From Sulfurimonas sp. HSL3-1 (lineage in GTDB: Bacteria > Campylobacterota > Campylobacteria > Campylobacterales > Sulfurimonadaceae): DNA of 64,000 nucleotides. Under the pieces are notes generated by a model. The model did not search any database. It was not told the origin of the DNA and saw only the letters and a program-made list of their open reading frames with translations. The stretch lies in the NCBI RefSeq assembly GCF_039645995.1, contig NZ_CP147920.1, positions 1,240,001-1,304,000 on the forward strand, given 5' to 3'. The position numbers were made by a program, and so were the translations under genes. Below are positions 1-64,000 of this stretch, piece after piece; position 1 is the first letter of the stretch; every line of letters starts with the position of its first letter.

Positions 1-485
1 CGGTGCTGGGGGGAATTTTCCTCTTTTTCAAACCGCTGCAGGTGGATATTGCCTCCCCGGGGGAGCTCGCACAGATCGAGCTGGATCATTTTACGGTCTA
101 TGAGGTCGCGTCGACCGGGGTGAAAACGATACTGGCGGGGCAGCATGCATCGCGCTTTCCCGACCGCTACGAGGTGGACGATCTCAACCTCACCGACCGT
201 TCGGAGGGGCACGTTGAGACGATGAAGGCCCGCAAAGGGATCTATAAAGAGCCGCTGATCTCCCTCGAAGGGGATGTGCGCTTCAGACGCGACGATGGGA
301 TCACCTTTGAGACCGCGCAGGCCGATTACAACCAGAGTTCCGGGGTCGTGCGCGCGCCGGGCGCTTTCGTGCTCTTGCAGGCCCGGGACCGCGTTGACGG
401 CAAAAACCTTTATTATAACCTCAACAGCGGCGATATCAGTGCGAAAAAGATCGTCGGAATCTATACCATGAAGGAGAAGATGTGA
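1..485 (+). CDS. lptC: LptC-like LPS export protein (5' end outside window)
   Basis: The reading frame is open from the window edge, so the real start lies upstream; the GTG at position 3 is probably an internal codon. The first visible residues (LGGIFLFF) look like the end of a single N-terminal membrane anchor. A periplasmic domain of about 145 residues follows, of the size and beta-rich character of LptC, which passes lipopolysaccharide from the LptBFG transporter to LptA. The assignment leans on context: the stop overlaps the lptA start by four bases (GTGA). In other Campylobacterota this gene sits between a KdsC-type phosphatase and lptA. Sequence similarity alone is weak, as is usual for LptC. 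Confidence 0.75.
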   Translation, partial: VLGGIFLFFKPLQVDIASPGELAQIELDHFTVYEVASTGVKTILAGQHASRFPDRYEVDDLNLTDRSEGHVETMKARKGIYKEPLISLEGDVRFRRDDGITFETAQADYNQSSGVVRAPGAFVLLQARDRVDGKNLYYNLNSGDISAKKIVGIYTMKEKM

Positions 486-961
486 AGTCCGCTTTAGCCC
501 TTATCCTGGCCACGGCAGTGGCCGGGAGCCTCTATGCAGCCGAACAGCTCAGAATCGTTGCCGACGCGTTTACGGCAAATGAAAAAAAGGGACGTTCGGT
601 CTTTGAGGGCCATGTGCACATCAAGATGGGAAGCGACGAACTCAACGCCTCGCGCGTCGAGGTCTATACCGCGGCTGATCGTACGCCGACGAAGTACATC
701 GCCAGCGGCGACGCCTCGTTTTTCCTCAAGGCCGACAACGGTTCCACCTACAGCGGGCGTGCGCAGAAGGTCATTTATCTGCCGCTCAAAGAGCAGTACA
801 GTTTCTACGGAGACGTCCACCTCATGCAGCACGATGAGCACAAGCAGATCGACGGTGAAGAAGTCGTGGTCAATATCCAGGAGGGTACGGCCGCGGCCAA
901 GGGGGCGGAGCGCCAGCCCGTTATCATGATCTTCAATCTCCCCGAGGAGAAAAAGAAGTGA
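482..961 (+). CDS. lptA: LptA-like periplasmic LPS transport protein (OstA domain)
   Basis: This 159-residue protein has a signal peptide (cleavage probably after LYAA, near residue 20) and one OstA/LptA domain. The features seen are the early 'LRIVADAFTANEKKG' and 'FEGHVHIKMGSDEL' segments and the late YSFYGDVHL strand, typical of the jelly-roll repeats that bridge the periplasm for lipopolysaccharide. The GTG start overlaps the upstream lptC-like stop by four bases. The stop overlaps the next start (engB) by four, so the three genes are translationally coupled. The length is normal for the family. The main uncertainty is the symbol, since OstA-domain proteins are short and diverse. Confidence 0.85.
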   Translation: MKSALALILATAVAGSLYAAEQLRIVADAFTANEKKGRSVFEGHVHIKMGSDELNASRVEVYTAADRTPTKYIASGDASFFLKADNGSTYSGRAQKVIYLPLKEQYSFYGDVHLMQHDEHKQIDGEEVVVNIQEGTAAAKGAERQPVIMIFNLPEEKKK

Positions 962-1581
962 TCGAGGTCGTTGAAGCGCATTTCGAGACGAGCGCCGCGA
1001 ACATCTCCCAGTCACCGGAGAACGACACCGTCAACGAGGTGGCCTTCATGGCCCGCTCCAACGCAGGCAAAAGTTCGCTGCTCAATGCGCTGTGCAATCA
1101 CAAAAACCTTGCAAAGGTCTCCGCGACGCCGGGCAAAACGCGTCTGATCAACTATTTCGACGCCACGTTCATGGATCGGGAGAACCGCGAAAAATATCCG
1201 GCAAAACTGGTCGACCTTCCCGGGTTCGGATACGCAAAGGTCTCCAAGAGCCTCAAGAGCGACTGGGAGAAGAACCTGACCGACTTCATTACCCAACGCG
1301 AGCAAATCCGTGTCTTCGTCCATCTCGTCGATGCGCGCCACCCCGATCTCCCCATCGACCGCTCCGTCGCTGAGTACCTTGAACAGATCCGCCGCCCCGG
1401 TCAGACCGTTTTGCGCGTCTTTACCAAGGGGGACAAGCTCAACCAGAAAGAGCTTGGGGCGCTGTTGCGGGACTATCCCGGTGCACTGGTCGTCTCCAGC
1501 AGCAAAAAGCGTGGCATTTCAAAACTGGCGACACGCCTTTACGATCTCCTGACGGAGTATGATGATGGCCATACACTATAG
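958..1581 (+). CDS. engB: EngB/YsxC ribosome-biogenesis GTPase
   Basis: This 207-residue GTPase of the EngB (YsxC/YihA) family helps assemble the large ribosomal subunit. All G motifs are visible: G1 in 'ARSNAGKSSLLNAL' (near residues 31-44), G3 in DLPGFGYAK, G4 as TKGDK and G5 around SSSKKR. The start is GTG, overlapping the lptA stop (GTGA). The 3' end overlaps the next gene by 23 bases. EngB placed between lptA and a PBP2 gene matches the order I recall from C. jejuni. It is cytoplasmic and nothing looks unusual. Confidence 0.95.
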   Translation: MIEVVEAHFETSAANISQSPENDTVNEVAFMARSNAGKSSLLNALCNHKNLAKVSATPGKTRLINYFDATFMDRENREKYPAKLVDLPGFGYAKVSKSLKSDWEKNLTDFITQREQIRVFVHLVDARHPDLPIDRSVAEYLEQIRRPGQTVLRVFTKGDKLNQKELGALLRDYPGALVVSSSKKRGISKLATRLYDLLTEYDDGHTL

Positions 1582-2026
1582 AAAAGCGACCCTGGCCGAT
1601 ATCGAGGCGATGCAGCGCCTCGTCGCGCCCAAGGTCGAAGACGGCACCATCCTCGTGCGCAGCAACGACGAGCTGGCGACCAACATCCGCTCCTACATCC
1701 TCGCCTTTGACGACGAGCGCCTGATCGGCTTTACGGCCCTGCATGTGCATTCGCCGGAGCTGGCGGAGATCCGTTCGCTTATTGTCGACGAGCCCTACCG
1801 CAACCGCGGGATCGGGGCGGAACTGGTCAAACTGGAACTGGAAGAGGGCAAAAAACTCGGACTCAAACGGATCCTGGCACTTACCTATGCGGCCCGTTTT
1901 TTCGAAAAACTCTCCTTTTCCGAGATCCCAAAAGAGAGCCTGCCCGAACATAAGATCTGGGCCGACTGTATCAAATGCAAGCACTTTCCGGTATGCAACG
2001 AAATCGCGCTGATCAAAACCCTCTGA
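1559..2026 (+). CDS. GNAT acetyltransferase, ArgA-like short form
   Basis: The protein is a single GNAT domain of 155 residues. The acetyl-CoA-binding loop is PYRNRGIGAELV (about residues 79-90). The C-terminal tail carries a Cys pattern, 'WADCIKCKHFPVCNE'. That tail is typical of short stand-alone N-acetylglutamate synthases (first step of arginine synthesis), which makes this the most likely role. Three ATG codons are stacked at the start (1559, 1562, 1565) and any could be used. The gene overlaps engB by 23 bases and the following membrane-protein gene by up to 52. It could instead acetylate another small molecule or protein. Confidence 0.7.
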   Translation: MMMAIHYRKATLADIEAMQRLVAPKVEDGTILVRSNDELATNIRSYILAFDDERLIGFTALHVHSPELAEIRSLIVDEPYRNRGIGAELVKLELEEGKKLGLKRILALTYAARFFEKLSFSEIPKESLPEHKIWADCIKCKHFPVCNEIALIKTL

Positions 2027-2445
2027 TCTGGCTTTTTTTCGCGCTGCTCTTCGTGCCCTACGAAGCGCTCTCCATGCACTACCTCTATCTGCCGCCGATG
2101 TTCGGCGTCCTTTTTTTCCTCTACATCAGGGCGCTCGACACCCATTCGTCCTTCGCGTTTTTCCTGATCCTGATCCTGCTGGTCATCGCCGAGACCGCCA
2201 AAGGGTATCTGCTGCTCAGCACGCTCTTCTTCTATACGGTCAGCTACTTCCTGATCCTGCCGCGGATCAAAAGTATCGTCTCCTGCCATCTCTGCCTCAA
2301 CGCGATCATCGTGGTGCTCGCCTACGTCGGCTACTGGGCGTTTACAGCCCTTTTTGCGAATATGTTCGCCCTGCCGCTGCCGCAGCTTGATTTCAAGGTC
2401 ATCTTTTATATGATGATCGAATTTTTTCTGGTGGGGCTGCTGTGA
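1975..2445 (+). CDS. Small polytopic membrane protein upstream of PBP2 (MreD position)
   Basis: The protein is at most 156 residues with about five hydrophobic segments, and it ends in a membrane helix. The listed ATG at 1975 overlaps the acetyltransferase by 52 bases. ATG 1993, or a CTG near 2023, would shorten the polar N-terminus and may be the true start. I recognise no catalytic motif. Its stop overlaps the GTG start of the PBP2 gene, so the two are coupled. In many bacteria the small membrane protein before PBP2 is MreD of the elongasome. The size and topology allow that, but the sequence itself does not prove it. Confidence 0.65.
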   Translation: MQALSGMQRNRADQNPLIWLFFALLFVPYEALSMHYLYLPPMFGVLFFLYIRALDTHSSFAFFLILILLVIAETAKGYLLLSTLFFYTVSYFLILPRIKSIVSCHLCLNAIIVVLAYVGYWAFTALFANMFALPLPQLDFKVIFYMMIEFFLVGLL

Positions 2446-4226
2446 GAACCCGTTTCCTCATCGCCCTGTTCATTTTTATCTGGGTTTCGCTGCTCAGCCG
2501 CGTCTACTATCTGAGCGTGCACTCCAACCGCTATTATGAGCAGCTTTCCATGGAGAACACGCTCAAAACGGAGCGCATCGCGCCGGTCCGCGGCGAGATA
2601 CTTGACCGGAATTTCAAGCCCCTCGCCATCAACAAGCTGGGCTTCAAGATCGAGATCATGCCCCATCTGAACACCCAGCGGCGGATCGAGAGCCTTCAGA
2701 CGACGCTGGAGCGGATCCAGCAGCTGCTGCCGATGCTCGATGCGCAGAAGATGATCAAGATCTACAAGCAGAACGATTCGCACTACAACCACCGCGAGAT
2801 CGCCGTGGCCGACTTTATCTCATACGAGGACATTCTGCCTGTCTATTCCGAGCTGAACCTGCTTGAAAACGTCAAGATCTCCCCGGCGCCGATGCGCTAT
2901 TACCCCTACCAGAAGATCGCGGCGCATCTCATCGGCTATACGGCGAAATCCAACCAGCAGGAGATCGAGAAGGACCCCGTGCTCAAACTGACGGGCATCG
3001 TCGGGAAATCGGGCCTGGAGAAAGAGTATAACACCTACCTCGAGGGGATTCCGGGGGAGCGCACGGTGCAGATGAACGCGCTCAACGAGGAGATCTCCGT
3101 GCTCGAAACCCGCAAGGCGGTGGAGAACCGGAACCTGGTGCTCACCATCGACATGCGGCTGCAGCAGTACATCAGCCGCCTGATGGAGGGAAATGCAGGC
3201 GCCGTGGTCGTGATGGGCCTTGACGGCGAGATCCTCTCGGCGGGAAGCTACCCTGAATACAACCCCAATACCTTCGTCTCGGGGATCTCGGCAAAGAAAT
3301 GGAACGCGCTGATCAACGACCTCGACATGCCCTTTACGAACAAGATCGTCAACGGGCTCTATCCGCCGGGCTCTACCATCAAACCTTCCATCGGGCTTGT
3401 CTATCTCGACAGCGGGATCAGCCAGTGGTGGTACGTCACCTGCAGTGGTACGATGAAGCTGGGGAACCGGAATTTCCGCTGCTGGAAAAGCTGGGGTCAC
3501 GGCAAGACCGACCTGCACAAGGCGATCCGGGAGAGCTGCGACGACTACTTCTACAAAGGGAGCCTCAAGGTCGGGATCGAAAAGATCAGCGACGGGTTGA
3601 AAAACTTTGGCCTGGGCAACAAAACGGGGATAGACCTTCCCAACGAGTTCATCGGCACCATCCCCAACCGGGCGTGGAAACGGGAGCGCTACAACGAGCC
3701 GTGGTATATCGGCGAGACGCTCAACACCTCCATCGGGCAGGGAAGTGTGCTCGTCACGCCCCTGCAGATCGCCCAGAACACGGCGCTCCTCGCCGGTGGG
3801 AAACTGCCCCGGCCGCGGCTGGCGCGCATGATCGACAATAACCTGACCAAAGCGGTCTACCGGGATGTCCTGACCCCTGCGCAAAAAGCGGACCTTCCCA
3901 TTATCCGCCGGGCGATGCGCCAGGTCTGCAGCCATCCCAAAGGGACGGCATCCTCCCAGATCAAAACCACGGTGCCCATCGCGGGCAAGACCGGGACCGC
4001 CCAGGTGGTCGGGATCCCGCAGGCGACGAAGAAACGGATCAAAGAGGAGGATATGGCCTACTATACGCGCTCACACGCCTGGTTGACGACCTACGGGCCC
4101 TACAAGCATCCCAAATACGTCGTCACCGCCCTGATTGAACACGGCGGCCACGGGGCCAGCGCCGCCGGCGACATCGTCTCGAAGATCTATGACAAACTGG
4201 TGGAGTTCGGGTATATCAAAAAATAG
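2442..4226 (+). CDS. mrdA: Penicillin-binding protein 2 (elongasome transpeptidase)
   Basis: This 594-residue class B PBP has one N-terminal membrane anchor (residues 5-23), a PBP dimerisation domain (about 45-200) and a transpeptidase domain. The active-site triad motifs are in place: SxxK as S311-T-I-K314, SxN-type as S365-C-D367, and KTG as K516-T-G518. It cross-links peptidoglycan during lateral wall synthesis, partnered by RodA. The GTG start overlaps the upstream membrane-protein stop. It is the last gene of the 1-4.2 kb operon; a convergent exchanger gene follows 13 bases later. Confidence 0.95.
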   Translation: MRTRFLIALFIFIWVSLLSRVYYLSVHSNRYYEQLSMENTLKTERIAPVRGEILDRNFKPLAINKLGFKIEIMPHLNTQRRIESLQTTLERIQQLLPMLDAQKMIKIYKQNDSHYNHREIAVADFISYEDILPVYSELNLLENVKISPAPMRYYPYQKIAAHLIGYTAKSNQQEIEKDPVLKLTGIVGKSGLEKEYNTYLEGIPGERTVQMNALNEEISVLETRKAVENRNLVLTIDMRLQQYISRLMEGNAGAVVVMGLDGEILSAGSYPEYNPNTFVSGISAKKWNALINDLDMPFTNKIVNGLYPPGSTIKPSIGLVYLDSGISQWWYVTCSGTMKLGNRNFRCWKSWGHGKTDLHKAIRESCDDYFYKGSLKVGIEKISDGLKNFGLGNKTGIDLPNEFIGTIPNRAWKRERYNEPWYIGETLNTSIGQGSVLVTPLQIAQNTALLAGGKLPRPRLARMIDNNLTKAVYRDVLTPAQKADLPIIRRAMRQVCSHPKGTASSQIKTTVPIAGKTGTAQVVGIPQATKKRIKEEDMAYYTRSHAWLTTYGPYKHPKYVVTALIEHGGHGASAAGDIVSKIYDKLVEFGYIKK

Positions 4227-4239
4227 CGGCTGCCGGGGC

Positions 4240-5169
4240 CTACTGCCCGAGTGCGCTTTTGACGAAGAGGGCAAAGATCATCAGCAGAATGATCCCGCCG
4301 GCTTTGCTGTAGAGCTTATTGGCAAGGACCAGCAGCAGGGCGAGTGAAGCGGCCATCATAATGTAGATGTCGGCGAGGTTTGTCCCGTTGATGGGAAGCG
4401 GGCGGATAATGGCAGCGCCGCCGAGCACCATGGCGAAGTTGGCCACGTTGGAACCGATGATATTGCCGATGCTCAGATCGGCATTACCCTTTTTGAGGGC
4501 GACAAGGGAGACGACAAGCTCCGGCAGCGACGTCCCGAAGGCGATCAGCAGCAAGCCGATGACCCATTCGCTTACCCCGAGGCTGCGGGCGATCATGCTG
4601 GCGCTTTCGACGACGAAGTGGGCCCCGCCGATGGTCATAACGAAGCCCACGAGGAGCAGCGCGATTGTTTTGCCCCAGGCAAAGGACTCTTTTTCAAGGC
4701 TCTCATCGATCTCTTCGGTCAGTTCCGAACCGTCCGTCGAGAAGAGGAAATAAAGGTAGGCAGCCATGAGCATGACAAAGATACTGCCCTCGAAACGGCC
4801 GATGACGCCGTCGTAAGCCGTCAGGAAATAGAGAATGACGGGAAAGAGGATCCAGGCGCTGTCGCGGTTGAACAGATCGCGGTTCGGGTTCATCTTTTTC
4901 GCCAGGACGAAGACGAGGCCCAGGACGAGGGTGATATTCATCGTCACGCTGCCGACGACGTTTGCCACGGCCATTTCCGGTTTGGCGTACCATGATGCCG
5001 TCATGGACGCCGCCATCTCCGGCAGGGAGGTGCCGAATCCGACCAGCGTCGCACCGATGACGAAGTGGGAGATGTTATAGTGCAGGGCGATCCGCTCGGA
5101 TTCGCGGATAATGAAATCCGCCCCCCAGATCAGCGCCGCCATCGCGGCAACGAAAACAAGATACTCCAT
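4240..5169 (-). CDS. CaCA-family calcium/sodium antiporter (YrbG-like)
   Basis: The 309-residue polytopic membrane protein carries two inverted alpha-repeats, each with the signature GTSLPE (residues 46-51 and 212-217). Downstream NVVGSV and NIIGSN segments match cation-binding repeats of K+-dependent Na+/Ca2+ exchangers. An acidic cytoplasmic loop (about 145-163) separates the halves. I chose ATG 5169: it begins directly before the first helix and overlaps the ybeY stop by one base (TAATG), which implies coupling. An upstream extension would add only an antisense-like basic stretch. The ion actually carried cannot be read from sequence. Confidence 0.9.
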   Translation of the reverse strand: MEYLVFVAAMAALIWGADFIIRESERIALHYNISHFVIGATLVGFGTSLPEMAASMTASWYAKPEMAVANVVGSVTMNITLVLGLVFVLAKKMNPNRDLFNRDSAWILFPVILYFLTAYDGVIGRFEGSIFVMLMAAYLYFLFSTDGSELTEEIDESLEKESFAWGKTIALLLVGFVMTIGGAHFVVESASMIARSLGVSEWVIGLLLIAFGTSLPELVVSLVALKKGNADLSIGNIIGSNVANFAMVLGGAAIIRPLPINGTNLADIYIMMAASLALLLVLANKLYSKAGGIILLMIFALFVKSALGQ

Positions 5170-5600
5170 TACGCCTCCTCGGTACGGACGATCAGGCTGC
5201 TCGGCAGTCCGAGCGCTTTGATGATTTCTTCCTCTTTGCACCGCATCTCGCCCTCGTCCGTTTCATGGTCGAAGCCCAGCAGGTGCAGGACGCCGTGCAG
5301 AAAGAGCAGGGCGCACTCCTCGGCTTCGCTGTGGCCGAAACGCGCCGCGCCGCTGCGCACATGATCGGCGCTGATGACGATGCTGCCGATCGGCGCCATA
5401 GGCATCGGATCGTAAGGGAAGCTCAGTACATCGGTCGCTTTGTCGATACCGCGGTGATCGCGGTTGAGTACGCGGATCGTCTCGTCGTCGCAGATGACAA
5501 GCTCCATCTCGCCTGCGTCCAGGGCGTCAACAATGGCGTCAAGCAGCGTAAAGTCCGGTTGAAAATCCGTCTGGTTGTCAATATCAATCATAGTCGGCAT
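5169..5600 (-). CDS. ybeY: YbeY endoribonuclease (rRNA maturation)
   Basis: YbeY processes 16S rRNA ends and takes part in ribosome quality control. The zinc-binding motif HGVLHLLGFDH (HxxxHxxxxxH) is intact near the C-terminus, followed by acidic residues as usual. The length of about 143 residues is typical. The start is uncertain: ATG 5600 gives MPTMIDIDNQ, ATG 5591 is three codons further in, and a TTG at 5609 is also in frame. None has a strong Shine-Dalgarno sequence. The stop overlaps the antiporter start by one base. It is divergent from the Tat-exported dehydrogenase subunit gene. Confidence 0.9.
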   Translation of the reverse strand: MPTMIDIDNQTDFQPDFTLLDAIVDALDAGEMELVICDDETIRVLNRDHRGIDKATDVLSFPYDPMPMAPIGSIVISADHVRSGAARFGHSEAEECALLFLHGVLHLLGFDHETDEGEMRCKEEEIIKALGLPSSLIVRTEEA

Positions 5601-5666
5601 TTTAGCCAATCTGTGCTTTAGCGTGCCGTTACTGAACCGTTTTTGCCGCTATGCTACAATCAATTC

Positions 5667-6173
5667 ATGATAAACCGACGAACCCTCCTGTTCGGGGGCG
5701 CGGCGCTCCTGCTGCTGCCTGCCGAAAGCGGCGCGGAATACGCCCGTCCCGTCACCATGCTCAACGAGCCGTATCAGACCATCGCCGCCGTCCAGCGCGA
5801 CCTCTTTCCCGGCGGCAGTGCCCCTTCGCCCCGGCTGCTCAAGGCGATCGACTATCTCGGTGGTGTCATGCGCGATCCTTACGTCGATGAAGAGGATAAG
5901 CGTTTTCTCTCCAACGGCGCGCGCTGGCTGAACCTGCAGGCGCGCGAGGATTTCGGCAAAGCTTACTATGTACTTGATTCGGAGCGGCGCCAGCAGGTCC
6001 TGCAAAAGGTTTCCGGACTCGCCTGGGGAGACAACTGGCTCTGGAGCATACTCTCCTATCTTTTCGAAGCCCTGCTGAGCGACCCTGTCTACGGCGCGAA
6101 CACCCACGAAGCAGGGTGGCACTGGCTGCAGTACGAACCCGGATATCCCCGGCCGAAGGCACCGTTAATATGA
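5667..6173 (+). CDS. Gluconate 2-dehydrogenase subunit 3-like protein (Tat substrate)
   Basis: This 168-residue protein begins MINRRTLLFGGAALLLL, a twin-arginine-like signal, followed by a compact helical domain resembling the small (subunit 3) partner of membrane-associated GMC dehydrogenases. That subunit usually escorts the FAD-binding large subunit through the Tat pathway. The start was placed at ATG 5667 rather than an upstream TTG (5643), because the signal begins there. Its stop overlaps the GMC oxidoreductase start (ATGA), so the two products are probably made in equal amounts. The family call rests on context plus modest similarity. Confidence 0.8.
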   Translation: MINRRTLLFGGAALLLLPAESGAEYARPVTMLNEPYQTIAAVQRDLFPGGSAPSPRLLKAIDYLGGVMRDPYVDEEDKRFLSNGARWLNLQAREDFGKAYYVLDSERRQQVLQKVSGLAWGDNWLWSILSYLFEALLSDPVYGANTHEAGWHWLQYEPGYPRPKAPLI

Positions 6174-7876
6174 AACAATATGATATCTGCATCGTCGGCA
6201 GCGGCGCGGGGGCTTCTCCCGTCGCCTACGAGCTCAGCCGCGCGGGCTACCGTGTTCTCGTACTGGAGAAGGGCCCCTATCTGACGGAGAAGGATTTTAC
6301 CAAGGACGAGATCGCCGTCAGCCGCCGCAGCATCTACACCCCCCGGCTTCGGGAGGAGCAGCATGTCGTGGAGACCTATAGCAGTGACGGCAGCATTGAT
6401 CGCGTGACCGCGGCGGAATCGGGCTGGAACTTCTGGAACGGCTCCATGGTGGGGGGCTCCTCGAATCTGATGAGCGGCTATTTCCACCGGATGAAACCGG
6501 TCGATTTCAGGCTCCGATCCGCCTTCGGGCCCGTCGAAGGGGCCAACGTCGTCGACTGGCCCATCTCCTACGACGACATGGAACCCTATTTTACGAAAGT
6601 CGAACAGCTCGTCGGCGTCTCGGGCCGGGTCGTCGAACACCCCTTCCAGGAGCGCCGCTCCACGAAGGATTTCCCCTTCCCGCCGACCTGGGAGCAGCCC
6701 ATCTCCGGCTGGTTCGATACGGCCTGCGAAACACTCGGCTACCACAGCATCCCCACGCCGAGGGCCGTGCTCCCCTTCGACGCCCTGGGGCGCAGCGGCT
6801 GTTCCTACTCCAACTTTTGCGGCAGCTACGGCTGCGCGACGGGCGCCAAGGGCAACGCCCGCGCGGCACTCCTTGAAAAGGCGAAAGCGACGGGGCGGTG
6901 CGATATTCTGCCGAACGTGTTTGTCTACAGACTCGATGCAGACCGGCAGCGCGTCACGGCGGCACACTACTTTGATGCCGACGGCAGATCCCACACCGTC
7001 ACGGCAGGCACCTTCGTCGTCGCCGCCCAGGCGATCGAAAGCGTACGCCTGCTGTTCAATTCGCGCAATGATCTCCACCCCGACGGCCTGGGAAACGCCA
7101 ACGGCCAGCTGGGCAAGAACCTTATCTTTTCCGCCGGCGGCAGCGGGCGGGGGAGGTTCGAGTTTGCCCGCCTGAACGAACGGCAGCGCTTTGAGCTGAT
7201 GACGCGCGGCGCCTTCGTCAACCGCTCGTTGCAGGAGTGGTATGTCTATCATCAAAACGGGCGCGCGCTGAAAGGGGGGACGATCGATTTCCTCTTCGAA
7301 CATCCCAACCCCGTCAGCCGCGCCCTGCGCGAGCTCTACGACGACGAGGGCAATCTGCTCTGGGGACGGAAACTGCAGGCACGGCTTAAGCACGCCTTCA
7401 CGGCGTCGCGCATCTTCGCTTTCGAGGTCTTTAACGACTGGATGCCGACGGACAAATGCTTTGTTTCTGTTGACGAAAGCGTGAAAGACAAGTGGGGAGT
7501 ACCCGTCGGCAAGATCCGCCTCTACGGCCATCCGCACGATATCGAGGTTGGGAATTACCTGGCCGCAAAAGCGGAGCGTGTCCTGCGGCAGATGGGAGCG
7601 GTAGAGATCGAGAGCGACATCTCCTCGGCCCCGCCGCCCAACCTGGTCGCCGGCGGGTGCCGTTTCGGGACTGACCCCGAACACTCCGTCCTCGACCCCG
7701 ACTGCAGGATGCACGGCATCGCCAATCTCTACGTCTCCGATGCGAGCTTCATGCCGACGGGCGGAAGCGTGCCCTACACCTGGACGATCTACGCCAATGC
7801 TTTCCGGGTCGCCGATGCCATCATTGCCGCGCTCAAAGGCCGGGAAACAGGCTATAATAACGTCAAAGATTCATAA
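6170..7876 (+). CDS. GMC-family FAD-dependent dehydrogenase, large subunit
   Basis: The 568-residue flavoprotein has an N-terminal Rossmann motif (IVGSGAGASPVAYEL, residues 6-20) with the acidic strand end LVLEKGPYL. A GMC signature region lies around GSMVGGSSNLMSG, and the C-terminal FAD/active-site segment is SDASFMPTGGSVPYTWT. It has no signal of its own, which fits export by piggy-back with the Tat-signal small subunit it overlaps. It likely oxidises an alcohol or sugar acid in the periplasm. The substrate is unknown. The cytochrome c subunit that often completes such complexes is not adjacent; QueC follows. Confidence 0.88.
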   Translation: MKQYDICIVGSGAGASPVAYELSRAGYRVLVLEKGPYLTEKDFTKDEIAVSRRSIYTPRLREEQHVVETYSSDGSIDRVTAAESGWNFWNGSMVGGSSNLMSGYFHRMKPVDFRLRSAFGPVEGANVVDWPISYDDMEPYFTKVEQLVGVSGRVVEHPFQERRSTKDFPFPPTWEQPISGWFDTACETLGYHSIPTPRAVLPFDALGRSGCSYSNFCGSYGCATGAKGNARAALLEKAKATGRCDILPNVFVYRLDADRQRVTAAHYFDADGRSHTVTAGTFVVAAQAIESVRLLFNSRNDLHPDGLGNANGQLGKNLIFSAGGSGRGRFEFARLNERQRFELMTRGAFVNRSLQEWYVYHQNGRALKGGTIDFLFEHPNPVSRALRELYDDEGNLLWGRKLQARLKHAFTASRIFAFEVFNDWMPTDKCFVSVDESVKDKWGVPVGKIRLYGHPHDIEVGNYLAAKAERVLRQMGAVEIESDISSAPPPNLVAGGCRFGTDPEHSVLDPDCRMHGIANLYVSDASFMPTGGSVPYTWTIYANAFRVADAIIAALKGRETGYNNVKDS

Positions 7877-7887
7877 GGGGAGCACAC

Positions 7888-8571
7888 GTGGCTAAAAAAG
7901 CGGTCTGTATCATGAGCGGCGGAATGGATTCGACACTGGCGGCCTATATGCTCCGCGCTCAGGGGTATGAGATCGTTGCGGTCCATTTCAACTATGACCA
8001 GCGCACGCAGCAAAAGGAGCTGGAGAGCTTCCGGGCCATCACGGCGCGCCTCGGTACCGGGCAGACCTACGAGATCGATCTGGACTTCTTTGCCGCCATC
8101 GGCGCCTCGGCATTGACGGATAGAAGCATCGACGTTCCCACGGGCGGCATCGAAGCCGGCGTCCCCGTTACCTACGTACCGTTCCGCAACGGTATCTTTT
8201 TGAGCATCGCCGCCGCCATTGCCGAAAAAGAGGGAGCTTCCGTCATCGGCATCGGCGTCGTCGAGGAGGACTCGAGCGGCTACCCCGACTGCCGTGAGGC
8301 CTACATCGAAGCGATGCAACGCGCCGTCAATCTCGGCACGAGGGATGAAACGCAGCTCACCATCGCCATGCCGCTGGTGCACCTTAAAAAGGAGCAGATC
8401 GTTGCCGAGGCCCTCGCGTACGACGTACCGCTCGAACTGACCTGGAGCTGCTACAGTGACGAAGCGGCGGCCTGCGGCGTCTGCGACAGCTGCCGGCTCC
8501 GCCTCAAAGGTTTCGAACTGGCCGGCATACCCGACCCGATTCCCTATCGTGTTAAAAACGGTGTGTCCTAA
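7888..8571 (+). CDS. queC: 7-cyano-7-deazaguanine synthase QueC
   Basis: QueC turns 7-carboxy-7-deazaguanine into preQ0 with ATP and ammonia, a step of queuosine synthesis. The 227-residue protein has the PP-loop motif SGGMDS (residues 10-15) and C-terminal zinc cysteines (CYSDEAAACGVCDSC). The start is GTG 7888, chosen because AAGGGG lies eight bases upstream and MAKKAVCIM matches the family N-terminus. It starts 11 bases after the GMC gene and may be cotranscribed by chance. No preQ1 riboswitch is visible upstream. Confidence 0.95.
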   Translation: MAKKAVCIMSGGMDSTLAAYMLRAQGYEIVAVHFNYDQRTQQKELESFRAITARLGTGQTYEIDLDFFAAIGASALTDRSIDVPTGGIEAGVPVTYVPFRNGIFLSIAAAIAEKEGASVIGIGVVEEDSSGYPDCREAYIEAMQRAVNLGTRDETQLTIAMPLVHLKKEQIVAEALAYDVPLELTWSCYSDEAAACGVCDSCRLRLKGFELAGIPDPIPYRVKNGVS

Positions 8572-8626
8572 GCCTGTCGAAAACTGTTATGATATACAAT
8601 ATCAGAAGTTGACACAAAGGAGTCCG

Positions 8627-9847
8627 ATGACAGAGTTTGTACAAGTTGCGCGACAGCCCATCATCGATGCTTCCAATGCTACCTACGGCTACGAACTGCT
8701 GCACCGCGAAGGTGAGAACAACGCCGCTAACCCAGCATTGACGCATCGGCTGATGTCTGCGCAAGTAATGCTGAGCGTATTCAACCTGATTGGCAGGGAG
8801 CGCGCAGTGGGAGATACCCTTGCATTTTTCAATATCTCCCCCGCCTTTTTGATGACGGATATTATTGAGACCTTCCGTCCCGATCAATGCGTCTTCGAGA
8901 TTGCGGCGAACGAGCCGCTGCGCCATAATGAAATCGCCAAGCTGAAAATTCTGTACGACAACGGATACCGTTTTGCCCTGGATAACTTCATCGTATCCGC
9001 CAACACGATTACCCAGTACGAAAATGTACTGCCCTATATCAGTTATCTCAAGATCGACATTCAAAACAGCGATGTCGAACAAGTTGCCGAATACGCCGGC
9101 ACGTTGAAGAAAAACCATAAGCTCATTGCCCAGAAGGTCGAAACCATCGACGAGTTCTCCGCATACCAGGGGCTCGGGTTCGACTATTTCCAGGGATACT
9201 ACATCCAGCACCCGGTACCGGTCAAGCACTACCGCCTCGAACCCAAACAGATCGGGGTCAGTCGCCTTTACAAGATGCTCGACACCGTACCGTTCCATGA
9301 ATTCGCCAAAGAGTTTGAGCGCCACAACGAGCTCACCATCCAGTTTTTCCAGTATCTCATCTCCACCGGGATCAAGCGCTACGACGCCACGCGTTCCGTC
9401 CGCGCCATGATCATGGATATCGGTCCCGATGTCATGCGCCGCTGGTTCATGCTCATCATCTACGCGAAGGGCGGAGCGGATATCAGCGTCGAGAAAGGGC
9501 CTTTTTCCCGCTTCTTCGAGGAGCGCATCGACCTGATGAACACCATCGTTTCCAACGTGCACAGCGCCGATCCGGAGCGCCGCAGCGACGAACTCCGCCT
9601 GCTGGCGGTTTTCTCAACCCTGATCGACATCTACCAGATCCCCTTCGATACGCTGATGGCGTCGTTCGAGATCACAAAGAACCTCGAAAAGTGGATCGCG
9701 GCGCGCAAAGGGCGTTTCAGCCTGCTGTACAAGGCCGTAAACCAGCTGCAGCACAAGCCCCTCGATATCGAGAAGGTCAACCGCGTGCTCAAAGCCTTCA
9801 AGACCGATTACGACGAGGTGAGCGTCAAGATGGACCACCGGGTGTAG
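8627..9847 (+). CDS. EAL-HDOD signalling protein with partly degenerate EAL site
   Basis: The protein is 406 residues: an EAL domain (about 5-200) followed by an HDOD domain (about 205-395), the YuxH-type architecture. In the EAL part E23 (as ELL), N69 (FFNIS), E91, K142/D144 (LKID) and the DYFQGYY turn are present. The usual DDFG pair reads D119-N120-F, and the AEGVE segment reads AQKVE. One metal ligand is therefore altered, so it may bind c-di-GMP rather than cleave it. ATG 8627 has a good AAAGGAG site eight bases upstream. The stop abuts the next start (TAGATG). Confidence 0.85.
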   Translation: MTEFVQVARQPIIDASNATYGYELLHREGENNAANPALTHRLMSAQVMLSVFNLIGRERAVGDTLAFFNISPAFLMTDIIETFRPDQCVFEIAANEPLRHNEIAKLKILYDNGYRFALDNFIVSANTITQYENVLPYISYLKIDIQNSDVEQVAEYAGTLKKNHKLIAQKVETIDEFSAYQGLGFDYFQGYYIQHPVPVKHYRLEPKQIGVSRLYKMLDTVPFHEFAKEFERHNELTIQFFQYLISTGIKRYDATRSVRAMIMDIGPDVMRRWFMLIIYAKGGADISVEKGPFSRFFEERIDLMNTIVSNVHSADPERRSDELRLLAVFSTLIDIYQIPFDTLMASFEITKNLEKWIAARKGRFSLLYKAVNQLQHKPLDIEKVNRVLKAFKTDYDEVSVKMDHRV

Positions 9848-10345
9848 ATGCGCCTGGAGCACCCTTTTGCCCCCGTCGCCGACGACCGATCCCGCGTCCT
9901 GGTCCTCGGTTCTTTCCCCAGTATCGCCTCCTTCGAAGCCGATTTCTACTACGCCCACCCGCGCAACCAGTTCTGGCCCATCATGGAGCAGCTTTTTGAT
10001 GTGACGCTCCCGGACAAAGCTGCCCGTCGCGCTTTTGCACTGGAGCAGGGGATCGCCCTTTGGGACAGTTACGCCTCTCTGGTGCGCAGCGAGAACAACT
10101 CCAGCGACGCCAATCTGAGCGAACTCGTCCCCAACGACATCCCCGCCTTCCTCGCGTCGCATCCCGGGGTTAAACATATTTTCTGTACCGGCAAAAAAGC
10201 CTTTGAGGGGTGCAAAAAACACTACCCGGACCTTCCCGTCCCCTGCACACTGCTTCCCTCGACCTCGCCGGCGTACGCCGCCATGCGTTTTGAGGCGAAA
10301 CTCGATGCCTATCGGCAGGTCAAAGGGGTGCTCGATGGTGATTGA
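9848..10345 (+). CDS. Uracil-DNA-glycosylase superfamily, DNA-deoxyinosine glycosylase-like
   Basis: The 165-residue protein carries the superfamily signatures. 'VLVLGSFPSIASFEADFYYA' followed by HPRNQFWP forms the active-site loop. The late 'LLPSTSPAY' segment corresponds to the DNA-intercalating loop that usually contains H/SPS. This pattern fits the hypoxanthine/deoxyinosine DNA glycosylase group of base-excision repair. It starts immediately after the EAL-HDOD stop and overlaps the following YgjP-like gene by 11 bases. A plain G:U mismatch glycosylase is the alternative; the exact base specificity is inferred. Confidence 0.8.
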   Translation: MRLEHPFAPVADDRSRVLVLGSFPSIASFEADFYYAHPRNQFWPIMEQLFDVTLPDKAARRAFALEQGIALWDSYASLVRSENNSSDANLSELVPNDIPAFLASHPGVKHIFCTGKKAFEGCKKHYPDLPVPCTLLPSTSPAYAAMRFEAKLDAYRQVKGVLDGD

Positions 10346-10967
10346 ATTGGAGGGCATCCGCGTGGTACACCGCGTCAATCCCCGGATGAAGCACGCCTAC
10401 CTCAGCGTGGAAGCGGACGGCACGGTCGTACTCAAATCCAACGGGCGGGTGCAACGGCACCTGCAGGCGTTCGTCGCTTCCAAACGAGAGTGGATCCTTC
10501 ACCAGCAGCGCCGCTATGCCGCGCAGCCGACGATGCAACTGGGGGAGAGCCTGCTTTTTCTGGGCGATATCGTACCTCTTGCATCACTTGACGCCGCCAC
10601 GTTTCAGACGCATTCGCCCGAGGCGCTCCGGCGAAGCTACGACCGCTTCTACCGGGAGCGCGCCGAAGCGGTGCTGCGCGAAAAGACAGCCCTGTTCGCC
10701 GAACGGATGGGGGTCACGTACGAGACGATCCGTTTCCGGAAGATGAAACGGCGCTGGGGGAGCTGCTCGAAGACGGGGGTGATCACCTATAACACCCTGC
10801 TGCTCCAGCTTGAAGAGGCGATGGTCGACTATACCGTCGTGCACGAACTGGCCCACCGCGTTCATTTCAACCACTCCGCAGACTTCCACGCTCTCGTGGC
10901 CTCCGTGCTTCCCGACGAGAAAGCGCTGCGCCTCCGGATGCGGCACCGCAAGGCTTCCTACTACTGA
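10335..10967 (+). CDS. YgjP-like metal-dependent hydrolase (M48-type, DUF45)
   Basis: This 210-residue protein has the zinc-protease motif HELAHRVHFNHSADF (HExxH plus downstream His) near residue 172. The family hallmark KRRWGSCSKTG lies about 35 residues before it. Such YgjP/WLM-like proteins are predicted metallopeptidases, and their substrates are mostly unknown. I chose ATG 10335, which overlaps the glycosylase by 11 bases; the longer frame upstream is antisense-like, Arg-rich sequence. The protein is cytoplasmic, with no signal or membrane segment. Confidence 0.85.
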   Translation: MVIELEGIRVVHRVNPRMKHAYLSVEADGTVVLKSNGRVQRHLQAFVASKREWILHQQRRYAAQPTMQLGESLLFLGDIVPLASLDAATFQTHSPEALRRSYDRFYRERAEAVLREKTALFAERMGVTYETIRFRKMKRRWGSCSKTGVITYNTLLLQLEEAMVDYTVVHELAHRVHFNHSADFHALVASVLPDEKALRLRMRHRKASYY

Positions 10968-11024
10968 TCACCGTTTTTGAAATATTAATGCACTCTGCTT
11001 ATACTGGGGAAAAGAGGAGAGAAG

Positions 11025-11951
11025 ATGAAATACATTATTTTTTTTATCACCCTGTTTCTGACCCTGGCCGTTGCCGCGGATAGTGCACCGTACAAACCTG
11101 TCGGCACCTGGAAAACGCTGACACCGCAGGAGGAGGCGGTCATCGTCCATAAAGCCACGGAGCGCCCCTATAGCGGCAAACTGCTCCACAACGAGGCCAA
11201 GGGTACCTATGTCTGCAAACGCTGCGGGGCCGAACTCTACCGTTCCGAGGACAAGTTCAATTCGCACTGCGGCTGGCCCTCATTCGACGACGAGATCCCC
11301 GGCGCGGTCAAGCGCGTTTCCGATCCCGACGGCTACCGCACGGAGATCGTCTGCGCCAACTGCGGCGCGCACCTGGGCCACGTCTTCAGCGGTGAGCACC
11401 TGACGGAGAAGAACCTCCGCCACTGTGTCAACTCCATCTCCATGGAATTCATCCCCGATGAAAAGGTTGCCTACTTCGCCGGCGGCTGTTTCTGGGGAGT
11501 GGAGTACTATATGGAGAAGATCCCCGGTGTCACATCAGTCGTTTCCGGGTTTATGGGAGGTACAAAGAAAGAACCGGGCTATTACGACGTCGTCGGGGGC
11601 GGTACGGGCCACCTCGAGACCGTTGCCGTTGCCTATGACCCTTCAAAGGTCGACTACGAAACCCTCGCCAAAACCTTCTTCGAGATCCACGACCCCACCC
11701 AGGAAGGGAGACAGGGGCCCGATGTCGGCGCCCAGTACCAGAGTGCCATTTTCTATAACGCCGCCGCCGAAAAAGCGACGGTGCTGAAGCTGATGGAGCG
11801 TCTGCGCAAGAACGGGTATGACGTCAAGACGAAGCTGTTCAAAGCTTCGCCGTTTTACAAAGCGGAGGATTATCACCAGGATTATTACCGGCGCCACCAT
11901 AAGCAGCCTTACTGCCACGGCTTCGTCGACCGTTTCAAAGATGGGAACTAG
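11025..11951 (+). CDS. msrAB: Periplasmic bifunctional methionine sulfoxide reductase MsrB-MsrA
   Basis: The 308-residue fusion starts with a signal peptide (to about residue 18). A SelR/MsrB domain (about 28-150) follows, with two CxxC zinc pairs (CKRCG, CANCG) and catalytic Cys in RHCVNS. An MsrA domain (about 158-305) with the GCFWG active site completes it. It reduces both epimers of oxidised methionine, and the signal implies repair of exported proteins. ATG 11025 has a strong AGAGGAG site. The gene is convergent with dctP and overlaps its end by four bases. The B-then-A order is opposite to the classical Neisseria PilB arrangement. Confidence 0.93.
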   Translation: MKYIIFFITLFLTLAVAADSAPYKPVGTWKTLTPQEEAVIVHKATERPYSGKLLHNEAKGTYVCKRCGAELYRSEDKFNSHCGWPSFDDEIPGAVKRVSDPDGYRTEIVCANCGAHLGHVFSGEHLTEKNLRHCVNSISMEFIPDEKVAYFAGGCFWGVEYYMEKIPGVTSVVSGFMGGTKKEPGYYDVVGGGTGHLETVAVAYDPSKVDYETLAKTFFEIHDPTQEGRQGPDVGAQYQSAIFYNAAAEKATVLKLMERLRKNGYDVKTKLFKASPFYKAEDYHQDYYRRHHKQPYCHGFVDRFKDGN

Positions 11952-13084
11952 CGGACGTTGAGGAAGTAGCGCAGGCTGGCGTCGCTGAAGACTTTGCTTT
12001 TGGCGAGATACCTTGAGGCACTCTCAAAGACCCGTTTGAAGTCGGCGCTCTGGGCGCTCTGTTCGGCGACGACCTCCGTCAATGCTTTTTTGGCGGCCTC
12101 GGTGACGGCGTCGGGGAAGCGCATCAGTTTTACGCCGTTCGCTTCGAGCGACGCCATCGCTTCGGCGTTTTTCGCCTGGAATTCGAAGGTCATCGTGCTG
12201 TTGAGCTCGCTGACGGCACACTCGATGATCGCCTGCTGTTCGGGGGAGAGCCGCTCCCACGTATGTTTGCTGAAGGTCATCTCCAGGATGGAACCCGGTT
12301 CATGCCACCCCGAGTAGTAGTAGGGCGCGACTTTGTAGAAGCCCATCTTCATATCGAGGTAGGGGCCGACCCACTCCGTCGCATCGATGACGCCGCGCTC
12401 CAGTGAGGTGTAGATCTCCCCGGCGGGCAGCAGCACGGGGTTGACGCCGAGCTTCGACATCACTTCGCCGCCCAGTCCCGGGATGCGCATCTTCAGACCG
12501 TTCATATCCTCGAGCGTCTCGATCGGTTTTCGGAACCAGCCGCCCATCTGGATATTGGTATTGCCGCCGGCAAAGGGGTGGAGGTTGTAGCGGCCGTAAA
12601 GCTCCCGCCACAGTTCCATGCCGCCGCCGTAGAGGATCCAGCCGTTAAGCTCCTCCGCCGTCATCCCGAAAGGAAAGCCGCTGAAGAGGGAGAAGGCCGC
12701 GTTTTTGCCCTTCCAGTAGTAGGGGCCCGAGTGAAATCCGTCGATCTGGCCGCTGCTGGCAGCGTCAAAAACGGCGAGGGCGGGGACGAGGGTGTTTTTC
12801 GGGAAGAGCTTGATGCTCAGCTGCCCGCCGCTGATCTGCGCGACCCGCTCGGCGAAACGGTCGACGCCCGTGCCCATGATGGGAAAGTGCGCCGGCCAGC
12901 TTGTCGCGATCTTGAGCTCCGTCTTTTTGCCGCGGTTGACGTTGACGCTTTTGTCCGCCGTGTCGTGCTGTTTCGGATGCTTGCTGTAGTCGATCGCCAC
13001 CCGGTTGCTGTCGTTGCAGCCTTCCAGCAGTACCGCCGACGATGTCGCCGCCGCGGCAGTGGTCAGGAAAGTACGTCTATTCAT
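11948..13084 (-). CDS. TRAP-type substrate-binding lipoprotein (DctP family)
   Basis: The 378-residue protein has an N-terminal NRRTFLTTAAAATSS segment (twin-arginine-like) followed by a lipobox VLLEGC, so it is probably an exported, lipid-anchored binding protein. The body matches the DctP fold of TRAP transporters: TSWPAHFP near the start of the mature part, an 'EDMNGLKMRIPGLGGEV' hinge with the conserved Arg, and 'VIDATEWVGPYLDM'. Ligands are typically organic acids or alpha-keto acids. No DctQ/DctM membrane genes are adjacent, so it is an orphan here. A good AGGAG site precedes the ATG. The 5' region is rich in hairpins. Confidence 0.87.
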   Translation of the reverse strand: MNRRTFLTTAAAATSSAVLLEGCNDSNRVAIDYSKHPKQHDTADKSVNVNRGKKTELKIATSWPAHFPIMGTGVDRFAERVAQISGGQLSIKLFPKNTLVPALAVFDAASSGQIDGFHSGPYYWKGKNAAFSLFSGFPFGMTAEELNGWILYGGGMELWRELYGRYNLHPFAGGNTNIQMGGWFRKPIETLEDMNGLKMRIPGLGGEVMSKLGVNPVLLPAGEIYTSLERGVIDATEWVGPYLDMKMGFYKVAPYYYSGWHEPGSILEMTFSKHTWERLSPEQQAIIECAVSELNSTMTFEFQAKNAEAMASLEANGVKLMRFPDAVTEAAKKALTEVVAEQSAQSADFKRVFESASRYLAKSKVFSDASLRYFLNVR

Positions 13085-13121
13085 CTATAATCTCCTATAT
13101 AGTTCCTTCAGTTCCGTATGC

Positions 13122-13212
13122 CTGAAACGCAATTTACGCGGTTGCCGGAAGCAACCGTGTGTTTCAGTGCCACAGCGGCCAGCGTAGGCAAAGGGGCTTT
13201 TGCTCCTTTGCC
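13122..13212. other. Structured intergenic region upstream of dctP-like gene
   Basis: Three inverted repeats fill most of this 135-base gap between two minus-strand genes. CTGAAAC (13122-13128) pairs with GTTTCAG (13161-13167). Inside it ACGCGGTTGC (13136-13145) pairs with GCAACCGTGT (13151-13160), with one wobble. A third stem, GGCAAAGGGGC/GCTCCTTTGCC, spans 13187-13212 with a four-base loop. No T-run follows on either strand, so a simple terminator is unlikely. The stems could act in the dctP leader or as a 3' end for the antiporter mRNA. Confidence 0.5.
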
Positions 13213-13219
13213 GTTCCGA

Positions 13220-14380
13220 TCAGTAAAACGCCGCAATGATGGCATAACAGATAAAGAAAAAGAGGTGCGACGTCCCTTCGAAATAGTTGGTATAGCCGTC
13301 ATCCGTCGTTTTCCATGCCAGCACGATGGTGAGAATGAGCGCCCCGACCTGCAGGGTGTTGAAGTCCAGGGTCAGGGGATGCGCCGTCGTATAGGAGAGC
13401 GCCAGCAGCGCCGGTACCGTCAGCATGATCGACACCGTCGAGGCCCCCATTGCGATATTGATGACCCGTTGGATCTGGTCGTTTCGTGCCGCCGTGATCG
13501 CCGTCATGATCTCCGGTGCAACGGAGATGATCGCGATGATGAGACCCGCCAGGCCAACGGGGAAGTCATACTTTTGAACTAGGGACATCCCCTCATCAGC
13601 AAAGATCTCCGCGACGAGACCGATCAGCGCGATCAGGGCGAAGATGATCATAAAGTTGCTAACCGTGGCGAGGCGTTCAAAGGCGTCGGGCTGCTCCTCC
13701 GCCTCCTCTTCGCCCTCGGCCAGACGCCGCTTGTAGCGGAAGATGCGGCTGCGTGCCGTCGCCTTAAAGAAGTGAGAGTGGGTCTTCGTCTGGAAGATGA
13801 AGATGACAATGTAGAAACAGAAGAGGACGAAGCCGATGATGTTGCTGGCGAGGATCAGGTCACGGTGCGACTCGGAGGTAAAGTGCATGATGCTCGGCAC
13901 AAGCAGGGCGGAGGTGGCGACGAGCAGGATCGTCGTGTAGGTGCTGGAGGTGTCCTCGTTGTGCTCCTGCTCCTTGAAGGCGAGCCCACCGATAAAGACC
14001 GCCAGCCCCAGCAGCACGTTCATATCGACGATCACGGCGGAGATGATACCCCCTTTAACCGTATCGAGCGCCCTAGGGTCGTTGTGCGAACTCATCAGGA
14101 CCATATAGAGCAGGATGATCTCGACGATCACGGCGCTGAAAGTAAGAACGAAGGAGCCATAGGGCTCTTCAAGCCGCTCGGCAAGCACTTCGGCCACTTC
14201 GGCGACGGTCATGGAGAGCAGGGCGATGGAAACGGCGGAGAGCGTCGTGGCGAGATAAGCGTTATGGTAGTAGTGGAAAACGAATGCGATCACGCCGAGT
14301 ACGATACCGTAGACGGCGACTTTATTTTGAGAGAGTCCTTCTTTTAGCGTCAGGGGACTCGATGAGGGGTCTGCGTTCAA
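13220..14380 (-). CDS. Ca2+/H+ antiporter (ChaA/CAX-like, CaCA superfamily)
   Basis: The 386-residue membrane protein has about ten hydrophobic helices in two halves. They carry the acidic signatures AEVAEVLAERLEEPYG (first half) and ISVAPEIMTAITAARND (second half), which are the cation-binding repeats of Ca2+/cation antiporters. A charged cytoplasmic loop (RRLAEGEEEAEEQ, around 225-240) separates them. The start is TTG 14380: a clear AGGAG lies eight bases upstream and no ATG fits. The gene follows the Mur-like gene by 11 bases and may share its transcript. Confidence 0.88.
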   Translation of the reverse strand: MNADPSSSPLTLKEGLSQNKVAVYGIVLGVIAFVFHYYHNAYLATTLSAVSIALLSMTVAEVAEVLAERLEEPYGSFVLTFSAVIVEIILLYMVLMSSHNDPRALDTVKGGIISAVIVDMNVLLGLAVFIGGLAFKEQEHNEDTSSTYTTILLVATSALLVPSIMHFTSESHRDLILASNIIGFVLFCFYIVIFIFQTKTHSHFFKATARSRIFRYKRRLAEGEEEAEEQPDAFERLATVSNFMIIFALIALIGLVAEIFADEGMSLVQKYDFPVGLAGLIIAIISVAPEIMTAITAARNDQIQRVINIAMGASTVSIMLTVPALLALSYTTAHPLTLDFNTLQVGALILTIVLAWKTTDDGYTNYFEGTSHLFFFICYAIIAAFY

Positions 14381-14391
14381 CGCAATTGCTC

Positions 14392-15390
14392 CTAGAAGAG
14401 GGTTGGTGTTTCGGCCTTGTAATGCACGGTGTCAAGCAGACGTCTGTCTTGACCGCCGATCAATGCAAAATGATATGGAACCGTTTTTAATAGCTGCATT
14501 ATATCTTCTTGGTTCTCATATAGCAAGAATGCGTCGTGGTGCTCCGATGCTTCGGCGGAGCTCTTGGGCATCAGGTAGATGATCTTCGCCCATTTGGCTT
14601 CGCTGCGGATAAAATCCATCTCCTGCAGTAGCAAGGAGAGGTCCGGTTCGAAGATCAGGACCTTGCCCCCCTGGCCGAACGTCTTGGGGCGCAGGTCGTC
14701 GCCGACAAAGACGGGCACGAAGTGAGCGCTGCCTTGCATCCCGCCGACGGTGAACGTCAGCCCGTGTGACTTGGCGAACTGGTAGAGATGGCCGAGGTAG
14801 GGGAGGAAAAAGGGGGAGAGCTGCATGCGCTCGTAATAGACGTCATCAAGAACAAAGGAGGTTTCAAAGAGTGTCTGTTCCGCAATGTCGATGGGTACGT
14901 TGCCCGTTTTCGGAAGGGGCAGTACCTGAACGAAGAGATCCTCACAGCGTTTGTGCTCCGGAACGAAGACCCAGCTCGCTTCGGGCAGCTCCCACAGATC
15001 GTAAAAGTTCGAACGGATGGTTCCCTGCCAAACAAAGCAGCGGGGATCCTTGAGCATCTGGGCTGCGACGGCCAGGGTTACCTGGTCGCAGCCGTAGACA
15101 TGCAGCGATTTCTCCAGCATGCGGAAACGCAGCAGGCGCAACAGCGTAAACTCGACAGAGTCGACTTTCAGCCAGGCGATTTCCGGGTCGGTGACCGTGC
15201 ATGCTTCTTCATAGAGCACGGCATAGGCGCCGTTGGCCACAGCCTGGGGAATATCCGCCTTGTCAAAGGCGATGAAGAGGTCCCCCCGTCTTACTTTGTG
15301 TGCTTCGAGGACAACGGCGTCGACAAGCGTCACGGCCGGATCGGACATCATCTCCGCCCCGGTCAATGAGAGGAGGTTCTGCAGCCTCAT
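14392..15390 (-). CDS. Mur-ligase-like protein with degraded ATP site
   Basis: The 332-residue protein resembles the N-terminal substrate domain of MurE/MurF ligases (EAHKVRRGDLFIAF, residues 29-42; then GAYAVLYEE). Where those enzymes have a GxxGKTT P-loop it reads 'YGCDQVTLAVAAQML' (from Y99), without the lysine. The rest (about 110-332) has no recognisable ligase motifs. It is therefore probably not an active amino-acid ligase, although related proteins are often labelled peptidoglycan synthetases. ATG 15390 overlaps the metG stop by four bases, so it is translated after metG. Confidence 0.6.
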   Translation of the reverse strand: MRLQNLLSLTGAEMMSDPAVTLVDAVVLEAHKVRRGDLFIAFDKADIPQAVANGAYAVLYEEACTVTDPEIAWLKVDSVEFTLLRLLRFRMLEKSLHVYGCDQVTLAVAAQMLKDPRCFVWQGTIRSNFYDLWELPEASWVFVPEHKRCEDLFVQVLPLPKTGNVPIDIAEQTLFETSFVLDDVYYERMQLSPFFLPYLGHLYQFAKSHGLTFTVGGMQGSAHFVPVFVGDDLRPKTFGQGGKVLIFEPDLSLLLQEMDFIRSEAKWAKIIYLMPKSSAEASEHHDAFLLYENQEDIMQLLKTVPYHFALIGGQDRRLLDTVHYKAETPTLF

Positions 15391-17327
15391 CCGACGGAAC
15401 TGCCTGCCTTTCTCGGCGCTTCGGGGCGCATCAGCGAAAGCCCCTCGTCATCTTTGGCCGCCAGCAGCATCCCCTCGGAGACCATGCCCATCAGCTTGGC
15501 CGGTTTCAGGTTCGCGACGACGCAGACCTGGGTACCGACGAGGCTCTGCGCTTCGTAATATTCACGGATTCCGGCGACGACCTGGCGCGGCTTCTCCTCG
15601 CCGACGTCGACCTGAAGCTTGAGCAGCTTCTTGCTCTTAGGCACCTCTTCGGCTTCGACAATGGTGCCGATTTTGAGCTGGGTCTGGAAGAACTGGTCGA
15701 TGGTGATCAGGTTGTCGGCCTCGACCGGTTCCTCCGTTTTCGCTTTTTTCGGCGCCTCTTCCTCTTTCGCATTGGGTTGGGCCGCCGGGGCCTGGTCCAT
15801 CAGCGGGGCCTCGATGCGCGGGAAGAGGGGCGGGACCTTTTTGATCGTGAAAGTCGGGAGCAGTTTGCCGCCCTTGACGAGATCATTATACGCATTTGTG
15901 TCGATGGCAAAACCGAGCGCATCCGCGATCGTCGCCGTCGTTTTCGGCATGAAAGGGTGCAGCAGAACGGAAGCTTTGGCGAGGATGTTGGCCACGAGTG
16001 CCACCAGCGCCAGCGCCTCTTCCTTTTTCCCCTCTTTCATCTTTACCCACGGCGCATGGGCCTCGATCGCCTTGTTCCCGATCGTAAAGAGCTTCCAGAG
16101 CTCTTCAAGGAAGCGGTGTGTCTGGACTTCGTCCAGGAATCGCTCGACGCTGCCGAGCACGGCGTCAACCTCTTCCATCTCCGCTTTGTGGTAGGTCATA
16201 ACATCGCTGCTGTCGATGACAAAATCGGAATATTTGCCGCTCATCCCGATGATGCGGTTGAGCAGGTTCCCCAGGTCGTTGCTGAGATCGGAGTTGATCC
16301 GGTCGATCAGGGCGCGCTGGGAAAAGTCGCCGTCCTGCCCGAAGGGGACTTCGCGCATCATGAAGTAGCGCAGGTTCTCCAAGCCGTAAACGTCCGCAAC
16401 CTCTTTGGGACTGACAACGTTGCCTTTGGACTTGCTCATCTTCTCGCCGTCGCGGGTCCACCAGCCGTGGGCGCCGATGTGCTTCGGCAGCGGCAGGTCC
16501 AGGCTCATCAGGAAGGCCGGCCAGTAGATGGCGTGGAAGCGGAGGATGTCCTTGCCCACGAGCTGCATCTGTGCCGGCCAGAAGTCCATTTTCGCCTCGT
16601 CGCGTCCGTAGCCGAGTGCCGTAATGTAGTTGAGCAGGGCGTCGAGCCAAACGTACATGACGTGTTTGCTGTCGCCGACCGAATCGGGCAGCGGCACGCC
16701 CCAGGTGAAGCTCGTGCGGGTCACGGAGAGGTCGTTAAGACCGCCCTTGACGAAGTTGATCACCTCGTTGCGGCGGGATTTCGGCAGGATGAAATCCTGA
16801 TGCGCTTCGTAATAGTCGAGAAGCTTCTGCTCATACGCCGAGAGCTTGAAGAAGTAGCTCTCCTCCTTGACGATACTGGTCGAACGGCCGCAGTCCGGGC
16901 AGAACTCGCCGTCAATGAGCTGGGTTTCGGGGAAGAAGGTTTCGCAGCTGACGCAGTAGTGCCCCTCGTAGTTCCCCTTGTAGATGTCCCCCTTGGCGTA
17001 CATCTTCTCGAATGCCTTCTGGACACCGGTCATATGGTCCTTGTCCGTCGTACGGATAAATTGGTCGTAACTGATGCCGAATTCGTCCCAGAGGTTGCGG
17101 AAGCTGGCGCTGATCTCGTCGGCGAACTGCTGGGTCGGTTTCTCGAACTTCTTCGCCGACTCCTCGATCTTCTGCCCGTGTTCGTCGGTCCCGGTGAGGA
17201 AGTAGACATCCTCCCCGATCAGACGGTGGTAGCGGGCCAGGGCATCCGCGATGAAGGTCGTATACGCGTGGCCGATATGCGCCTCGCCGTTGACGTAGTA
17301 GATAGGGGTGGTGACGTAATAGCTCAT
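15387..17327 (-). CDS. metG: Methionyl-tRNA synthetase
   Basis: The 646-residue class I synthetase charges tRNA-Met. HIGH is at residues 17-20, the KMSKSKG loop is present, and a zinc knuckle (CVSCETFFPETQLIDGEFC, then PDCG) sits in the connective peptide. A C-terminal tRNA-binding OB-fold domain begins near 'DQFFQTQLKIGTIVEAEEVP'. The start was set at ATG 17327 (MSYYVTTPIYYV); the longer open frame adds an Arg-rich antisense-like tail. AAGGA lies upstream. The gene sits in a conserved minus-strand run with fbp and mobB and is coupled to the Mur-like gene by overlap. Confidence 0.97.
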   Translation of the reverse strand: MSYYVTTPIYYVNGEAHIGHAYTTFIADALARYHRLIGEDVYFLTGTDEHGQKIEESAKKFEKPTQQFADEISASFRNLWDEFGISYDQFIRTTDKDHMTGVQKAFEKMYAKGDIYKGNYEGHYCVSCETFFPETQLIDGEFCPDCGRSTSIVKEESYFFKLSAYEQKLLDYYEAHQDFILPKSRRNEVINFVKGGLNDLSVTRTSFTWGVPLPDSVGDSKHVMYVWLDALLNYITALGYGRDEAKMDFWPAQMQLVGKDILRFHAIYWPAFLMSLDLPLPKHIGAHGWWTRDGEKMSKSKGNVVSPKEVADVYGLENLRYFMMREVPFGQDGDFSQRALIDRINSDLSNDLGNLLNRIIGMSGKYSDFVIDSSDVMTYHKAEMEEVDAVLGSVERFLDEVQTHRFLEELWKLFTIGNKAIEAHAPWVKMKEGKKEEALALVALVANILAKASVLLHPFMPKTTATIADALGFAIDTNAYNDLVKGGKLLPTFTIKKVPPLFPRIEAPLMDQAPAAQPNAKEEEAPKKAKTEEPVEADNLITIDQFFQTQLKIGTIVEAEEVPKSKKLLKLQVDVGEEKPRQVVAGIREYYEAQSLVGTQVCVVANLKPAKLMGMVSEGMLLAAKDDEGLSLMRPEAPRKAGSSVG

Positions 17328-17344
17328 ACTCTCTAATATCCTTG

Positions 17345-17548
17345 TTAAAATTCGAATCCGCCGGTCTCGCCCTTGGACATACTGTCGTAGACCGCGGCGA
17401 CGTAGCTTTTGCGCACGTCGCATCCCAGGCAGTGCTCACAGACGCTGCAGCTCTTGACGCCGTGTTCAGCCTGGCAGGCCTGCAATTTCTCGATCATAAC
17501 ATCGAGCTGCAGTTCGAAACGGTCTTTTTCCGCGTCACTCTGCGCCAT
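17345..17548 (-). CDS. Small cysteine-rich protein (CX2CX2CX2C)
   Basis: The 67-residue protein has a charged helical N-terminus, then '[14 protein letters not shown]', four cysteines in CX2CX2CX2C spacing, plus two more (Cys in LQACQ and KSC). The spacing could hold a 4Fe-4S cluster or zinc. I do not recognise a named family. As I recall, C. jejuni has a small gene in the same place between fbp and metG. It overlaps the fbp 3' end by 14 bases and precedes metG by 17, so cotranscription is very likely. Confidence 0.7.
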
Positions 17549-18389
17549 AAGCCGCTTTTACCTTGCCGATCTCATAGGTGGAACCGAAGAAGCAGGGTGT
17601 TGTTTCGTGCGGATCGCTGCAGGGCAGCTCCAGCAGACGGTTCCCTTTTTCATCCACCGCCGCGCCGCCGGCCATCTCGTAGACGAAGGCGAAGGGGAAG
17701 ACCTCGAAGAGCTTGCGCAGCTTGCCGTCGGGTTTGTCTGTCGTGCCCGGGTAGCTGAAGAGTCCGCCCCCTTTGAGCAGGATCTGGTGCAGATCCGGGA
17801 CCATGCCGCCGGAGTAGCGCAGGCGGTACCCCTCGGCGAAGAGGCCGTCGATGAGCTGCTTGTGGTGCGAAGGCCAGTGCTGCTGCGTGCCGCCCGGGGC
17901 GTTGAGCTTGCCCTTTTCGCCGATTTTGATCTGCTCGAGCTCTTTGAAACGGCCGTGGCGCCACGTGTAGTGGCGGACATTGTTCTTGTAAGCCGTCACC
18001 ATCTCGGTGCGCGGGCCATAGACGACGTAGACGGAGGCGATCATCTTCTGCGCGCTCCATTCGCCGTCGTAGATGCCGAAAATAGAGCCGACGCTCAGGT
18101 CGACGTCGATCAGGCTGGAGCCGTCGAGGGGGTCGTAGGCGATGCAGAGCTGCCCGCCTTCGTGCAGGATCTCTTCCTCCTCCTTCTCCTCGCTGGCGAT
18201 CGCTTTGACGAGGGGGATGCGGGAGAACTCCTCGGCGATGATCAGGTCGCTCTGGATGTCGAGCTTGAGCTGAACGTCGCCGGATTGGTTGGAGTGGGCC
18301 GAATAGTCGGTATCTTCGTTGGTGATCGCTTCGTGAATACGGTGCGCGGCGCGTTCAATGGCTTCAAAGACGGGGGCGAGAGTCTGCAT
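17535..18389 (-). CDS. fbp: Fructose-1,6-bisphosphatase class I
   Basis: The 284-residue enzyme removes the 1-phosphate from fructose-1,6-bisphosphate in gluconeogenesis and, in an autotroph, in making hexoses from fixed carbon. The metal-binding signature [20 protein letters not shown] is complete near residues 99-118, and the substrate-binding lysine region follows toward the C-terminus ([19 protein letters not shown]). ATG 18389 was chosen because AAGGAGATATAACC precedes it; an upstream in-frame start would run into mobB. It begins three bases after mobB ends, in the operon mobB-fbp-small protein-metG. Confidence 0.95.
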
Positions 18390-18391
18390 GG

Positions 18392-18895
18392 TTATATCTC
18401 CTTGGCATGGGTGAGGATCCACCCGACGACGGCGTCGGGGTCGTTGAGGTCGAGGACGGCGACCTTATCGGGAAGGTCGTAATTGTCTAGCGTGACGCTC
18501 TCGTCGACGGCGAGGGCGTTCATATAGGGAAAATAGGCTTCGTCGATGCGGTCGCGGAAGATGCTGATCCGCGGCAGCGGAAGGGTTTTGAGCCCTTCGA
18601 CGAGCAGAATGTCAAAGTGGCCGAAGAGCGCGATCAGTTCGTCCAGCTCGTGATGGCGGTGGGAGAAGAGGGTGGTACGGCTGGGCGATGTGACGATCAC
18701 CTCGGCACCGGTGTCGGTGAACTTGTAGCTGTCCTTGCCGGGGATGTCGAAACGCGCCTTGTCCTTGGGGTCGTTCTTGATAATGGCGACCTCTTTGCCG
18801 TGTTCGTGCATCAGGCGGGCGGCCACTTTGACGATCAGTGTCGTTTTTCCGCTGTTCGATGGGCCGGTAAAAGCGACGGCAAGACGTTTCTTCAT
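18392..18895 (-). CDS. mobB: MobB, molybdopterin-guanine dinucleotide synthesis adaptor
   Basis: The 167-residue GTP-binding protein has a Walker A motif [10 protein letters not shown] (residues 10-19) and the typical MobB segments [19 protein letters not shown] and [14 protein letters not shown]. MobB supports MobA in forming the molybdenum bis-MGD cofactor used by periplasmic nitrate reductase, formate dehydrogenase and similar enzymes. It is the first gene of the minus-strand run. The 141-base gap before the divergent lipoprotein gene must hold its promoter. Length is normal. Confidence 0.93.
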
Positions 18896-19036
18896 GGTAA
18901 CTGCATCCCCGGGGACTCTCCCTTAAAATATGGGGGATTATAGTCCACAATGGTTGAAAATCTCTTAAGATGGGCGCAAATGGGCCGCGGCGCGACATTC
19001 CGCTATAATGCTGCAAACCATGCTTTCCGGAGTCCC

Positions 19037-19510
19037 ATGCGCTTTTGGCCCATCCTGTTGATCACCGCCGTGCTCTTTTCCGCGTGCAGCAAAGAGAGCG
19101 CCTTTACCCACTTTACCAAGCTCGACAGCCGGCACGAACGGGCGGTTGCGAACCTCAAACGTGTCACCCTGACCGACGAATCCAACCGCACGGCCGCCCT
19201 GATCAGCATCCTGCACCTCAACCCCGTCGATCCGCAGCTCTACGGCGAACGACCCTCCTTCTTCGTCGCCCTTTTCGACCGCGGCGGCCGGACGCTGGAG
19301 GAGTATAACGTCACCCTCAACGGCAAAGCCCCCGTCGGAATGGCCCCGCTCGACGAAAACTGCTCCCTGCGGGAGCTGATGCCGCTGAACAACCCATGGA
19401 ACCGCTACTACCAGCTGCTCTTCCGCCCGACAAAGGAGGCGAATCTTACTTTGTTTTTCGGAACCGGTCCGTCTTTGAAGGGTGAAGTAACGTTTCACAC
19501 AGATCAATAA
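19037..19510 (+). CDS. Putative outer-membrane lipoprotein, unknown function
   Basis: The 157-residue protein begins MRFWPILLITAVLFSAC, a lipoprotein signal with lipobox LFSAC, so mature protein would start at Cys17. The body is a soluble beta-rich domain (about 40-157) of no family I can name. ATG 19037 was chosen over an upstream frame because the signal begins there and GGAG lies just ahead. It is convergent with the lytic transglycosylase gene and overlaps its 3' end by 65 bases. I recall a lipoprotein gene in the same place in C. jejuni, which supports it being real. Confidence 0.72.
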   Translation: MRFWPILLITAVLFSACSKESAFTHFTKLDSRHERAVANLKRVTLTDESNRTAALISILHLNPVDPQLYGERPSFFVALFDRGGRTLEEYNVTLNGKAPVGMAPLDENCSLRELMPLNNPWNRYYQLLFRPTKEANLTLFFGTGPSLKGEVTFHTDQ

Positions 19511-21080
19511 GCGAGACCGGCTCGCCCAGGATCTTCTTGTAGACCACGTAGTTGGTCAAGACCTTCTTCCCGTACTCCCGCGTCTCCGTCGTCCGCATCA
19601 GCTCCATGCTCAAAAAAGGCTCGTATGGGCCGGAGTTGAACTTGTCGCTGAGCAGGTAGCGTTTGGTAAAACCGATGCCGCCGTTATAGGCGTAGGCGAT
19701 GAAGAGGGGGTGATAAACGCGGTACTGCAGCCACGCGATATGGGGTTTGGCGTAGAGCAGGTTGATATGCGGATCGAACATGTCAAAAAGGGTCTCGCGC
19801 CCGCAATCCACCTTGCCGTCCATCGCTCGGCACAGAAAGGGCATCATCTGCATCAGTCCCAGAGCATAGGAGTGCGACAGGGCCGCCGGGATAAACCGGC
19901 TCTCCTGGCGCATCAGCGCGTAGATGATCGCCTTCGTATCCGTATCGACGTCGTTTAGCTCTGTGTCGTAGGGCATGACATACCCCTGCAGGCGGTAGCG
20001 CGACGCCTTTTCGATGATAAAGGACTGGAGCGGCACGAGGTTTTTCGCATCGTAGTGTTTGGCCAGGGCGTAGAGCTCCTCTTTCGGTGTCCGGCTGATC
20101 GTATCAAGCAGATCGTTCCAGACGAAGGGGTCGGAGAGGTTCACGTCGGAGACGGTGTCGGAAGTCTGCAGCTGCGAGTAGTAGTTTTCCGGGAAGGTCC
20201 CTGTTTTCTCCATCGCGTAGAGGGAGTAGAAGTTGATGTCCCAGCTCTGCGCCAGCAGTTTCCACATCAGGTCGTTCTTTTCCGAAGCCAGGGCCTGCCA
20301 GAAGAGCGCCTTGTCCTTGTCGCTCTGGTAGTAGGCCTTGTCGCCTGAGAGCTGGAAGAGTTCGATCGCCCGGGATTTTTTGCCGCGCAGCAGCTGGTTC
20401 AGCCCCAGGTAAAAAAGGCCGCGCGGGTCAAGCCCCTCGACGGCATCGACCTTTGTCAGGGCCCATCCGAACTTCGAGAGTTTGTCGTCGTTGATCGTGC
20501 TCATGAGCGCACTGGTAAAGCCCGGCGCTTTCGCCAGCAGTTGCATGTAGTCGTAATCGGGAATGAAATTGAACTGCTTCCGCCGGGAATTGCCGTAGCT
20601 GCCGTTGAAAACGCGCAAAAACAGGGCGGGCGGGTAGCGCTTGTAGTGCTGCTGGAGGTCCGGATCGTTCAGTACTTCCGCTGCGGCTTTGAGAGAGGCG
20701 TCGCCCACAAGCCCGACAACGCGGTCGCGCGCCTTTTGATGCATCGCAGAGAGTTTCCCGACGGAGACCGCCAGTTTCGCACAGCCGGCATCCTCGCTCT
20801 TGATCAGGTCATTGACCCCCATTTTCATGCACTTGACGGTATAGGCGACCTCGGGGCGGGAGCTCTTCTCGGCATAGGCGAAAAACATCCGTCTGCCGAC
20901 GTTGCGGATCAGATAGAACGCCTCGTCGGCCTGCGCGGAGCTGATGTTCTGATCGAAATACTGCCAGATCATGAAATTGCGGGCATTGGAAGGGGGCTTG
21001 GAGCGGATCTGCTCCAGGGTGATGTCGGCGCTGAGCAGCGTACCGATCAGCAGTGTTGCGAGGGCGGCCCGCAGACGCAT
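19446..21080 (-). CDS. slt: Soluble lytic murein transglycosylase (Slt70-like)
   Basis: The 544-residue periplasmic enzyme cleaves peptidoglycan glycan strands to anhydro-muropeptides. It has a signal peptide (to about residue 18), a long alpha-helical superhelix resembling the Slt70 U and L domains, and a C-terminal lysozyme-like domain. That domain carries the catalytic Glu in RQESRF and the motifs ALGLMQMMP and AYNGGIG. The gene abuts the yggT stop and is coupled to it. Its 3' end overlaps a convergent lipoprotein gene by 65 bases. Confidence 0.92.
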   Translation of the reverse strand: MRLRAALATLLIGTLLSADITLEQIRSKPPSNARNFMIWQYFDQNISSAQADEAFYLIRNVGRRMFFAYAEKSSRPEVAYTVKCMKMGVNDLIKSEDAGCAKLAVSVGKLSAMHQKARDRVVGLVGDASLKAAAEVLNDPDLQQHYKRYPPALFLRVFNGSYGNSRRKQFNFIPDYDYMQLLAKAPGFTSALMSTINDDKLSKFGWALTKVDAVEGLDPRGLFYLGLNQLLRGKKSRAIELFQLSGDKAYYQSDKDKALFWQALASEKNDLMWKLLAQSWDINFYSLYAMEKTGTFPENYYSQLQTSDTVSDVNLSDPFVWNDLLDTISRTPKEELYALAKHYDAKNLVPLQSFIIEKASRYRLQGYVMPYDTELNDVDTDTKAIIYALMRQESRFIPAALSHSYALGLMQMMPFLCRAMDGKVDCGRETLFDMFDPHINLLYAKPHIAWLQYRVYHPLFIAYAYNGGIGFTKRYLLSDKFNSGPYEPFLSMELMRTTETREYGKKVLTNYVVYKKILGEPVSLIDLCETLLHPSKTDRFRKTK

Positions 21081-21082
21081 TG

Positions 21083-21379
21083 CTAGAGCGCACCTGCCAA
21101 CGCGTAGACCAGGCGGACGAAGATGACGTCGATCACCTGCAGGCCGATGATGATGATAAGCGGGGCGAGGTCGATGCCGTTGAAAACGGTCGGCACGTAG
21201 CGGCGCAGCAGGCTATAGGCCGGTTCGGTCAGGCGGTACAGCACCTGCACGATGGGGTTGGTCGGATCAGGGCGCACCCAGGTGAGCAGGGCGGCGATAA
21301 TGACGACCCAGATATAGACGTTGATCAGCGTATGGACGATGCCGCCGAGGCCTGCGATAATGCTGCCGAAGGTGCTCAT
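21083..21379 (-). CDS. YggT-family membrane protein
   Basis: The 98-residue protein has two YggT-type hydrophobic hairpins separated by the conserved '[22 protein letters not shown]' region. YggT proteins are linked loosely to division, osmotic tolerance or K+ handling in other bacteria; the function here is unknown. The ATG overlaps the gltX stop by four bases (ATGA), and the stop is two bases from the slt start, so the gene is tightly embedded in the gltX-yggT-slt unit. Confidence 0.88.
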
Positions 21380-22674
21380 TTTACGATCTCCCCGAGGTAG
21401 GATTTGATCTGCACATAGACGTCGGCCAGTTCCGGGCCGTGTTCGGCGCCGGTGAGCAACAGGCGCAGGGATTTAAAGAGCTGTTTGCCCTTGATGCCCG
21501 TAGCGTCGACGACATGCTGCTTGAGATCGTCGAAAGCTTCGAAGTAGGGGGCTGCTTTGATGGCGGCGCGGATCGCTGCGGCGCTCTCGGCAAATTCATC
21601 CGGGATCTCCTTCGGTGCAAAGACCGCCGCCACCTTCGCTTTCAGCTCCTTCGTCGTGCTGGCCTCTTCCAGGTAGAGTTTGGCCAGTCTGCCGATGGAA
21701 TCGTCGGCAAACCCGACGTAGCGTGAGAGCTCTTTGTCCTCCATGCGGCGGAGGTGCTCGCGGTTGATATGGCGCAGCTTGTCAATGCTGAAACGCGCCG
21801 GTGCGCGGGAGATGTTTTTAAAGTCGAACCAGGCCACCGCCTCGGCCATCGTAAAGACCTCTTCAGGGGTCTTGTTGCCGATGAGAATGAGGTAGTTGGC
21901 GATCGCTTCGGGCAGGAATCCCTCTTCGAGCATCCATTTGACGCTCGACGCGTTGTCGCGCTTGCTCATCTTCTTCCCCTCATCGTTGAGAATGATGGGC
22001 AGGTGGGCGTATTCGACTTTCTTGTCGTACCCCAGGGCGTTACGGATCGCGATCTGCTTGGAGGTGTTGGAGAAGTGATCCTCGCCGCGGATGACCAGGG
22101 AGATGTCGCCGAGCATATCATCGATGGCACAGGCGAAATTGTAGGTCGGGTACTTTTCCGCGCGCAGGATAATAAAGCTGTCGATGTCCATCGGATCGAA
22201 CGTCGCTTCGCCCTTGATGATATCCTCAACCGTGATCGGCGCATCGGGGCGCTTCAGGCGGACCGTAAACGGGTTCTCGTTGTCGATCGTCGCTTCGGGC
22301 GGAAGGTGCGTACAGGCGTCATCGTAACGGAAGGGCTTTTTCTGTTCCTTCGCGAGCTCACGCTTGCGGTCGAGCTCTTCGGGGGTACAGAAACAGTTGA
22401 AGGCTTTTTTCTCCTGCAGCAGCTGGATCGCCATGGCGCGGTGGAAACGCAGGTTGTTGCTCTGGTAGATGACGTCGCCGTATTCGATGCCGAAGAGTGC
22501 AAGGATCTGCAGGATCTCCTTGTCCTTGCCTTCGATGTTCCGCTCTTTGTCCGTATCTTCGATCCGGATGATGAGGGGTTCGTTGCGCTGGCGGGAGAGC
22601 AGGGCGTTGAAGAGGGCAACGCGCAGGTTCCCGATGTGCATATCTCCTGTCGGGCTTGGGGCAAAACGCAGCAT
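21376..22674 (-). CDS. gltX: Glutamyl-tRNA synthetase (one of the GltX paralogues)
   Basis: The 432-residue class I synthetase shows the N-terminal [13 protein letters not shown] (HIGH-type motif at residues 13-16) and KMSKRD. The anticodon-binding helical domain is at the C-terminus. Campylobacterota commonly carry two GltX enzymes, one for tRNA-Glu and one that mischarges tRNA-Gln for later amidation; I cannot tell from sequence which one this is. AGGAA lies upstream of the ATG. It leads the gltX-yggT-slt unit. A tRNA-Glu gene lies about 1 kb away. Confidence 0.95.
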
Positions 22675-22815
22675 GAAACGTTCCTGATTTTTTTGTGAAA
22701 TATTAACGAAACAAGCTTAATAGCGGAGTTCCTATCACATTTAGTTCGCGACAACGCCCCTTCGCATCCCCGGCGGATTAGCCGGCCGCTATGTAAAATG
22801 GGGTAGACTGTCGCC

Positions 22816-23349
22816 ATGAAAGCATTATTGATTGATCCCGATACCCAAACCGTTACCGTCCAGGATTACGACGGACAGCCCCACAGCCTTTACACCCTTT
22901 TCGGTTCCCTGCTCGTTGATAGCAACGCCCTGTTGAATGCGCATATGGTCTACAGCGGCGGCGAAGCGTTCGAAAAAGGCCAAAAGGGCTTCTTCCTCGG
23001 CGAGAAACTGCTCTTCGGCAAAACGCTGGTCGTCGGCATGGCCGACATTGAAGAGGTGGACGCCACTATCGAGGCGGAAACGCTGCAGCAGCTCGTCCGG
23101 TACGATCTGCCGGCGTTCTACCGCAAAGCGATCGCCCTGCTGCCCTCGGACTTTGCCTTTGACCAAAGCTGCGCGCTCGCAGGAATGGAGGGCGCCACGG
23201 TCGAGTGGGTCTTTTACGCCTTCAGCCTCGCCGACGATGCGACGCAGTCCTATTTTCTTGACGAACTGGAAAAGACGGTATCGGGGGATGGGGAAGTGCA
23301 TCCCTACCTGGAGAAAATGGGTAATCTCGCTCTCCGCTCAATGCAGTAG
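22816..23349 (+). CDS. Conserved hypothetical protein (possibly DUF3846-like N-terminus)
   Basis: The 177-residue acidic soluble protein opens MKALLIDPDTQTVTVQDYDG. A LLFGKTLVVGMAD segment about 60 residues later gives it the look of DUF3846-type proteins, but I am unsure. The second half is helical and unassigned. There is no Shine-Dalgarno sequence. A -10-like TAAAAT (22794-22799) and TAGACT (22804-22809) lie so close to the ATG that the leader must be very short or absent. It is transcribed alone, divergent from gltX. Confidence 0.65.
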   Translation: MKALLIDPDTQTVTVQDYDGQPHSLYTLFGSLLVDSNALLNAHMVYSGGEAFEKGQKGFFLGEKLLFGKTLVVGMADIEEVDATIEAETLQQLVRYDLPAFYRKAIALLPSDFAFDQSCALAGMEGATVEWVFYAFSLADDATQSYFLDELEKTVSGDGEVHPYLEKMGNLALRSMQ

Positions 23350-23405
23350 ACAGGCAAGCGCCGCCTTGTAGCGGGACGGCACTTCAAAAAGTTCTGAGTG
23401 AGCCG

Positions 23406-23525
23406 CTACTGCTCTCCGCGTTGACGCTCTTCCTTTTCGTACAAGCGGTTGTACTGGAGAACGCCTACTCCTAAAAAAACGGCAAAGAGTGCGATGATGC
23501 CTAGAATAATCTCTCCCGGTGTCAT
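23406..23525 (-). CDS. 39-residue single-pass membrane protein
   Basis: This short gene encodes 39 residues beginning MTPGEIILGIIALFAVFLG. It has one hydrophobic helix (about residues 5-22) followed by a charged tail rich in Glu and Arg (YEKEERQRGEQ). A strong GGAGG site lies upstream of the ATG at 23525, with suitable spacing, and the stop is TAG at 23406-23408. The topology resembles small subunits of respiratory complexes (CcoQ-like), but no family is recognised. It stands alone between the convergent unknown gene and tRNA-Glu. Confidence 0.6.
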   Translation of the reverse strand: MTPGEIILGIIALFAVFLGVGVLQYNRLYEKEERQRGEQ

Positions 23526-23729
23526 GATTGTTTCCTCCGGATTCATGTATATTTGTACTTAGACAAATCTACTCCACCCGAAATAAATACCAGCTTCCTT
23601 TGCAAACGGAAGGCCCGGGCATAACCATGAACAAAGAATCGTTCAGTCATCGACAGGGGAGAATGGACATATAAAGTGTTAAGGGTGATGAAAAAAGATG
23701 TTGAAAGTATCGAAACGAGGCATAAAAAG

Positions 23730-23804
23730 TGGTGACCCCACGGAGACTCGAACTCCGGTAACCAGAATGAAAATCTGGGATCCTAACCGCTAGACGATGG
23801 GGCC
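23730..23804 (-). tRNA. tRNA-Glu (anticodon TTC)
   Basis: On the minus strand the molecule reads from GGCCCCA (23804 downward) and closes with TGGGGTC, discriminator A and an encoded CCA (23730-23732). The D-arm contains CTAGCGGTTAG. The anticodon stem CCAGA/TCTGG holds loop TTTTCAT, giving anticodon TTC for glutamate. The T-arm has GTTCGAGTC. All stems pair, and the length of 75 bases with CCA is normal. Confidence 0.97.
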
Positions 23805-23897
23805 ACGCTGTTACAACATTTTTGTTGAGCCGAAATTATATTTCCGTATCGCTTAACAATCTCTTAAATGCCGCGGTGTTGCGGCATTTAAATGAAA

Positions 23898-24443
23898 TTA
23901 CATATAGAATTCGCGGAGGGCGCGGATAATGACCGCATTCTTGGAGATGCTCTCCGCCTTGGCATTGTCGTTGACCAGGTCATACAGATCAAGGGGCAGG
24001 GAGATAGAGAAGGTTTTCGTTTCGACCTTTTTCTTGCGTTTGACCATGTTGGTAACGTTCTGAAGCAGCTCGATGATCTTTTTCGTATCAATCGGCTTCT
24101 GGATAAAGCTGTTGACACCGATTTCGATCGTTTCCGAGATCTTCTGGATGTCGTTGCTCGCGGAGATGACAACGACCATCTGCTGCGGGTTCATCTCGCG
24201 GATTTTGCGTGCGAGCTCGATTCCGTCCATCTCCGGCATGATAATGTCTACAAAGACGATGTCCGGTTTTTTCTCTTTAAAAAGTTCCAGAGCCTCTTTC
24301 CCGTTGAATGCGGATGTGACATCTTTAAAAAAGTTCTTGAACGTTGAACTGAGCAGTTCATTCGCAACGGCCTCGTCTTCAACGACCATTGCACTCATTT
24401 TTTTCGTCTCTTCGGTCAGCTGAACCAGGTCAACATTTTTCAT
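23898..24443 (-). CDS. Response regulator: receiver domain plus ribbon-helix-helix-like output
   Basis: The 181-residue protein has a CheY-type receiver (about 15-130). The acidic pair E22-D23, phosphoacceptor D66 (in FVDIIMPEMDG), S94 and K116 (FIQKPID) are all present, so phosphorylation is plausible. A basic linker (KRKKK, 135-139) leads to residues 143-181, 'TFSISLPLDLYDLVNDNA' then ISKNAVIIRALREFY. This matches the beta-strand, helix, helix pattern of CopG/Arc ribbon-helix-helix DNA-binding domains. That output is uncommon for a response regulator. No kinase gene is adjacent. The ATG has AGGAAA upstream, and repeats flank its likely promoter. Confidence 0.82.
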   Translation of the reverse strand: MKNVDLVQLTEETKKMSAMVVEDEAVANELLSSTFKNFFKDVTSAFNGKEALELFKEKKPDIVFVDIIMPEMDGIELARKIREMNPQQMVVVISASNDIQKISETIEIGVNSFIQKPIDTKKIIELLQNVTNMVKRKKKVETKTFSISLPLDLYDLVNDNAKAESISKNAVIIRALREFYM

Positions 24444-24496
24444 TTCTGTTTCCTCATGATGATTTCTGTCTGTATTTTACACTGTTATCAGCAAAC

Positions 24497-24567
24497 AACG
24501 TTAACAGGATTAAAATTGTTTGCCCGTGATATTACGTTGCAAAATTATAGTAACAATTACGTTACAC
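24497..24567. promoter_or_regulatory. Putative promoter and operator repeats of the receiver-RHH gene
   Basis: On the minus strand a TATAAT box (24544-24549) is flanked by two direct repeats, GTGTAACGTA (24558-24567) and TTGCAACGTA (24533-24542). A weaker third copy, TGTTAACGTT, lies at 24497-24506. The upstream copy is also part of an inverted repeat, GTAAC-6-GTTAC (24551-24565). Repeats placed either side of the -10 box suggest repression or autoregulation. The link to the encoded regulator is an inference. Confidence 0.5.
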
Positions 24568-24589
24568 AAACTTAAATTTATGGAAAAAA

Positions 24590-24787
24590 TCAATATTTTT
24601 TAAATTGTTCCAGCCATTCGAGGTTGGATTCGACCGTTTTTTCCTTCTGTTCCAGGAGAGAAACGATGATCGATTTGAGGGTCTGTTCGTCCATGAAAGC
24701 AAGCATTTCCGGGTTGATGTGGGTATCACCGCCGTAACCGTTAAGCAGTTTTTCGATGTCGTTGATTAATTCTTGTTTAGTACTCAC
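24590..24787 (-). CDS. 65-residue protein translationally coupled to citrate synthase
   Basis: The start is GTG 24787, sharing one base with the gltA stop (TAGTG); GGAG lies upstream inside gltA. The product, VSTKQELINDIEKLLNGYGG and on, is acidic and almost wholly helical, ending in a probable coiled coil (LEQKEKTVESNLEWLEQF). There is no membrane segment and no cysteine. I do not recognise a family. The longer in-frame ORF that begins inside gltA at 24886 is rejected because the start overlap is perfect here. It could be a partner or regulator of citrate synthase, but this is only contextual. Confidence 0.65.
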   Translation of the reverse strand: MSTKQELINDIEKLLNGYGGDTHINPEMLAFMDEQTLKSIIVSLLEQKEKTVESNLEWLEQFKKY

Positions 24788-26058
24788 TAAGTTAAGCTCC
24801 TTGTTTCCGGTCCGATGTAGCGTTGACGCGGCCGGGCGATCTTTTTTTCCGAATCGGCGTGAAATTCTAACCACTGCGCGAGCCATCCGACGGTGCGTCC
24901 TATCACAAATATGATCGTAAACATCTCTTTGGGGATTTTGAGCGCCGTCAGAATCAGCCCCGAATAGAAATCGATATTGGGGTAGAGCTTCCGCGAAATA
25001 AAATAGTCGTCGCTGAGGGCAACCGCCTCGATCTTCTCGGCGATCTGAAGCAGTTCGCTGTCGACATTGAGCTCGTCTTTCATCTCGTCAAGCAGTTTTT
25101 TCAGGATCTTGGCACGGGGGTCGAAGTTTTTGTAAACGCGGTGTCCGAAGCCCATCAGCCTGAAATCGTCTTCGGGATCCTTGGTGCGGGCGATGAATTC
25201 GTCGACGCGCTCTACGGAACCGATGTATTCCAGCTGTGCGATAACCGACTCGTTCGCCCCGCCGTGGGCCCGGCCCCACAGGGCATTGATGCCCGCCGTG
25301 ATCGCCGCATAGGGGTGCGCTCCCGTCGACGCGACGGAGCGAACGACCGTCGTCGAGGCATTCTGCTCGTGATCGGCATGGAGCGTAAAGATCGTATCGA
25401 GTGCCCGTACCTGCACTTCGGGGATCTTCAGGTCCTGTCCGGGGTAGGCGTGGATCATATAGAGAAAGTTTTCGGTAAAAGAGCGCTCGAGGTCGGGATA
25501 GATAAAAGGAATGCCCAGGGAGCGCCGATAAGCGAACGCTGCCAGGGTAGGGACCTTGGCCAACAGCCGGCGGCGCATCACCTGCAGGTCTTCGTCGTTG
25601 CGCATCATAATGTGTTCCGAATAGAAGGTGGAAAGCGCCGAAACGGCGGAGGAGAGCATCGCCATGGGGTGCGCATTGTCCGGGAAGGAGTAGAAGAGGT
25701 TTTTCAACCCTTCATGCACATACGCCCGCTTACGGAATTCGTAATCGTACGCCGCCAACTCCTCCGGCGAGGGGAGTTCACCGTTGAGCAGAAGGTAGCA
25801 CACCTCCAGATAGCTCTTTTTCATTGCCAGCTCTTCAATCGGGTAACCGCGGTATCGCAGTTCGCCTTTTTCACCGTCTATATAGGTAATGGTAGAGCTG
25901 CAGCTGGCCGTCGACGTGAAGCCCGGGTCGTAGGTGAACATGCCCGTCTGTTTGAAAAGGTCGCGGATATCGATCACGTCCTGGCCCATGGTCGGGTGCA
26001 TGATGCTGAATTCATAGGTATTGCCGTTTCGATTGTCCGTCAAAGTCACCGTTGCCAT
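24787..26058 (-). CDS. gltA: Citrate synthase (type II)
   Basis: The 423-residue enzyme condenses acetyl-CoA and oxaloacetate. Conserved catalytic segments are HADHEQNASTTVVR, GAHPYAAITAGINALWGRAH with GGANE, and GFGHRVYKNFDPRAK, containing the active-site histidines. An N-terminal small beta domain with YRGYPIEELA marks the type II, NADH-sensitive hexameric class. It provides the oxidative entry to the TCA cycle and would oppose a citrate-cleaving reverse cycle. It is followed by a coupled 65-residue gene and is divergent from the multicopper oxidase. Confidence 0.96.
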   Translation of the reverse strand: MATVTLTDNRNGNTYEFSIMHPTMGQDVIDIRDLFKQTGMFTYDPGFTSTASCSSTITYIDGEKGELRYRGYPIEELAMKKSYLEVCYLLLNGELPSPEELAAYDYEFRKRAYVHEGLKNLFYSFPDNAHPMAMLSSAVSALSTFYSEHIMMRNDEDLQVMRRRLLAKVPTLAAFAYRRSLGIPFIYPDLERSFTENFLYMIHAYPGQDLKIPEVQVRALDTIFTLHADHEQNASTTVVRSVASTGAHPYAAITAGINALWGRAHGGANESVIAQLEYIGSVERVDEFIARTKDPEDDFRLMGFGHRVYKNFDPRAKILKKLLDEMKDELNVDSELLQIAEKIEAVALSDDYFISRKLYPNIDFYSGLILTALKIPKEMFTIIFVIGRTVGWLAQWLEFHADSEKKIARPRQRYIGPETRSLT

Positions 26059-26173
26059 CGCGTGCTCCTTTCTAAAGTATTTTTACAGAGGATACCTGAA
26101 AACAAGCGCAAAGCGCCATTATCGAAAGATCTTTTGCTTTCCCATTCAGGGTATGTTTAGCCGATGCGGCTTT

Positions 26174-26206
26174 GTGCACGGCGCGTACACAATATAGAGG
26201 TATGAT
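26174..26206 (+). promoter_or_regulatory. Putative copper-oxidase promoter with 17-base palindrome
   Basis: A near-perfect palindrome GTGCACG-GCG-CGTACAC (26174-26190, one mismatch) lies ten bases upstream of a -10-like TATGAT (26201-26206), about 20 bases before the oxidase start. That placement, between the -35 and -10 regions, is where metal-responsive repressors or MerR-type activators bind. The regulator is unknown and none is adjacent. Confidence 0.4.
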
Positions 26207-26225
26207 AGCTCCAGAAGGAGCATCC

Positions 26226-27971
26226 ATGGACGATCATCCTGCTGCGATACAAAGACGCCGATTCCTCCAAAGCGTGGCGGTTTCCGCCGTGCTGGCCCGA
26301 ACGCTATTGTCCGCTGGGGAAGGGGGGAGTGCACCTGCTCCGATCAAGCGCCGGGAGAGCCTCATGCTTGAAGGAACGGAGTTTTTCCTGACGCTTGAAC
26401 GCACCGTTGTCAACGTCAGCGGCTCCGATGTGCTGGCGACAACGGTCAACGGCATGCTGCCCGGGCCGACGCTCAAGTGGCGCGAGGGCGATACCGTGAC
26501 AATCCATGTTACGAACAACCTCCCGGTGTCGAGCTCCATCCATTGGCACGGTATCATCCTTCCCTTTCATATGGATGGTGTCCCCGATATCAGCTTCAAG
26601 GGTATTGCCCCCGGAGAGACGTTCACGTACCGTTTTCCCGTGCGCCAGAGCGGAACGTTCTGGTACCACTCGCATACCGGTTTTCAGGAGCAGAGCGGGG
26701 TTCACGGCACGCTTGTCATCGTTCCGAAGGACGAAGACCCCGTCGTCAGCGACCGCGACTACGTTGTCTCGCTGTTTGACTGGAGCGACGAAAACCCCGA
26801 AGCGATCTACCGGAAACTCAAGCTGCACAGCGACTATTACAACTTCAACCAGCGCACCGCGGGCGATTTCATAAGCGAAGTGAAGTCCGAGGGGTTTTGG
26901 GATGCATTGCAGCACCGTGCAATGTGGAACCGGATGCGCATGAGTGACAGGGACCTGTCGGATGTCACCGGCTATACCTATACTTACCTGCTGAACGGAT
27001 TCACGGAAGCGGAGGATTGGCATGCGCTTTTTGAAACCGGCGAAAGGATACGGCTGCGTTTTGTCAACCAGTCGGCGATGACGATCTTCGATGTCCGCAT
27101 CCCCGGCCTGAAGATGACGGTCGTCGCGGCGGACGGCAACCCGGTAAAGCCCGTGAAAATCGATGAGTTCCGCATCGCCGTCGCGGAGACCTACGATGTG
27201 ATCGTGGAGCCCGAAGAGAGGGCATACTGTATCTTTGCGCAGAGCATCGAACGCTCGGGGTATGCTGCAGCGACCCTGGCTCCCAGGGCGGAGATGCATG
27301 CCGCGCGGCCGGCGATGGACCCGCCCCAGCCCCTGACGATGGCCGATATGGGCATGGGCGGCATGACCGGGGAGGGTGGTGCCGATACGGGCGCCATGAA
27401 ATGCGGCGGAGGCATGCAGATGCCGAAGGAAGAAGGGAAGAAGCACATGTGGCCGATCACGCCGCTGCCGATGCGGCGCGGGGTCGGGACGACGATGAAA
27501 GCGGCCAACCCGCGCTACCGGCTGGACGATCCGGGCGTGGGGCTGCGGGAGAACGGCAGAAGGGTGCTGACCTACGCCGATCTGCGCAACTACTACTCTA
27601 CCGCCGACGCCCCGCCGCCTGACCGGGAGATCGTGCTCCACCTGACGGGCAACATGGAGCGGTACATGTGGTCGATCAACGGCATCAGGTATGCCGACGC
27701 GGCCCCGCTGACGTTTCATTACGGCGAACGGCTCCGCATCACCTTCGTCAACGACACGATGATGATCCACCCCATGCACCTGCATGGCATGTGGAGCGAC
27801 CTGGAGACGGGCGACGAGGCACGCCTGGTACGCAAGCATACGGTACTGGTGCAGCCCGGCAGCAAGATCAGCTACCGGGTCACCGTCAATGCCGAAGGAG
27901 CCTGGGCCTATCATTGCCACATGCTCTACCATATGCCGGGAATGTTCCGAAAAGTGGAGGTGCTCCCGTGA
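26226..27971 (+). CDS. copA: Multicopper oxidase, CopA-type (copper resistance)
   Basis: The 581-residue periplasmic protein has a Tat signal (RRRFLQSVAVS, residues 10-20) and three cupredoxin domains. Copper ligands are complete: HWHG (106-109), H148-S-H150, HPMHLHG (515-521) and HCHMLYHMPGM (563-573, with type 1 Cys564). A Met-rich stretch before residue 420 (MADMGMGGMTG, MKCGGGMQM) fits CopA/CueO-type copper(I) oxidation. An AAGGAG site precedes ATG 26226. The stop overlaps the copB-like start (GTGA). Likely copper-inducible. Confidence 0.9.
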   Translation: MDDHPAAIQRRRFLQSVAVSAVLARTLLSAGEGGSAPAPIKRRESLMLEGTEFFLTLERTVVNVSGSDVLATTVNGMLPGPTLKWREGDTVTIHVTNNLPVSSSIHWHGIILPFHMDGVPDISFKGIAPGETFTYRFPVRQSGTFWYHSHTGFQEQSGVHGTLVIVPKDEDPVVSDRDYVVSLFDWSDENPEAIYRKLKLHSDYYNFNQRTAGDFISEVKSEGFWDALQHRAMWNRMRMSDRDLSDVTGYTYTYLLNGFTEAEDWHALFETGERIRLRFVNQSAMTIFDVRIPGLKMTVVAADGNPVKPVKIDEFRIAVAETYDVIVEPEERAYCIFAQSIERSGYAAATLAPRAEMHAARPAMDPPQPLTMADMGMGGMTGEGGADTGAMKCGGGMQMPKEEGKKHMWPITPLPMRRGVGTTMKAANPRYRLDDPGVGLRENGRRVLTYADLRNYYSTADAPPPDREIVLHLTGNMERYMWSINGIRYADAAPLTFHYGERLRITFVNDTMMIHPMHLHGMWSDLETGDEARLVRKHTVLVQPGSKISYRVTVNAEGAWAYHCHMLYHMPGMFRKVEVLP

Positions 27972-28648
27972 AAACGGTGCCATACACTGCGACGCTGTTA
28001 CTTGCCGCCTCCCTTTTCGCGGAGATGAACGACGACCCCCTGCGCGCGACGCTGCTGGCTGATCGCCTGGAGACTGCCTCGGGGCAGTGGAGCAGGTGGG
28101 AGCATCTGGTGTGGGACGTCTCAGCCTACGCCGGCTACGATCTCGACAAAGCCTATCTCTACAGCGAGGGGAGCAAAGCGCCCGGCGAGAGCGAGAGCCA
28201 GAACGAACTGCTCTACAGCCGCGCCGTGGCGCCGTTTTGGGATGTACAGATCGGGGCGGAGGCGGATACCGCCGACGGAAAAAGCGTCGGATGGGGCGTG
28301 GTGGCCTTTCAGGGGCTTGTCCCGTACTATTTTGAAACACGTCTACGGCTGATGGTAAATGCGCAGGCCGTGGCACTCAATGCCGAAGCCGAATACGAGA
28401 TGCTGTTGACGCAGCGTTTGGTATTGACGCCGCGCATCGAACTGCAGGCCTATAGCAGTGACGTCGAAGAGCTGGGAGCAGGGGCCGGGCTCTCTTCGAT
28501 CGAAACGGGACTGCGGCTGCGCTACGAGTTTATACGGGAGTTCGCACCCTATGTCGGCGTTTCATACGCTGCGACAATCGGCAACACAAGAAAATATGCG
28601 CCTATAGACGATGTCCAGGCGGTCGCCGGTATACGCCTCTGGTTCTGA
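27968..28648 (+). CDS. copB: CopB-like outer-membrane copper resistance protein
   Basis: The 226-residue protein has a signal peptide (to about residue 20) and a beta-barrel body that ends in aromatic residues (IRLWF), as outer-membrane proteins do. Segments such as WDVSAYAGYDLDKAYLY and SRAVAPFWDVQIG match CopB. It lacks the long Met/His-rich N-terminal region of the Pseudomonas protein, so it is a short form. The start is GTG 27968, overlapping the copA stop. With CopA it forms the usual copper tolerance pair. Confidence 0.85.
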   Translation: MKTVPYTATLLLAASLFAEMNDDPLRATLLADRLETASGQWSRWEHLVWDVSAYAGYDLDKAYLYSEGSKAPGESESQNELLYSRAVAPFWDVQIGAEADTADGKSVGWGVVAFQGLVPYYFETRLRLMVNAQAVALNAEAEYEMLLTQRLVLTPRIELQAYSSDVEELGAGAGLSSIETGLRLRYEFIREFAPYVGVSYAATIGNTRKYAPIDDVQAVAGIRLWF

Positions 28649-28785
28649 AAGCGGGGTGAGAAGTGCACAGAAGCGCCTATCTACAATATTGAATATTATT
28701 TAGTTAACATAATGTATATTCTCTTGAAAGAAAAATTCCATGCTTCCTGCCCCCTTCATCATCACGGCCGGTGAATAATAGATAC

Positions 28786-28817
28786 ATTATTTAATATGAG
28801 AGCTTTTATTAAATAAT
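28786..28817. repeat. AT-rich inverted repeat between convergent genes
   Basis: ATTATTTAATA (28786-28796) and TATTAAATAAT (28807-28817) form a perfect 11-base inverted repeat with a ten-base loop. It lies in the 194-base gap between the copB 3' end and the convergent lipoprotein gene. The rest of the gap is also strongly AT-rich, unlike the neighbouring genes, and holds no ORF of note. It may terminate transcription from either side, though no T-run follows. Confidence 0.45.
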
Positions 28818-28842
28818 ATGGCAAATGAGCGCAAACATTGCA

Positions 28843-29490
28843 CTATTTTGGCGGGTACGTTTTTGGTGCTGACGGCACTGCCGGACGCGTTATCAGCGTG
28901 TCCAGGATCAGCAGCTTCGGCACCCAGCGGCTTTTAAACGCGGAAGTGTCTCCGGGCAGCGTCATAATCGATTTAAAGGCCTCCAGGGCTTCAGCATGCT
29001 TGCTGCCGACCTTTCTGAGCGCCAGCGCCATCTGATCCGCCCTGAGGCCGTAGATCATCTTAATACCGCTTTTATGTAGGTTCTGCGCAATAGCAAACAA
29101 TACGGTACCCTCATTCCAATCAATGGCGTAGAAGCCGAGATTACCTACCCGGTCGATCTGAGTGACCTTTCTGGCTGCGAAAATAAGCGCCAATGAGCGT
29201 TTGACGTCATAGTGGTAGCGATAAGGTGGCTGTGTAACGGCCAGCTCGTAGACGACATGCTGTCCCCCCTGCACTGCGTACAGCGATCGCCTGATCGTCA
29301 GGTTCTGCATTCCGATGCGATCTTCAGCCACCTTTTCCGTGCGGATCTCCAGCCGTTCCTGACCGATTTCCAGCCCCAGTAGCAGATCGTTTTTTTCAAT
29401 AATGGATGGGGAGCTGCAGCCGACGGATAATGCGGCAATTAGGCTGCTAAAAAGCAGTCTCGGCCCGTGCTTCATATATAAATATATCAC
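28843..29490 (-). CDS. Putative lipoprotein divergent from the TetR gene
   Basis: The product is about 215 residues with a signal ending in the lipobox ALSVGC. GTG 29490 is preferred because AGGAG lies seven bases upstream; ATG 29475 is the alternative and gives the same mature protein. The mature part (about 190 residues) is not recognised. A TATAAT box on the minus strand (29522-29527) would start the message near 29515. The operator array of the divergent TetR gene lies just upstream, so this lipoprotein is its most likely target. Confidence 0.65.
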   Translation of the reverse strand: MIYLYMKHGPRLLFSSLIAALSVGCSSPSIIEKNDLLLGLEIGQERLEIRTEKVAEDRIGMQNLTIRRSLYAVQGGQHVVYELAVTQPPYRYHYDVKRSLALIFAARKVTQIDRVGNLGFYAIDWNEGTVLFAIAQNLHKSGIKMIYGLRADQMALALRKVGSKHAEALEAFKSIMTLPGDTSAFKSRWVPKLLILDTLITRPAVPSAPKTYPPK

Positions 29491-29559
29491 CCTATCTCTC
29501 CTGCTGTTTTTCATGCTGATGATTATAGCGAATCGGGGTAACTCCTAGACCTATTAAAT

Positions 29560-29668
29560 GAACGTATGTTAATTTACCTGCTCCAGTACAAGAACAACCG
29601 TTCACTTTAGATTAAGGATAAATTAACGGATGTTCATATACACTTTCCAAAACATGAACAATCGTTAA
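29560..29668. promoter_or_regulatory. Four evenly spaced GAAC-N4-GTT operator-like sites
   Basis: Four 13-base elements match GAAC-N4-GTTMA. They are GAACGTATGTTAA (29560-29572), GAACAACCGTTCA (29592-29604), the reverse-strand copy GAACATCCGTTAA (29623-29635) and GAACAATCGTTAA (29656-29668). Their starts are 32, 31 and 33 bases apart, about three turns of DNA, so all lie on one face. They fill the gap between the lipoprotein and the TetR gene. The last site ends one base before the TetR ribosome binding site. Confidence 0.7.
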
Positions 29669-29681
29669 TAAGGAGTCGTAA

Positions 29682-30305
29682 ATGCCCGAAAACAGGGAGT
29701 TTAAAAAGGGTGGAGATACAAAGAAGCTGATTGAGGAAGCGGCGATGGATCTCTTTGCCGAGTATGGGTACAAAGGTGCTTCCGTGCGTAAAATCGCCGC
29801 GAAAGTCGGGATCAGGGAGAGTGCCCTCTACAACCATTACGCCAATAAAGAGGCGATCTTTCTTGCGGTAGCCGGCAGGGTTTTTGCCTCCCCTTTTGCT
29901 CATCAGAAAACGGATGATTTCGTCCAGCAGAATGCCAAAAAAGGCAAGTCGTTTTTACATAAATTTATGACCGAATTTAAGCTGATGACCTTCGACAAGA
30001 AGTACGAAAAACTCTTCCGTTTCATGCTCATCGAACTGATGCAGAACGATGTGCTTCGCAGCGGTTTCAGACAGGAGTTTCATGAGGCGAACGTCAAGCT
30101 GCTTTCATCGGGTTTTTTCATTATGATGCAAGAAGGCCTCATTCGCTCCAATGACCCTATGACGCTTGCCAACGCCTTTTTGGGCCAGCTCTTCTATCTG
30201 AGGCTGCAGGTGAGCCTGCTCAAAGCGGACGGTGCCCCGACAACCGCCCTCTCGACGGCATTTGAAAAACAGCTTGACCTCTTCTGGTCGTCGATCTGCG
30301 AATAA
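29682..30305 (+). CDS. TetR/AcrR-family transcriptional repressor
   Basis: The 207-residue protein has an N-terminal helix-turn-helix (about 12-58: LIEEAAMDLFAEYGYKGASV, then RKIAAKVGIRESALYNHYAN), the TetR signature. A larger ligand-binding helical domain (about 60-205) follows. An AAGGAG site (29670-29675) precedes the ATG. Four repeated palindromes upstream are its likely operators, which implies autoregulation and control of the divergent lipoprotein gene. The inducer is unknown; the hydrophobic C-terminal domain fits a lipophilic or drug ligand. Confidence 0.9.
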   Translation: MPENREFKKGGDTKKLIEEAAMDLFAEYGYKGASVRKIAAKVGIRESALYNHYANKEAIFLAVAGRVFASPFAHQKTDDFVQQNAKKGKSFLHKFMTEFKLMTFDKKYEKLFRFMLIELMQNDVLRSGFRQEFHEANVKLLSSGFFIMMQEGLIRSNDPMTLANAFLGQLFYLRLQVSLLKADGAPTTALSTAFEKQLDLFWSSICE

Positions 30306-30347
30306 ACGGGATATGGGGAAGTAAAAGCGGTAAGGAAAAAGGAAAGC

Positions 30348-30662
30348 GGTACAACGGTAAGCCGGGTTCTGTTGATACGATAATTTATCTACTGCATCCG
30401 TTACCGGATGCCTCCAGCGAAACAAAAGCATTGTAAGACGCTTACCATCTGTTTCTTGCTGCCAGGCTGGGTTTACATAGCTTCCGCCATTGCTGGCGGA
30501 ACTGGTGGGCTCTTACCCCACCGTTTCACCCTTACCGCTTGCGCGGCGGTCTGCTCTCTGTTGCACTGTCCCTCGGCTTGCGCCGGCCATCCGTTAGATG
30601 GAGCCCTGTCTTACGGCAGCCCGGACTTTCCTCTTGAAAATCAAGCTATCGCACGTTGTACC
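30348..30662 (-). ncRNA. rnpB: RNase P RNA (bacterial type A)
   Basis: The minus strand shows the landmarks of RNase P RNA: AGAGGAAAGTCCGGGC near the 5' end (CR-I), ACAGTGCAACAGAGAGCA (CR-II), GGTAAGGGTGAAACGGTG with GGGGTAAGAGCCCACC (CR-III), and GATAAATTATCG followed by ACAGAACCCGGCTTACCG at the 3' end (CR-V). The outermost helix P1 is formed by CGTTGTACC (30654-30662) and GGTACAACG (30348-30356). Length is about 315 bases. The RNA removes 5' leaders from tRNA precursors. Confidence 0.96.
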
Positions 30663-30668
30663 GGTGAT

Positions 30669-30674
30669 ATTATA
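30669..30674 (-). promoter_or_regulatory. -10 box of rnpB
   Basis: A perfect TATAAT on the minus strand lies seven bases upstream of the expected first base of RNase P RNA (30662). No convincing -35 box is seen, which is common in Campylobacterota. Confidence 0.7.
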
Positions 30675-30700
30675 GCATATGGAGGAAGCGCTGAGTATTT

Positions 30701-30817
30701 AACATATTATATAATATGTTACTGGGGTCCCAAAGTGCCATCATGCCGCCCTGCTCTTAAACGTCGCCCTATTCTTTTTACTCCGAATGATTGACCATAT
30801 AAGATATTATATAATAT
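30701..30817. repeat. Two AT-rich palindromes sharing ATATTATATAATAT
   Basis: A perfect 20-base palindrome AACATATTATATAATATGTT (30701-30720) and a second copy of its 14-base core (30804-30817) flank about 83 bases of ordinary composition. They lie between the rnpB promoter and the oorC terminator. No ORF of note lies between. They could be protein-binding sites or traces of a small element; neither is shown. Confidence 0.5.
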
Positions 30818-30830
30818 TAGAAAGAGGTTC

Positions 30831-30859
30831 AAAAAAAAGCGGCATGATGCCGCCTTTTT
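30831..30859 (-). terminator. Rho-independent terminator after oorC
   Basis: GCGGCAT and ATGCCGC (stem 30839-30853) form a tight hairpin, followed on the minus strand by eight T residues (30838 to 30831). It begins a few bases after the oorC stop and closes the long TCA gene block. A five-base T-run on the other side means it could also work on the plus strand. Confidence 0.85.
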
Positions 30860-30861
30860 AC

Positions 30862-31425
30862 TTACGCCGCCAGAGTAACGCCGGATTCGATAGCGTACTT
30901 GACACCGAGTTCCCAGGCTTTGAGGTTTGCTTCGTGTACTTTTTTCGGTACCTTGGAGAGCATGACCTCTTTGAGGGCTTCCGGTTCGAGAACGCTTGTG
31001 ATCTGGTTTGCAATCGCCATCGCGACGACAGATTGCGTAATCACGTTTCCGACCTCTTCTTTTGCGATCGTGATAATGGGGATCTCAACGATCTTCCATG
31101 TTTGACGGTCTTCGTCTGTCGGGTGCACCAGGTTCGGGTCGACAACAATGACGCCACCCGGTTTGACACCCTTCTTGAAAGACTGGTAGCTGACGTCCGC
31201 AACGGAAAGCATGAAGTCGATCTCACCTTCGTTCGCGTACGGATAACGGATTTCATCGTCGTCAAGCGTAATGTCAACAACGGTCGGGCCGCCACGAACC
31301 TGGGACGTATAGGTCGCCGTTTTCAGACCGAAACCGCCAAGTTTGATCTTACAGGCCGCCATGATCTCGCCGGCGAGGAGAACCCCCTGCCCGCCTACAC
31401 CGGTAAAACGTAATGTATTTCTCAT
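30862..31425 (-). CDS. oorC: 2-oxoglutarate:ferredoxin oxidoreductase, gamma subunit
   Basis: The 187-residue protein has the gamma-subunit signature near its start (FTGVGGQGVLLAGEIMA) and SQVRGGPTVVDI. It completes the OorDABC enzyme, which interconverts 2-oxoglutarate plus CoA and succinyl-CoA plus CO2 with ferredoxin or flavodoxin as electron carrier. In the reductive TCA cycle it fixes CO2. The gene is last in the oorDABC set, 11 bases after oorB, and is followed by a strong terminator. Length is normal. Confidence 0.95.
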   Translation of the reverse strand: MRNTLRFTGVGGQGVLLAGEIMAACKIKLGGFGLKTATYTSQVRGGPTVVDITLDDDEIRYPYANEGEIDFMLSVADVSYQSFKKGVKPGGVIVVDPNLVHPTDEDRQTWKIVEIPIITIAKEEVGNVITQSVVAMAIANQITSVLEPEALKEVMLSKVPKKVHEANLKAWELGVKYAIESGVTLAA

Positions 31426-31436
31426 TTCATGCCTCC

Positions 31437-32291
31437 TTAGATCTTTTTCTCGAAGTCGTCTTGCGTCAGTTTCGCGCGTTTGCCCTGTGCTGCCGCTTTG
31501 ATCTGATCGTAAGATTCACAGTACTCAGGGTCATCAACTTCTTTGAGGACGCCCGTCGGGAAAACGTTTTTCTTCTCTTCGTCGGAGAGGGCTTCCCATT
31601 TGCGCAGCGGCATAGTGATGCTGTCGATCCACTCGAGGTTCTGCATCGCATTCGCCATTTTGTTCTTACGGCCAAGGTTGATATGGCAGTTGGACATAAT
31701 GTCGAAGAAGGAGAAGCCTTTGTGGCTGAAGCCTTTGACAAGGATCTTCTCGAGTTTTTTCGGGTCAAGCATCGTTTCACGCGCAACAAAAGAGGCACCG
31801 GCACCGATCGCGAGTGCACAGGCGTCGAAGGTCGGGTCGATGTTACCGTTCTTCTGGCTAACCGTCCACATCCCCTGCGGCGTCGTCGGGGACGTCTGGG
31901 AGTTGGTCAGACCATAGATGAAGTTGTTGATCAGGATAAAGTTCAGGTCGATGTTACGGCGGCAACCGTGGATCGTGTGGTTACCACCGATCGCCAGTCC
32001 GTCACCGTCACCGGCAACAACGATCACGTTTGCTTCCGGTTTCGCAAGCTTCACGCCGGTGGCGTACGCAACGGTACGGCCGTGTGTCGTGTGGATCGTA
32101 TTACAGTTAATGTAAGAGCTGAAACGTCCGGAACAACCGATACCGGAAACAACACAGACTTTGTCCATGTCCCAACCCATCTTCTCGATCGCACGGATCG
32201 TCGCTTTGAGGATGACACCGTCACCGCAGCCCCAACACCAGAGTGTCGGCATCTTGTCTACACGAAGGTATTTGTCGTAGTTAAAAGCCAT
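31437..32291 (-). CDS. oorB: 2-oxoglutarate:ferredoxin oxidoreductase, beta subunit
   Basis: The 284-residue thiamine-diphosphate-binding subunit shows CWGCGDGVI near residue 19, the TPP/Mg signature VAGDGDGLAIGGNH, and NNFIYGLTNSQTSPTTP. These are hallmarks of ferredoxin oxidoreductase beta chains. It carries out the decarboxylation or carboxylation chemistry with OorA. The ATG overlaps the oorA stop by one base (TAATG), which couples the two subunits. Confidence 0.95.
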   Translation of the reverse strand: MAFNYDKYLRVDKMPTLWCWGCGDGVILKATIRAIEKMGWDMDKVCVVSGIGCSGRFSSYINCNTIHTTHGRTVAYATGVKLAKPEANVIVVAGDGDGLAIGGNHTIHGCRRNIDLNFILINNFIYGLTNSQTSPTTPQGMWTVSQKNGNIDPTFDACALAIGAGASFVARETMLDPKKLEKILVKGFSHKGFSFFDIMSNCHINLGRKNKMANAMQNLEWIDSITMPLRKWEALSDEEKKNVFPTGVLKEVDDPEYCESYDQIKAAAQGKRAKLTQDDFEKKI

Positions 32292-33445
32292 TACATCATC
32301 TCCTTAACTTTTGCGACCATCTCAGCCGGCGCGATAGGACGGCCGTTTGCTTTGAGCAGGCGAGTGAAGTCGTTACGGCGAACGATACGTTCGATTTCCG
32401 TAGAGTACTGACCCATGTTCAGCTCGGTTACCATGATCTTGTCGCCGAAGCGTTCACCGATCTTGCGGATCTCGGCTTCCGGGCTCGGCCACATCATGAT
32501 CGGGCGGAAGAGACCGGCTTTGATCCCTTCTGCGCGCAGTTTCTGAACCGCTTCGAAGGCACCCAGCGCGATGGAACCGTATGCAATAATACAGACTTCC
32601 GCGTCGTCCATCAGGACCTCTTCGTAATCAGGGAGGTCATCAAGGCCATCATTTTCGGCAGCGACCGTGTTGATCTTGCCGGTAAGACGTTCGATGTTGA
32701 ATTCGCACTGTTCCGCGTCTTCCGTCGGGAAGCCGGTCGGACCGTGGTGCAGACCTGTGACGTGGTAGCGGTACCCTTCGAACATCGGGTTGAGGACCGC
32801 CGGCTCGTTCATCGGAACGTCATACGGACGGTAGTCTTCCGGCGCACCGTCGAATTTCGCACGGTCGACGATGCTCGCCTGGATCTCTTCGAGGTCCGGA
32901 AGCTCCGCTTTACCGTGCATGTGACCGATCGTCTCATCCAGGAGCATGAAGACCGGCGTCATATATTTTTCCGCGAGGTTGAAGGCGCGGACCGTCTGCG
33001 TATAACACTCTGTCAGGGAACCTGCACAAAGCGTAATAGAGGCATAGTCACCGTGTGTCGGGTACTTAGCCTGGCCGATATCCGCCTGGGAAACACGTGT
33101 CGGAAGCCCCGTGGACGGACCGCCGCGCATAACGTTGATGATAACGAGCGGGATCTCGGCGATGAAACCGAGACCGATCTGCTCTGCTTTGAGGGAGATC
33201 CCCGGGCCGGAAGTCGCCGTAAACGACTTCGTACCTGTCATGGAAGCACCGAGGGCTGCGGAGATACCGCCGATCTCGTCTTCCATCTGGATTGCCACAC
33301 CGCCGACAGCCGGCAGCAGGTCAGATGACTCATGCATAACTTCCGACGACGGTGTAATCGGATAACCGCCGAAGAAACGCGCGCCGGCATCAACGGCCGC
33401 TTTGGCAGCCAGCTCGTTACCTGTTGAAATTACAATTCTTGACAT
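32291..33445 (-). CDS. oorA: 2-oxoglutarate:ferredoxin oxidoreductase, alpha subunit
   Basis: The 384-residue subunit has the pyrimidine-binding motif GGYPITPSSEVMHE (from about residue 22) and the conserved GASMTGTKSFTATSGPGISL segment. The latter orders the thiamine diphosphate and CoA sites. The C-terminal part (about 260-384) is the transketolase-like domain II. It pairs with OorB. It starts ten bases after oorD and shares its operon. A 2-oxoacid other than 2-oxoglutarate is possible, but the oorDABC order and TCA neighbours favour 2-oxoglutarate. Confidence 0.94.
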   Translation of the reverse strand: MSRIVISTGNELAAKAAVDAGARFFGGYPITPSSEVMHESSDLLPAVGGVAIQMEDEIGGISAALGASMTGTKSFTATSGPGISLKAEQIGLGFIAEIPLVIINVMRGGPSTGLPTRVSQADIGQAKYPTHGDYASITLCAGSLTECYTQTVRAFNLAEKYMTPVFMLLDETIGHMHGKAELPDLEEIQASIVDRAKFDGAPEDYRPYDVPMNEPAVLNPMFEGYRYHVTGLHHGPTGFPTEDAEQCEFNIERLTGKINTVAAENDGLDDLPDYEEVLMDDAEVCIIAYGSIALGAFEAVQKLRAEGIKAGLFRPIMMWPSPEAEIRKIGERFGDKIMVTELNMGQYSTEIERIVRRNDFTRLLKANGRPIAPAEMVAKVKEMM

Positions 33446-33454
33446 TCCTGCTCC

Positions 33455-33772
33455 TTACTGCTCAAGTGACATATAGTTGTTAGCAACGATCGCCGCCTGG
33501 CGAGCTTTTGCTTCGTCTGTCAGCTTCGCAAATTTGTACTCTTTCTTATCTGCAACATAAATCGCAAAGTCCGGACATGTGAGTTCGCACTCGTTACAGC
33601 CGATACATGACTCCGGGTGGTCGATGGAGATCATCGCACCCAGTGTAGATGTCGGTTCATAACGCATCCCCAGAACGCCCGAAGGGCAGACGGAAACACA
33701 GATATCACATGCTTTACAGTTGTTGGTGTTGACCCAGACAGGGGCATCACCCGGATTTTCAGTCTGAAACAT
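33455..33772 (-). CDS. oorD: 2-oxoglutarate:ferredoxin oxidoreductase, delta (ferredoxin) subunit
   Basis: The 105-residue ferredoxin-like subunit has two 4Fe-4S motifs, CKACDICVSVCP and CIGCNECELTCP, each with the CX2CX2CX3CP spacing. It passes electrons between the OorAB active site and soluble ferredoxin. ATG 33772 was chosen because GGAGGAG lies seven bases upstream; the longer frame reads through a hairpin. It is the first gene of the oorDABC set and follows the metal-binding-protein gene across a 71-base gap containing that hairpin. Confidence 0.93.
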   Translation of the reverse strand: MFQTENPGDAPVWVNTNNCKACDICVSVCPSGVLGMRYEPTSTLGAMISIDHPESCIGCNECELTCPDFAIYVADKKEYKFAKLTDEAKARQAAIVANNYMSLEQ

Positions 33773-33800
33773 TAATACTCCTCCATTTATTTGCGAGATA

Positions 33801-33845
33801 AGGGATCTCATAAAAGGCTCCGAAAAACCCTTTATGAGAATCCCT
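33801..33845 (-). other. Large intra-operon hairpin before oorD
   Basis: AGGGATCTCATAAAAGG (33801-33817) pairs with CCCTTTATGAGAATCCCT (33828-33845) with one bulge or mismatch and a ten-base loop. On the minus strand it starts at the stop codon of the metal-binding-protein gene and ends about 30 bases before the oorD start. No T-run follows on that strand. It may be an RNA processing or stabilising element, or an attenuator within the TCA block. Confidence 0.55.
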
Positions 33846-34140
33846 ACTCTTCACTTTTGGTTGAAAACTTTCCGATGGCACAGGAGACGAAGCTCTTCGC
33901 TTTCAGTCCCGCTGCGTCCAGACCGCTGACCTGCTCTTCTGCAAGAGGATAGCCCAGCCTTCGTAAAATCGTTTTGAATAGTGCTGATCGCGCGTCGTCC
34001 GCAACATCTACTGTTACGATACGAGGCTCACACGTCAAATCGACCGCTACGGATGTAAACCCTTCGGCTTCGAGTGCCTGCGTGATCGTCGCTGCGCAGC
34101 CGCTGCAGCGGACATTGGCGACGGCGACACTCTCTTTCAT
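33844..34140 (-). CDS. Heavy-metal-associated (HMA) domain protein inside the TCA operon
   Basis: The 98-residue protein is an HMA/ferredoxin-like fold domain with the metal-binding pair in RCSGCAATI (Cys12, Cys15), as in copper chaperones. An unusual C-terminal extension (about 70-98: LDAAGLKAKSFVSCAIGKFS) has a third Cys. The ATG overlaps the sucD stop by one base, and oorD follows, so it is produced with succinyl-CoA synthetase and the oxidoreductase. A copper chaperone role is unproven. Service to the Fe-S enzyme, or simple co-location, is equally possible. Confidence 0.8.
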   Translation of the reverse strand: MKESVAVANVRCSGCAATITQALEAEGFTSVAVDLTCEPRIVTVDVADDARSALFKTILRRLGYPLAEEQVSGLDAAGLKAKSFVSCAIGKFSTKSEE

Positions 34141-35012
34141 TATTTGGAAAGAACCTCTGCGACCGCTTTGCCGATCTCTGCCGGCGAAACGACGACTTTG
34201 ACGCCTGCCGCTTCGAGGGCTGCCATTTTCTCGGCCGCCGTACCGGCAGCGCCGGAGACGATCGCACCGGCATGGCCCATACGTTTGCCCTTCGGCGCCG
34301 TCTGGCCCGCGATAAAAGCTACAACCGGTTTGGTGATATTTTCCTTAATAAATGCAGCTGCCTGGATTTCCAAGTCTCCGCCGATCTCGCCGATCATAAC
34401 GATCGCTTCCGTTTCCGGGTCCGCTTCGAAGAGCGGGAGCAGCTGCTTGTAAGAAAGACCGATGATCGGGTCACCGCCGATACCGACGGCCGTCGTGATG
34501 CCGAAGCCCTCTCTGACGACCTGGTTCGCACCTTCGTATGTCAGCGTACCGGACTTGGAGATCAGACCGACATTCCCTTTTTTGAAGATCATGCCCGGCA
34601 TGATCCCGATCTTGCACTCTTCGGCAGTGATGATGCCCGGGCAGTTCGGCCCGATGGTCTTCATCCCCTTTTTCGAAGCGTACATTTTCGCGTACATCAT
34701 GTCGCGGACCGGTGCGCCTTCGGTAATAATGACCGCCAGTTCGATACCCGCATCCGCCGCTTCCATCACCGCGTCACCGACGAATGCCGGCGGAACAAAG
34801 ATCATGGAAACCGTTGCGGCCGTTTGGTCTACCGCTTCTTTGACGGTATTGAAAACCGGTTTGCCCAGGTGCTCCTGGCCGCCTTTGTTCGGCGTCACGC
34901 CGCCGACGATCTGCGTACCGTAGGCGATACACTGCTCAGCATGGAAAGTACCCTCTTTCCCTGTGAAACCCTGAACGATAACTTTGGTATCTTTGTTTAC
35001 AAGAATTGACAT
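34140..35012 (-). CDS. sucD: Succinyl-CoA synthetase, alpha subunit
   Basis: The 290-residue subunit has the CoA-binding Rossmann N-terminus ([15 protein letters not shown]), the IGPNCPGI segment and the phosphohistidine motif GHAGAI near residue 248. It links succinyl-CoA hydrolysis or formation with ATP/GTP synthesis. The gene follows sucC by three bases and overlaps the HMA gene by one. Length is normal. Confidence 0.97.
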
Positions 35013-35015
35013 TAA

Positions 35016-36185
35016 TTACTCTCCTTTCGCTGCTGCGACGGCTTTGGCTGCACCGTCTGCAAGGTCTTCCGCCGCGATGACGTTCGCAATGTTGGCGTTT
35101 CTGAGGATCTCCGCCGCTTCCGGGGCGTTCGTACCGTCGAGGCGGACGATGACCGGCACGTGGACGTCGACCAGTTTCGTCGCTTCGAGGATCCCGTTGG
35201 CGATACGGTCACAGCGGACGATACCGCCAAAGATATTGACGAAGATCGCTTTGACGTTGGGGTTTTTGAGGATAATCTCAAAGCCCTTTGCTACCGTTTC
35301 CGCGTTCGCTTTACCGCCGACGTCGAGGAAGTTCGCCGGGGTACCGCCCATGTAGTTGATGGTATCCATCGTCCCCATCGCGAGGCCCGCGCCGTTGACC
35401 ATACAGCCGATCTCGCCGTCGAGGGAAACATAGGAGAGGCCGAAGCGGCTGGCTTCGCGCTCGTCCGCGTCCTCTTCGGAGATGTCGCGCATGTCTTCGA
35501 TATCCGGGTGGCGTCCCAGTGCGGAGTCGTCAAAGCCCATCTTGCCGTCAAGCGCGAGGAAGTCGCCCGCACCCGTCTTGATCAGCGGGTTGATCTCGAT
35601 CATCTCCGCATCGTTTTCCATATAGACGTTGTAGAGCGCTGCCGCAAATTTGATGAATTTGCCCTGCTCCTCTTTCGGCAGTCCGAGGCCGAAAGCGAGC
35701 TCGCGGCCGTGAAAGCCCTGGAAACCGATCGTCGGGTCGATCGCCACTTTGACGATCTTCTCCGGCGTCTCTTCGGCGACCTTCTCGATCTCCATACCGC
35801 CTTCGGTGGAGGCCATGATAACAGGCATCTCTCTCGCACGGTCAAGGACAACACCGAGGTAGAGTTCGTCTTTGATGTCCGCACCCTCTTCGATATAGAC
35901 CTTCTGGACCAGTTTGCCTTCCGGACCCGTCTGGTGTGTCACCAGCGTCATACCGAGGATCTGCGTCGCCAGTTCACCAACTTCATCCAGGGAGCGTGCC
36001 AGTTTGACACCGCCGCCGAGGCCGCGGCCCCCTGCGTGGATCTGTGCTTTGACGACCCAGACGTCACCGCCCAGTTCTGCAGCGTTTCTCACCGCCTGAT
36101 CGGCCGTGTTGGCAACAATCCCGCGCGGGGTCGGTACGCCGTATTTGGCAAAAATCTGCTTCGCCTGATATTCATGGATATTCAT
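35016..36185 (-). CDS. sucC: Succinyl-CoA synthetase, beta subunit
   Basis: The 389-residue protein has an ATP-grasp domain with the starting motif MNIHEYQAKQIFAKYGVP, the nucleotide loop VKAQIHAGGRGLGGGVKLA, and the C-terminal GGIVRCD segment. It forms the heterotetramer with SucD. A clear GGAGGAG site precedes the ATG. It comes 25 bases after fumC and starts the sucC-sucD-HMA string. Confidence 0.97.
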   Translation of the reverse strand: MNIHEYQAKQIFAKYGVPTPRGIVANTADQAVRNAAELGGDVWVVKAQIHAGGRGLGGGVKLARSLDEVGELATQILGMTLVTHQTGPEGKLVQKVYIEEGADIKDELYLGVVLDRAREMPVIMASTEGGMEIEKVAEETPEKIVKVAIDPTIGFQGFHGRELAFGLGLPKEEQGKFIKFAAALYNVYMENDAEMIEINPLIKTGAGDFLALDGKMGFDDSALGRHPDIEDMRDISEEDADEREASRFGLSYVSLDGEIGCMVNGAGLAMGTMDTINYMGGTPANFLDVGGKANAETVAKGFEIILKNPNVKAIFVNIFGGIVRCDRIANGILEATKLVDVHVPVIVRLDGTNAPEAAEILRNANIANVIAAEDLADGAAKAVAAAKGE

Positions 36186-36209
36186 ATTTTCTTCTCCTCC
36201 TTTATTGGG

Positions 36210-37601
36210 TTACGCTTTCGGGGCGATCATGTCGCCTGGAACCACGTATTTATCGAACTCTTCGGCACTCAGCAGGCCGAGATTGACCGCTTCTTCCTTG
36301 AGGGTCGTGCCGTTCTTGTGCGCCGTCTTCGCGATCTTGGCCGCATTCTCGTAACCGATGTGCGGGTTGAGCGCCGTGACGAGCATCAGAGAATCGTTCA
36401 GGAAGTGCTCGATGTTCTCTTCGTTTGCTTTGATGCCGACGGCGGCATTGTCATTGAAAGAGACGATGCTGTCGGCAAGCAGGCGGACGGACTGCAGGAA
36501 GTTATAGGCGATCACCGGCTTGAACACGTTCAGCTCGAAGTTCCCCTGGGACGCCGCGAAACCGATCGTTGCGTCGTTCCCCATCACCTGGCAGGCGACC
36601 ATCGTCACCGCTTCGCTCTGCGTCGGGTTGACTTTGCCCGGCATGATCGAGGAGCCCGGCTCGTTTTCCGGGATCGAGATCTCGCCGATGCCGCAGCGCG
36701 GGCCGGAAGCCAGCCAGCGGACGTCATTGGCGATCTTCATCATATCTGCCGCCAGCGCTTTGAGCGCACCGTGGGCAAAGACGAGGGCGTCGTGGGACGT
36801 CAGCGCGTGGAATTTGTTCGGTGCCGTCACGAAGTCGTGCCCCGTCAGTTCCGTCAGTTTCGCTGCAACACGTGCACCCAGCTCCGGGTGGGCGTTGAGG
36901 CCCGTACCGACCGCCGTACCGCCGAGGGCAAGCTCGCGGACAGCGTCAAGGGAGTCCTTTGCCATTTTTTCGGACTTGGCAAGCATCTCGACCCAGCCGC
37001 TGATCTCCTGACCGAGGGTGAGCGGCGTCGCATCTTGCAGGTGCGTACGGCCGATCTTGACGATGTGCGCGAACTCTTCGCTTTTCGCCTGGAGCGTCGC
37101 CTTGAGTTTGGCGATCGCCGGGAGCAGACGCTCTTCGACGGCGATAACGGAAGCGACATGCAGGGCCGTCGGGTAGGTGTCGTTGGAGCTTTGGGACTTG
37201 TTGACGTCGTCGTTCGGGTGGACGAGCTTCTCCGTGCGGAAGTCACCGCCGAGGATCTCCGTCGCACGGTTGGCGAGCACTTCGTTGTTGTTCATGTTCG
37301 ACTGTGTGCCCGAACCGGTCTGCCATACGACGAGCGGGTAGTTGCCGTCAAGCTTGCCCGCGAGCATCTCGTCCGCCGCCTGGGCAATCGCATCCGCTTT
37401 TTTCGCATCAAGCTTGCCCAGGTCTTTGTTGACCAGGGCAACCGCTTTTTTCAGATAGGAAAACGCGCGGGTGATCTCGTAGGGCATCGTCTCTTCGCCG
37501 ATGCGGAAATTCTGGATAGAGCGCTGCGTCTGGGCAGCCCAGTACGCATCTTTGGGGACCTGCATCTCCCCCATCGTATCCTTTTCGATTCTGTAGTCCA
37601 A
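36210..37601 (-). CDS. fumC: Fumarase class II
   Basis: The 463-residue iron-independent fumarase catalyses the reversible fumarate-malate step. The lyase signature [11 protein letters not shown] is intact, with [11 protein letters not shown] and the active-site segment [14 protein letters not shown] 37601 ([12 protein letters not shown] after the start) was chosen because GAGGAGG lies about seven bases upstream. The apparent earlier TTG at 37616 sits on that site and inside the mdh end. As I recall, this gene is not between mdh and sucC in C. jejuni, so it is an insertion relative to that order. Confidence 0.94.
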
Positions 37602-37602
37602 A

Positions 37603-38559
37603 TTAGGCCTCCTCAAAGAATTTGTTTTCGTTCAGGGTGTCGATCAGGGTCTGAACAGAGCTGCACGAACGCGCGAACATCTCTTTCTCTTTCTCGTTGA
37701 GCGTTACTTCGATGATCTTTTCCGCGCCGTTGGCGCCGATCATGACCGGGACGCCGGAGACGACGTCATCGTAGCCGTACTCGCCCTCAAGGTAGACGGC
37801 GCACGGGTGGATCTGTTTCGTGTCTTTCAGGATCGCTTCGACCATGATAGCCGTGGATTTCGCCGGGGCGTAGTACGCCGAACCGGTCTTGAGGTAGCCG
37901 ACGATCTCGGCGCCGCCGTGGCGGGTACGGTCGACGATCTCGTCGATTTCATCCTCGGTGAGGAGGTCGAAGAGCGGGACGCCCGCAACGGTGGAGTAGC
38001 GCGGAAGCGGTACCATATCGTCACCGTGGCCGCCCATGACGGAAGCGCGGATCTGTCCGCCGCCGTAGCCCAGTTTCTCCTGGATGAACGCCGCCATGCG
38101 GGAGCTGTCGAGGATCCCGGCCATGCCCAGGACGCGGCTGCGGTCGAAGCCGCTCTCTTTGAGCGCGACATAAGTCATCGCGTCCAGCGGGTTGGAGACC
38201 ATAATGATAATCGCGTTCGGAGAGTATTTTGCAATGCCGCGCACGACCTCTTTGGTGATTTTGGCGTTGATCATCAGCAGGTCATCGCGGCTCATACCCG
38301 GCAGACGCGGGCTTCCGGCAGTGACAACGACGACGTCGCAGTCCGTGAGCTCTTCCATGCTCTCGGCGACGCTGACGACCGTGTGGCTGCGGACCGCTGC
38401 CGCCGCCTGTGACATATCGAGGGCCTTGCCCTTTGCGACTTCGATTTTATTGTCGCGGAGAATGATCTCATGGCATGACCCGAGCATTGCCAGTGAATAC
38501 GCGACAGTGGCACCTACGTTTCCGGCGCCGACGATTCCAACACGTTTACCCTGATTCAT
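37603..38559 (-). CDS. mdh: Malate dehydrogenase (NAD, LDH-like type)
   Basis: The 318-residue enzyme has the NAD loop [17 protein letters not shown] near the start, the substrate loop [11 protein letters not shown] with the arginine pair typical of malate rather than lactate specificity, and catalytic His in [13 protein letters not shown] 38559 is preceded by AGGAC at suitable spacing; the longer frame upstream has no site. It follows icd across a 208-base gap with two hairpins and runs into fumC. Confidence 0.95.
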
Positions 38560-38708
38560 TGTTGAAGTCCTTTTCGATTTTAGTGGCTCTTCTGCACCGA
38601 TATACACATAAGCAATATGTGCGAACACACACCATTATGCATACATGGCAGAAGATTGTACATTATAAGTAAAATAAGGTTAAGTCCACTTCGTGAACCC
38701 AATAGAAT

Positions 38709-38756
38709 GGTAGAAAGGTAACACTCACCTTTCTACCGTGTTCCGAAACGGAACAC
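38709..38756 (-). other. Two abutting perfect hairpins between icd and mdh
   Basis: Just after the icd stop, GTGTTCCG/CGGAACAC (38738-38745 and 38749-38756, three-base loop) and GGTAGAAAGGT/ACCTTTCTACC (38709-38719 and 38727-38737, seven-base loop) sit side by side with no gap. Both stems are perfect. No T-run follows, so they are not a classical terminator. They could block exonucleases and raise icd mRNA levels. The remaining 150 bases before mdh show no other feature I can name. Confidence 0.6.
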
Positions 38757-38767
38757 AAAATGTCGAC

Positions 38768-40942
38768 TTAGAGCGCGTCGATAATCGCGTTGAGCGTGGC
38801 AGACGGGCGCATTGCCGCTTCCGCTTTCGCATCGTCCGGGTGGTAGTACCCGCCGATATCCTGTGCTTTGCCTTCCGCAGCCATCAGCTCTTCCATGATC
38901 TTCGCTTCGTTCTCTTTGAGCGCTTTCGCGACCGGCGTGAATTTTGCCTGCAGCTCTTTGTCTGCAGAATCCGCCAGCGCCGTTGCCCAGTACTGGGCGA
39001 CATAGAAGTGTGACGCTTTGTTGTCCGGCTCGCCCGCTTTACGGCCAGGAGCCTTGTTGTTGTCAAGGTACTCCTGGTTCGCAACGTCAAGGGCAGCAGT
39101 CACTTCCGCCAGTTTGGCGTTCGGGTACTTCTGCTCGATCATGCGCAGAGACTCGGCCAGGGCGAGGAATTCACCCAGGGAGTCCCAACGGAGGTGACCC
39201 TCTGCCAGGAACTGGTCGACGTGCTTCGGCGCCGAACCGCCCGCACCGGTCTCGAACAGCCCGCCGCCCGCGAGCAGCGGAACGATGGAGAGCATTTTCG
39301 CCGACGTACCGAGCTCGAGGATCGGGTACATGTCGGTGAGGTGGTCACGCAGAACGTTACCGGTAACGGCGATCGTGTCTTTACCCGCACGGATACGCTC
39401 GTTCGTGAAGCGTGTCGCAGCGGCGATGTCCATAAAGTGAATCTCCAGACCGTCCGTATTGAACTCCGGCATATATTTTTTGACTTTGGCGATCATCTGC
39501 GCATCGTGCGCACGGTTTTCGTCCAGCCAGAAAACGACCGGGATCTGCTCGATCTGGCCGCGTTCGAACGCGAGGCGGATCCAGTCTTTGATCGGGATGT
39601 CTTTCGCGCGGGACATACGCCAGATGTCGCCCGCTTCACACTCAAAGCTCATCAGAAGCGTGCCGTCTTCCGCCGTGACCGTGACCGTACCCGCTTCCGC
39701 GAGCTCGAACGTTGTCGGGTGGGAGCCGTACTCTTCCGCCTTCTGTGCCATCAGGCCGACGTTCTGCATCGTTCCCATTGTCGTGACGTCGTACTGTCCG
39801 TTTTTGACACAGTCAGCGACCATCTCTTCGTGGAACATACCGTACGTGGAGTCCGGGATAACCGCGACACACTCGAGCGCGTCACCGTTACGATCCCACT
39901 GCTTGCCGCCTTCACGGACGACAACCGGCATAGAGGCATCGATGATGATATCGTTCGGCGCGTTGAAGTTCGTCGTACCCTTGTCAGAGTCGACCATCGC
40001 GATTTTCGGGCTGTCCGCTTCGACAACCGCCTGGAATGCCGCTTTGATTTCCGCCTCTTTCGCGTGACCCTTGATCTTCTTCTCAAGGTCGGACATACCG
40101 AGGTTCGGGTTGACGCCGACCTCTTTGAAAGTGTCCGCGTATTTCGCGAAGACGTCTTCGAAGAAGATTTCGAAACCGTGACCGAACATGATCGGGTCGG
40201 AGATCTTCATCATCGTCGCTTTGAGGTGGACCGACCAGATGACGCCTTTCGCTTTCGCGTCCTCGATCGTCTGCTTGTAGAACGCGCGGAGTGCTTTGAC
40301 GGACATGAAAGTACCGTCGAGCACTTCGCCGTCAAGCGCATCGATTGTTTTGAGTTCGTTGCCGTTGAGGGCGATCGTGACTTTCTGGCCTTTTTCCATT
40401 GTGATGGACTTCTCGTTGCCGTAGAAGTCACCGTTGCCGTTCATGTGCGCGACATAGGATTTTGAGTTATCGGAGTACGCTTTGAGGCGGTGCGGGTTCT
40501 TCTGCGCATAGTTCTTGACGGCTTTCGCCGCACGGCGGTCGGAGTTGCCTTCGCGAAGAACCGGGTTGACCGCGGAACCGAGGCAGGTGCTGTACGTCGC
40601 CTGGAGCGCTTTCTCTTCTTCGTTCGCCGGATTTTCAGGGTAGTTCGGGATATCGTAACCCTGTTCCTGGAGCTCGGCGATACAGTCTTTGAGCTGACCA
40701 ACGGATGCAGAGATGTTCGGCAGCTTAATAATGTTACCTTCAGGCTTCAGGACAAGCTCGCCCAGTTTTGAGAGTTCATCTTCACCTTTACCCATCGCGG
40801 CAAGGACACGACCGGCAAGTGAGATATCGCTTTGTTCCAGTTCAACGCCGCCCTCAGCGCAGAATTTGGAAGCAATCGGAAAGAACGAGTATGTAGCCAA
40901 AGCCGGAGCTTCGTCAATTTTCGACCAGATGATTTTAGACAT
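38768..40942 (-). CDS. icd: Monomeric NADP-dependent isocitrate dehydrogenase
   Basis: The 724-residue single-chain IDH-II type enzyme converts isocitrate to 2-oxoglutarate and CO2, and can run in reverse in autotrophs. It opens [20 protein letters not shown] and contains family segments LRYGNSDRR-like ([19 protein letters not shown]), [20 protein letters not shown] and [10 protein letters not shown]. The length, nearly twice that of dimeric IDH, identifies the class. GAGGA precedes ATG 40942. It leads the TCA block, and a pair of hairpins separates it from mdh. Confidence 0.96.
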
Positions 40943-41087
40943 TCTATATCCTCGAAGTGTGAAGTTGATCGGCATTACTAAATATAATTTAGAACCGCCG
41001 ATTGAAAATTACACGGTCATCATATCACTTCAATCGTCTTTCATGCCAAATCAAGAATGAACGGGGGAGAATATTTAAATTGGTGTA

Positions 41088-42044
41088 TCATTTAGTAACA
41101 CGGTTAATATTGCGTAAGTGTGTAGAATAGTAACGCGTAAAGCGGTGCTTTCCGTCGGCGCCTTTCGTAAAATAGAGGTATTCCGTTTTGGCCGGAAAGA
41201 TCGCCGCACGGATCGCGTCGAAGCCGACGTTGCAGACCGGCGCGGCCGGCAGACCAACATGCAGATAGGTGTTGTAGCCGCTCTTGTCCGATCGGATGCG
41301 CGCGGCGGTGATCTTTTCGTGGGAGTACGGACCGTAGTTGAGCGTCCCGTCCATCTGCAGCTTCATCCCCTTGGCGAGACGGTTGGCGATGACGGAGGAG
41401 ACCAGCGGCATCTCCGCATTGTCCGCCGCCTCTTTCTGGATCACCGAGGCGATGATTATATAGTGGTACCATTTGCGTTCGTTGTAGAGGCCGAAGATCT
41501 TCTCCGACCAGGCCCGCTGTTTCGCCTCGGCATAACGCAGCAGCATCTGCACCGCGTCGGATTCAGTAATGCCGATGGGAAGCTGATAGGTATCGGGAAC
41601 GAACGCCCCCTCCTCATAGGGGCTCTGTTCCCGGAACACTTCCATCAGCCGCGCCGGGTCAAGCCCGTGGCTCTCGGCGAGCTGCGTGAAGAAGACCTGG
41701 GTCGTCTCCCCGGGGACCAGGGTGACCGGTTTCATCGCCGCTTTGGAGGTCGTAATTCGGTAGAGGAAATCACCGTGGGTCATGGCCGTGCTTCCCAGGT
41801 CAATCCAGCCGTGCTGCGGCCGGCCGACGAAACGCAGCAAAAAGGCGTCCAGGCGGTTAAGCTGAGGGTTGGCGTGCTCAAGGTGTGTTATAATCTTGCG
41901 AATTGATCCCTGGGGAATATAAAGCACCTTCGATGTCGTGAGCCCCATATTCAGGTAATAGATGAACGACAACGCCATCAACAGAGCGATTGCACATACC
42001 CATTTTATGATCGTCGCGGTCATTGTTCTCTGTCTGGCCCTCAT
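41088..42044 (-). CDS. mltG: MltG-like endolytic murein transglycosylase
   Basis: The 318-residue protein has one N-terminal membrane helix (about 13-33), a LysM-like segment (SKVLYIPQGSIRKIITHLE) and the YceG/MltG catalytic domain with the key Glu in IASVIQKEA. The downstream NRLAKGMKLQMDGTLNYG segment is also present. It cuts nascent glycan strands and limits their length. ATG 42044 is preceded by GAGGA five bases upstream; ATG 42023 is an alternative. Its 5' end overlaps the divergent AsmA-like gene by 38-83 bases. Confidence 0.88.
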   Translation of the reverse strand: MRARQRTMTATIIKWVCAIALLMALSFIYYLNMGLTTSKVLYIPQGSIRKIITHLEHANPQLNRLDAFLLRFVGRPQHGWIDLGSTAMTHGDFLYRITTSKAAMKPVTLVPGETTQVFFTQLAESHGLDPARLMEVFREQSPYEEGAFVPDTYQLPIGITESDAVQMLLRYAEAKQRAWSEKIFGLYNERKWYHYIIIASVIQKEAADNAEMPLVSSVIANRLAKGMKLQMDGTLNYGPYSHEKITAARIRSDKSGYNTYLHVGLPAAPVCNVGFDAIRAAIFPAKTEYLYFTKGADGKHRFTRYYSTHLRNINRVTK

Positions 42045-45000
42045 CACTGTCCTCTACCTTACCCTCTCAAGCGGTGTCCATCTGGGCAAGCTCAAACTCG
42101 GCCGCCTTTATGCGGAGAAATTATACCTGAAGTGGGACGATGCACTTCAAGTCGAGATCGACACGATCGCCCTCGCCCCATCCGACGCGCCCCAGGAACC
42201 CACCGACCTCCTTAGCCTCCAACAGCGCGTCTCCGCGGCGCTGCAGCACCTGGACGACCGCTGGATCGGCAGCCTCCGCATCGACCGCATCCGGCTCGGA
42301 AACGATCTTAACGCATCGCTCTTCTTCGACCCGCGCCGCCGCAGCAGTCTGCACGTCGCCTCCCGCGCCCAGGGGCACATCTCCATGACCCTTCTGCCGG
42401 TGCATAACGCGGACGCCTACAAACTGGAACTGTACGGCGACAGCAGCACGTTTGGCGGCACCTTCCGTTTCGAAGGCGTTCTGCAGCCCAAACTGAGCGA
42501 ACTCTACCTGGGCGGCAGTATCGATGTCGCCGAGGATATCCACCTGCGCCTGGGCGTGCACGCCACCCGCGACGCCGTCACGCTGAACACCTTCTCGACC
42601 GAACCCTTTGCGAGTGTCGCGCCGATCGTGAAACCCCTGCACCTCTCGGACAAGGTCGAGCCGTGGATCGTCGCACGGGCCCAGGGGGGACCGGTGATGC
42701 TGCACACCCTGCAGACGACCCTCCCCTTCGCCGCACCGGCGAAAGCCTTCGACAATCTTTTCGGCCAGCTCACCTTCCATAACGCCCGCTACCATTTTGC
42801 CAATGATCCCGGGGCGTTTGAGCCGGCCCTGGCGGAGGAGGTTACCGTCCTTTTTGAGCATAAGGTCCTGAGGATCTTGCCGCACAATGCCACTTTTTAC
42901 GGGGAACCTGGCGGCGACACCCATCTTGCCATCGATTTCAGCGGCAAAGAACCGCTGCTGAAACTTTCCATCCTGACCTCCGCACGCTTTACGCCGCCGC
43001 TGCAGCGTCTGACCGCTTCATACGGTGTCGACCTCCCCTTTACCCAGACCCGCGGCCTGACCGACACCAACCTGAGTCTGACCGTCAACCTTGCCCATAC
43101 GCAGACAACCGCCAAAGGCTCCTTCAAAACGGCAAAAAGCCGTATCGACCTCTCCGGACTCCCCATCGACGTCTCCCGTGCCGCCGTCGATCTAAAAGAT
43201 TCGGATGTGACCCTGCGCTCCGTGGAAGCTTTGCTCTTTGATGGCAACGTCACGGGTAGCGTCACCGGTGCATTCAACCCGGCCAAACATCGCGGGACAA
43301 TCCGTTTCAATCTCGGCAACGTGCGCTACCCCGTCGGTAGTGCGCCCATCACCCTCTCTCCGGTGTCCGTCCCGCTGCATTTCGAATACCGCCTGGACCG
43401 GGGCGGCGACACCATACGATTTGACGCTTCCCAGTGGCACTATATGGAGCACAACCTCACGTGTGATGCCTTTACGGCCCCCTTTGACCTCAAAAAAGTG
43501 CGTTTGAACGTCCCCAAAACCGTTCTCGCGCTCGACCAGACGGCGCGGGCCACCGTGGAGGGCGAAATCACCCTTGCCCACCCCGCCGCCAGCCTGCTGC
43601 TGGACCTGACGTCACTGCATGCCGGCACCTTCGCCACCGGCCAGACGCACACCCTCTTCAATATTCGGGCCGACGAAAACCTCTCTGTCGTCAGCAACGC
43701 CACCACACACTGGTCCATGGACAAGACACCCCTCTCCGTCTCACCCTTTACCGTTTCGAAGCATAACGGCATTTTCCGCCTCTCCCCCGCCGTCGTTTCG
43801 ATCGAACACCAGCTGACCGGCTCCGTCGAAGGCGTCTTTGAACCGGCGACGATGGCCACCGAGCTCAATGTCACCAACTTCCGCCTCGAGGACGAGGGGC
43901 TCGGCAGGCTGTTCCAGAATATGGATCGGTTCAGCGTCTATATCGTCCCCATCGACGACGAATACGATATCGTCATCCCTTCGATCAATATGGTCTACTC
44001 CACGCTGGGCAGGGGATGGCGGCTGCACTTCTTCTCCCTGGACGCCCTGACGAAACACTCCCCGCTGCTGCGCGATTACAACCTTACCGAGAGCACCATC
44101 TCCGTCTGGTCGGAAAACGGGAACTATCCCGTCGCCTTTAACGGGATCGTCGATTATCCCTACGCATTGACCGCCGTCAACGGCACACCGGTCAACACCT
44201 ACCGTTTTCAGGGGAGTATCGAACAAAACGGCACCTTGGAGTGTTCGATCAACGACCGCATCAAAGTCCACAGCGGCGACACGATCCGCATCAGGACGAA
44301 CGGGGTTGACTTCAGCCAGCCCGAACTGACCCGCTTCTACCGCGATCACCATTTCGATGCGGACAGCAATGCGAGCGAATCGAACACGTCGGTCTCCATC
44401 GATGCGAACGATACCGCCATTCTTTTCCCGGGCAAGCGTCAGGCCAAAGCCGACCGCATTACCATAGACTACAGTCCCAACCGCATTCTCGGGCAGCTCT
44501 ATAAAGGGGGCGGCGGCGCCAAGCTCGATGTCAAAGGAGAGACCTTCTACCTCTTCGGCTACCGACTCGATGACGACTTTATGAACCATTTCTTCAACCT
44601 CTCAAAAGTCAAGGGCGGGACGCTGGACTTTTACATGATCGGAGAAAAAGACGATTTTAAAGGGCTGGCAAAGATCAACGATACGACCGTCTACGATTAT
44701 GTGCTCTTCAACAATCTGTTCGCGTTTATCAATACCGTCCCCGCCCTGGTCACCTTCTCGCTGCCCTCCTATGAGACCAAAGGGATCAAAGTGCAATCCG
44801 CCTATACCGAACTCGCTTATCACAAGGGGGTGCTGACGGCATCCAACATCAAAATAGACAGCAAAGAGCTTGATTTCGCCGGCCAGGGGACCATCGACTA
44901 CAACAAAGACCGCATCAAGATGCAGCTTACCGTCAAGACGCGGGCCGCGGAGAACATCCGCAAGATCCCGCTGGTCGGCTATATTCTTGTCGGCGACGAC

Positions 45001-45222
45001 AAATCCGTCCTGACGACACTGAACATCAACGGTCCGCTGAACGATCCCAAGGTGGAGAACACGATCGCCAAAGACATCATCGTCAGCCCCTTCAATATCC
45101 TCAAGCGCACCCTCGACTTCCCCCTGCACTATCTCAAAAAACTGGACAGCGGCGCCGACGACGATGCCGATAAAGGAAAAGAGCCCCAGGAAGTCACCTC
45201 CGGCGTCCCTCCCGTTAATTGA
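41962..45222 (+). CDS. AsmA/YhdP-like very large envelope protein
   Basis: The 1086-residue protein has one N-terminal membrane helix (about 16-36) and a long, repetitive beta-rich periplasmic part. Its C-terminal region (about 840-1040, with GYRLDDDFMNHFFNLSKVKG and IKIDSKELDFAGQGTIDYN) resembles the AsmA-like C-terminal domain of YhdP/TamB proteins. These are thought to form hydrophobic grooves that carry phospholipids to the outer membrane. The acidic tail is unstructured. ATG 41962 has only a weak AGG site; ATG 42007 is also possible. It is divergent from and overlaps mltG. Confidence 0.78.
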   Translation: MNDNAINRAIAHTHFMIVAVIVLCLALITVLYLTLSSGVHLGKLKLGRLYAEKLYLKWDDALQVEIDTIALAPSDAPQEPTDLLSLQQRVSAALQHLDDRWIGSLRIDRIRLGNDLNASLFFDPRRRSSLHVASRAQGHISMTLLPVHNADAYKLELYGDSSTFGGTFRFEGVLQPKLSELYLGGSIDVAEDIHLRLGVHATRDAVTLNTFSTEPFASVAPIVKPLHLSDKVEPWIVARAQGGPVMLHTLQTTLPFAAPAKAFDNLFGQLTFHNARYHFANDPGAFEPALAEEVTVLFEHKVLRILPHNATFYGEPGGDTHLAIDFSGKEPLLKLSILTSARFTPPLQRLTASYGVDLPFTQTRGLTDTNLSLTVNLAHTQTTAKGSFKTAKSRIDLSGLPIDVSRAAVDLKDSDVTLRSVEALLFDGNVTGSVTGAFNPAKHRGTIRFNLGNVRYPVGSAPITLSPVSVPLHFEYRLDRGGDTIRFDASQWHYMEHNLTCDAFTAPFDLKKVRLNVPKTVLALDQTARATVEGEITLAHPAASLLLDLTSLHAGTFATGQTHTLFNIRADENLSVVSNATTHWSMDKTPLSVSPFTVSKHNGIFRLSPAVVSIEHQLTGSVEGVFEPATMATELNVTNFRLEDEGLGRLFQNMDRFSVYIVPIDDEYDIVIPSINMVYSTLGRGWRLHFFSLDALTKHSPLLRDYNLTESTISVWSENGNYPVAFNGIVDYPYALTAVNGTPVNTYRFQGSIEQNGTLECSINDRIKVHSGDTIRIRTNGVDFSQPELTRFYRDHHFDADSNASESNTSVSIDANDTAILFPGKRQAKADRITIDYSPNRILGQLYKGGGGAKLDVKGETFYLFGYRLDDDFMNHFFNLSKVKGGTLDFYMIGEKDDFKGLAKINDTTVYDYVLFNNLFAFINTVPALVTFSLPSYETKGIKVQSAYTELAYHKGVLTASNIKIDSKELDFAGQGTIDYNKDRIKMQLTVKTRAAENIRKIPLVGYILVGDDKSVLTTLNINGPLNDPKVENTIAKDIIVSPFNILKRTLDFPLHYLKKLDSGADDDADKGKEPQEVTSGVPPVN

Positions 45223-45280
45223 TACTCACTCTCAAAAAGTTACCATACGTGACAAAAATGTCCTTTCTCCTTCATTTTTG

Positions 45281-45329
45281 ATAATGATTGTCATATCTAT
45301 TGACTTTTTTGGGCACATTCCCTATACTT
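45281..45329 (+). promoter_or_regulatory. Porin promoter with Fur-box-like site
   Basis: A textbook promoter, TTGACT (45301-45306), 17 bases, TATACT (45324-45329), lies about 65 bases before the porin start. Directly upstream, GATAATGATTGTCATATCT (45281-45299) matches 13 of 19 positions of the classical Fur box. This suggests control by iron. The remaining leader to the start codon is AT-rich. Confidence 0.6.
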
Positions 45330-45394
45330 CACCCATAATTTTGGGAATGATTCTTGAAATCGTAAAAACAGAAAACACAACAAAAGGATAGGTG

Positions 45395-46639
45395 ATGAAG
45401 CACATTGCACTTTCACTGGGAGCCGCCCTACTGGCCGGTACGACACTCTGCGCGGACGAACTGAGCGATCTGAAAGCCCAGATCGCCGAACTGCAGGAAA
45501 AAACGGATGCCCTGATCGACGAAACGTCGGACCTGAAAACGGGATTCAACTATACGACGGTCGATGCAAACGCCTCTGTCAACGGTATGGGCCCTGCAGC
45601 CTCAAAGGTCTACTACTCCAAGTCCCCGCTCTCCATCGGCGGCTACGGTGAAATGTACTGGTCTTCTCCGGACAGCGACGGCGCTGCCGGGGATGCCTAT
45701 ACGGACGTCTACCGTTTCGTGCCCTATATCGGGTACAAATTCAGCGATAACATCGTCCTCAATACCGAACTGGAATTCGAACACGGCGGCGAAGAGGTTG
45801 CCATTGAATTCATGTACATCGATTTCCTGCTGCATGAGGCCTTCAACCTCCAAGTCGGTAATCTCCTGGTCCCGATGGGACTGATCAACAAGCGCCACGA
45901 GCCGACGCTCTTCAACACGGTGCAGCGCCCGGACGTCGAAAAATACCTGATCCCTTCGACCTGGCACGAGACCGGGATTCTCGCCTACGGCAGTTTCAGC
46001 GACATCGGTCTTAGCTACACGGCCGGGATCATCAATGCCCTGGCGCTCAACAACGACAACAACATGCCCGGTTCCGTCAACAAGAAATGGATCCGCAGCG
46101 GCCGTATCGGCTCGGAAGAGAACGGCCCGATGCAGCGCGTCGGCTTCGTCGGACGCCTCGACTACCGCGGCATCAGCGGCCTGCTCCTGGGGACCTCCGC
46201 CTATTACGGCGCCGCGACACAGGGGCGCCCGAGCGGTGTCAACGCCTTTATGTACGACTTCTACGGCCAGTACGAAAAAGCGGGCTTCAAGCTCAAAGGG
46301 CTCTATACGGCCATGACCGTCTCCGATGCCGAGAAGATCTTCGCCGAAGCGGCGGACGGAGCGGAGGGGTACTACGTCAACGCGGAGTATGACCTGCTGG
46401 CGACACTGCCGACACGCTACCGCCTGCCGATCTTCGCACAGTATGAGAGCTATGATCCCGTCTCCTCCGTCGCCGGCGGTACCCGCCCGGACCTCGAGCA
46501 GACCAACACGACCGTGGGCATGAACTTCTTCCCCCACGAACAGGTCGTCCTGAAGGCGGACTACGTCATGACCGACTTCCACGACAGCGCGCTTGAAGAC
46601 TACAACGTCTTCAGCCTCGGGATGGGCTTCGTCTTCTAA
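45395..46639 (+). CDS. Outer-membrane porin with coiled-coil N-terminus
   Basis: The 414-residue protein has a signal peptide (to about residue 20), a short coiled coil (ELSDLKAQIAELQEKTDAL), and a beta-barrel body ending in Phe (LGMGFVF), as outer-membrane barrels do. It resembles phosphate-selective/OprP-type porins found in Campylobacterota. ATG 45395 is chosen; GTG 45392 is also in frame, and AAGGATAGG lies upstream. A Fur-like site suggests iron-dependent expression. The next gene, an FMN-binding protein, has its own -10 box, so the porin may be a single-gene unit. Confidence 0.85.
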   Translation: MKHIALSLGAALLAGTTLCADELSDLKAQIAELQEKTDALIDETSDLKTGFNYTTVDANASVNGMGPAASKVYYSKSPLSIGGYGEMYWSSPDSDGAAGDAYTDVYRFVPYIGYKFSDNIVLNTELEFEHGGEEVAIEFMYIDFLLHEAFNLQVGNLLVPMGLINKRHEPTLFNTVQRPDVEKYLIPSTWHETGILAYGSFSDIGLSYTAGIINALALNNDNNMPGSVNKKWIRSGRIGSEENGPMQRVGFVGRLDYRGISGLLLGTSAYYGAATQGRPSGVNAFMYDFYGQYEKAGFKLKGLYTAMTVSDAEKIFAEAADGAEGYYVNAEYDLLATLPTRYRLPIFAQYESYDPVSSVAGGTRPDLEQTNTTVGMNFFPHEQVVLKADYVMTDFHDSALEDYNVFSLGMGFVF

Positions 46640-46699
46640 GGCGCCTCCCGCGCGCGCCCGGCGGGCGTTCCTTCTCCTTCCCGCTCCGCCGCCGTGTGT

Positions 46700-46746
46700 T
46701 ATAATTTTTATACAAAACCGATCCTCAAGTCCCCGCAGCGGCGGGG
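46700..46746 (+). promoter_or_regulatory. -10 box and GC hairpin ahead of the FMN-binding gene
   Basis: TATAAT at 46700-46705 is a good -10 element with no clear -35. Thirty bases on, CCCCGC/GCGGGG (46731-46736 and 46741-46746, loop AGCG) forms a strong hairpin in the likely leader. It could terminate porin read-through partly, or shape the leader of the downstream genes. The gap is 136 bases. Confidence 0.5.
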
Positions 46747-46775
46747 ATTTGATAATCCGTTTTGAAGAGAGATCC

Positions 46776-47303
46776 ATGCTGAAAAAGTTGATAGTGACCC
46801 TGATTTTACTGAGTGTCGGCGCGGCAGCCGCCCCGCTGATCTCGCCGATTGATGCGATGCAGCACGCCTTCGGGGCGCAGAGCGAAGTGACGAAGAAAAA
46901 CACGCTGCTCAGCAGCAAGCAGGCCGCTGCCGTCACCAAACGCGCCAAACTCAAGCTCGAGACGAAAATCTACCGCTTCTATACCGCCGTCCTTGACGGC
47001 AAGACCGTCGGATACGGTGTCCTGGTGACGCGCCAGGTCCGCCAGAAAGATGCCACGGTACTCTACATGATCACGCCGGAGGGCACGATCCGGGCCATCG
47101 AGATCATCGCCTTCAACGAACCGCCGGAGTATATGCCGCAGCACCCCTACCTCGAACAGTTCCGGGGCAAGGACGCCAACGCGACCCTGCGTGTCGGCAA
47201 AGACATCCCCACCGTCAGCGGGGCGACGCTCAGCGCGCGCAACGTCACCGACGGCGCCCGCCTCGCCCTGGCGCTCTTCGAAACCGTGATCAGGAAACGC
47301 TGA
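46776..47303 (+). CDS. Periplasmic FMN-binding domain protein
   Basis: The 175-residue protein has a signal peptide (to about residue 18) and an FMN-binding domain of the NqrC/RnfG kind. The late motif TVSGATLSA matches the S/TGAT flavin-attachment signature at which ApbE couples FMN to Ser or Thr. ATG 46776 begins right before the signal. The stop shares one base with the next gene (TGATG), followed by a second membrane gene, and an ApbE gene lies convergent about 1.4 kb away. It is probably a periplasmic electron carrier; the donor and acceptor are unknown. Confidence 0.82.
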   Translation: MLKKLIVTLILLSVGAAAAPLISPIDAMQHAFGAQSEVTKKNTLLSSKQAAAVTKRAKLKLETKIYRFYTAVLDGKTVGYGVLVTRQVRQKDATVLYMITPEGTIRAIEIIAFNEPPEYMPQHPYLEQFRGKDANATLRVGKDIPTVSGATLSARNVTDGARLALALFETVIRKR

Positions 47304-47785
47304 TGCGCTTCACTCTCGTCAAAGACCTGCGCAGCGACGCGCTGATGCGTCCGCTGCTCAACGGACTGCTCCTGTTCGCAGGCACCTTTCTCGTCGCAGA
47401 CGCCTTTCTCAAACGCGACCATATCGGACTCGACCGCGACACCCTCTCTGCGACCCTTTATGGTAACGAAGCGGAGTTCATCGACCCCGTCAGCGAGCAC
47501 TTCGTGCTTGAACTCCTGCACAGCGACATCTTCTTTATGATGATGACCCTGCTGATCCTCTCTGCCGTCTACGCGCGCCTCTGCCCGTTCAAACGCATCG
47601 CAGCGGTCGTGATCAATATCGCCATGATCGCCGCCGCCGCCGACATCGTCCTCTTTGCCCTCGCCTATTACAAAGGCGAAGCCTATCTCCTGCCCTGGCT
47701 GGGCGCCTTCTGGCTCTGGCACGGCACAGCGCTTTTCATGGCCTCCGCCTCGCTGCTCTACCTGAACGTCCTCAAGAAGCCCTGA
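47303..47785 (+). CDS. Four-helix membrane protein, paralogue 1
   Basis: The 160-residue protein has about four hydrophobic helices and an external loop after the first. Histidines are placed at helix ends (HFVLELLHSDIFF and FWLWHGTALFM), which could hold haem or metal. It shares topology and short segments with the next gene and looks like its tandem paralogue. It is coupled to the FMN-binding gene (TGATG), and its stop shares one base with the next start. I do not recognise a family. A membrane partner of the flavoprotein is the simplest guess. Confidence 0.6.
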   Translation: MRFTLVKDLRSDALMRPLLNGLLLFAGTFLVADAFLKRDHIGLDRDTLSATLYGNEAEFIDPVSEHFVLELLHSDIFFMMMTLLILSAVYARLCPFKRIAAVVINIAMIAAAADIVLFALAYYKGEAYLLPWLGAFWLWHGTALFMASASLLYLNVLKKP

Positions 47786-48252
47786 TGCAGCGCGCCTACC
47801 GTTTCGCCGTCGTCTATTTCGCCCTCTTCGGGCTGCTGCTGCTCGCATCGGCCGCCGCCCTCTTTGCGAGCAAAATCGGCTTCTCCTTCCAGGGCATCGA
47901 GCTCTACTATCTCGGCAGTGACACGCTCCCGGGCAAAAGTGCTTACGGGCTGCTGGAGACCGCCGTGCCTCATCTGGGCGCCATGGGGCTTTTTATCATG
48001 GTGGGGGCGCACTTCCTGCTTTTCGCGACCGCTACCGCCAAACGGCGTACGATCCGGCTCGCGCTCGCGCTCTTTGCCGCAGCGCTCCTCGACATCGTCA
48101 GCGGCTACTTTATCGCCTCCGGAGCCACCCTCTGGGTCTGGGTCAAACTGGCGTCATACCTGCTGCTGAGCCTGCTGGGGACGCTGCTCATGCTTCAGTT
48201 GATCTACTACGCTTTTTGGCATAACTTGTCGCGGCAACGACATCCCCGATGA
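47785..48252 (+). CDS. Four-helix membrane protein, paralogue 2
   Basis: The 155-residue protein has about four helices, with histidines in VPHLGAMGLFIMVGAHFLL on the second and third segments. It aligns by eye with the preceding protein: first helix, 30-residue loop, His-bearing helix pair, then the arginine-rich turn (AKRRTIR) corresponding to CPFKR. Start and stop are fused to its neighbours by overlap. Its 3' end overlaps the convergent PH-domain gene by 65 bases. Function is unknown. Confidence 0.6.
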   Translation: MQRAYRFAVVYFALFGLLLLASAAALFASKIGFSFQGIELYYLGSDTLPGKSAYGLLETAVPHLGAMGLFIMVGAHFLLFATATAKRRTIRLALALFAAALLDIVSGYFIASGATLWVWVKLASYLLLSLLGTLLMLQLIYYAFWHNLSRQRHPR

Positions 48253-48688
48253 TGGCACGGTGATACGCGAAGGGGGCCTTGATATGGCTGATGACATAGC
48301 GCCCCCCGGAGGTCGTCAGGACCTCGAGCGTTCCGACATCAATATGGTTTTTGAACCGTTCGCTGTAGGGCTTGATATAGATCGTCCGGATCTCCTCGAG
48401 GTTGATCGGGATGATCTCCCGGTTTTTGAACCCCTTGTGGATGATGAGGCGTTCGGGCGTCAGCACGCAGTGGTAATACTTCTTCTCCCGGATCTCCTGC
48501 AGATGCATATAGAAGGTGCGGATGATGAGCACCAGGCCGATCACCCCGATCTCGTACTCGTAACCGATAAACAGCAGCAGGGCGCCCAGTCCGTAGAGGG
48601 AGAGGATGCCGTTGTAGAACGTCTTTGATATCTCGGCGGCAACGAGGATCGTCTCCTCCGGGTGCAGCATCTTTTCAATCATCTTCAT
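48188..48688 (-). CDS. Membrane protein with bacterial PH-like domain
   Basis: The 166-residue protein has two hydrophobic helices near the N-terminus (about 25-55), then a bacterial PH-type domain (about 65-155: YYHCVLTPERLIIHKGF, REIIPINLEEIRTIYI, 'VLTTSGGRYVISHIK'). These domains resemble DUF304 proteins of unknown function. ATG 48688 follows a strong GGGAGGGG site. It overlaps the apbE stop by 14 bases and the convergent membrane gene by 65, so it is probably transcribed with apbE. Confidence 0.72.
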   Translation of the reverse strand: MKMIEKMLHPEETILVAAEISKTFYNGILSLYGLGALLLFIGYEYEIGVIGLVLIIRTFYMHLQEIREKKYYHCVLTPERLIIHKGFKNREIIPINLEEIRTIYIKPYSERFKNHIDVGTLEVLTTSGGRYVISHIKAPFAYHRAIIGDVVAATSYAKKRSRSTEA

Positions 48689-49610
48689 GGTTCCCCTCCC
48701 ATACTTCAAGGTAGCGCGGAAGGTTCGCGCTTTTGACGATGCTGCCGTCGCTGTAGATGAGCACATAGCCCACCGGCAGGGTCCGCAAAAACGCGACGGC
48801 CTTTGGGGGCGGCATCACGGCCGCCGCCGTCGTCCAGGCATCGAGATCGCCGCTGCGTACCGTACCGACGAGGGTGATCGAGGCAAACGCGCGCTCCGAT
48901 GCCCGCGTTTTCGGATCGATCAGGTGGTTATGGGTTTTGTCCCCGACAAACCGCCGGTAGTCGCCGCTCGTACTCATCCCCGTTTCCGGAGACAGGCTCA
49001 TGAAGGTCATGAGGGTCCCTTCCGAAAAGGGGTCCTGGATCGCCAAGAGGCAGCGGCCGAGGCAGCGGATATCCCCGCTGAGCGCCACGGTGCCCTCCGC
49101 AACCCCGCAGTGACGGAGCGCGGCGGCGGCCGCGTCGATGCCCACCCCTTTGCCGAAGCCGCCGAAATCGAGCATCGCGCCGGGGGCGAGCCGCGCGGCT
49201 GTCGCATTGAACTCCAGCAGGTTCAGGCCGATCGGGAGGCCGGCGATTTCCGCCCTGTCCGGCACGCGTTCCGCTTCGCCGAAGCGGTAGGCCCCGCGGC
49301 TGAGGGCACCAATGGTGATGTCGAAGTAGCCGTCGCTCTGCACGTAGTAGCGCACCGCACTCTGCAGGGCGTCATAGAGCGTCGGCGAGATCGGCAGCGC
49401 CCCCGCATGATTGAGGCGGTAGACCTCCGCGGCGGGGTCGTACGACGAAAGCGCCTTCTCGACCGAGGTCATGGCGGCGAAGGCAGCATCGATGCAGCCC
49501 GCGGCGGTGTCCGGGACCGACACGGTGGCGAAGGTCCCCATCATCACACGGGTTCGTTCCGTCGCCTGCAGCGACGCGAGCAGACACAGCAGGGAGAGCA
49601 GAAACTTCAT
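48675..49610 (-). CDS. apbE: ApbE-type FAD:protein FMN transferase
   Basis: The 311-residue exported enzyme has a signal peptide (to about residue 18) and the ApbE signatures: LDFGGFGKGVGIDAAAAAL, 'MSTSGDYRRFVGDKTHNHLI' followed by DPKT, and SGDLDAWTTAAAVM with the Mg-binding Asp. It moves FMN from FAD onto a Ser or Thr of target flavoproteins in the periplasm. The FMN-binding protein nearby carries the matching motif. ATG 49610 lies just after the phosphatase stop, so the two are linked. A TTG at 49619 is less likely. Confidence 0.92.
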   Translation of the reverse strand: MKFLLSLLCLLASLQATERTRVMMGTFATVSVPDTAAGCIDAAFAAMTSVEKALSSYDPAAEVYRLNHAGALPISPTLYDALQSAVRYYVQSDGYFDITIGALSRGAYRFGEAERVPDRAEIAGLPIGLNLLEFNATAARLAPGAMLDFGGFGKGVGIDAAAAALRHCGVAEGTVALSGDIRCLGRCLLAIQDPFSEGTLMTFMSLSPETGMSTSGDYRRFVGDKTHNHLIDPKTRASERAFASITLVGTVRSGDLDAWTTAAAVMPPPKAVAFLRTLPVGYVLIYSDGSIVKSANLPRYLEVWEGNHEDD

Positions 49611-49611
49611 T

Positions 49612-50238
49612 TCAGACAATGTCCAGCAGCGCGGCAGGGTGCCCGATGACGATATCGCCTTCCCCCTCCGCGCTGAAGCCCCAGGTGGAGAAGATGCCCG
49701 TAATGCCGGCCAGGCGTGCGGCGTCGATATCTTTGCTGTTGTCGCCCACCATCCAGGCCCGATGCTCCTGAGGCCGGAACCCCAGGGCGTCGAGGATCAG
49801 GCGGAGCATCGCCGGGTCGGGCTTGGACGCCCCGGCGATGTCGGGGCCGATGATATGGTCGAAATAGTCCGCTAAGCCGAGGTGGCCGATCATCCTTGCG
49901 GCAAAGGTGCTCGGGGCATTTGTCGCGACGGCAAGCCTGACGCCCGCGGCGTGAAGCGTCTCGACCGTCTCGCGGATGCCCGGGTAGAGCACGGGATTCT
50001 GGATGCACTGCTCGTGGTAGTGGGACTCGAAGAGCGCGCGGTCGCGCGCCTCGTACTGCTCCGTCCCGTAAAAAAGTTTGGGCAGATTGCGCACAGGCCT
50101 GTTGATCCATGCGACGACGGTGCCGCTATCGATGGGAGGCAGGGCATGATTGAGCGCGCGAACGTGGTTGATCGAACAGGTAATATCATGCTGTGAATCG
50201 ATCAGCGTTCCGTCCATATCAAAGATCACAATACGCAT
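49612..50238 (-). CDS. HAD-superfamily phosphatase (phosphoglycolate phosphatase-like)
   Basis: The 208-residue HAD hydrolase shows motif I DMDGTL (residues 7-12), a helical cap, motif II around ATNAP, motif III SKPDP and motif IV GDNSKDIDAARLAG. It resembles Gph-type phosphatases; the substrate may be 2-phosphoglycolate or another small phosphate. ATG 50238 is preceded by AAGGAAAC. The gene heads the minus-strand phosphatase-apbE-PH set and is divergent from mlaA. Confidence 0.85.
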   Translation of the reverse strand: MRIVIFDMDGTLIDSQHDITCSINHVRALNHALPPIDSGTVVAWINRPVRNLPKLFYGTEQYEARDRALFESHYHEQCIQNPVLYPGIRETVETLHAAGVRLAVATNAPSTFAARMIGHLGLADYFDHIIGPDIAGASKPDPAMLRLILDALGFRPQEHRAWMVGDNSKDIDAARLAGITGIFSTWGFSAEGEGDIVIGHPAALLDIV

Positions 50239-50364
50239 AGTTTCCTTCCCCGCAGGCAGTTTCGCGCTATTATAGCAAAGCGCCATGAGATGCGGCATAT
50301 TGTGATTATCCTGTGACAATTTGCAGTGAAATATTTAAACATTTTTGGTACAATCCTGACATTC

Positions 50365-51183
50365 ATGAAGAGACTCATTCTGACAATCGCATTCGGGTTT
50401 ACGCTGCTTCATGCCCAGTCGGGAGACGTGCGCGTACCCTCTGAAACGGAAAAGGTCGGTCCGCTCGCCCACCTCTCCGGTCCCGAAGACGAGATTTTTG
50501 ACGACAGCGGCTTCGACGATGCCAGTTTCGAGGAGGAGTTTTCGGACGTCGCCACCGAACCGGCCTATGACCCTTTTGAAGGGTATAACCGCTGGATGAC
50601 CGGTTTTAACAATACCCTCTTCGATTACATCCTCAACCCCGTGTTCAGTGCCTACGACTTCATCCTGCCCGAACCGATCCGGGTCTCGATCAACAATATT
50701 TTCAACAATCTGTACTACCCCGTCAGCCTTGTCAACAACCTGCTCCAGCTCAAATTCGACCACGCACTGACCGAGACGGGGCGCTTTATCATCAACTCTA
50801 CTTTCGGGTTCGGCGGGATGTTCGATACCGCCATGCAAATAGGGGTGGAACCCCATGTGGAGGATTTCGGGCAGACCCTGGGACACTACGGCGTCGGGAA
50901 CGGTTTTCCGATCGTCCTGCCCTTTTTCGGCCCCAGCAACCTGCGCGACATCACGGGGGATCTGATCGATTTCTATGTCAACCCAATCTATTATGTTGAC
51001 CCAAGAAAGTATAATATTCCCCGCGATACGTATGAAGGGTGGGGACTGGTCGGCTATAAGCGTTTCAACAAGTTCTCCCTCTATCGTAAGGAGTACCTGC
51101 AGATCCGCGAGGAGGCCCTGGACTTCTACCCATTTATGCGCGATGCCTACGAGCAAAACCGCAACAAACTGATATCGGAGTAA
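50365..51183 (+). CDS. mlaA: MlaA-like outer-membrane lipid transport protein
   Basis: The 272-residue protein has the MlaA/VacJ core: AYDPFEGYNRWMTGFNNTLF, PEPIRVSINNIFNNLYYPVS and GGMFDTAMQIGVEPHVEDFG. MlaA removes phospholipids from the outer leaflet of the outer membrane. Its signal peptide ends LLHAQS with no Cys, so unlike E. coli MlaA it is probably not a lipoprotein. A -10-like TACAAT (50349-50354) lies close to the start. It begins the mlaA-mlaC-RND operon. Confidence 0.9.
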   Translation: MKRLILTIAFGFTLLHAQSGDVRVPSETEKVGPLAHLSGPEDEIFDDSGFDDASFEEEFSDVATEPAYDPFEGYNRWMTGFNNTLFDYILNPVFSAYDFILPEPIRVSINNIFNNLYYPVSLVNNLLQLKFDHALTETGRFIINSTFGFGGMFDTAMQIGVEPHVEDFGQTLGHYGVGNGFPIVLPFFGPSNLRDITGDLIDFYVNPIYYVDPRKYNIPRDTYEGWGLVGYKRFNKFSLYRKEYLQIREEALDFYPFMRDAYEQNRNKLISE

Positions 51184-51187
51184 TGTC

Positions 51188-51772
51188 ATGAAAAAACTGT
51201 TCTATCTTGCCCTGCTTTCCCTGCTGCTGCCCCTCTCGGCCGCGGCGCTTGAAGCGAACGAGATCGGCAGCGTGATGCGCCAGAAGGTCGATACGGTCCT
51301 GGAGATCCTGAACGATCACAACAAAAGCAAAACGGACCGCAACGCGGCCATCGAGCAGGAGATGAACCCCTACTTCGATTTTGTGCTGATGGCGAAACTC
51401 AGCCTCGGCAAAAGCGGCTGGCAGGAGGCGACCCCCGCGCAGCGCAAAGAGTATGTCGTGCTGTTCGAGCGCCGGATCAAGGACTTCTATATGAGCAAAC
51501 TCGACCTCTACAAGGACGAAGCGATCACCCTTGAAGCGCCGCAGCAGGTCAAGAACCGTATCTATCTCAACAGCTTCATCATCGAAAAAGGCGAGAAGAA
51601 AGAGGTACTCTACAAGTTCTACCATGCCAAAGAGGGGTGGCTGATCTACGACGTCGACGTACTGGGCGTGAGCATCATCCAGTCCTACCGCAGCCAGTTC
51701 GCCGGCGAGCTTGAAAAGGGCTCGATAGAGCAGCTTCTCATCAAACTGCGTCAACCACAGCCTGATGCTTAA
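51188..51772 (+). CDS. mlaC: MlaC-like periplasmic phospholipid-binding protein
   Basis: The 194-residue protein has a signal peptide and an MlaC/Tgt2 domain (LSLGKSGWQEATPAQRKEYV, 'FYHAKEGWLIYDVDVLGVS'). MlaC shuttles phospholipids between MlaA in the outer membrane and an inner-membrane partner. It starts four bases after mlaA and overlaps the RND gene by eight. The usual MlaFEDB ABC transporter is not encoded here. Confidence 0.92.
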   Translation: MKKLFYLALLSLLLPLSAAALEANEIGSVMRQKVDTVLEILNDHNKSKTDRNAAIEQEMNPYFDFVLMAKLSLGKSGWQEATPAQRKEYVVLFERRIKDFYMSKLDLYKDEAITLEAPQQVKNRIYLNSFIIEKGEKKEVLYKFYHAKEGWLIYDVDVLGVSIIQSYRSQFAGELEKGSIEQLLIKLRQPQPDA

Positions 51773-54275
51773 ACGCTTCTATACCGGCTTCGTTTTCCGC
51801 TACCCCCGCACGGTCATCGCCCTGGTGCTGCTTGCAGCGGCGCTGTTGGGCACCCAGGCGGTAAAGCTCAGCGTCGACGCCTCCGCCGAGACCCTGCTGC
51901 TTGAAAACGACAAGGACCTCGCCTACACCCGCCTCGTCGCCAAACGCTACCGCGGCCAGGACTTCCTCGTCGTCACCTACACCCCCGACGCCGACCTCCT
52001 CGCCCCGCAGACCCTCGACAATATCCGGACCCTCAGCGCGGCGCTGCTGAAGATCGACGGGATCGACTCTGTCAACTCCATTCTCAACGTCCCGCTCCTG
52101 GAGAGTCCTCCGAAACCCGTCAAGGAGCTGCTGGAGAAGATCCCTTCCATCGAGGCGGGCGACGCGAACCTGACCCTGGCGCGCGAAGAGTTCAAACACA
52201 ATCCCCTCTACGTCTCCAACCTCGTCAGCCCCGACCTCAAAACGACGGCCCTGCAGGTCAACCTCGTCCGCGACGACCACTACTACGAGCTGCTTGACCG
52301 CCTCAACGCCCTGCGCGCGGCCGACGACAACGGCACGCTCACCGCAGAGGGCAGGACCGAGCTTGCCGACGCGACGGCCGTCTTCAAGGCGTACCGCGAC
52401 GTTGCCCGCGAACGCGACCACCGCATGATCCTCGCCGTACGCGATACGCTGCGCACCCATCAGGCGGCGGGACAGCTCTTCCTCGGCGGCGTGACGATGA
52501 TCGCCGACGATATGGTCACCTTCGTCAAACGCGACCTCAAAACCTACGGCGTGGCCGTCCTGGCCCTGCTGATCCTCGTGCTTTGGACGGTCTTCCGCCA
52601 GAAGCGTTGGGTCGCCCTGCCGGTGCTGATCTCCGCCCTTTCCATCGGCATTACGGTCGGGCTGCTGGGGATGCTTGGTTTCGAGATCACCGTCATCTCG
52701 TCCAATTTCATCTCTTTGCAGCTGATCATCACGATCTCCATCATCATCCACCTGATCGTGCGCTACCGCGAACTCGCCCTGACCAACCCCGAAGCCGATG
52801 AACGCAGCCTGGTACTGGAGAGCACCCTCTCCATGTCCAAACCGACCTTCTTCGCCATTATCACGACGATCGCAGGCTTTGCGTCGCTGATGCTCTCGGG
52901 GATCAAGCCGGTCATCGCCCTGGGCTGGATGATGAGTATCGGCATCAGCGTCTCCCTGATCGTCGCTTACCTCCTCTTTCCTGCCGTCAACGTGCTGCTC
53001 AAGCGCAAGCAGCCGAAAACGACCTTCGACAAAGAGTTCTCCGTTACCAAGATCCTGGCGACCTTCACCGAACGTCACGGCGCGCTGACGCTTATGGCCA
53101 CCGTCTTGCTGATCGCCTTTTCCGTCACCGGGGCGCAGCGCCTCGTCGTCGAGAACAGTTTTATCAACTATTTCAAGCCCACGACGGAGATCTTCCAGGG
53201 AATGTCCGTCATCGACCGCCAGCTCGGCGGCACGACGCCGCTGGACATCACGATAGACCTTCCCCAGCCCCCCGCCGCACAAACCCCGTCCGAACCTGCC
53301 GCCGACAGTTCGGACGGCTTTGACGAGTTCGACGAATTCGCCGAGGAGTTCAATGCCGAGGCAAAGGGGGCCCAGTACTGGTTTACGGAGAACCGGATGG
53401 AGGTCGTGCGCCGTGTCCACGAGTGGCTGGAGAGCGTCCCCCATGTCGGAAAGGTGCTCTCGCTCGGAACGATGCTCGAAGTGGGGCGTACCCTCAACCA
53501 CGGCCGCGAACTCGACAACTTCGAGCTTGCGCTGCTCTACAACGAGATGCCCGCGAAATTCGCCAATATCATTCTCAAACCCTACGTCAGCATCGAGCAC
53601 GACCAGGCGCGTTTTGCCCTGCGCATTATCGACTCCGATCCCGATCTGCGACGTGCCGACCTCCTCAAAGAGCTGCATGACGGCCTGATTGACAAGGTGG
53701 GTATCCCCCCGGAGCATCTGCACATCTCCGGTCTGATGGTGCTGTACAACAACATGCTCCAGAGCCTCTTCGAGTCGCAGATCGCCACCCTGGGCGTCAT
53801 GGCCGTTCTGCTCTTCTTGATGTTCTGGGCCCTCTTCCGATCCTTCCTCACGGCCGTCGTCGCCATTATCGCGAACCTCGTTCCCGTCGGGACGGTCTTC
53901 GGGGTCATGGGGTGGTCTAATATCCCGCTGGACATGATGACCATCACCATCGCCGCCATCAGTATCGGGATCGCGGTCGACGACACCATCCACTATATCC
54001 ACCGTTTCCGGATCGAACTTGCGCGCGACGGCGACTATGTCGCGGCGATGCACCGCTCCCACGAGAGTATCGGTTACGCGATGAGCTACACCTCTGCGGC
54101 CATCATGATCGGTTTTGTCATCCTCGTGCTTTCGGTCTTTATCCCGACCATCTACTTCGGCCTTCTGACCGTACTCGTCATGTTTATGGCGATCGTCGCG
54201 GACCTTCTGCTGCTACCGAAACTCATCTTGCTGCTGCGTCCTTTCGGACAGGTGACGAAAAAAGTTGTCAATTAA
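51765..54275 (+). CDS. RND-superfamily (MMPL-type) lipid transporter
   Basis: The 836-residue protein has 12 predicted helices in two six-helix sets, each with an external domain after its first helix, as in MMPL and HpnN proteins. Sterol-sensing-like segments are seen (VLISALSIGITVGLLGMLGF, ISIGIAVDDTIHYIHRFRIE). The middle domain is acidic (SSDGFDEFDEFAEEF). It overlaps mlaC by eight bases, which implies it exchanges lipids with MlaC in place of the MlaFEDB pump. As I recall, C. jejuni has the same trio. Confidence 0.87.
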   Translation: MLKRFYTGFVFRYPRTVIALVLLAAALLGTQAVKLSVDASAETLLLENDKDLAYTRLVAKRYRGQDFLVVTYTPDADLLAPQTLDNIRTLSAALLKIDGIDSVNSILNVPLLESPPKPVKELLEKIPSIEAGDANLTLAREEFKHNPLYVSNLVSPDLKTTALQVNLVRDDHYYELLDRLNALRAADDNGTLTAEGRTELADATAVFKAYRDVARERDHRMILAVRDTLRTHQAAGQLFLGGVTMIADDMVTFVKRDLKTYGVAVLALLILVLWTVFRQKRWVALPVLISALSIGITVGLLGMLGFEITVISSNFISLQLIITISIIIHLIVRYRELALTNPEADERSLVLESTLSMSKPTFFAIITTIAGFASLMLSGIKPVIALGWMMSIGISVSLIVAYLLFPAVNVLLKRKQPKTTFDKEFSVTKILATFTERHGALTLMATVLLIAFSVTGAQRLVVENSFINYFKPTTEIFQGMSVIDRQLGGTTPLDITIDLPQPPAAQTPSEPAADSSDGFDEFDEFAEEFNAEAKGAQYWFTENRMEVVRRVHEWLESVPHVGKVLSLGTMLEVGRTLNHGRELDNFELALLYNEMPAKFANIILKPYVSIEHDQARFALRIIDSDPDLRRADLLKELHDGLIDKVGIPPEHLHISGLMVLYNNMLQSLFESQIATLGVMAVLLFLMFWALFRSFLTAVVAIIANLVPVGTVFGVMGWSNIPLDMMTITIAAISIGIAVDDTIHYIHRFRIELARDGDYVAAMHRSHESIGYAMSYTSAAIMIGFVILVLSVFIPTIYFGLLTVLVMFMAIVADLLLLPKLILLLRPFGQVTKKVVN

Positions 54276-54344
54276 AATTAACACGCTACAATAGTAACAA
54301 TATCTACCGGGGGGCCTACGCTCCCTGTGCCATTAGGATGGATC

Positions 54345-56168
54345 ATGATTAAGTTACGTCGTCTTCTTGTTGCCGCTATGTTCCTGGCCGCCGGAGCATT
54401 TGCCGCACTCAACCAGGCTATTTCCATCGGTGCCTTCAGCAACGCCGATGCCGCCCAGTCACGCATTGCAGAGGTCAAAAAGCATCTCATGCAGGATGAA
54501 GCCGTCGCTGCGCTCATTACCGCAAAGAGCTTCAGCTTCACCGTCGAGCAGGTGAAAGGGCTCTATCGTTCCGAACTGACCGGGTTCGCAGATGCCGGCG
54601 ATCTTCCCGTCGTTATGGAACGTGTCAAGGGTGTCGTCCCCGACGCCTATTATGTCAGCCGTACTACTGCCGCAAGCGACACAGCGACGGCACCGGTTCC
54701 GGTCCAGGAGGAAGACGGCGTCTTCGTCGTCGATGAAACGGATGCTGTCGTCGAGGAAGTCCCTCTTGCCGCAGCGCCGGAAGCAGCCGAAGTTCCCGAA
54801 GCCGCGCCCGAAAAGGTTATCCCGGAAGCTGCAGCCGTGGACGAACTCCCCGCCCCCGCCGCTTCGACCGAAGTCACCGCCAGCAACGAGCTGCCCGAAC
54901 CGCCGCTGGACGGTACCTCCTCGATGCTGCTGTACAGCATCCTCCTCGCCGCCGTCGCCCTGCTGATCCTGCTCTACGTCGCCCGCAGGAAACGGACCTC
55001 CAACGACTTCTTCCCCCAGCATGAAAAAGAGGACTTCGAAGAGCTTGCCGAAAAATTCGCCGCTTCTTCGTCCGCTGCGCATGCCCCTGAAACGGAAACG
55101 GCTCTTGAGGAGCCCGAAGCACCGGAGAGTGCGCCCGCTGAAGAGCACTTCGAACCCGAACCGGCGGTCGAAATAGAAGAGACGCCGTTCTATGAGGAGC
55201 CGGCCGCCGAACCGGAACCGGTCGTCTTCGAAACCCCGGAGGAGACAGTCGCCGAGACCACCCCGGAAACGGCGGAAGAAGTTCCAGAAGCGCCGGCGGA
55301 GCCCGCCGCCGCACCGGCAGAAACCGTTTCACGCAAGAAACGCAGCCTGCCGGCGGACCTGGGTTCCGTGACCAAGGAGCGGCTGGCCGAATTCGCCGGC
55401 AACCGCCTGCTCATCGCCGAGGACAACCTGATCAACCAGAAGGTGATCTCCCGTCTTCTGGAAGGGAGCGGCATGGAGATCGTCATCGCCAATAACGGCC
55501 AGGAAGCCCTGGACATGCTCAATGCGGATCCCGGCTACAACATGGTCCTGATGGATGCGCACATGCCGGTCATGGACGGGTTTGAGGCAACACGGGCCAT
55601 TCGCCAGGATCCCCGTTTTGACGCCATTACGGTTGTCGCATTGAGCGGGGACGTCGGGGCCGACGACATCCGCAAGATGCGTGAAGCCGGCATGGAGGAG
55701 CAGCTGGCCAAGCCGCTGCGGGTCGACGCCCTTTACGAAGTGATGTACCAGTACCTCAACCTCGCTTCGGAAGCGGCCGAAACGGCGGAGGATGAAACAC
55801 TTCCGGAACTGAAGACCCACGAGTACGACGGGGTCTTCAATGCCTCCGTCGGTCTGGACATCTGCGCCGGTGACAAGGTGATGTATGCGGAGATCCTGGA
55901 TGAGTTTGTCGCATCGTACAATGAGGCGGACAACCTGGTCCGAACCTATATCAGAGCCAATGACGACGCGAGGCTCGTCGCCTTTATGCTCGACGTCAAA
56001 GGCGTCGCATCCAACATCGGCGCCGACGCCCTTGCCGAAGCCGCGGAGACCCTGCGCGAAGCGGTGCTTATCAACCGTGTCGAAGAGTATACAAAGCTCG
56101 CCGACGCCTTTGCCTCCACTCTGCACAAAACGATGGCCGCCATCGACAGCTTCAAAACGACGCTCTAA
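54345..56168 (+). CDS. SPOR-like, transmembrane, receiver and pseudo-Hpt hybrid protein
   Basis: The 607-residue protein has, in order, a signal or anchor helix (4-21), a SPOR-like periplasmic domain (about 22-104: LNQAISIGAFSNADAAQSRI), a Pro/Ala/Glu linker, one helix (194-212), a long acidic linker, a receiver domain and an Hpt-like helical bundle (about 495-605). Receiver residues E359-D360, D404, S434 and K456 are all present. In the Hpt-like part the phosphorylated His position reads L549, so it cannot accept phosphate there. No kinase domain is present. It starts 69 bases after the RND gene. Confidence 0.75.
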   Translation: MIKLRRLLVAAMFLAAGAFAALNQAISIGAFSNADAAQSRIAEVKKHLMQDEAVAALITAKSFSFTVEQVKGLYRSELTGFADAGDLPVVMERVKGVVPDAYYVSRTTAASDTATAPVPVQEEDGVFVVDETDAVVEEVPLAAAPEAAEVPEAAPEKVIPEAAAVDELPAPAASTEVTASNELPEPPLDGTSSMLLYSILLAAVALLILLYVARRKRTSNDFFPQHEKEDFEELAEKFAASSSAAHAPETETALEEPEAPESAPAEEHFEPEPAVEIEETPFYEEPAAEPEPVVFETPEETVAETTPETAEEVPEAPAEPAAAPAETVSRKKRSLPADLGSVTKERLAEFAGNRLLIAEDNLINQKVISRLLEGSGMEIVIANNGQEALDMLNADPGYNMVLMDAHMPVMDGFEATRAIRQDPRFDAITVVALSGDVGADDIRKMREAGMEEQLAKPLRVDALYEVMYQYLNLASEAAETAEDETLPELKTHEYDGVFNASVGLDICAGDKVMYAEILDEFVASYNEADNLVRTYIRANDDARLVAFMLDVKGVASNIGADALAEAAETLREAVLINRVEEYTKLADAFASTLHKTMAAIDSFKTTL

Positions 56169-56227
56169 GCGCTACCCCAGGCGCCCGCGCGCCTTCCCCA
56201 CTATCGTATTTTGCCCTTTTACAACGC

Positions 56228-57181
56228 TCAGGCGCGCATCTTGCCGTAGAGCGATACCAGCGCCTCTACAAACAGCGGATGGTCGTTCGGACAGGCCGCT
56301 ACGCGGTAATCCTCGAACCCAAGTTCCTCCGCGACTTCGCGGTACTCCATATCGAGTTCGTAGAGGGTCTCGGAGTTGTCGATCGTAAAGGCGATCGGGA
56401 AGACGAGCACTTTCTTGCGCTCCAGGCTTTCGAGCTTCTGCTCCAAAGAGGGCTCCAGCCACTTCATCGGCCCCACCTTGGACTGGTAGGCGATATGGAT
56501 GTCGGCAAAGGCAAGTCCCGCCGCTTCGAGCATCGGCTTCAGCAGCGCAACGTGTTCGGTGACATGGTGCTCATAGGGGTCGCCCTTGTCGACGATCTTC
56601 TGCGGCAGCCCGTGCGCGGAGAAGATCAGCTCGAACGCCCCCGCGTCCGCGCCGGCCATCGCCTCGCGGATACGGTCGATGATGACCGCGTTGTACGCCG
56701 CGTTGGCGTAAAAGTGCTTGATCTCCGTCACCAGGGCCTTGAACCCCAGGGCGTGCATCCGCGCTTCATAATCTTCCAGAGAGGACTTTGTCGTTGTCGT
56801 CGAGTACTGCGGGTAGAGCGGGATCAGGTAGACATGCGTCACCCCCGCCGCTTTCAGGCGGGCGATGGAAACATCCGCGAAGGGCGGCGTATAGCGCATG
56901 GCAAAGTCGACGACAACCTCTTCGCCCAGCTTCACCTGCAGCGCCGCGACGAGTTTCTTGGTGATGCCGGCGATCGGCGACTTTCCGCCGAGTTTCTGGT
57001 AGACCTCCTGCGCGCTTTTCGTGCGGTTCGAGGTAATGACGCTGGCGATGAAGCGCCGCAGCAGGCCGCTCTTCATCGTCAGGATATTGGGGTCGTTGAA
57101 CATGTTATGCAGGAAGGTCTGGACCTCGTAGAGGTCGTTCGGGCCTCCCATATTAAGCAATATGACTGCATTTTTGGCCAT
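56228..57181 (-). CDS. hemH: Ferrochelatase
   Basis: The 317-residue enzyme inserts Fe2+ into protoporphyrin IX, the last step of haem synthesis. The signature FSAHGLPQKIVDKGDPYEHH contains the catalytic His; LIPLYPQYSTTTT and a C-terminal PNDHPLFVEAL segment also match. ATG 57181 overlaps the upstream hydrolase stop (TGATG). A GTG two codons earlier is possible but unneeded. Confidence 0.96.
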   Translation of the reverse strand: MAKNAVILLNMGGPNDLYEVQTFLHNMFNDPNILTMKSGLLRRFIASVITSNRTKSAQEVYQKLGGKSPIAGITKKLVAALQVKLGEEVVVDFAMRYTPPFADVSIARLKAAGVTHVYLIPLYPQYSTTTTKSSLEDYEARMHALGFKALVTEIKHFYANAAYNAVIIDRIREAMAGADAGAFELIFSAHGLPQKIVDKGDPYEHHVTEHVALLKPMLEAAGLAFADIHIAYQSKVGPMKWLEPSLEQKLESLERKKVLVFPIAFTIDNSETLYELDMEYREVAEELGFEDYRVAACPNDHPLFVEALVSLYGKMRA

Positions 57182-57951
57182 CAGCACACCTTTGAGACGT
57201 CGGCGATGAAACGATCGCTGCCGAGTATTTCTGCATGATTGTACCCGCTGTATTCTTTATAGACAGCTAACCGCGGCGCTTTCGCCTTCAGCGCATGGCT
57301 CTGTTCGATCGGCACGATCTCGTCGTCCCGGCTGGCGAAGATGCTCACCGGCGCCGAAACGCCGCCGAGGTACCGGGCCGTCTCGAAACGGCAGCGCATC
57401 ATCCAGGCGGGCAGATAGGGGATCCTGAGCCGCGCCAGGGAGGGAACGTCGTAAAAGGGTGCGACGAGAATGAGCTGCGTCACGCTGGTACGCGAGGCGG
57501 CATAGGCGGCCACGCTGCTGCCGAGACTGTAGCCCATCAGCATCAGCGGGCCGAAACGCTCCCGCGCGTACGCCACCAGGGCCACGGCGTCTTCAAGCAG
57601 AAGCCGTTCGCCGGGTCTGCCGCCGCTGCGCCCGTAGCCGCGGTAGTTGAAGGCGATGATGCGCCAGGCGGGAAAGCGCTCGCTGAGCTTGCCGACCAGC
57701 GCGACGCTGTCCTGCTCCTTGCCGCCGAAATAAAAGACGGTACAGCGGGGCGACTCCGGCTCATAAACGACGCCTTCGAGCACGACGTTGCCGCCGCGCA
57801 CCCGTTCGAGCCCATGGAACCGCTCCGGATGCAGGTGAAAGGCGTCGCGGTTCGGGTAGTATACGGGGGCGAAGACCAGCCGGGGCCACACAAGAAAAAG
57901 AATGCCCCAGAGCAGGAGGATCGTACCGAGTACCGTCAGGACTACCGTCAT
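57181..57951 (-). CDS. Membrane-anchored alpha/beta hydrolase
   Basis: The 256-residue protein has an N-terminal helix (about 4-27), then an alpha/beta hydrolase fold: nucleophile elbow GYSLGS, acid in RDDEIVP and His in GYNHAEIL. The FNYRGYGRSGGRPGE strand precedes the nucleophile, as in BEM46/AB-hydrolase proteins. ATG 57951 follows a GAGGG site, and the longer upstream frame is rejected as Arg-rich antisense. It overlaps hemH by one base. The substrate is unknown; esters of the envelope are plausible. Confidence 0.8.
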   Translation of the reverse strand: MTVVLTVLGTILLLWGILFLVWPRLVFAPVYYPNRDAFHLHPERFHGLERVRGGNVVLEGVVYEPESPRCTVFYFGGKEQDSVALVGKLSERFPAWRIIAFNYRGYGRSGGRPGERLLLEDAVALVAYARERFGPLMLMGYSLGSSVAAYAASRTSVTQLILVAPFYDVPSLARLRIPYLPAWMMRCRFETARYLGGVSAPVSIFASRDDEIVPIEQSHALKAKAPRLAVYKEYSGYNHAEILGSDRFIADVSKVC

Positions 57952-57961
57952 CGCACCCTCA

Positions 57962-58996
57962 CTAAAGCCCTTCGAAACTGCCCGTCTCGAAACAGGCACG
58001 CTGCCGCAGCGGCGCGAAAGCGGGATCGTCGACCGCCGCCTCGTGCGCGCCGATCGCAGTGCCTTCGGCATCGTGGTACGTCGCGGCATAGAAGGATTTC
58101 CACTGCACGCCCTCTGTCAGGCCTATTTGCGCGTAGGCGTAAACGAAATCGCTGTAGGAGGGGTCGTCCGTCGCCGTCACGGCGCGGATGCGTGCGGGGT
58201 CGGGGACAGGCGGCGTCTCGGTGATCCAGTCAGCGACCGTCCCCGTGACGGGCACGTCGTCGGGCACGTCGTAGATGCCCGCGAGCATGCAGACGTAGCC
58301 GGCGCCGAAATACTTGGAGAGGTAGAGCGCCTGCCCCGCTCCCTGCGAGTGGCCGCCGGCGTAAAGGTTCGCCCATGCCACGCCGCCCGCGCCGACAACC
58401 TTCACCGGGAAGTGAAAGCCGTTGGCTTCAAAATACGCGACGAGCTTCTGCAGCCGCGGGATGACGGCGTCGGCCTCGGGCACGTCGACGACGGCGGAGA
58501 GATCCTCGCCCGTCAGCTTCTCCCGCCGCACCTTTCCGGCGCAGTTGTCCACCTCGGGATGGCCGCCGCACTCGGTCGTGCCGTTGACGAGGTAGCGGTT
58601 ATGGTAGGCGACGTTCAGCACGACGAAACCGTTCTGCGCCGCTTCATGCATAAAGGTTTCGGAAGCGAACGCTCCGTTTTCCTGGTTGTAGGGACGGCCG
58701 AAGGTCCCGACCATATGCACGTAGACCCCTTTCACACTGCTCCCCTCCGGCGGGAAAACGGCACTGTGGTATCCGAACCCCAGCCGCTGATCCAGGAGCG
58801 TCGCCGTACCGAACTCGTCGCGGGCGGCGGGGTCGAGACGGGAGGGACGCACGGCACAGAGCAGCGTCCCGTCGTCGAGGGTCTTGCTGGCGTCGCAGAG
58901 CGCAGCGGAGGGCGGATGAAAGGCGTCTGCGGAGCTGCTGCTCCCGCACCCCTGCATCAGCGCCGCCGCCGCGACGAACAGAAGGAGCGTTTTCAT
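57962..58996 (-). CDS. Lipoprotein alpha/beta hydrolase-like protein
   Basis: The 344-residue protein has the lipobox ALMQGC (Cys17) after MKTLLLFVAAAALM. The mature part has a hydrolase-like nucleophile elbow GGHSQGAG, a preceding VVLNVAYHNRYLVNG strand, and a late His in FYAATYHDAEG. Ser-His-Gln-Gly at the elbow fits an esterase. Substrate is unknown. The gene follows the FAD oxidoreductase by 17 bases and precedes the membrane hydrolase by ten, so three minus-strand genes may be cotranscribed with hemH. Confidence 0.7.
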   Translation of the reverse strand: MKTLLLFVAAAALMQGCGSSSSADAFHPPSAALCDASKTLDDGTLLCAVRPSRLDPAARDEFGTATLLDQRLGFGYHSAVFPPEGSSVKGVYVHMVGTFGRPYNQENGAFASETFMHEAAQNGFVVLNVAYHNRYLVNGTTECGGHPEVDNCAGKVRREKLTGEDLSAVVDVPEADAVIPRLQKLVAYFEANGFHFPVKVVGAGGVAWANLYAGGHSQGAGQALYLSKYFGAGYVCMLAGIYDVPDDVPVTGTVADWITETPPVPDPARIRAVTATDDPSYSDFVYAYAQIGLTEGVQWKSFYAATYHDAEGTAIGAHEAAVDDPAFAPLRQRACFETGSFEGL

Positions 58997-59013
58997 ACGA
59001 CTATTGTAGCAGA

Positions 59014-60138
59014 TCACTTCCCGGCGCGTTTCGCCCAGCGGTAGAGGAAGCGGGTCGGATCGAGCGCCTCGGGGAGCGGCTTGCCTTCCAGCAGCGCCTG
59101 GGCAAGGGTGCGCGCGAGCAGCGGGCCCATAACGAAACCGTAGCCGCCCGTGCCGTTGATCATGTAGAGTTCGGGGTGGTAGACAAGCGACGCCGCGTCA
59201 CTTTTGGCGCCCTTCGCCAGCCCGGGAGCCGCGCACAGCGACGCCTCGGCGTCGGCGACCCTGCCTACCAGCGGATAGTAGTCGTTGGAACCCGAACGAA
59301 GGCCCGTATAGTCTTTGACGACTTCGATATGCTCCAGGCTGACGGTCCGCGACGCCTTCTCCAGCAGCTCCGCACGCCCCTGCTCGACGTCATAGGGCTC
59401 CGTCGCTGTCTGCGGATCGTAATGCACGTCGTGCGTCGCCCCGATGGCACCCTCCCCGTTCGTACCGGTCGCGGCGATGGAGACGTACTGGTGCAGGTGG
59501 CACGGCAGCGGCGTCGTCGTCCTGATATCGACACGGTGCCCCCAGACGGCCCGCAGTGCAATATGCGGCATCGCCACGACGGGCCGGTACGCTCCCGTCG
59601 CCAGGACGACCCGTTTCGCACGGATCGCGCCGACCGTCCAGAGGCCGGATTCATATTTGATAATATTAATATCATCCAATATAAAGTCGGAACCTTCCGC
59701 CAGACGCGTACAGACTGCCTGGGCGTTGACCAGTCCGCTCCGGGCCAATACGACATGTTCAAAGGCTTCGGTCTCCTTCGTCAGCGGCGCCTCAGGCATC
59801 ACTGAGAGCATCGGCAGCGCCGTCGTTTCCCTGAAGGCCCTTACCTTTTCGTTCTCGTCCTCGTACTTGGCAAAGTGAATCAGAGGCGCAATACGGATCA
59901 GTTCGGGAAAACGGCGCTCGTAAAAATCGATGGAGAAGAGGTAGCTCTCCTCCATCAGGGCCTTGAGGGGGCCGCCCTTGGAGAACTTGGGCGAGACGAA
60001 GGCCCCCGCGGCCCCGCTGCCGCCCGCGGCGATCCCTTCGCGGTCGATGAGGGCGACTTTTTCGCCCCCCTGCGTCAAAAAATACGCCGTCGCGCAGCCG
60101 TTGATACCGGCGCCGATAATGGCCGTGTCGTAGGTCAA
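59014..60138 (-). CDS. FAD-dependent oxidoreductase (DAO family, MnmC C-domain-like)
   Basis: The 374-residue flavoprotein opens MTYDTAIIGAGINGCATAYF with a complete GxGxxG motif and an acidic ALIDRE strand. GSGAAGAFVSPKFSKGG and GLRSGSNDYYPLVGRV resemble segments of the MnmC oxidase domain, which acts on tRNA wobble uridine. A stand-alone amine or amino-acid oxidase of the DadA/ThiO group is an equal possibility. A short AT-rich patch (59655-59695) inside the gene stands out from its GC-rich surroundings. It is divergent from the nitroreductase gene. Confidence 0.78.
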   Translation of the reverse strand: MTYDTAIIGAGINGCATAYFLTQGGEKVALIDREGIAAGGSGAAGAFVSPKFSKGGPLKALMEESYLFSIDFYERRFPELIRIAPLIHFAKYEDENEKVRAFRETTALPMLSVMPEAPLTKETEAFEHVVLARSGLVNAQAVCTRLAEGSDFILDDINIIKYESGLWTVGAIRAKRVVLATGAYRPVVAMPHIALRAVWGHRVDIRTTTPLPCHLHQYVSIAATGTNGEGAIGATHDVHYDPQTATEPYDVEQGRAELLEKASRTVSLEHIEVVKDYTGLRSGSNDYYPLVGRVADAEASLCAAPGLAKGAKSDAASLVYHPELYMINGTGGYGFVMGPLLARTLAQALLEGKPLPEALDPTRFLYRWAKRAGK

Positions 60139-60291
60139 ACGGGTCCTTTTTCTTTTGGCTTAGTGTAACGAAACTCCGGTTCAAAACTCGTACACTCCCC
60201 CCGCCAAAGCAGGCGCAATGTTGGTCATTGAGTGTTATACTGCCGCCAATAGCATACCCGCGGTCACAAACCGCACGGCATGAGGAATCCG

Positions 60292-60960
60292 ATGAAGACA
60301 CTCGACGCACTCCTGGAAAGAAAATCGGTCAGGGCCTACCTCGACAAAACGGTGGACCACGCGACCGTCACGGCGATCCTCGAACATGCAAAGCATGCGC
60401 CCTCCGGCGTCAACATGCAACCGTGGCGCGTCTGCATCGTCAGCGGCAGCATGAAAAAGCGGATCGAAACGCAGGTTATCCAGGCCTTCGAAGCGGGTGA
60501 AAAGGCCCGCATGGATTACCGCTACTACCCGCCGCGGTGGGAGGAGCCCTACCGGAGCCGACGCAAAGAGACGGGCCTGCAGATGTACAAAACCCTGGGG
60601 ATAGGCAGAGAGGACAAAGCGGCCCAGGCCGAACAGTGGAAAGCCAACTACAGGGCCTTCGATGCCCCTGTCGTGCTCTACTTTTTTGTCGATGCCGCAC
60701 TGGAAAAAGGTTCCTGGCTCGATTACGGCATGTTCTTGCAATCCGTGATGCTCGCGGCGACCTCCCTGGGGCTGGGGAGCTGTCCCCAGGCCGCTCTGGC
60801 CGAGTACCCGGACATCGTGCGCGATGCGCTGGGCATCGCCAGCGACAAAACCCTGCTTTGCGGCATGGCCCTGGGCTACGAGGACAAGGCGGCCCCGATC
60901 AACGGCTACCGGACGGAGCGGGTCCCCTTGGAATCATTCGCCGCGTTTTACGATGCCTGA
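60292..60960 (+). CDS. Nitroreductase-family flavoprotein
   Basis: The 222-residue enzyme has the family layout: LLERKSVRAYLDKTVD at the N-terminus, HAPSGVNMQPWRVCIV for FMN binding, and LGLGSCPQAALAEYPDIV later. It would reduce nitro compounds, quinones or flavin analogues with NAD(P)H. ATG 60292 has a GAGGA site; ATG 60280 is also in frame. It is divergent from the FAD oxidoreductase across a 153-base gap and precedes a drug exporter by about 70 bases. Confidence 0.88.
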   Translation: MKTLDALLERKSVRAYLDKTVDHATVTAILEHAKHAPSGVNMQPWRVCIVSGSMKKRIETQVIQAFEAGEKARMDYRYYPPRWEEPYRSRRKETGLQMYKTLGIGREDKAAQAEQWKANYRAFDAPVVLYFFVDAALEKGSWLDYGMFLQSVMLAATSLGLGSCPQAALAEYPDIVRDALGIASDKTLLCGMALGYEDKAAPINGYRTERVPLESFAAFYDA

Positions 60961-61030
60961 AGCTGAAAGCGTTCCCCCGATGCCCCGCACCGGCCCAACC
61001 TGAAGCCGATCCGTGCTAAAAAGGGTTATG

Positions 61031-62260
61031 ATGAAACCGCAGACCCACCAACCCTCCTTTAAAGAGTTCGTCCTGCTGATGAGCCTGATGACCGCCGCGG
61101 CGGCCCTGGCCATCGATGCCGTCATGCCCGCGCTCAGCACCATCGGCACGGCCCTGCAGGTGCAGACGGACAACGACCGCCAGCTGATCATCTCCCTGCT
61201 GTTTGCCGGGATGGCCCTGGGACAGCTGCTCTACGGACCGCTCAGCGACAGCTTCGGCCGGAAGCGCGCCATCTATGTCGGTTTCGGCCTCTACATCGCC
61301 GGTTCCGCCATCGCCCTTTTCAGTCCGAACCTGACCGTCATGCTCTTCGGCCGCTTTCTGCAGGGCCTCGGCGCCGCCGGGCCGCGCATCGTCTCCGTGG
61401 CGCTGATCCGCGACCTCTACGAAGGGCGTATGATGGCACGGGTCATGTCCTTTGTCATGAGCATCTTCATCTTCGTGCCCGCCGTCGCCCCGGCGCTGGG
61501 CGAAGGTCTCCTCTACCTCTGGGGGTGGCAGGCGATCTTCGGGCTCTTTATCGCCGTCGCCGCCGTTACCCTGGTCTGGTTCACCCTCCGCCAGCCGGAG
61601 ACCCTGCCGAAAGAGCGGCGCATCCCCCTCTCGCCCGCGCACATCCTCACCGGCGTCGTCGAAACCTGCAAAAACCGCACCGCGCTGGGGTACACCGTCG
61701 CCATGGGTTTTGTCTTCAGCGTCTTTATGGGCTATCTCAGCTCCGCCGAGCAGATCTTCCGGGACACCTACGGCGCCGGGGAGCTCTTCGCCCTCTACTT
61801 CGGCATCTTCGCCCTCTCCATCGGCCTTGCCTCCTACCTCAATGCACGGCTGGTAATGCGCTACGGGATGCGGCCGCTCAGCGCTTCGGCGCTCGCGGCC
61901 CTCACCCTCCTCTCGCTCCTCTTTTTCGCCTATGCCTACGCCCACAACGGTGTGCCGCCGTTTTGGAGCTTTATGCTTTACGGCCTGCTCACCTTCTTCT
62001 GCTTCGGACTGCTCTTCGGTAACCTCAATGCCATGGCGATGGAGCCGCTGGGACACATTGCCGGCATCGGCGCGGCGGTCGTCGGTTCGCTCTCGACCTT
62101 CATCGCCCTGCCCATCGGCGTGACGATAGGCCGCCTCTACGATGGCGGTATCCTCGCCCTCGTCGGGGGCTTCGCCCTGCTCGGCGCCGCCGGGCTTGCC
62201 GTCGTGCGCCGCACCGGCCGCGAAACGATGCAGCGTGTCCCCGTTCCTGCGGACGACTGA
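61031..62260 (+). CDS. MFS drug exporter, Bcr/CflA type
   Basis: The 409-residue protein has 12 helices with the MFS motif A as GPLSDSFGRKRAI after helix 2, FGRFLQGLGAAGPRIVSVAL on helix 4, and AIDAVMPALSTIG on helix 1, as in the Bcr/CflA group. It probably exports drugs or cysteine-like metabolites by proton antiport. ATG 61031 has AAAAGGG five bases upstream; ATG 61028 is too close to it. It follows the nitroreductase on the same strand. Confidence 0.9.
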   Translation: MKPQTHQPSFKEFVLLMSLMTAAAALAIDAVMPALSTIGTALQVQTDNDRQLIISLLFAGMALGQLLYGPLSDSFGRKRAIYVGFGLYIAGSAIALFSPNLTVMLFGRFLQGLGAAGPRIVSVALIRDLYEGRMMARVMSFVMSIFIFVPAVAPALGEGLLYLWGWQAIFGLFIAVAAVTLVWFTLRQPETLPKERRIPLSPAHILTGVVETCKNRTALGYTVAMGFVFSVFMGYLSSAEQIFRDTYGAGELFALYFGIFALSIGLASYLNARLVMRYGMRPLSASALAALTLLSLLFFAYAYAHNGVPPFWSFMLYGLLTFFCFGLLFGNLNAMAMEPLGHIAGIGAAVVGSLSTFIALPIGVTIGRLYDGGILALVGGFALLGAAGLAVVRRTGRETMQRVPVPADD

Positions 62261-62274
62261 GGTCTTCAAGTTAC

Positions 62275-62288
62275 ATATTAATTAATAT
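62275..62288. repeat. AT-rich palindrome
   Basis: ATATTAATTAATAT is a perfect 14-base palindrome in the gap between the exporter and the next gene. It resembles the palindromes at 30701-30720 and 30804-30817. The gap (98 bases) holds nothing else except a good ribosome site near its end. Confidence 0.45.
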
Positions 62289-62358
62289 ACTATATAGTCG
62301 CCGCCGTTCCGGGAGCTTTTTTTGCATTGATGCGGCACAATACGGCAAAAGGAGTCCC

Positions 62359-62820
62359 ATGGAAACGCACAAGGACAGAGTCTTCCTGAGAGGCCGCGGA
62401 GGAAGCGACGCGGCGCATCAGGCCGACGAGGCGCTCTACCACGAGCTGCTCGTCCGCCACGACGAACTCGACCGCACGACGCAGAGAACCGATGAGGGGA
62501 TCGAAACGGTCACCCGCGTCACCTCGGGGGACGCCAAGCTCGTTACCATTCTGCACGAACACGTCGTCGGGATGAAGAAGCGCTACGACGGCGGCCGCGC
62601 CGTGCGCTCCTGGGACCCCCTCTTTGTCGAGCTCTTTGACAACCGCGACGCCATGACGCTGTCGTGGGAGATGCTCGAAGACGGCATCAAGGTCACCCTT
62701 ACCTCCGACGATCCCGCTGTCGTCGACATCATTCACCGCCACGACGAGACCCTGCAGATGTTCGTCCAGCACGGCCTGCAGGCGTCGCGCCACGAAAGCC
62801 CTTACCAGCCGGAGGCGTAA
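62359..62820 (+). CDS. Conserved hypothetical protein with a duplicated GV-T-SDD module
   Basis: The 153-residue soluble protein contains two similar parts: 'GIETVTRVTSGDAKLVTILH' then EHVVGMKKR (from about residue 49), and 'GIKVTLTSDDPAVVDIIHRH' then DETLQMFV (from about 111). WDPLFVELFDNRD lies between. This arrangement occurs in a widespread proteobacterial family of unknown function, often exported; here no signal is present. Several His residues fall at equivalent places in the two halves. AAAAGGAG precedes the ATG. Confidence 0.65.
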   Translation: METHKDRVFLRGRGGSDAAHQADEALYHELLVRHDELDRTTQRTDEGIETVTRVTSGDAKLVTILHEHVVGMKKRYDGGRAVRSWDPLFVELFDNRDAMTLSWEMLEDGIKVTLTSDDPAVVDIIHRHDETLQMFVQHGLQASRHESPYQPEA

Positions 62821-62920
62821 CGCGACACAACGTCCGAATTCGGACAATAATTATCTGGCATCTTTTTTGCAGTTTCCCGCTCATGATAACGACAACTACC
62901 AATATTCAGGAAAAAAACTG

Positions 62921-63388
62921 ATGCGATGGCAATGGTCCCTGTTTGAGACACTCTCCCCCTGGGAAATTCTGGAAATCATGAAACTCCGTCAGGCCGTCTT
63001 CGTCGTGGAGCAGGCATGCGCCTACCAGGACGCAGACGATCTTGATCCGCTGTCGTGGCACCTTACGGGGTGGGAAGAGGATTCGAAGGGAAAGCGGCTC
63101 GTCGCTTATCTGCGCGTCGTCTTCCCGGGCAGGAAGTTCGACGAACCCTCCATCGGGCGTGTCATCACCCCATTGGCGCTGCGCGGCAGGGGCCTGGGCA
63201 GTGCGCTCATCCATGAAGCGATAGAGCGTATCCCTTCTCTTTTCCAGAAGGAGTCCATCCGCATCTCCGCGCAGCAGCGTTTAGAGCCCTTTTATGCCGC
63301 TTTCGGCTTTGAGACGGTCTCCACCCCCTATGATGAAGACGGCATACCCCACGTCGAAATGCTCAGAATGCCCCAAAACGACAGCTGA
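62921..63388 (+). CDS. ElaA-type GNAT acetyltransferase
   Basis: The 155-residue protein is a single GNAT domain with LRQAVFVVEQACAYQDADDL near the start, typical of ElaA. The acetyl-CoA loop is LRGRGLGSALI, and RLEPFYAAFGFE lies near the end. The substrate is unknown. ATG 62921 follows AGGAAAA; the longer frame upstream runs through non-coding sequence. It lies between two unrelated small genes. Confidence 0.87.
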   Translation: MRWQWSLFETLSPWEILEIMKLRQAVFVVEQACAYQDADDLDPLSWHLTGWEEDSKGKRLVAYLRVVFPGRKFDEPSIGRVITPLALRGRGLGSALIHEAIERIPSLFQKESIRISAQQRLEPFYAAFGFETVSTPYDEDGIPHVEMLRMPQNDS

Positions 63389-63445
63389 TCGTCTTCCAAT
63401 AGTACGTATATTGCATCTCCTGCCGAACACGCAAGGAGACAGGTC

Positions 63446-63976
63446 ATGCAAGAGCGTTCGTGGGAAGAGGAGCAATTCATCATCTGGAACAGCGCGCTCG
63501 GTCTGCGCGACTTTGTCATGATCGACCGGGTCGAAGGCGACGAAGGAAGCCGGGTCGCCTGGCTGGAAGAGCCCTACGAGATGGTCGGCCCCTTCGACTT
63601 CGACGAGTTCGTCTCCACCGGCTGTATCAGCTTCGCCGCCTGCGTCGTCATGTCACGCCAGAAGTGGAACACGGACCGCACCCAGCTGCTGCAGGAGTCC
63701 ATGGAGCGGCGCCGCAAAAATCAGGAGAAGATCTTCGAGGACCTGGCACGGCGCAACCGTCACAAACGTCGCCACGGCAGCCCCTTTCAGCAGTTCAACG
63801 AGCGGGAGATGCGCGAGCTCCTGGAACTGCCCGTCAACGGGGAGCTCGAAGCGGCCCAGATCAAAGCCGCCTACCGTCGCCGCGCCAAAGAGGCGCACCC
63901 CGACGTCGGCGGCAGCCACGAGCTCTTTGTGCAGATCACTGAAGCGCGTAACCTCCTGCTCGAGTTCATCTCCTAA
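63446..63976 (+). CDS. J-domain protein with an unassigned N-terminal domain
   Basis: The 176-residue protein ends in a truncated J-domain (about 125-176) with the HPD motif at residues 151-153 (EAHPDVGG), preceded by IKAAYRRRAK. The J-domain stimulates DnaK's ATPase. The N-terminal part (about 1-75), with IDRVEGDEG and 'FDEFVSTGCISFAACVVMS', is not recognised. An Arg-rich helix (RRRKNQEKIFEDLARRNRHK) joins the two. GGAGACAGGTC precedes the ATG. It is the last gene in the window; 24 bases follow with no feature. Confidence 0.8.
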   Translation: MQERSWEEEQFIIWNSALGLRDFVMIDRVEGDEGSRVAWLEEPYEMVGPFDFDEFVSTGCISFAACVVMSRQKWNTDRTQLLQESMERRRKNQEKIFEDLARRNRHKRRHGSPFQQFNEREMRELLELPVNGELEAAQIKAAYRRRAKEAHPDVGGSHELFVQITEARNLLLEFIS

Positions 63977-64000
63977 TGCCGCACTGACCGGCCACCAAAA

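Follow-up and report, generated by a model that had tools for sequence, protein, structure and literature searches.

A conserved five-gene block of Campylobacterota as a candidate Fur-controlled periplasmic ferric reductase with a putative two-subunit membrane cytochrome

The window analysed here (the whole stretch of DNA, 64 kb in length) comes from a 2.5-Mb genome of Campylobacterota, whose relatives include Sulfuricurvum and Sulfurimonas. It contains four consecutive plus-strand genes, which code for an outer-membrane porin, an exported FMN-binding protein and two membrane proteins, called M1 and M2 below, and a convergent gene for ApbE (Table 1). A preliminary description of this DNA had listed this gene set, with ApbE convergent 1.4 kb away, and had placed a Fur-like box and a TTGACT-17-TATACT promoter upstream of the porin; the genes and the distance, taken from the end of the FMN gene to that of ApbE, agree with the coordinates, and both upstream elements can be read directly in the sequence. 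The -35 element TTGACT (45300-45305) is separated by 17 nt from TATACT (45323-45328), the Fur-type box ends one base before the -35 element, and the porin ATG follows at 45395. The junctions between the FMN gene and M1 and between M1 and M2 are one-base overlaps of the TGATG type, so that each membrane-protein gene begins within the preceding stop, indicative of coupling.

Table 1. Features of the block and its upstream region, in window positions
Feature	Position	Strand	Evidence
Fur-type box GATAATGATTGTCATATCT	45280..45298	+	13/19 matches to the E. coli consensus on the forward strand, 14/19 on the reverse strand
Sigma-70-like promoter, TTGACT-17-TATACT	45300..45328	+	Direct sequence reading
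Outer-membrane porin, Porin_O_P-like	45395..46639	+	PF07396, E=3e-5
Exported FMN-binding-domain protein	46776..47303	+	PF04205, E=3e-7, over cut-off
Thr151 codon (SGAT in TVSGATLSA), predicted FMN attachment residue	47226..47228	+	Invariant
M1, 4-helix membrane protein	47303..47785	+	His73 and His140 conserved; AF2 pLDDT 92.5
M2, 4-helix membrane protein, M1 paralogue	47785..48252	+	His63-x12-His76 on helix 2; AF2 pLDDT 92.6
ApbE, FAD:protein FMN transferase, exported	48678..49610	-	PF02424, E=1e-54

Several other genes adjoin the block. A large YhdP/AsmA-like protein of 1086 aa (41962-45222) is encoded directly 5' of the porin promoter, divergently from an MltG-like gene, and is found next to the block in close relatives only. 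A small membrane protein with weak similarity to bacterial-PH domains (48188-48694) is encoded between M2 and ApbE and overlaps the ends of both. We considered it as a further member of the module, as we did a HAD gene and the Mla genes, and rejected all of them, as their conservation next to the block is largely confined to the closest relatives. One apparent operon (50326-54275) contains MlaA, MlaC and a gene for an MMPL/RND-type exporter in a lipid-transport arrangement; the usual Mla permease genes are absent from its direct surroundings.

The porin has a signal peptide and a coiled-coil N-terminus, and no close paralogue of it was found in its own genome. The FMN-binding protein consists of a signal peptide and a single domain. 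Its profile matches the RnfG structures 9eri (at 1e-8) and 7zc6, with the SGAT threonine in register, and this threonine is invariant in 58/58 and 115/115 orthologues. The protein scores 20.8 against TIGR01947, whose cut-off is 102, and neither the block nor its neighbours in the window include NqrB/RnfD, NqrD/E, RnfC or other subunits of this kind. ApbE is similar to ApbE proteins of solved structure (phmmer E~1e-16). The link between the two that had been proposed earlier is supported, in that each is the only member of its family in this genome and in that M1 and ApbE co-occur across the phylum (see below). The FMN protein is predicted to be flavinylated at Thr151 by ApbE.

We searched 101 genomes of the same family for the FMN protein, found it in 62 of them, and then compared larger regions. 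Family regions and named genome contigs, with duplicates removed, gave 82 non-redundant loci of Campylobacterota whose flanking sequence was sufficient; gene presence was counted by HMM and phmmer searches of every ORF. The contigs came from a scan with one FMN-protein peptide pattern, which returned Campylobacterota plus a few MAGs labelled only 'bacterium'. M1 and M2 are each present in 78 of the 82 loci, the porin in 72, ApbE in 71, and all five genes in 64. The porin orthologue lies upstream of the FMN gene in 72/82 loci; ApbE is at most 4.5 kb from the FMN gene in 71/82, convergent and downstream in 54, and in 16 it lies ahead of the porin on the other strand. Gene neighbours around the block vary between genomes while the block itself stays.

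Outside the family the same arrangement recurs. M1 is encoded in 22 of 298 genomes of the phylum, across five families, and ten loci from four other families have porin-FMN-M1-M2 with a convergent ApbE, except that ApbE is missing locally from L128, which has two ApbE genes elsewhere in its genome, and that the porin of L127 is on the other strand. ApbE is found in all 22 M1-bearing genomes and in 8 of the 276 that lack M1 (Fisher 5e-27, with phylogeny ignored). A conserved neighbourhood in related genomes, which had been suggested as a check, was therefore found both within the family and in four families beyond it. A literature search found no description of this five-gene block.

The Fur-type box, taken singly, is weak evidence, because the window holds three sites of 14/19 on either strand where a first-order random model expects 0.9. 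It is, however, more than a chance match, because it is conserved in relatives: among 85 porins, 92% are preceded by a box of at least 14/19, as against 5% of 848 starts of other genes from these loci. The best match to the Fur consensus in the whole locus falls no more than about 300 nt from the porin start in 39/43 loci, as compared to a mean of 7.4 loci for shuffled palindromes of the same composition (n=200), several of whose top scorers resemble slipped or near-Fur boxes. Boxes collected across the loci read AATAATGATAATNATTATC, a Fur-type inverted repeat. As the loci are related, the p-value of this enrichment should be read with reserve; the effect is large in size and reaches the other families too. 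The consensus is that of E. coli, and the motif is without confirmation on an independent known target in this genome: eight TonB-receptor genes and feoB have no box of at least 14 by this consensus. Two Fur-family proteins are encoded, and either could own the box. The conserved box upstream of the porin supports iron control, as proposed in the preliminary description, and the block is apparently switched on by iron shortage.

Iron-linked genes are found beside the block in some relatives. In two genomes of the Sulfuricurvum group (L085 and L186), FeoA-FeoB follows M2 in the same orientation after a gap of about 130 bp, and in L074 FeoAB stands opposite a divergent FMN_bind and ApbE pair that is accompanied by an outer-membrane protein. 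Operons of the imelysin-DHOR-imelysin type, which are under Fur regulation and have been implicated in the uptake of iron (PMC3143127), lie next to the FMN gene or the module in L052, L060, L066 and L184, and occupy the usual position of the porin in the last three. A fatty-acid-hydroxylase-like gene accompanies this operon in L060 and L066, and in L066 the FMN gene has no M1, M2, porin or ApbE nearby. In seven loci (L039, L040, L041, L043, L044, L051 and L172) the porin and FMN genes are separated by a gene for a di-haem CCP_MauG-type peroxidase; of these, L172 has neither M1/M2 nor ApbE nearby. Most loci have no adjoining iron transporter, and feoB of the genome studied here is encoded away from the block. 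The feoAB and imelysin/DHOR neighbours favour iron acquisition over another external acceptor as the probable role of the block.

M1 and M2 are paralogues of each other (hhalign E=1.3e-13 over 150 columns), and the profile of M1 also picks up M2 in seven genomes. In the AlphaFold models, which are confident, each has four long helices, the first two of them connected by a segment made up of a helix and a strand; the charge distribution suggests that both ends are cytoplasmic and that this segment is periplasmic. Two histidines in each protein, all on predicted membrane helices, are essentially invariant: His73 (108/108) and His140 (105/108) in M1, and His63 and His76 (each 105/105) in M2. Further conserved residues (105-108 loci) are Arg92, Phe77, Gly42 and Gly54 in M1 and Pro62, Phe80 and Lys121 in M2, and neither protein has a Cys, Met or acidic residue conserved at the 90% level. 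The 13-residue spacing of the two M2 histidines on one helix is close to that in two-haem b cytochromes. As no Cys, Met or acidic residue is conserved at this level, the simplest reading is that M1 and M2 share two bis-histidine haem sites, and the four histidines form the pattern that would be expected of a two-haem b cytochrome assembled from two subunits.

Searches of Pfam, NCBIfam and PDB with single M1 and M2 proteins and with their alignments gave no family match. In particular, the PepSY models PF03929/PF16357 matched none of 48 M1 or 50 M2 members, and there was no match to PF14358 (DUF4405) among the members or to PF01794 in either protein. DUF4405, short DUF4405-like and FdnI-like cytochromes found in genomes of the phylum were tried as possible relatives and discarded for want of profile similarity (hhalign probability below 3% for DUF4405). 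Fold searches with the models retrieved only four-helix bundles of a generic kind and MAPEG and FAT domains, none with a significant E-value, and were uninformative. Since there is neither profile similarity to these cytochromes nor a specific fold match, it is the histidine pattern that points to haem. Membrane partners of flavinylated proteins listed in parts of two flavinylation surveys are NQR/RNF, NapH-like, MsrQ-like, PepSY, DsbD and DUF4405 proteins (PMC8238504, PMC11334425), and the Pfam models of all of these failed to match M1 or M2. We regard it as an even call whether M1 and M2, as paralogous membrane cytochromes of half size, make up a new family that works as a two-haem heterodimer, represents a donor class for flavinylated proteins outside those just listed, and is given over to iron reduction under Fur control in Campylobacterota. 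The paralogy, the lack of a known family and the four histidines are sequence-derived points that go beyond the preliminary description. Eight loci (L050, L058, L143, L163, L164, L171, L181 and L183; five of the six named ones are Sulfurimonas) have, after M2 and in the same orientation, a gene for a multihaem cytochrome c (c554/c7-like, ~367 aa), which may be an additional electron partner.

The suggestion that these genes form one electron-transfer system gains support from the conserved gene block, the co-occurrence of M1 and ApbE, and the conserved Fur-type box. We think it rather probable that the block is a Fur-repressed assimilatory periplasmic ferric reductase, which feeds FeoB and employs an undescribed transmembrane electron conduit. 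In the course of events that we infer, Fur would leave the box at 45280 upon iron shortage, allowing transcription of porin-FMN-M1-M2; the porin would admit small ferric complexes to the periplasm, and ApbE would attach FMN to Thr151 of the exported protein. M1 and M2 would form a heterodimer in the inner membrane, with two b haems held between the four conserved histidines, and would draw electrons from menaquinol or some other donor in the membrane and hand them to the covalently bound FMN, which would reduce Fe(III) to Fe(II) for import by FeoB.

The main rivals to a ferric reductase assign M1/M2 to metal transport or the electrons to an acceptor other than iron. M1/M2 could be a histidine-lined divalent-metal permease for Fe(II) made by the flavoprotein, which would itself be reduced by another periplasmic or membrane donor. 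The conserved membrane histidines could indeed ligate metal, the Fur-type box upstream of the porin would keep its link to iron, and FMN proteins that lack an electron donor in the membrane are known beside P19/FTR1 (PMC8238504). Nevertheless, we hold this to be improbable: typical metal permeases are unlike M1/M2 in the matter of conserved Cys, Met, Asp or Glu, and the pair His63-x12-His76 on one helix of M2 fits stacked haems; in L085/L186 a permease is already present, as FeoAB is encoded right behind M2, and the flavoprotein would be left without an electron source.

About as improbable, in our estimate, is a respiratory or redox-balancing chain whose acceptor, in the periplasm or outside the cell, is not iron (e.g. 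peroxide, an organic compound or a mineral), and which would be an iron-sparing stand-in for c-type cytochromes under low iron. Interchange of flavinylation and cytochromes is documented (PMC8238504), and the peroxidase genes that separate the porin from the FMN gene in seven loci would suit such a chain. It would not spare iron if M1/M2 carry haem, though, the block has no conserved terminal reductase, and the recurrent neighbours of known role include iron-uptake genes. We give very little credence to a flavin-dependent maturation or repair of outer-membrane or periplasmic proteins, by reduction of thiols or methionine sulfoxide, with iron control secondary; MsrQ-type systems do repair proteins in the periplasm with FMN and haem (PMC8238504), but neither MsrP nor a Dsb-like gene is a widespread neighbour of the block, and PF01794 is unmatched in M1/M2.

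The block is of broader interest. The surveys place extracytosolic ApbE in about half of bacteria and describe many flavinylation clusters without an assigned membrane electron donor (PMC8238504, PMC11334425); M1/M2 are a candidate donor of an undescribed family. For free-living Campylobacterota such as Sulfurimonas and Sulfuricurvum, the block is also a candidate means of acquiring iron, and it is small and open to genetic tests.

One of the closest parallels is with FoxB and VciB, PepSY-type assimilatory ferric reductases, which are likewise Fur- or iron-linked and are inner-membrane haem proteins that reduce periplasmic iron for uptake, as M1/M2 and the FMN protein are proposed to do here; PepSY clusters often hold FMN_bind and apbE (PMC8238504, PMC11334425). 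FoxB and VciB, however, are single-chain PepSY domains that go with a TonB receptor, whereas the block has two short paralogous 4-helix subunits, without a PepSY Pfam match, and a porin instead. DUF4405 proteins and the ferrosome cytochrome FezC are flavinylation-associated b cytochromes, and the haem sites of FezC are predicted to arise by homodimerisation, which resembles the proposed joining of M1 and M2 and is a precedent rather than a demonstrated relative (PMC11334425); M1/M2 have no detectable profile similarity to DUF4405 and differ in loop and helix pattern. In P19-FTR1 systems with an FMN_bind protein, iron uptake is likewise linked to an extracytosolic FMN protein (PMC8238504), but the block lacks P19 and FTR1 and has a dedicated membrane pair instead. 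With RnfG and NqrC the FMN protein of the block shares the FMN_bind domain and its SGAT threonine, but none of the other Rnf or Nqr subunits is present. The FLEET system of Listeria (PplA, FmnB, EetA/EetB) is made of a flavinylated carrier, an ApbE-type transferase and two dedicated membrane proteins. The block resembles FLEET in this set of components; FLEET differs in being a Gram-positive, extracellular and respiratory system.
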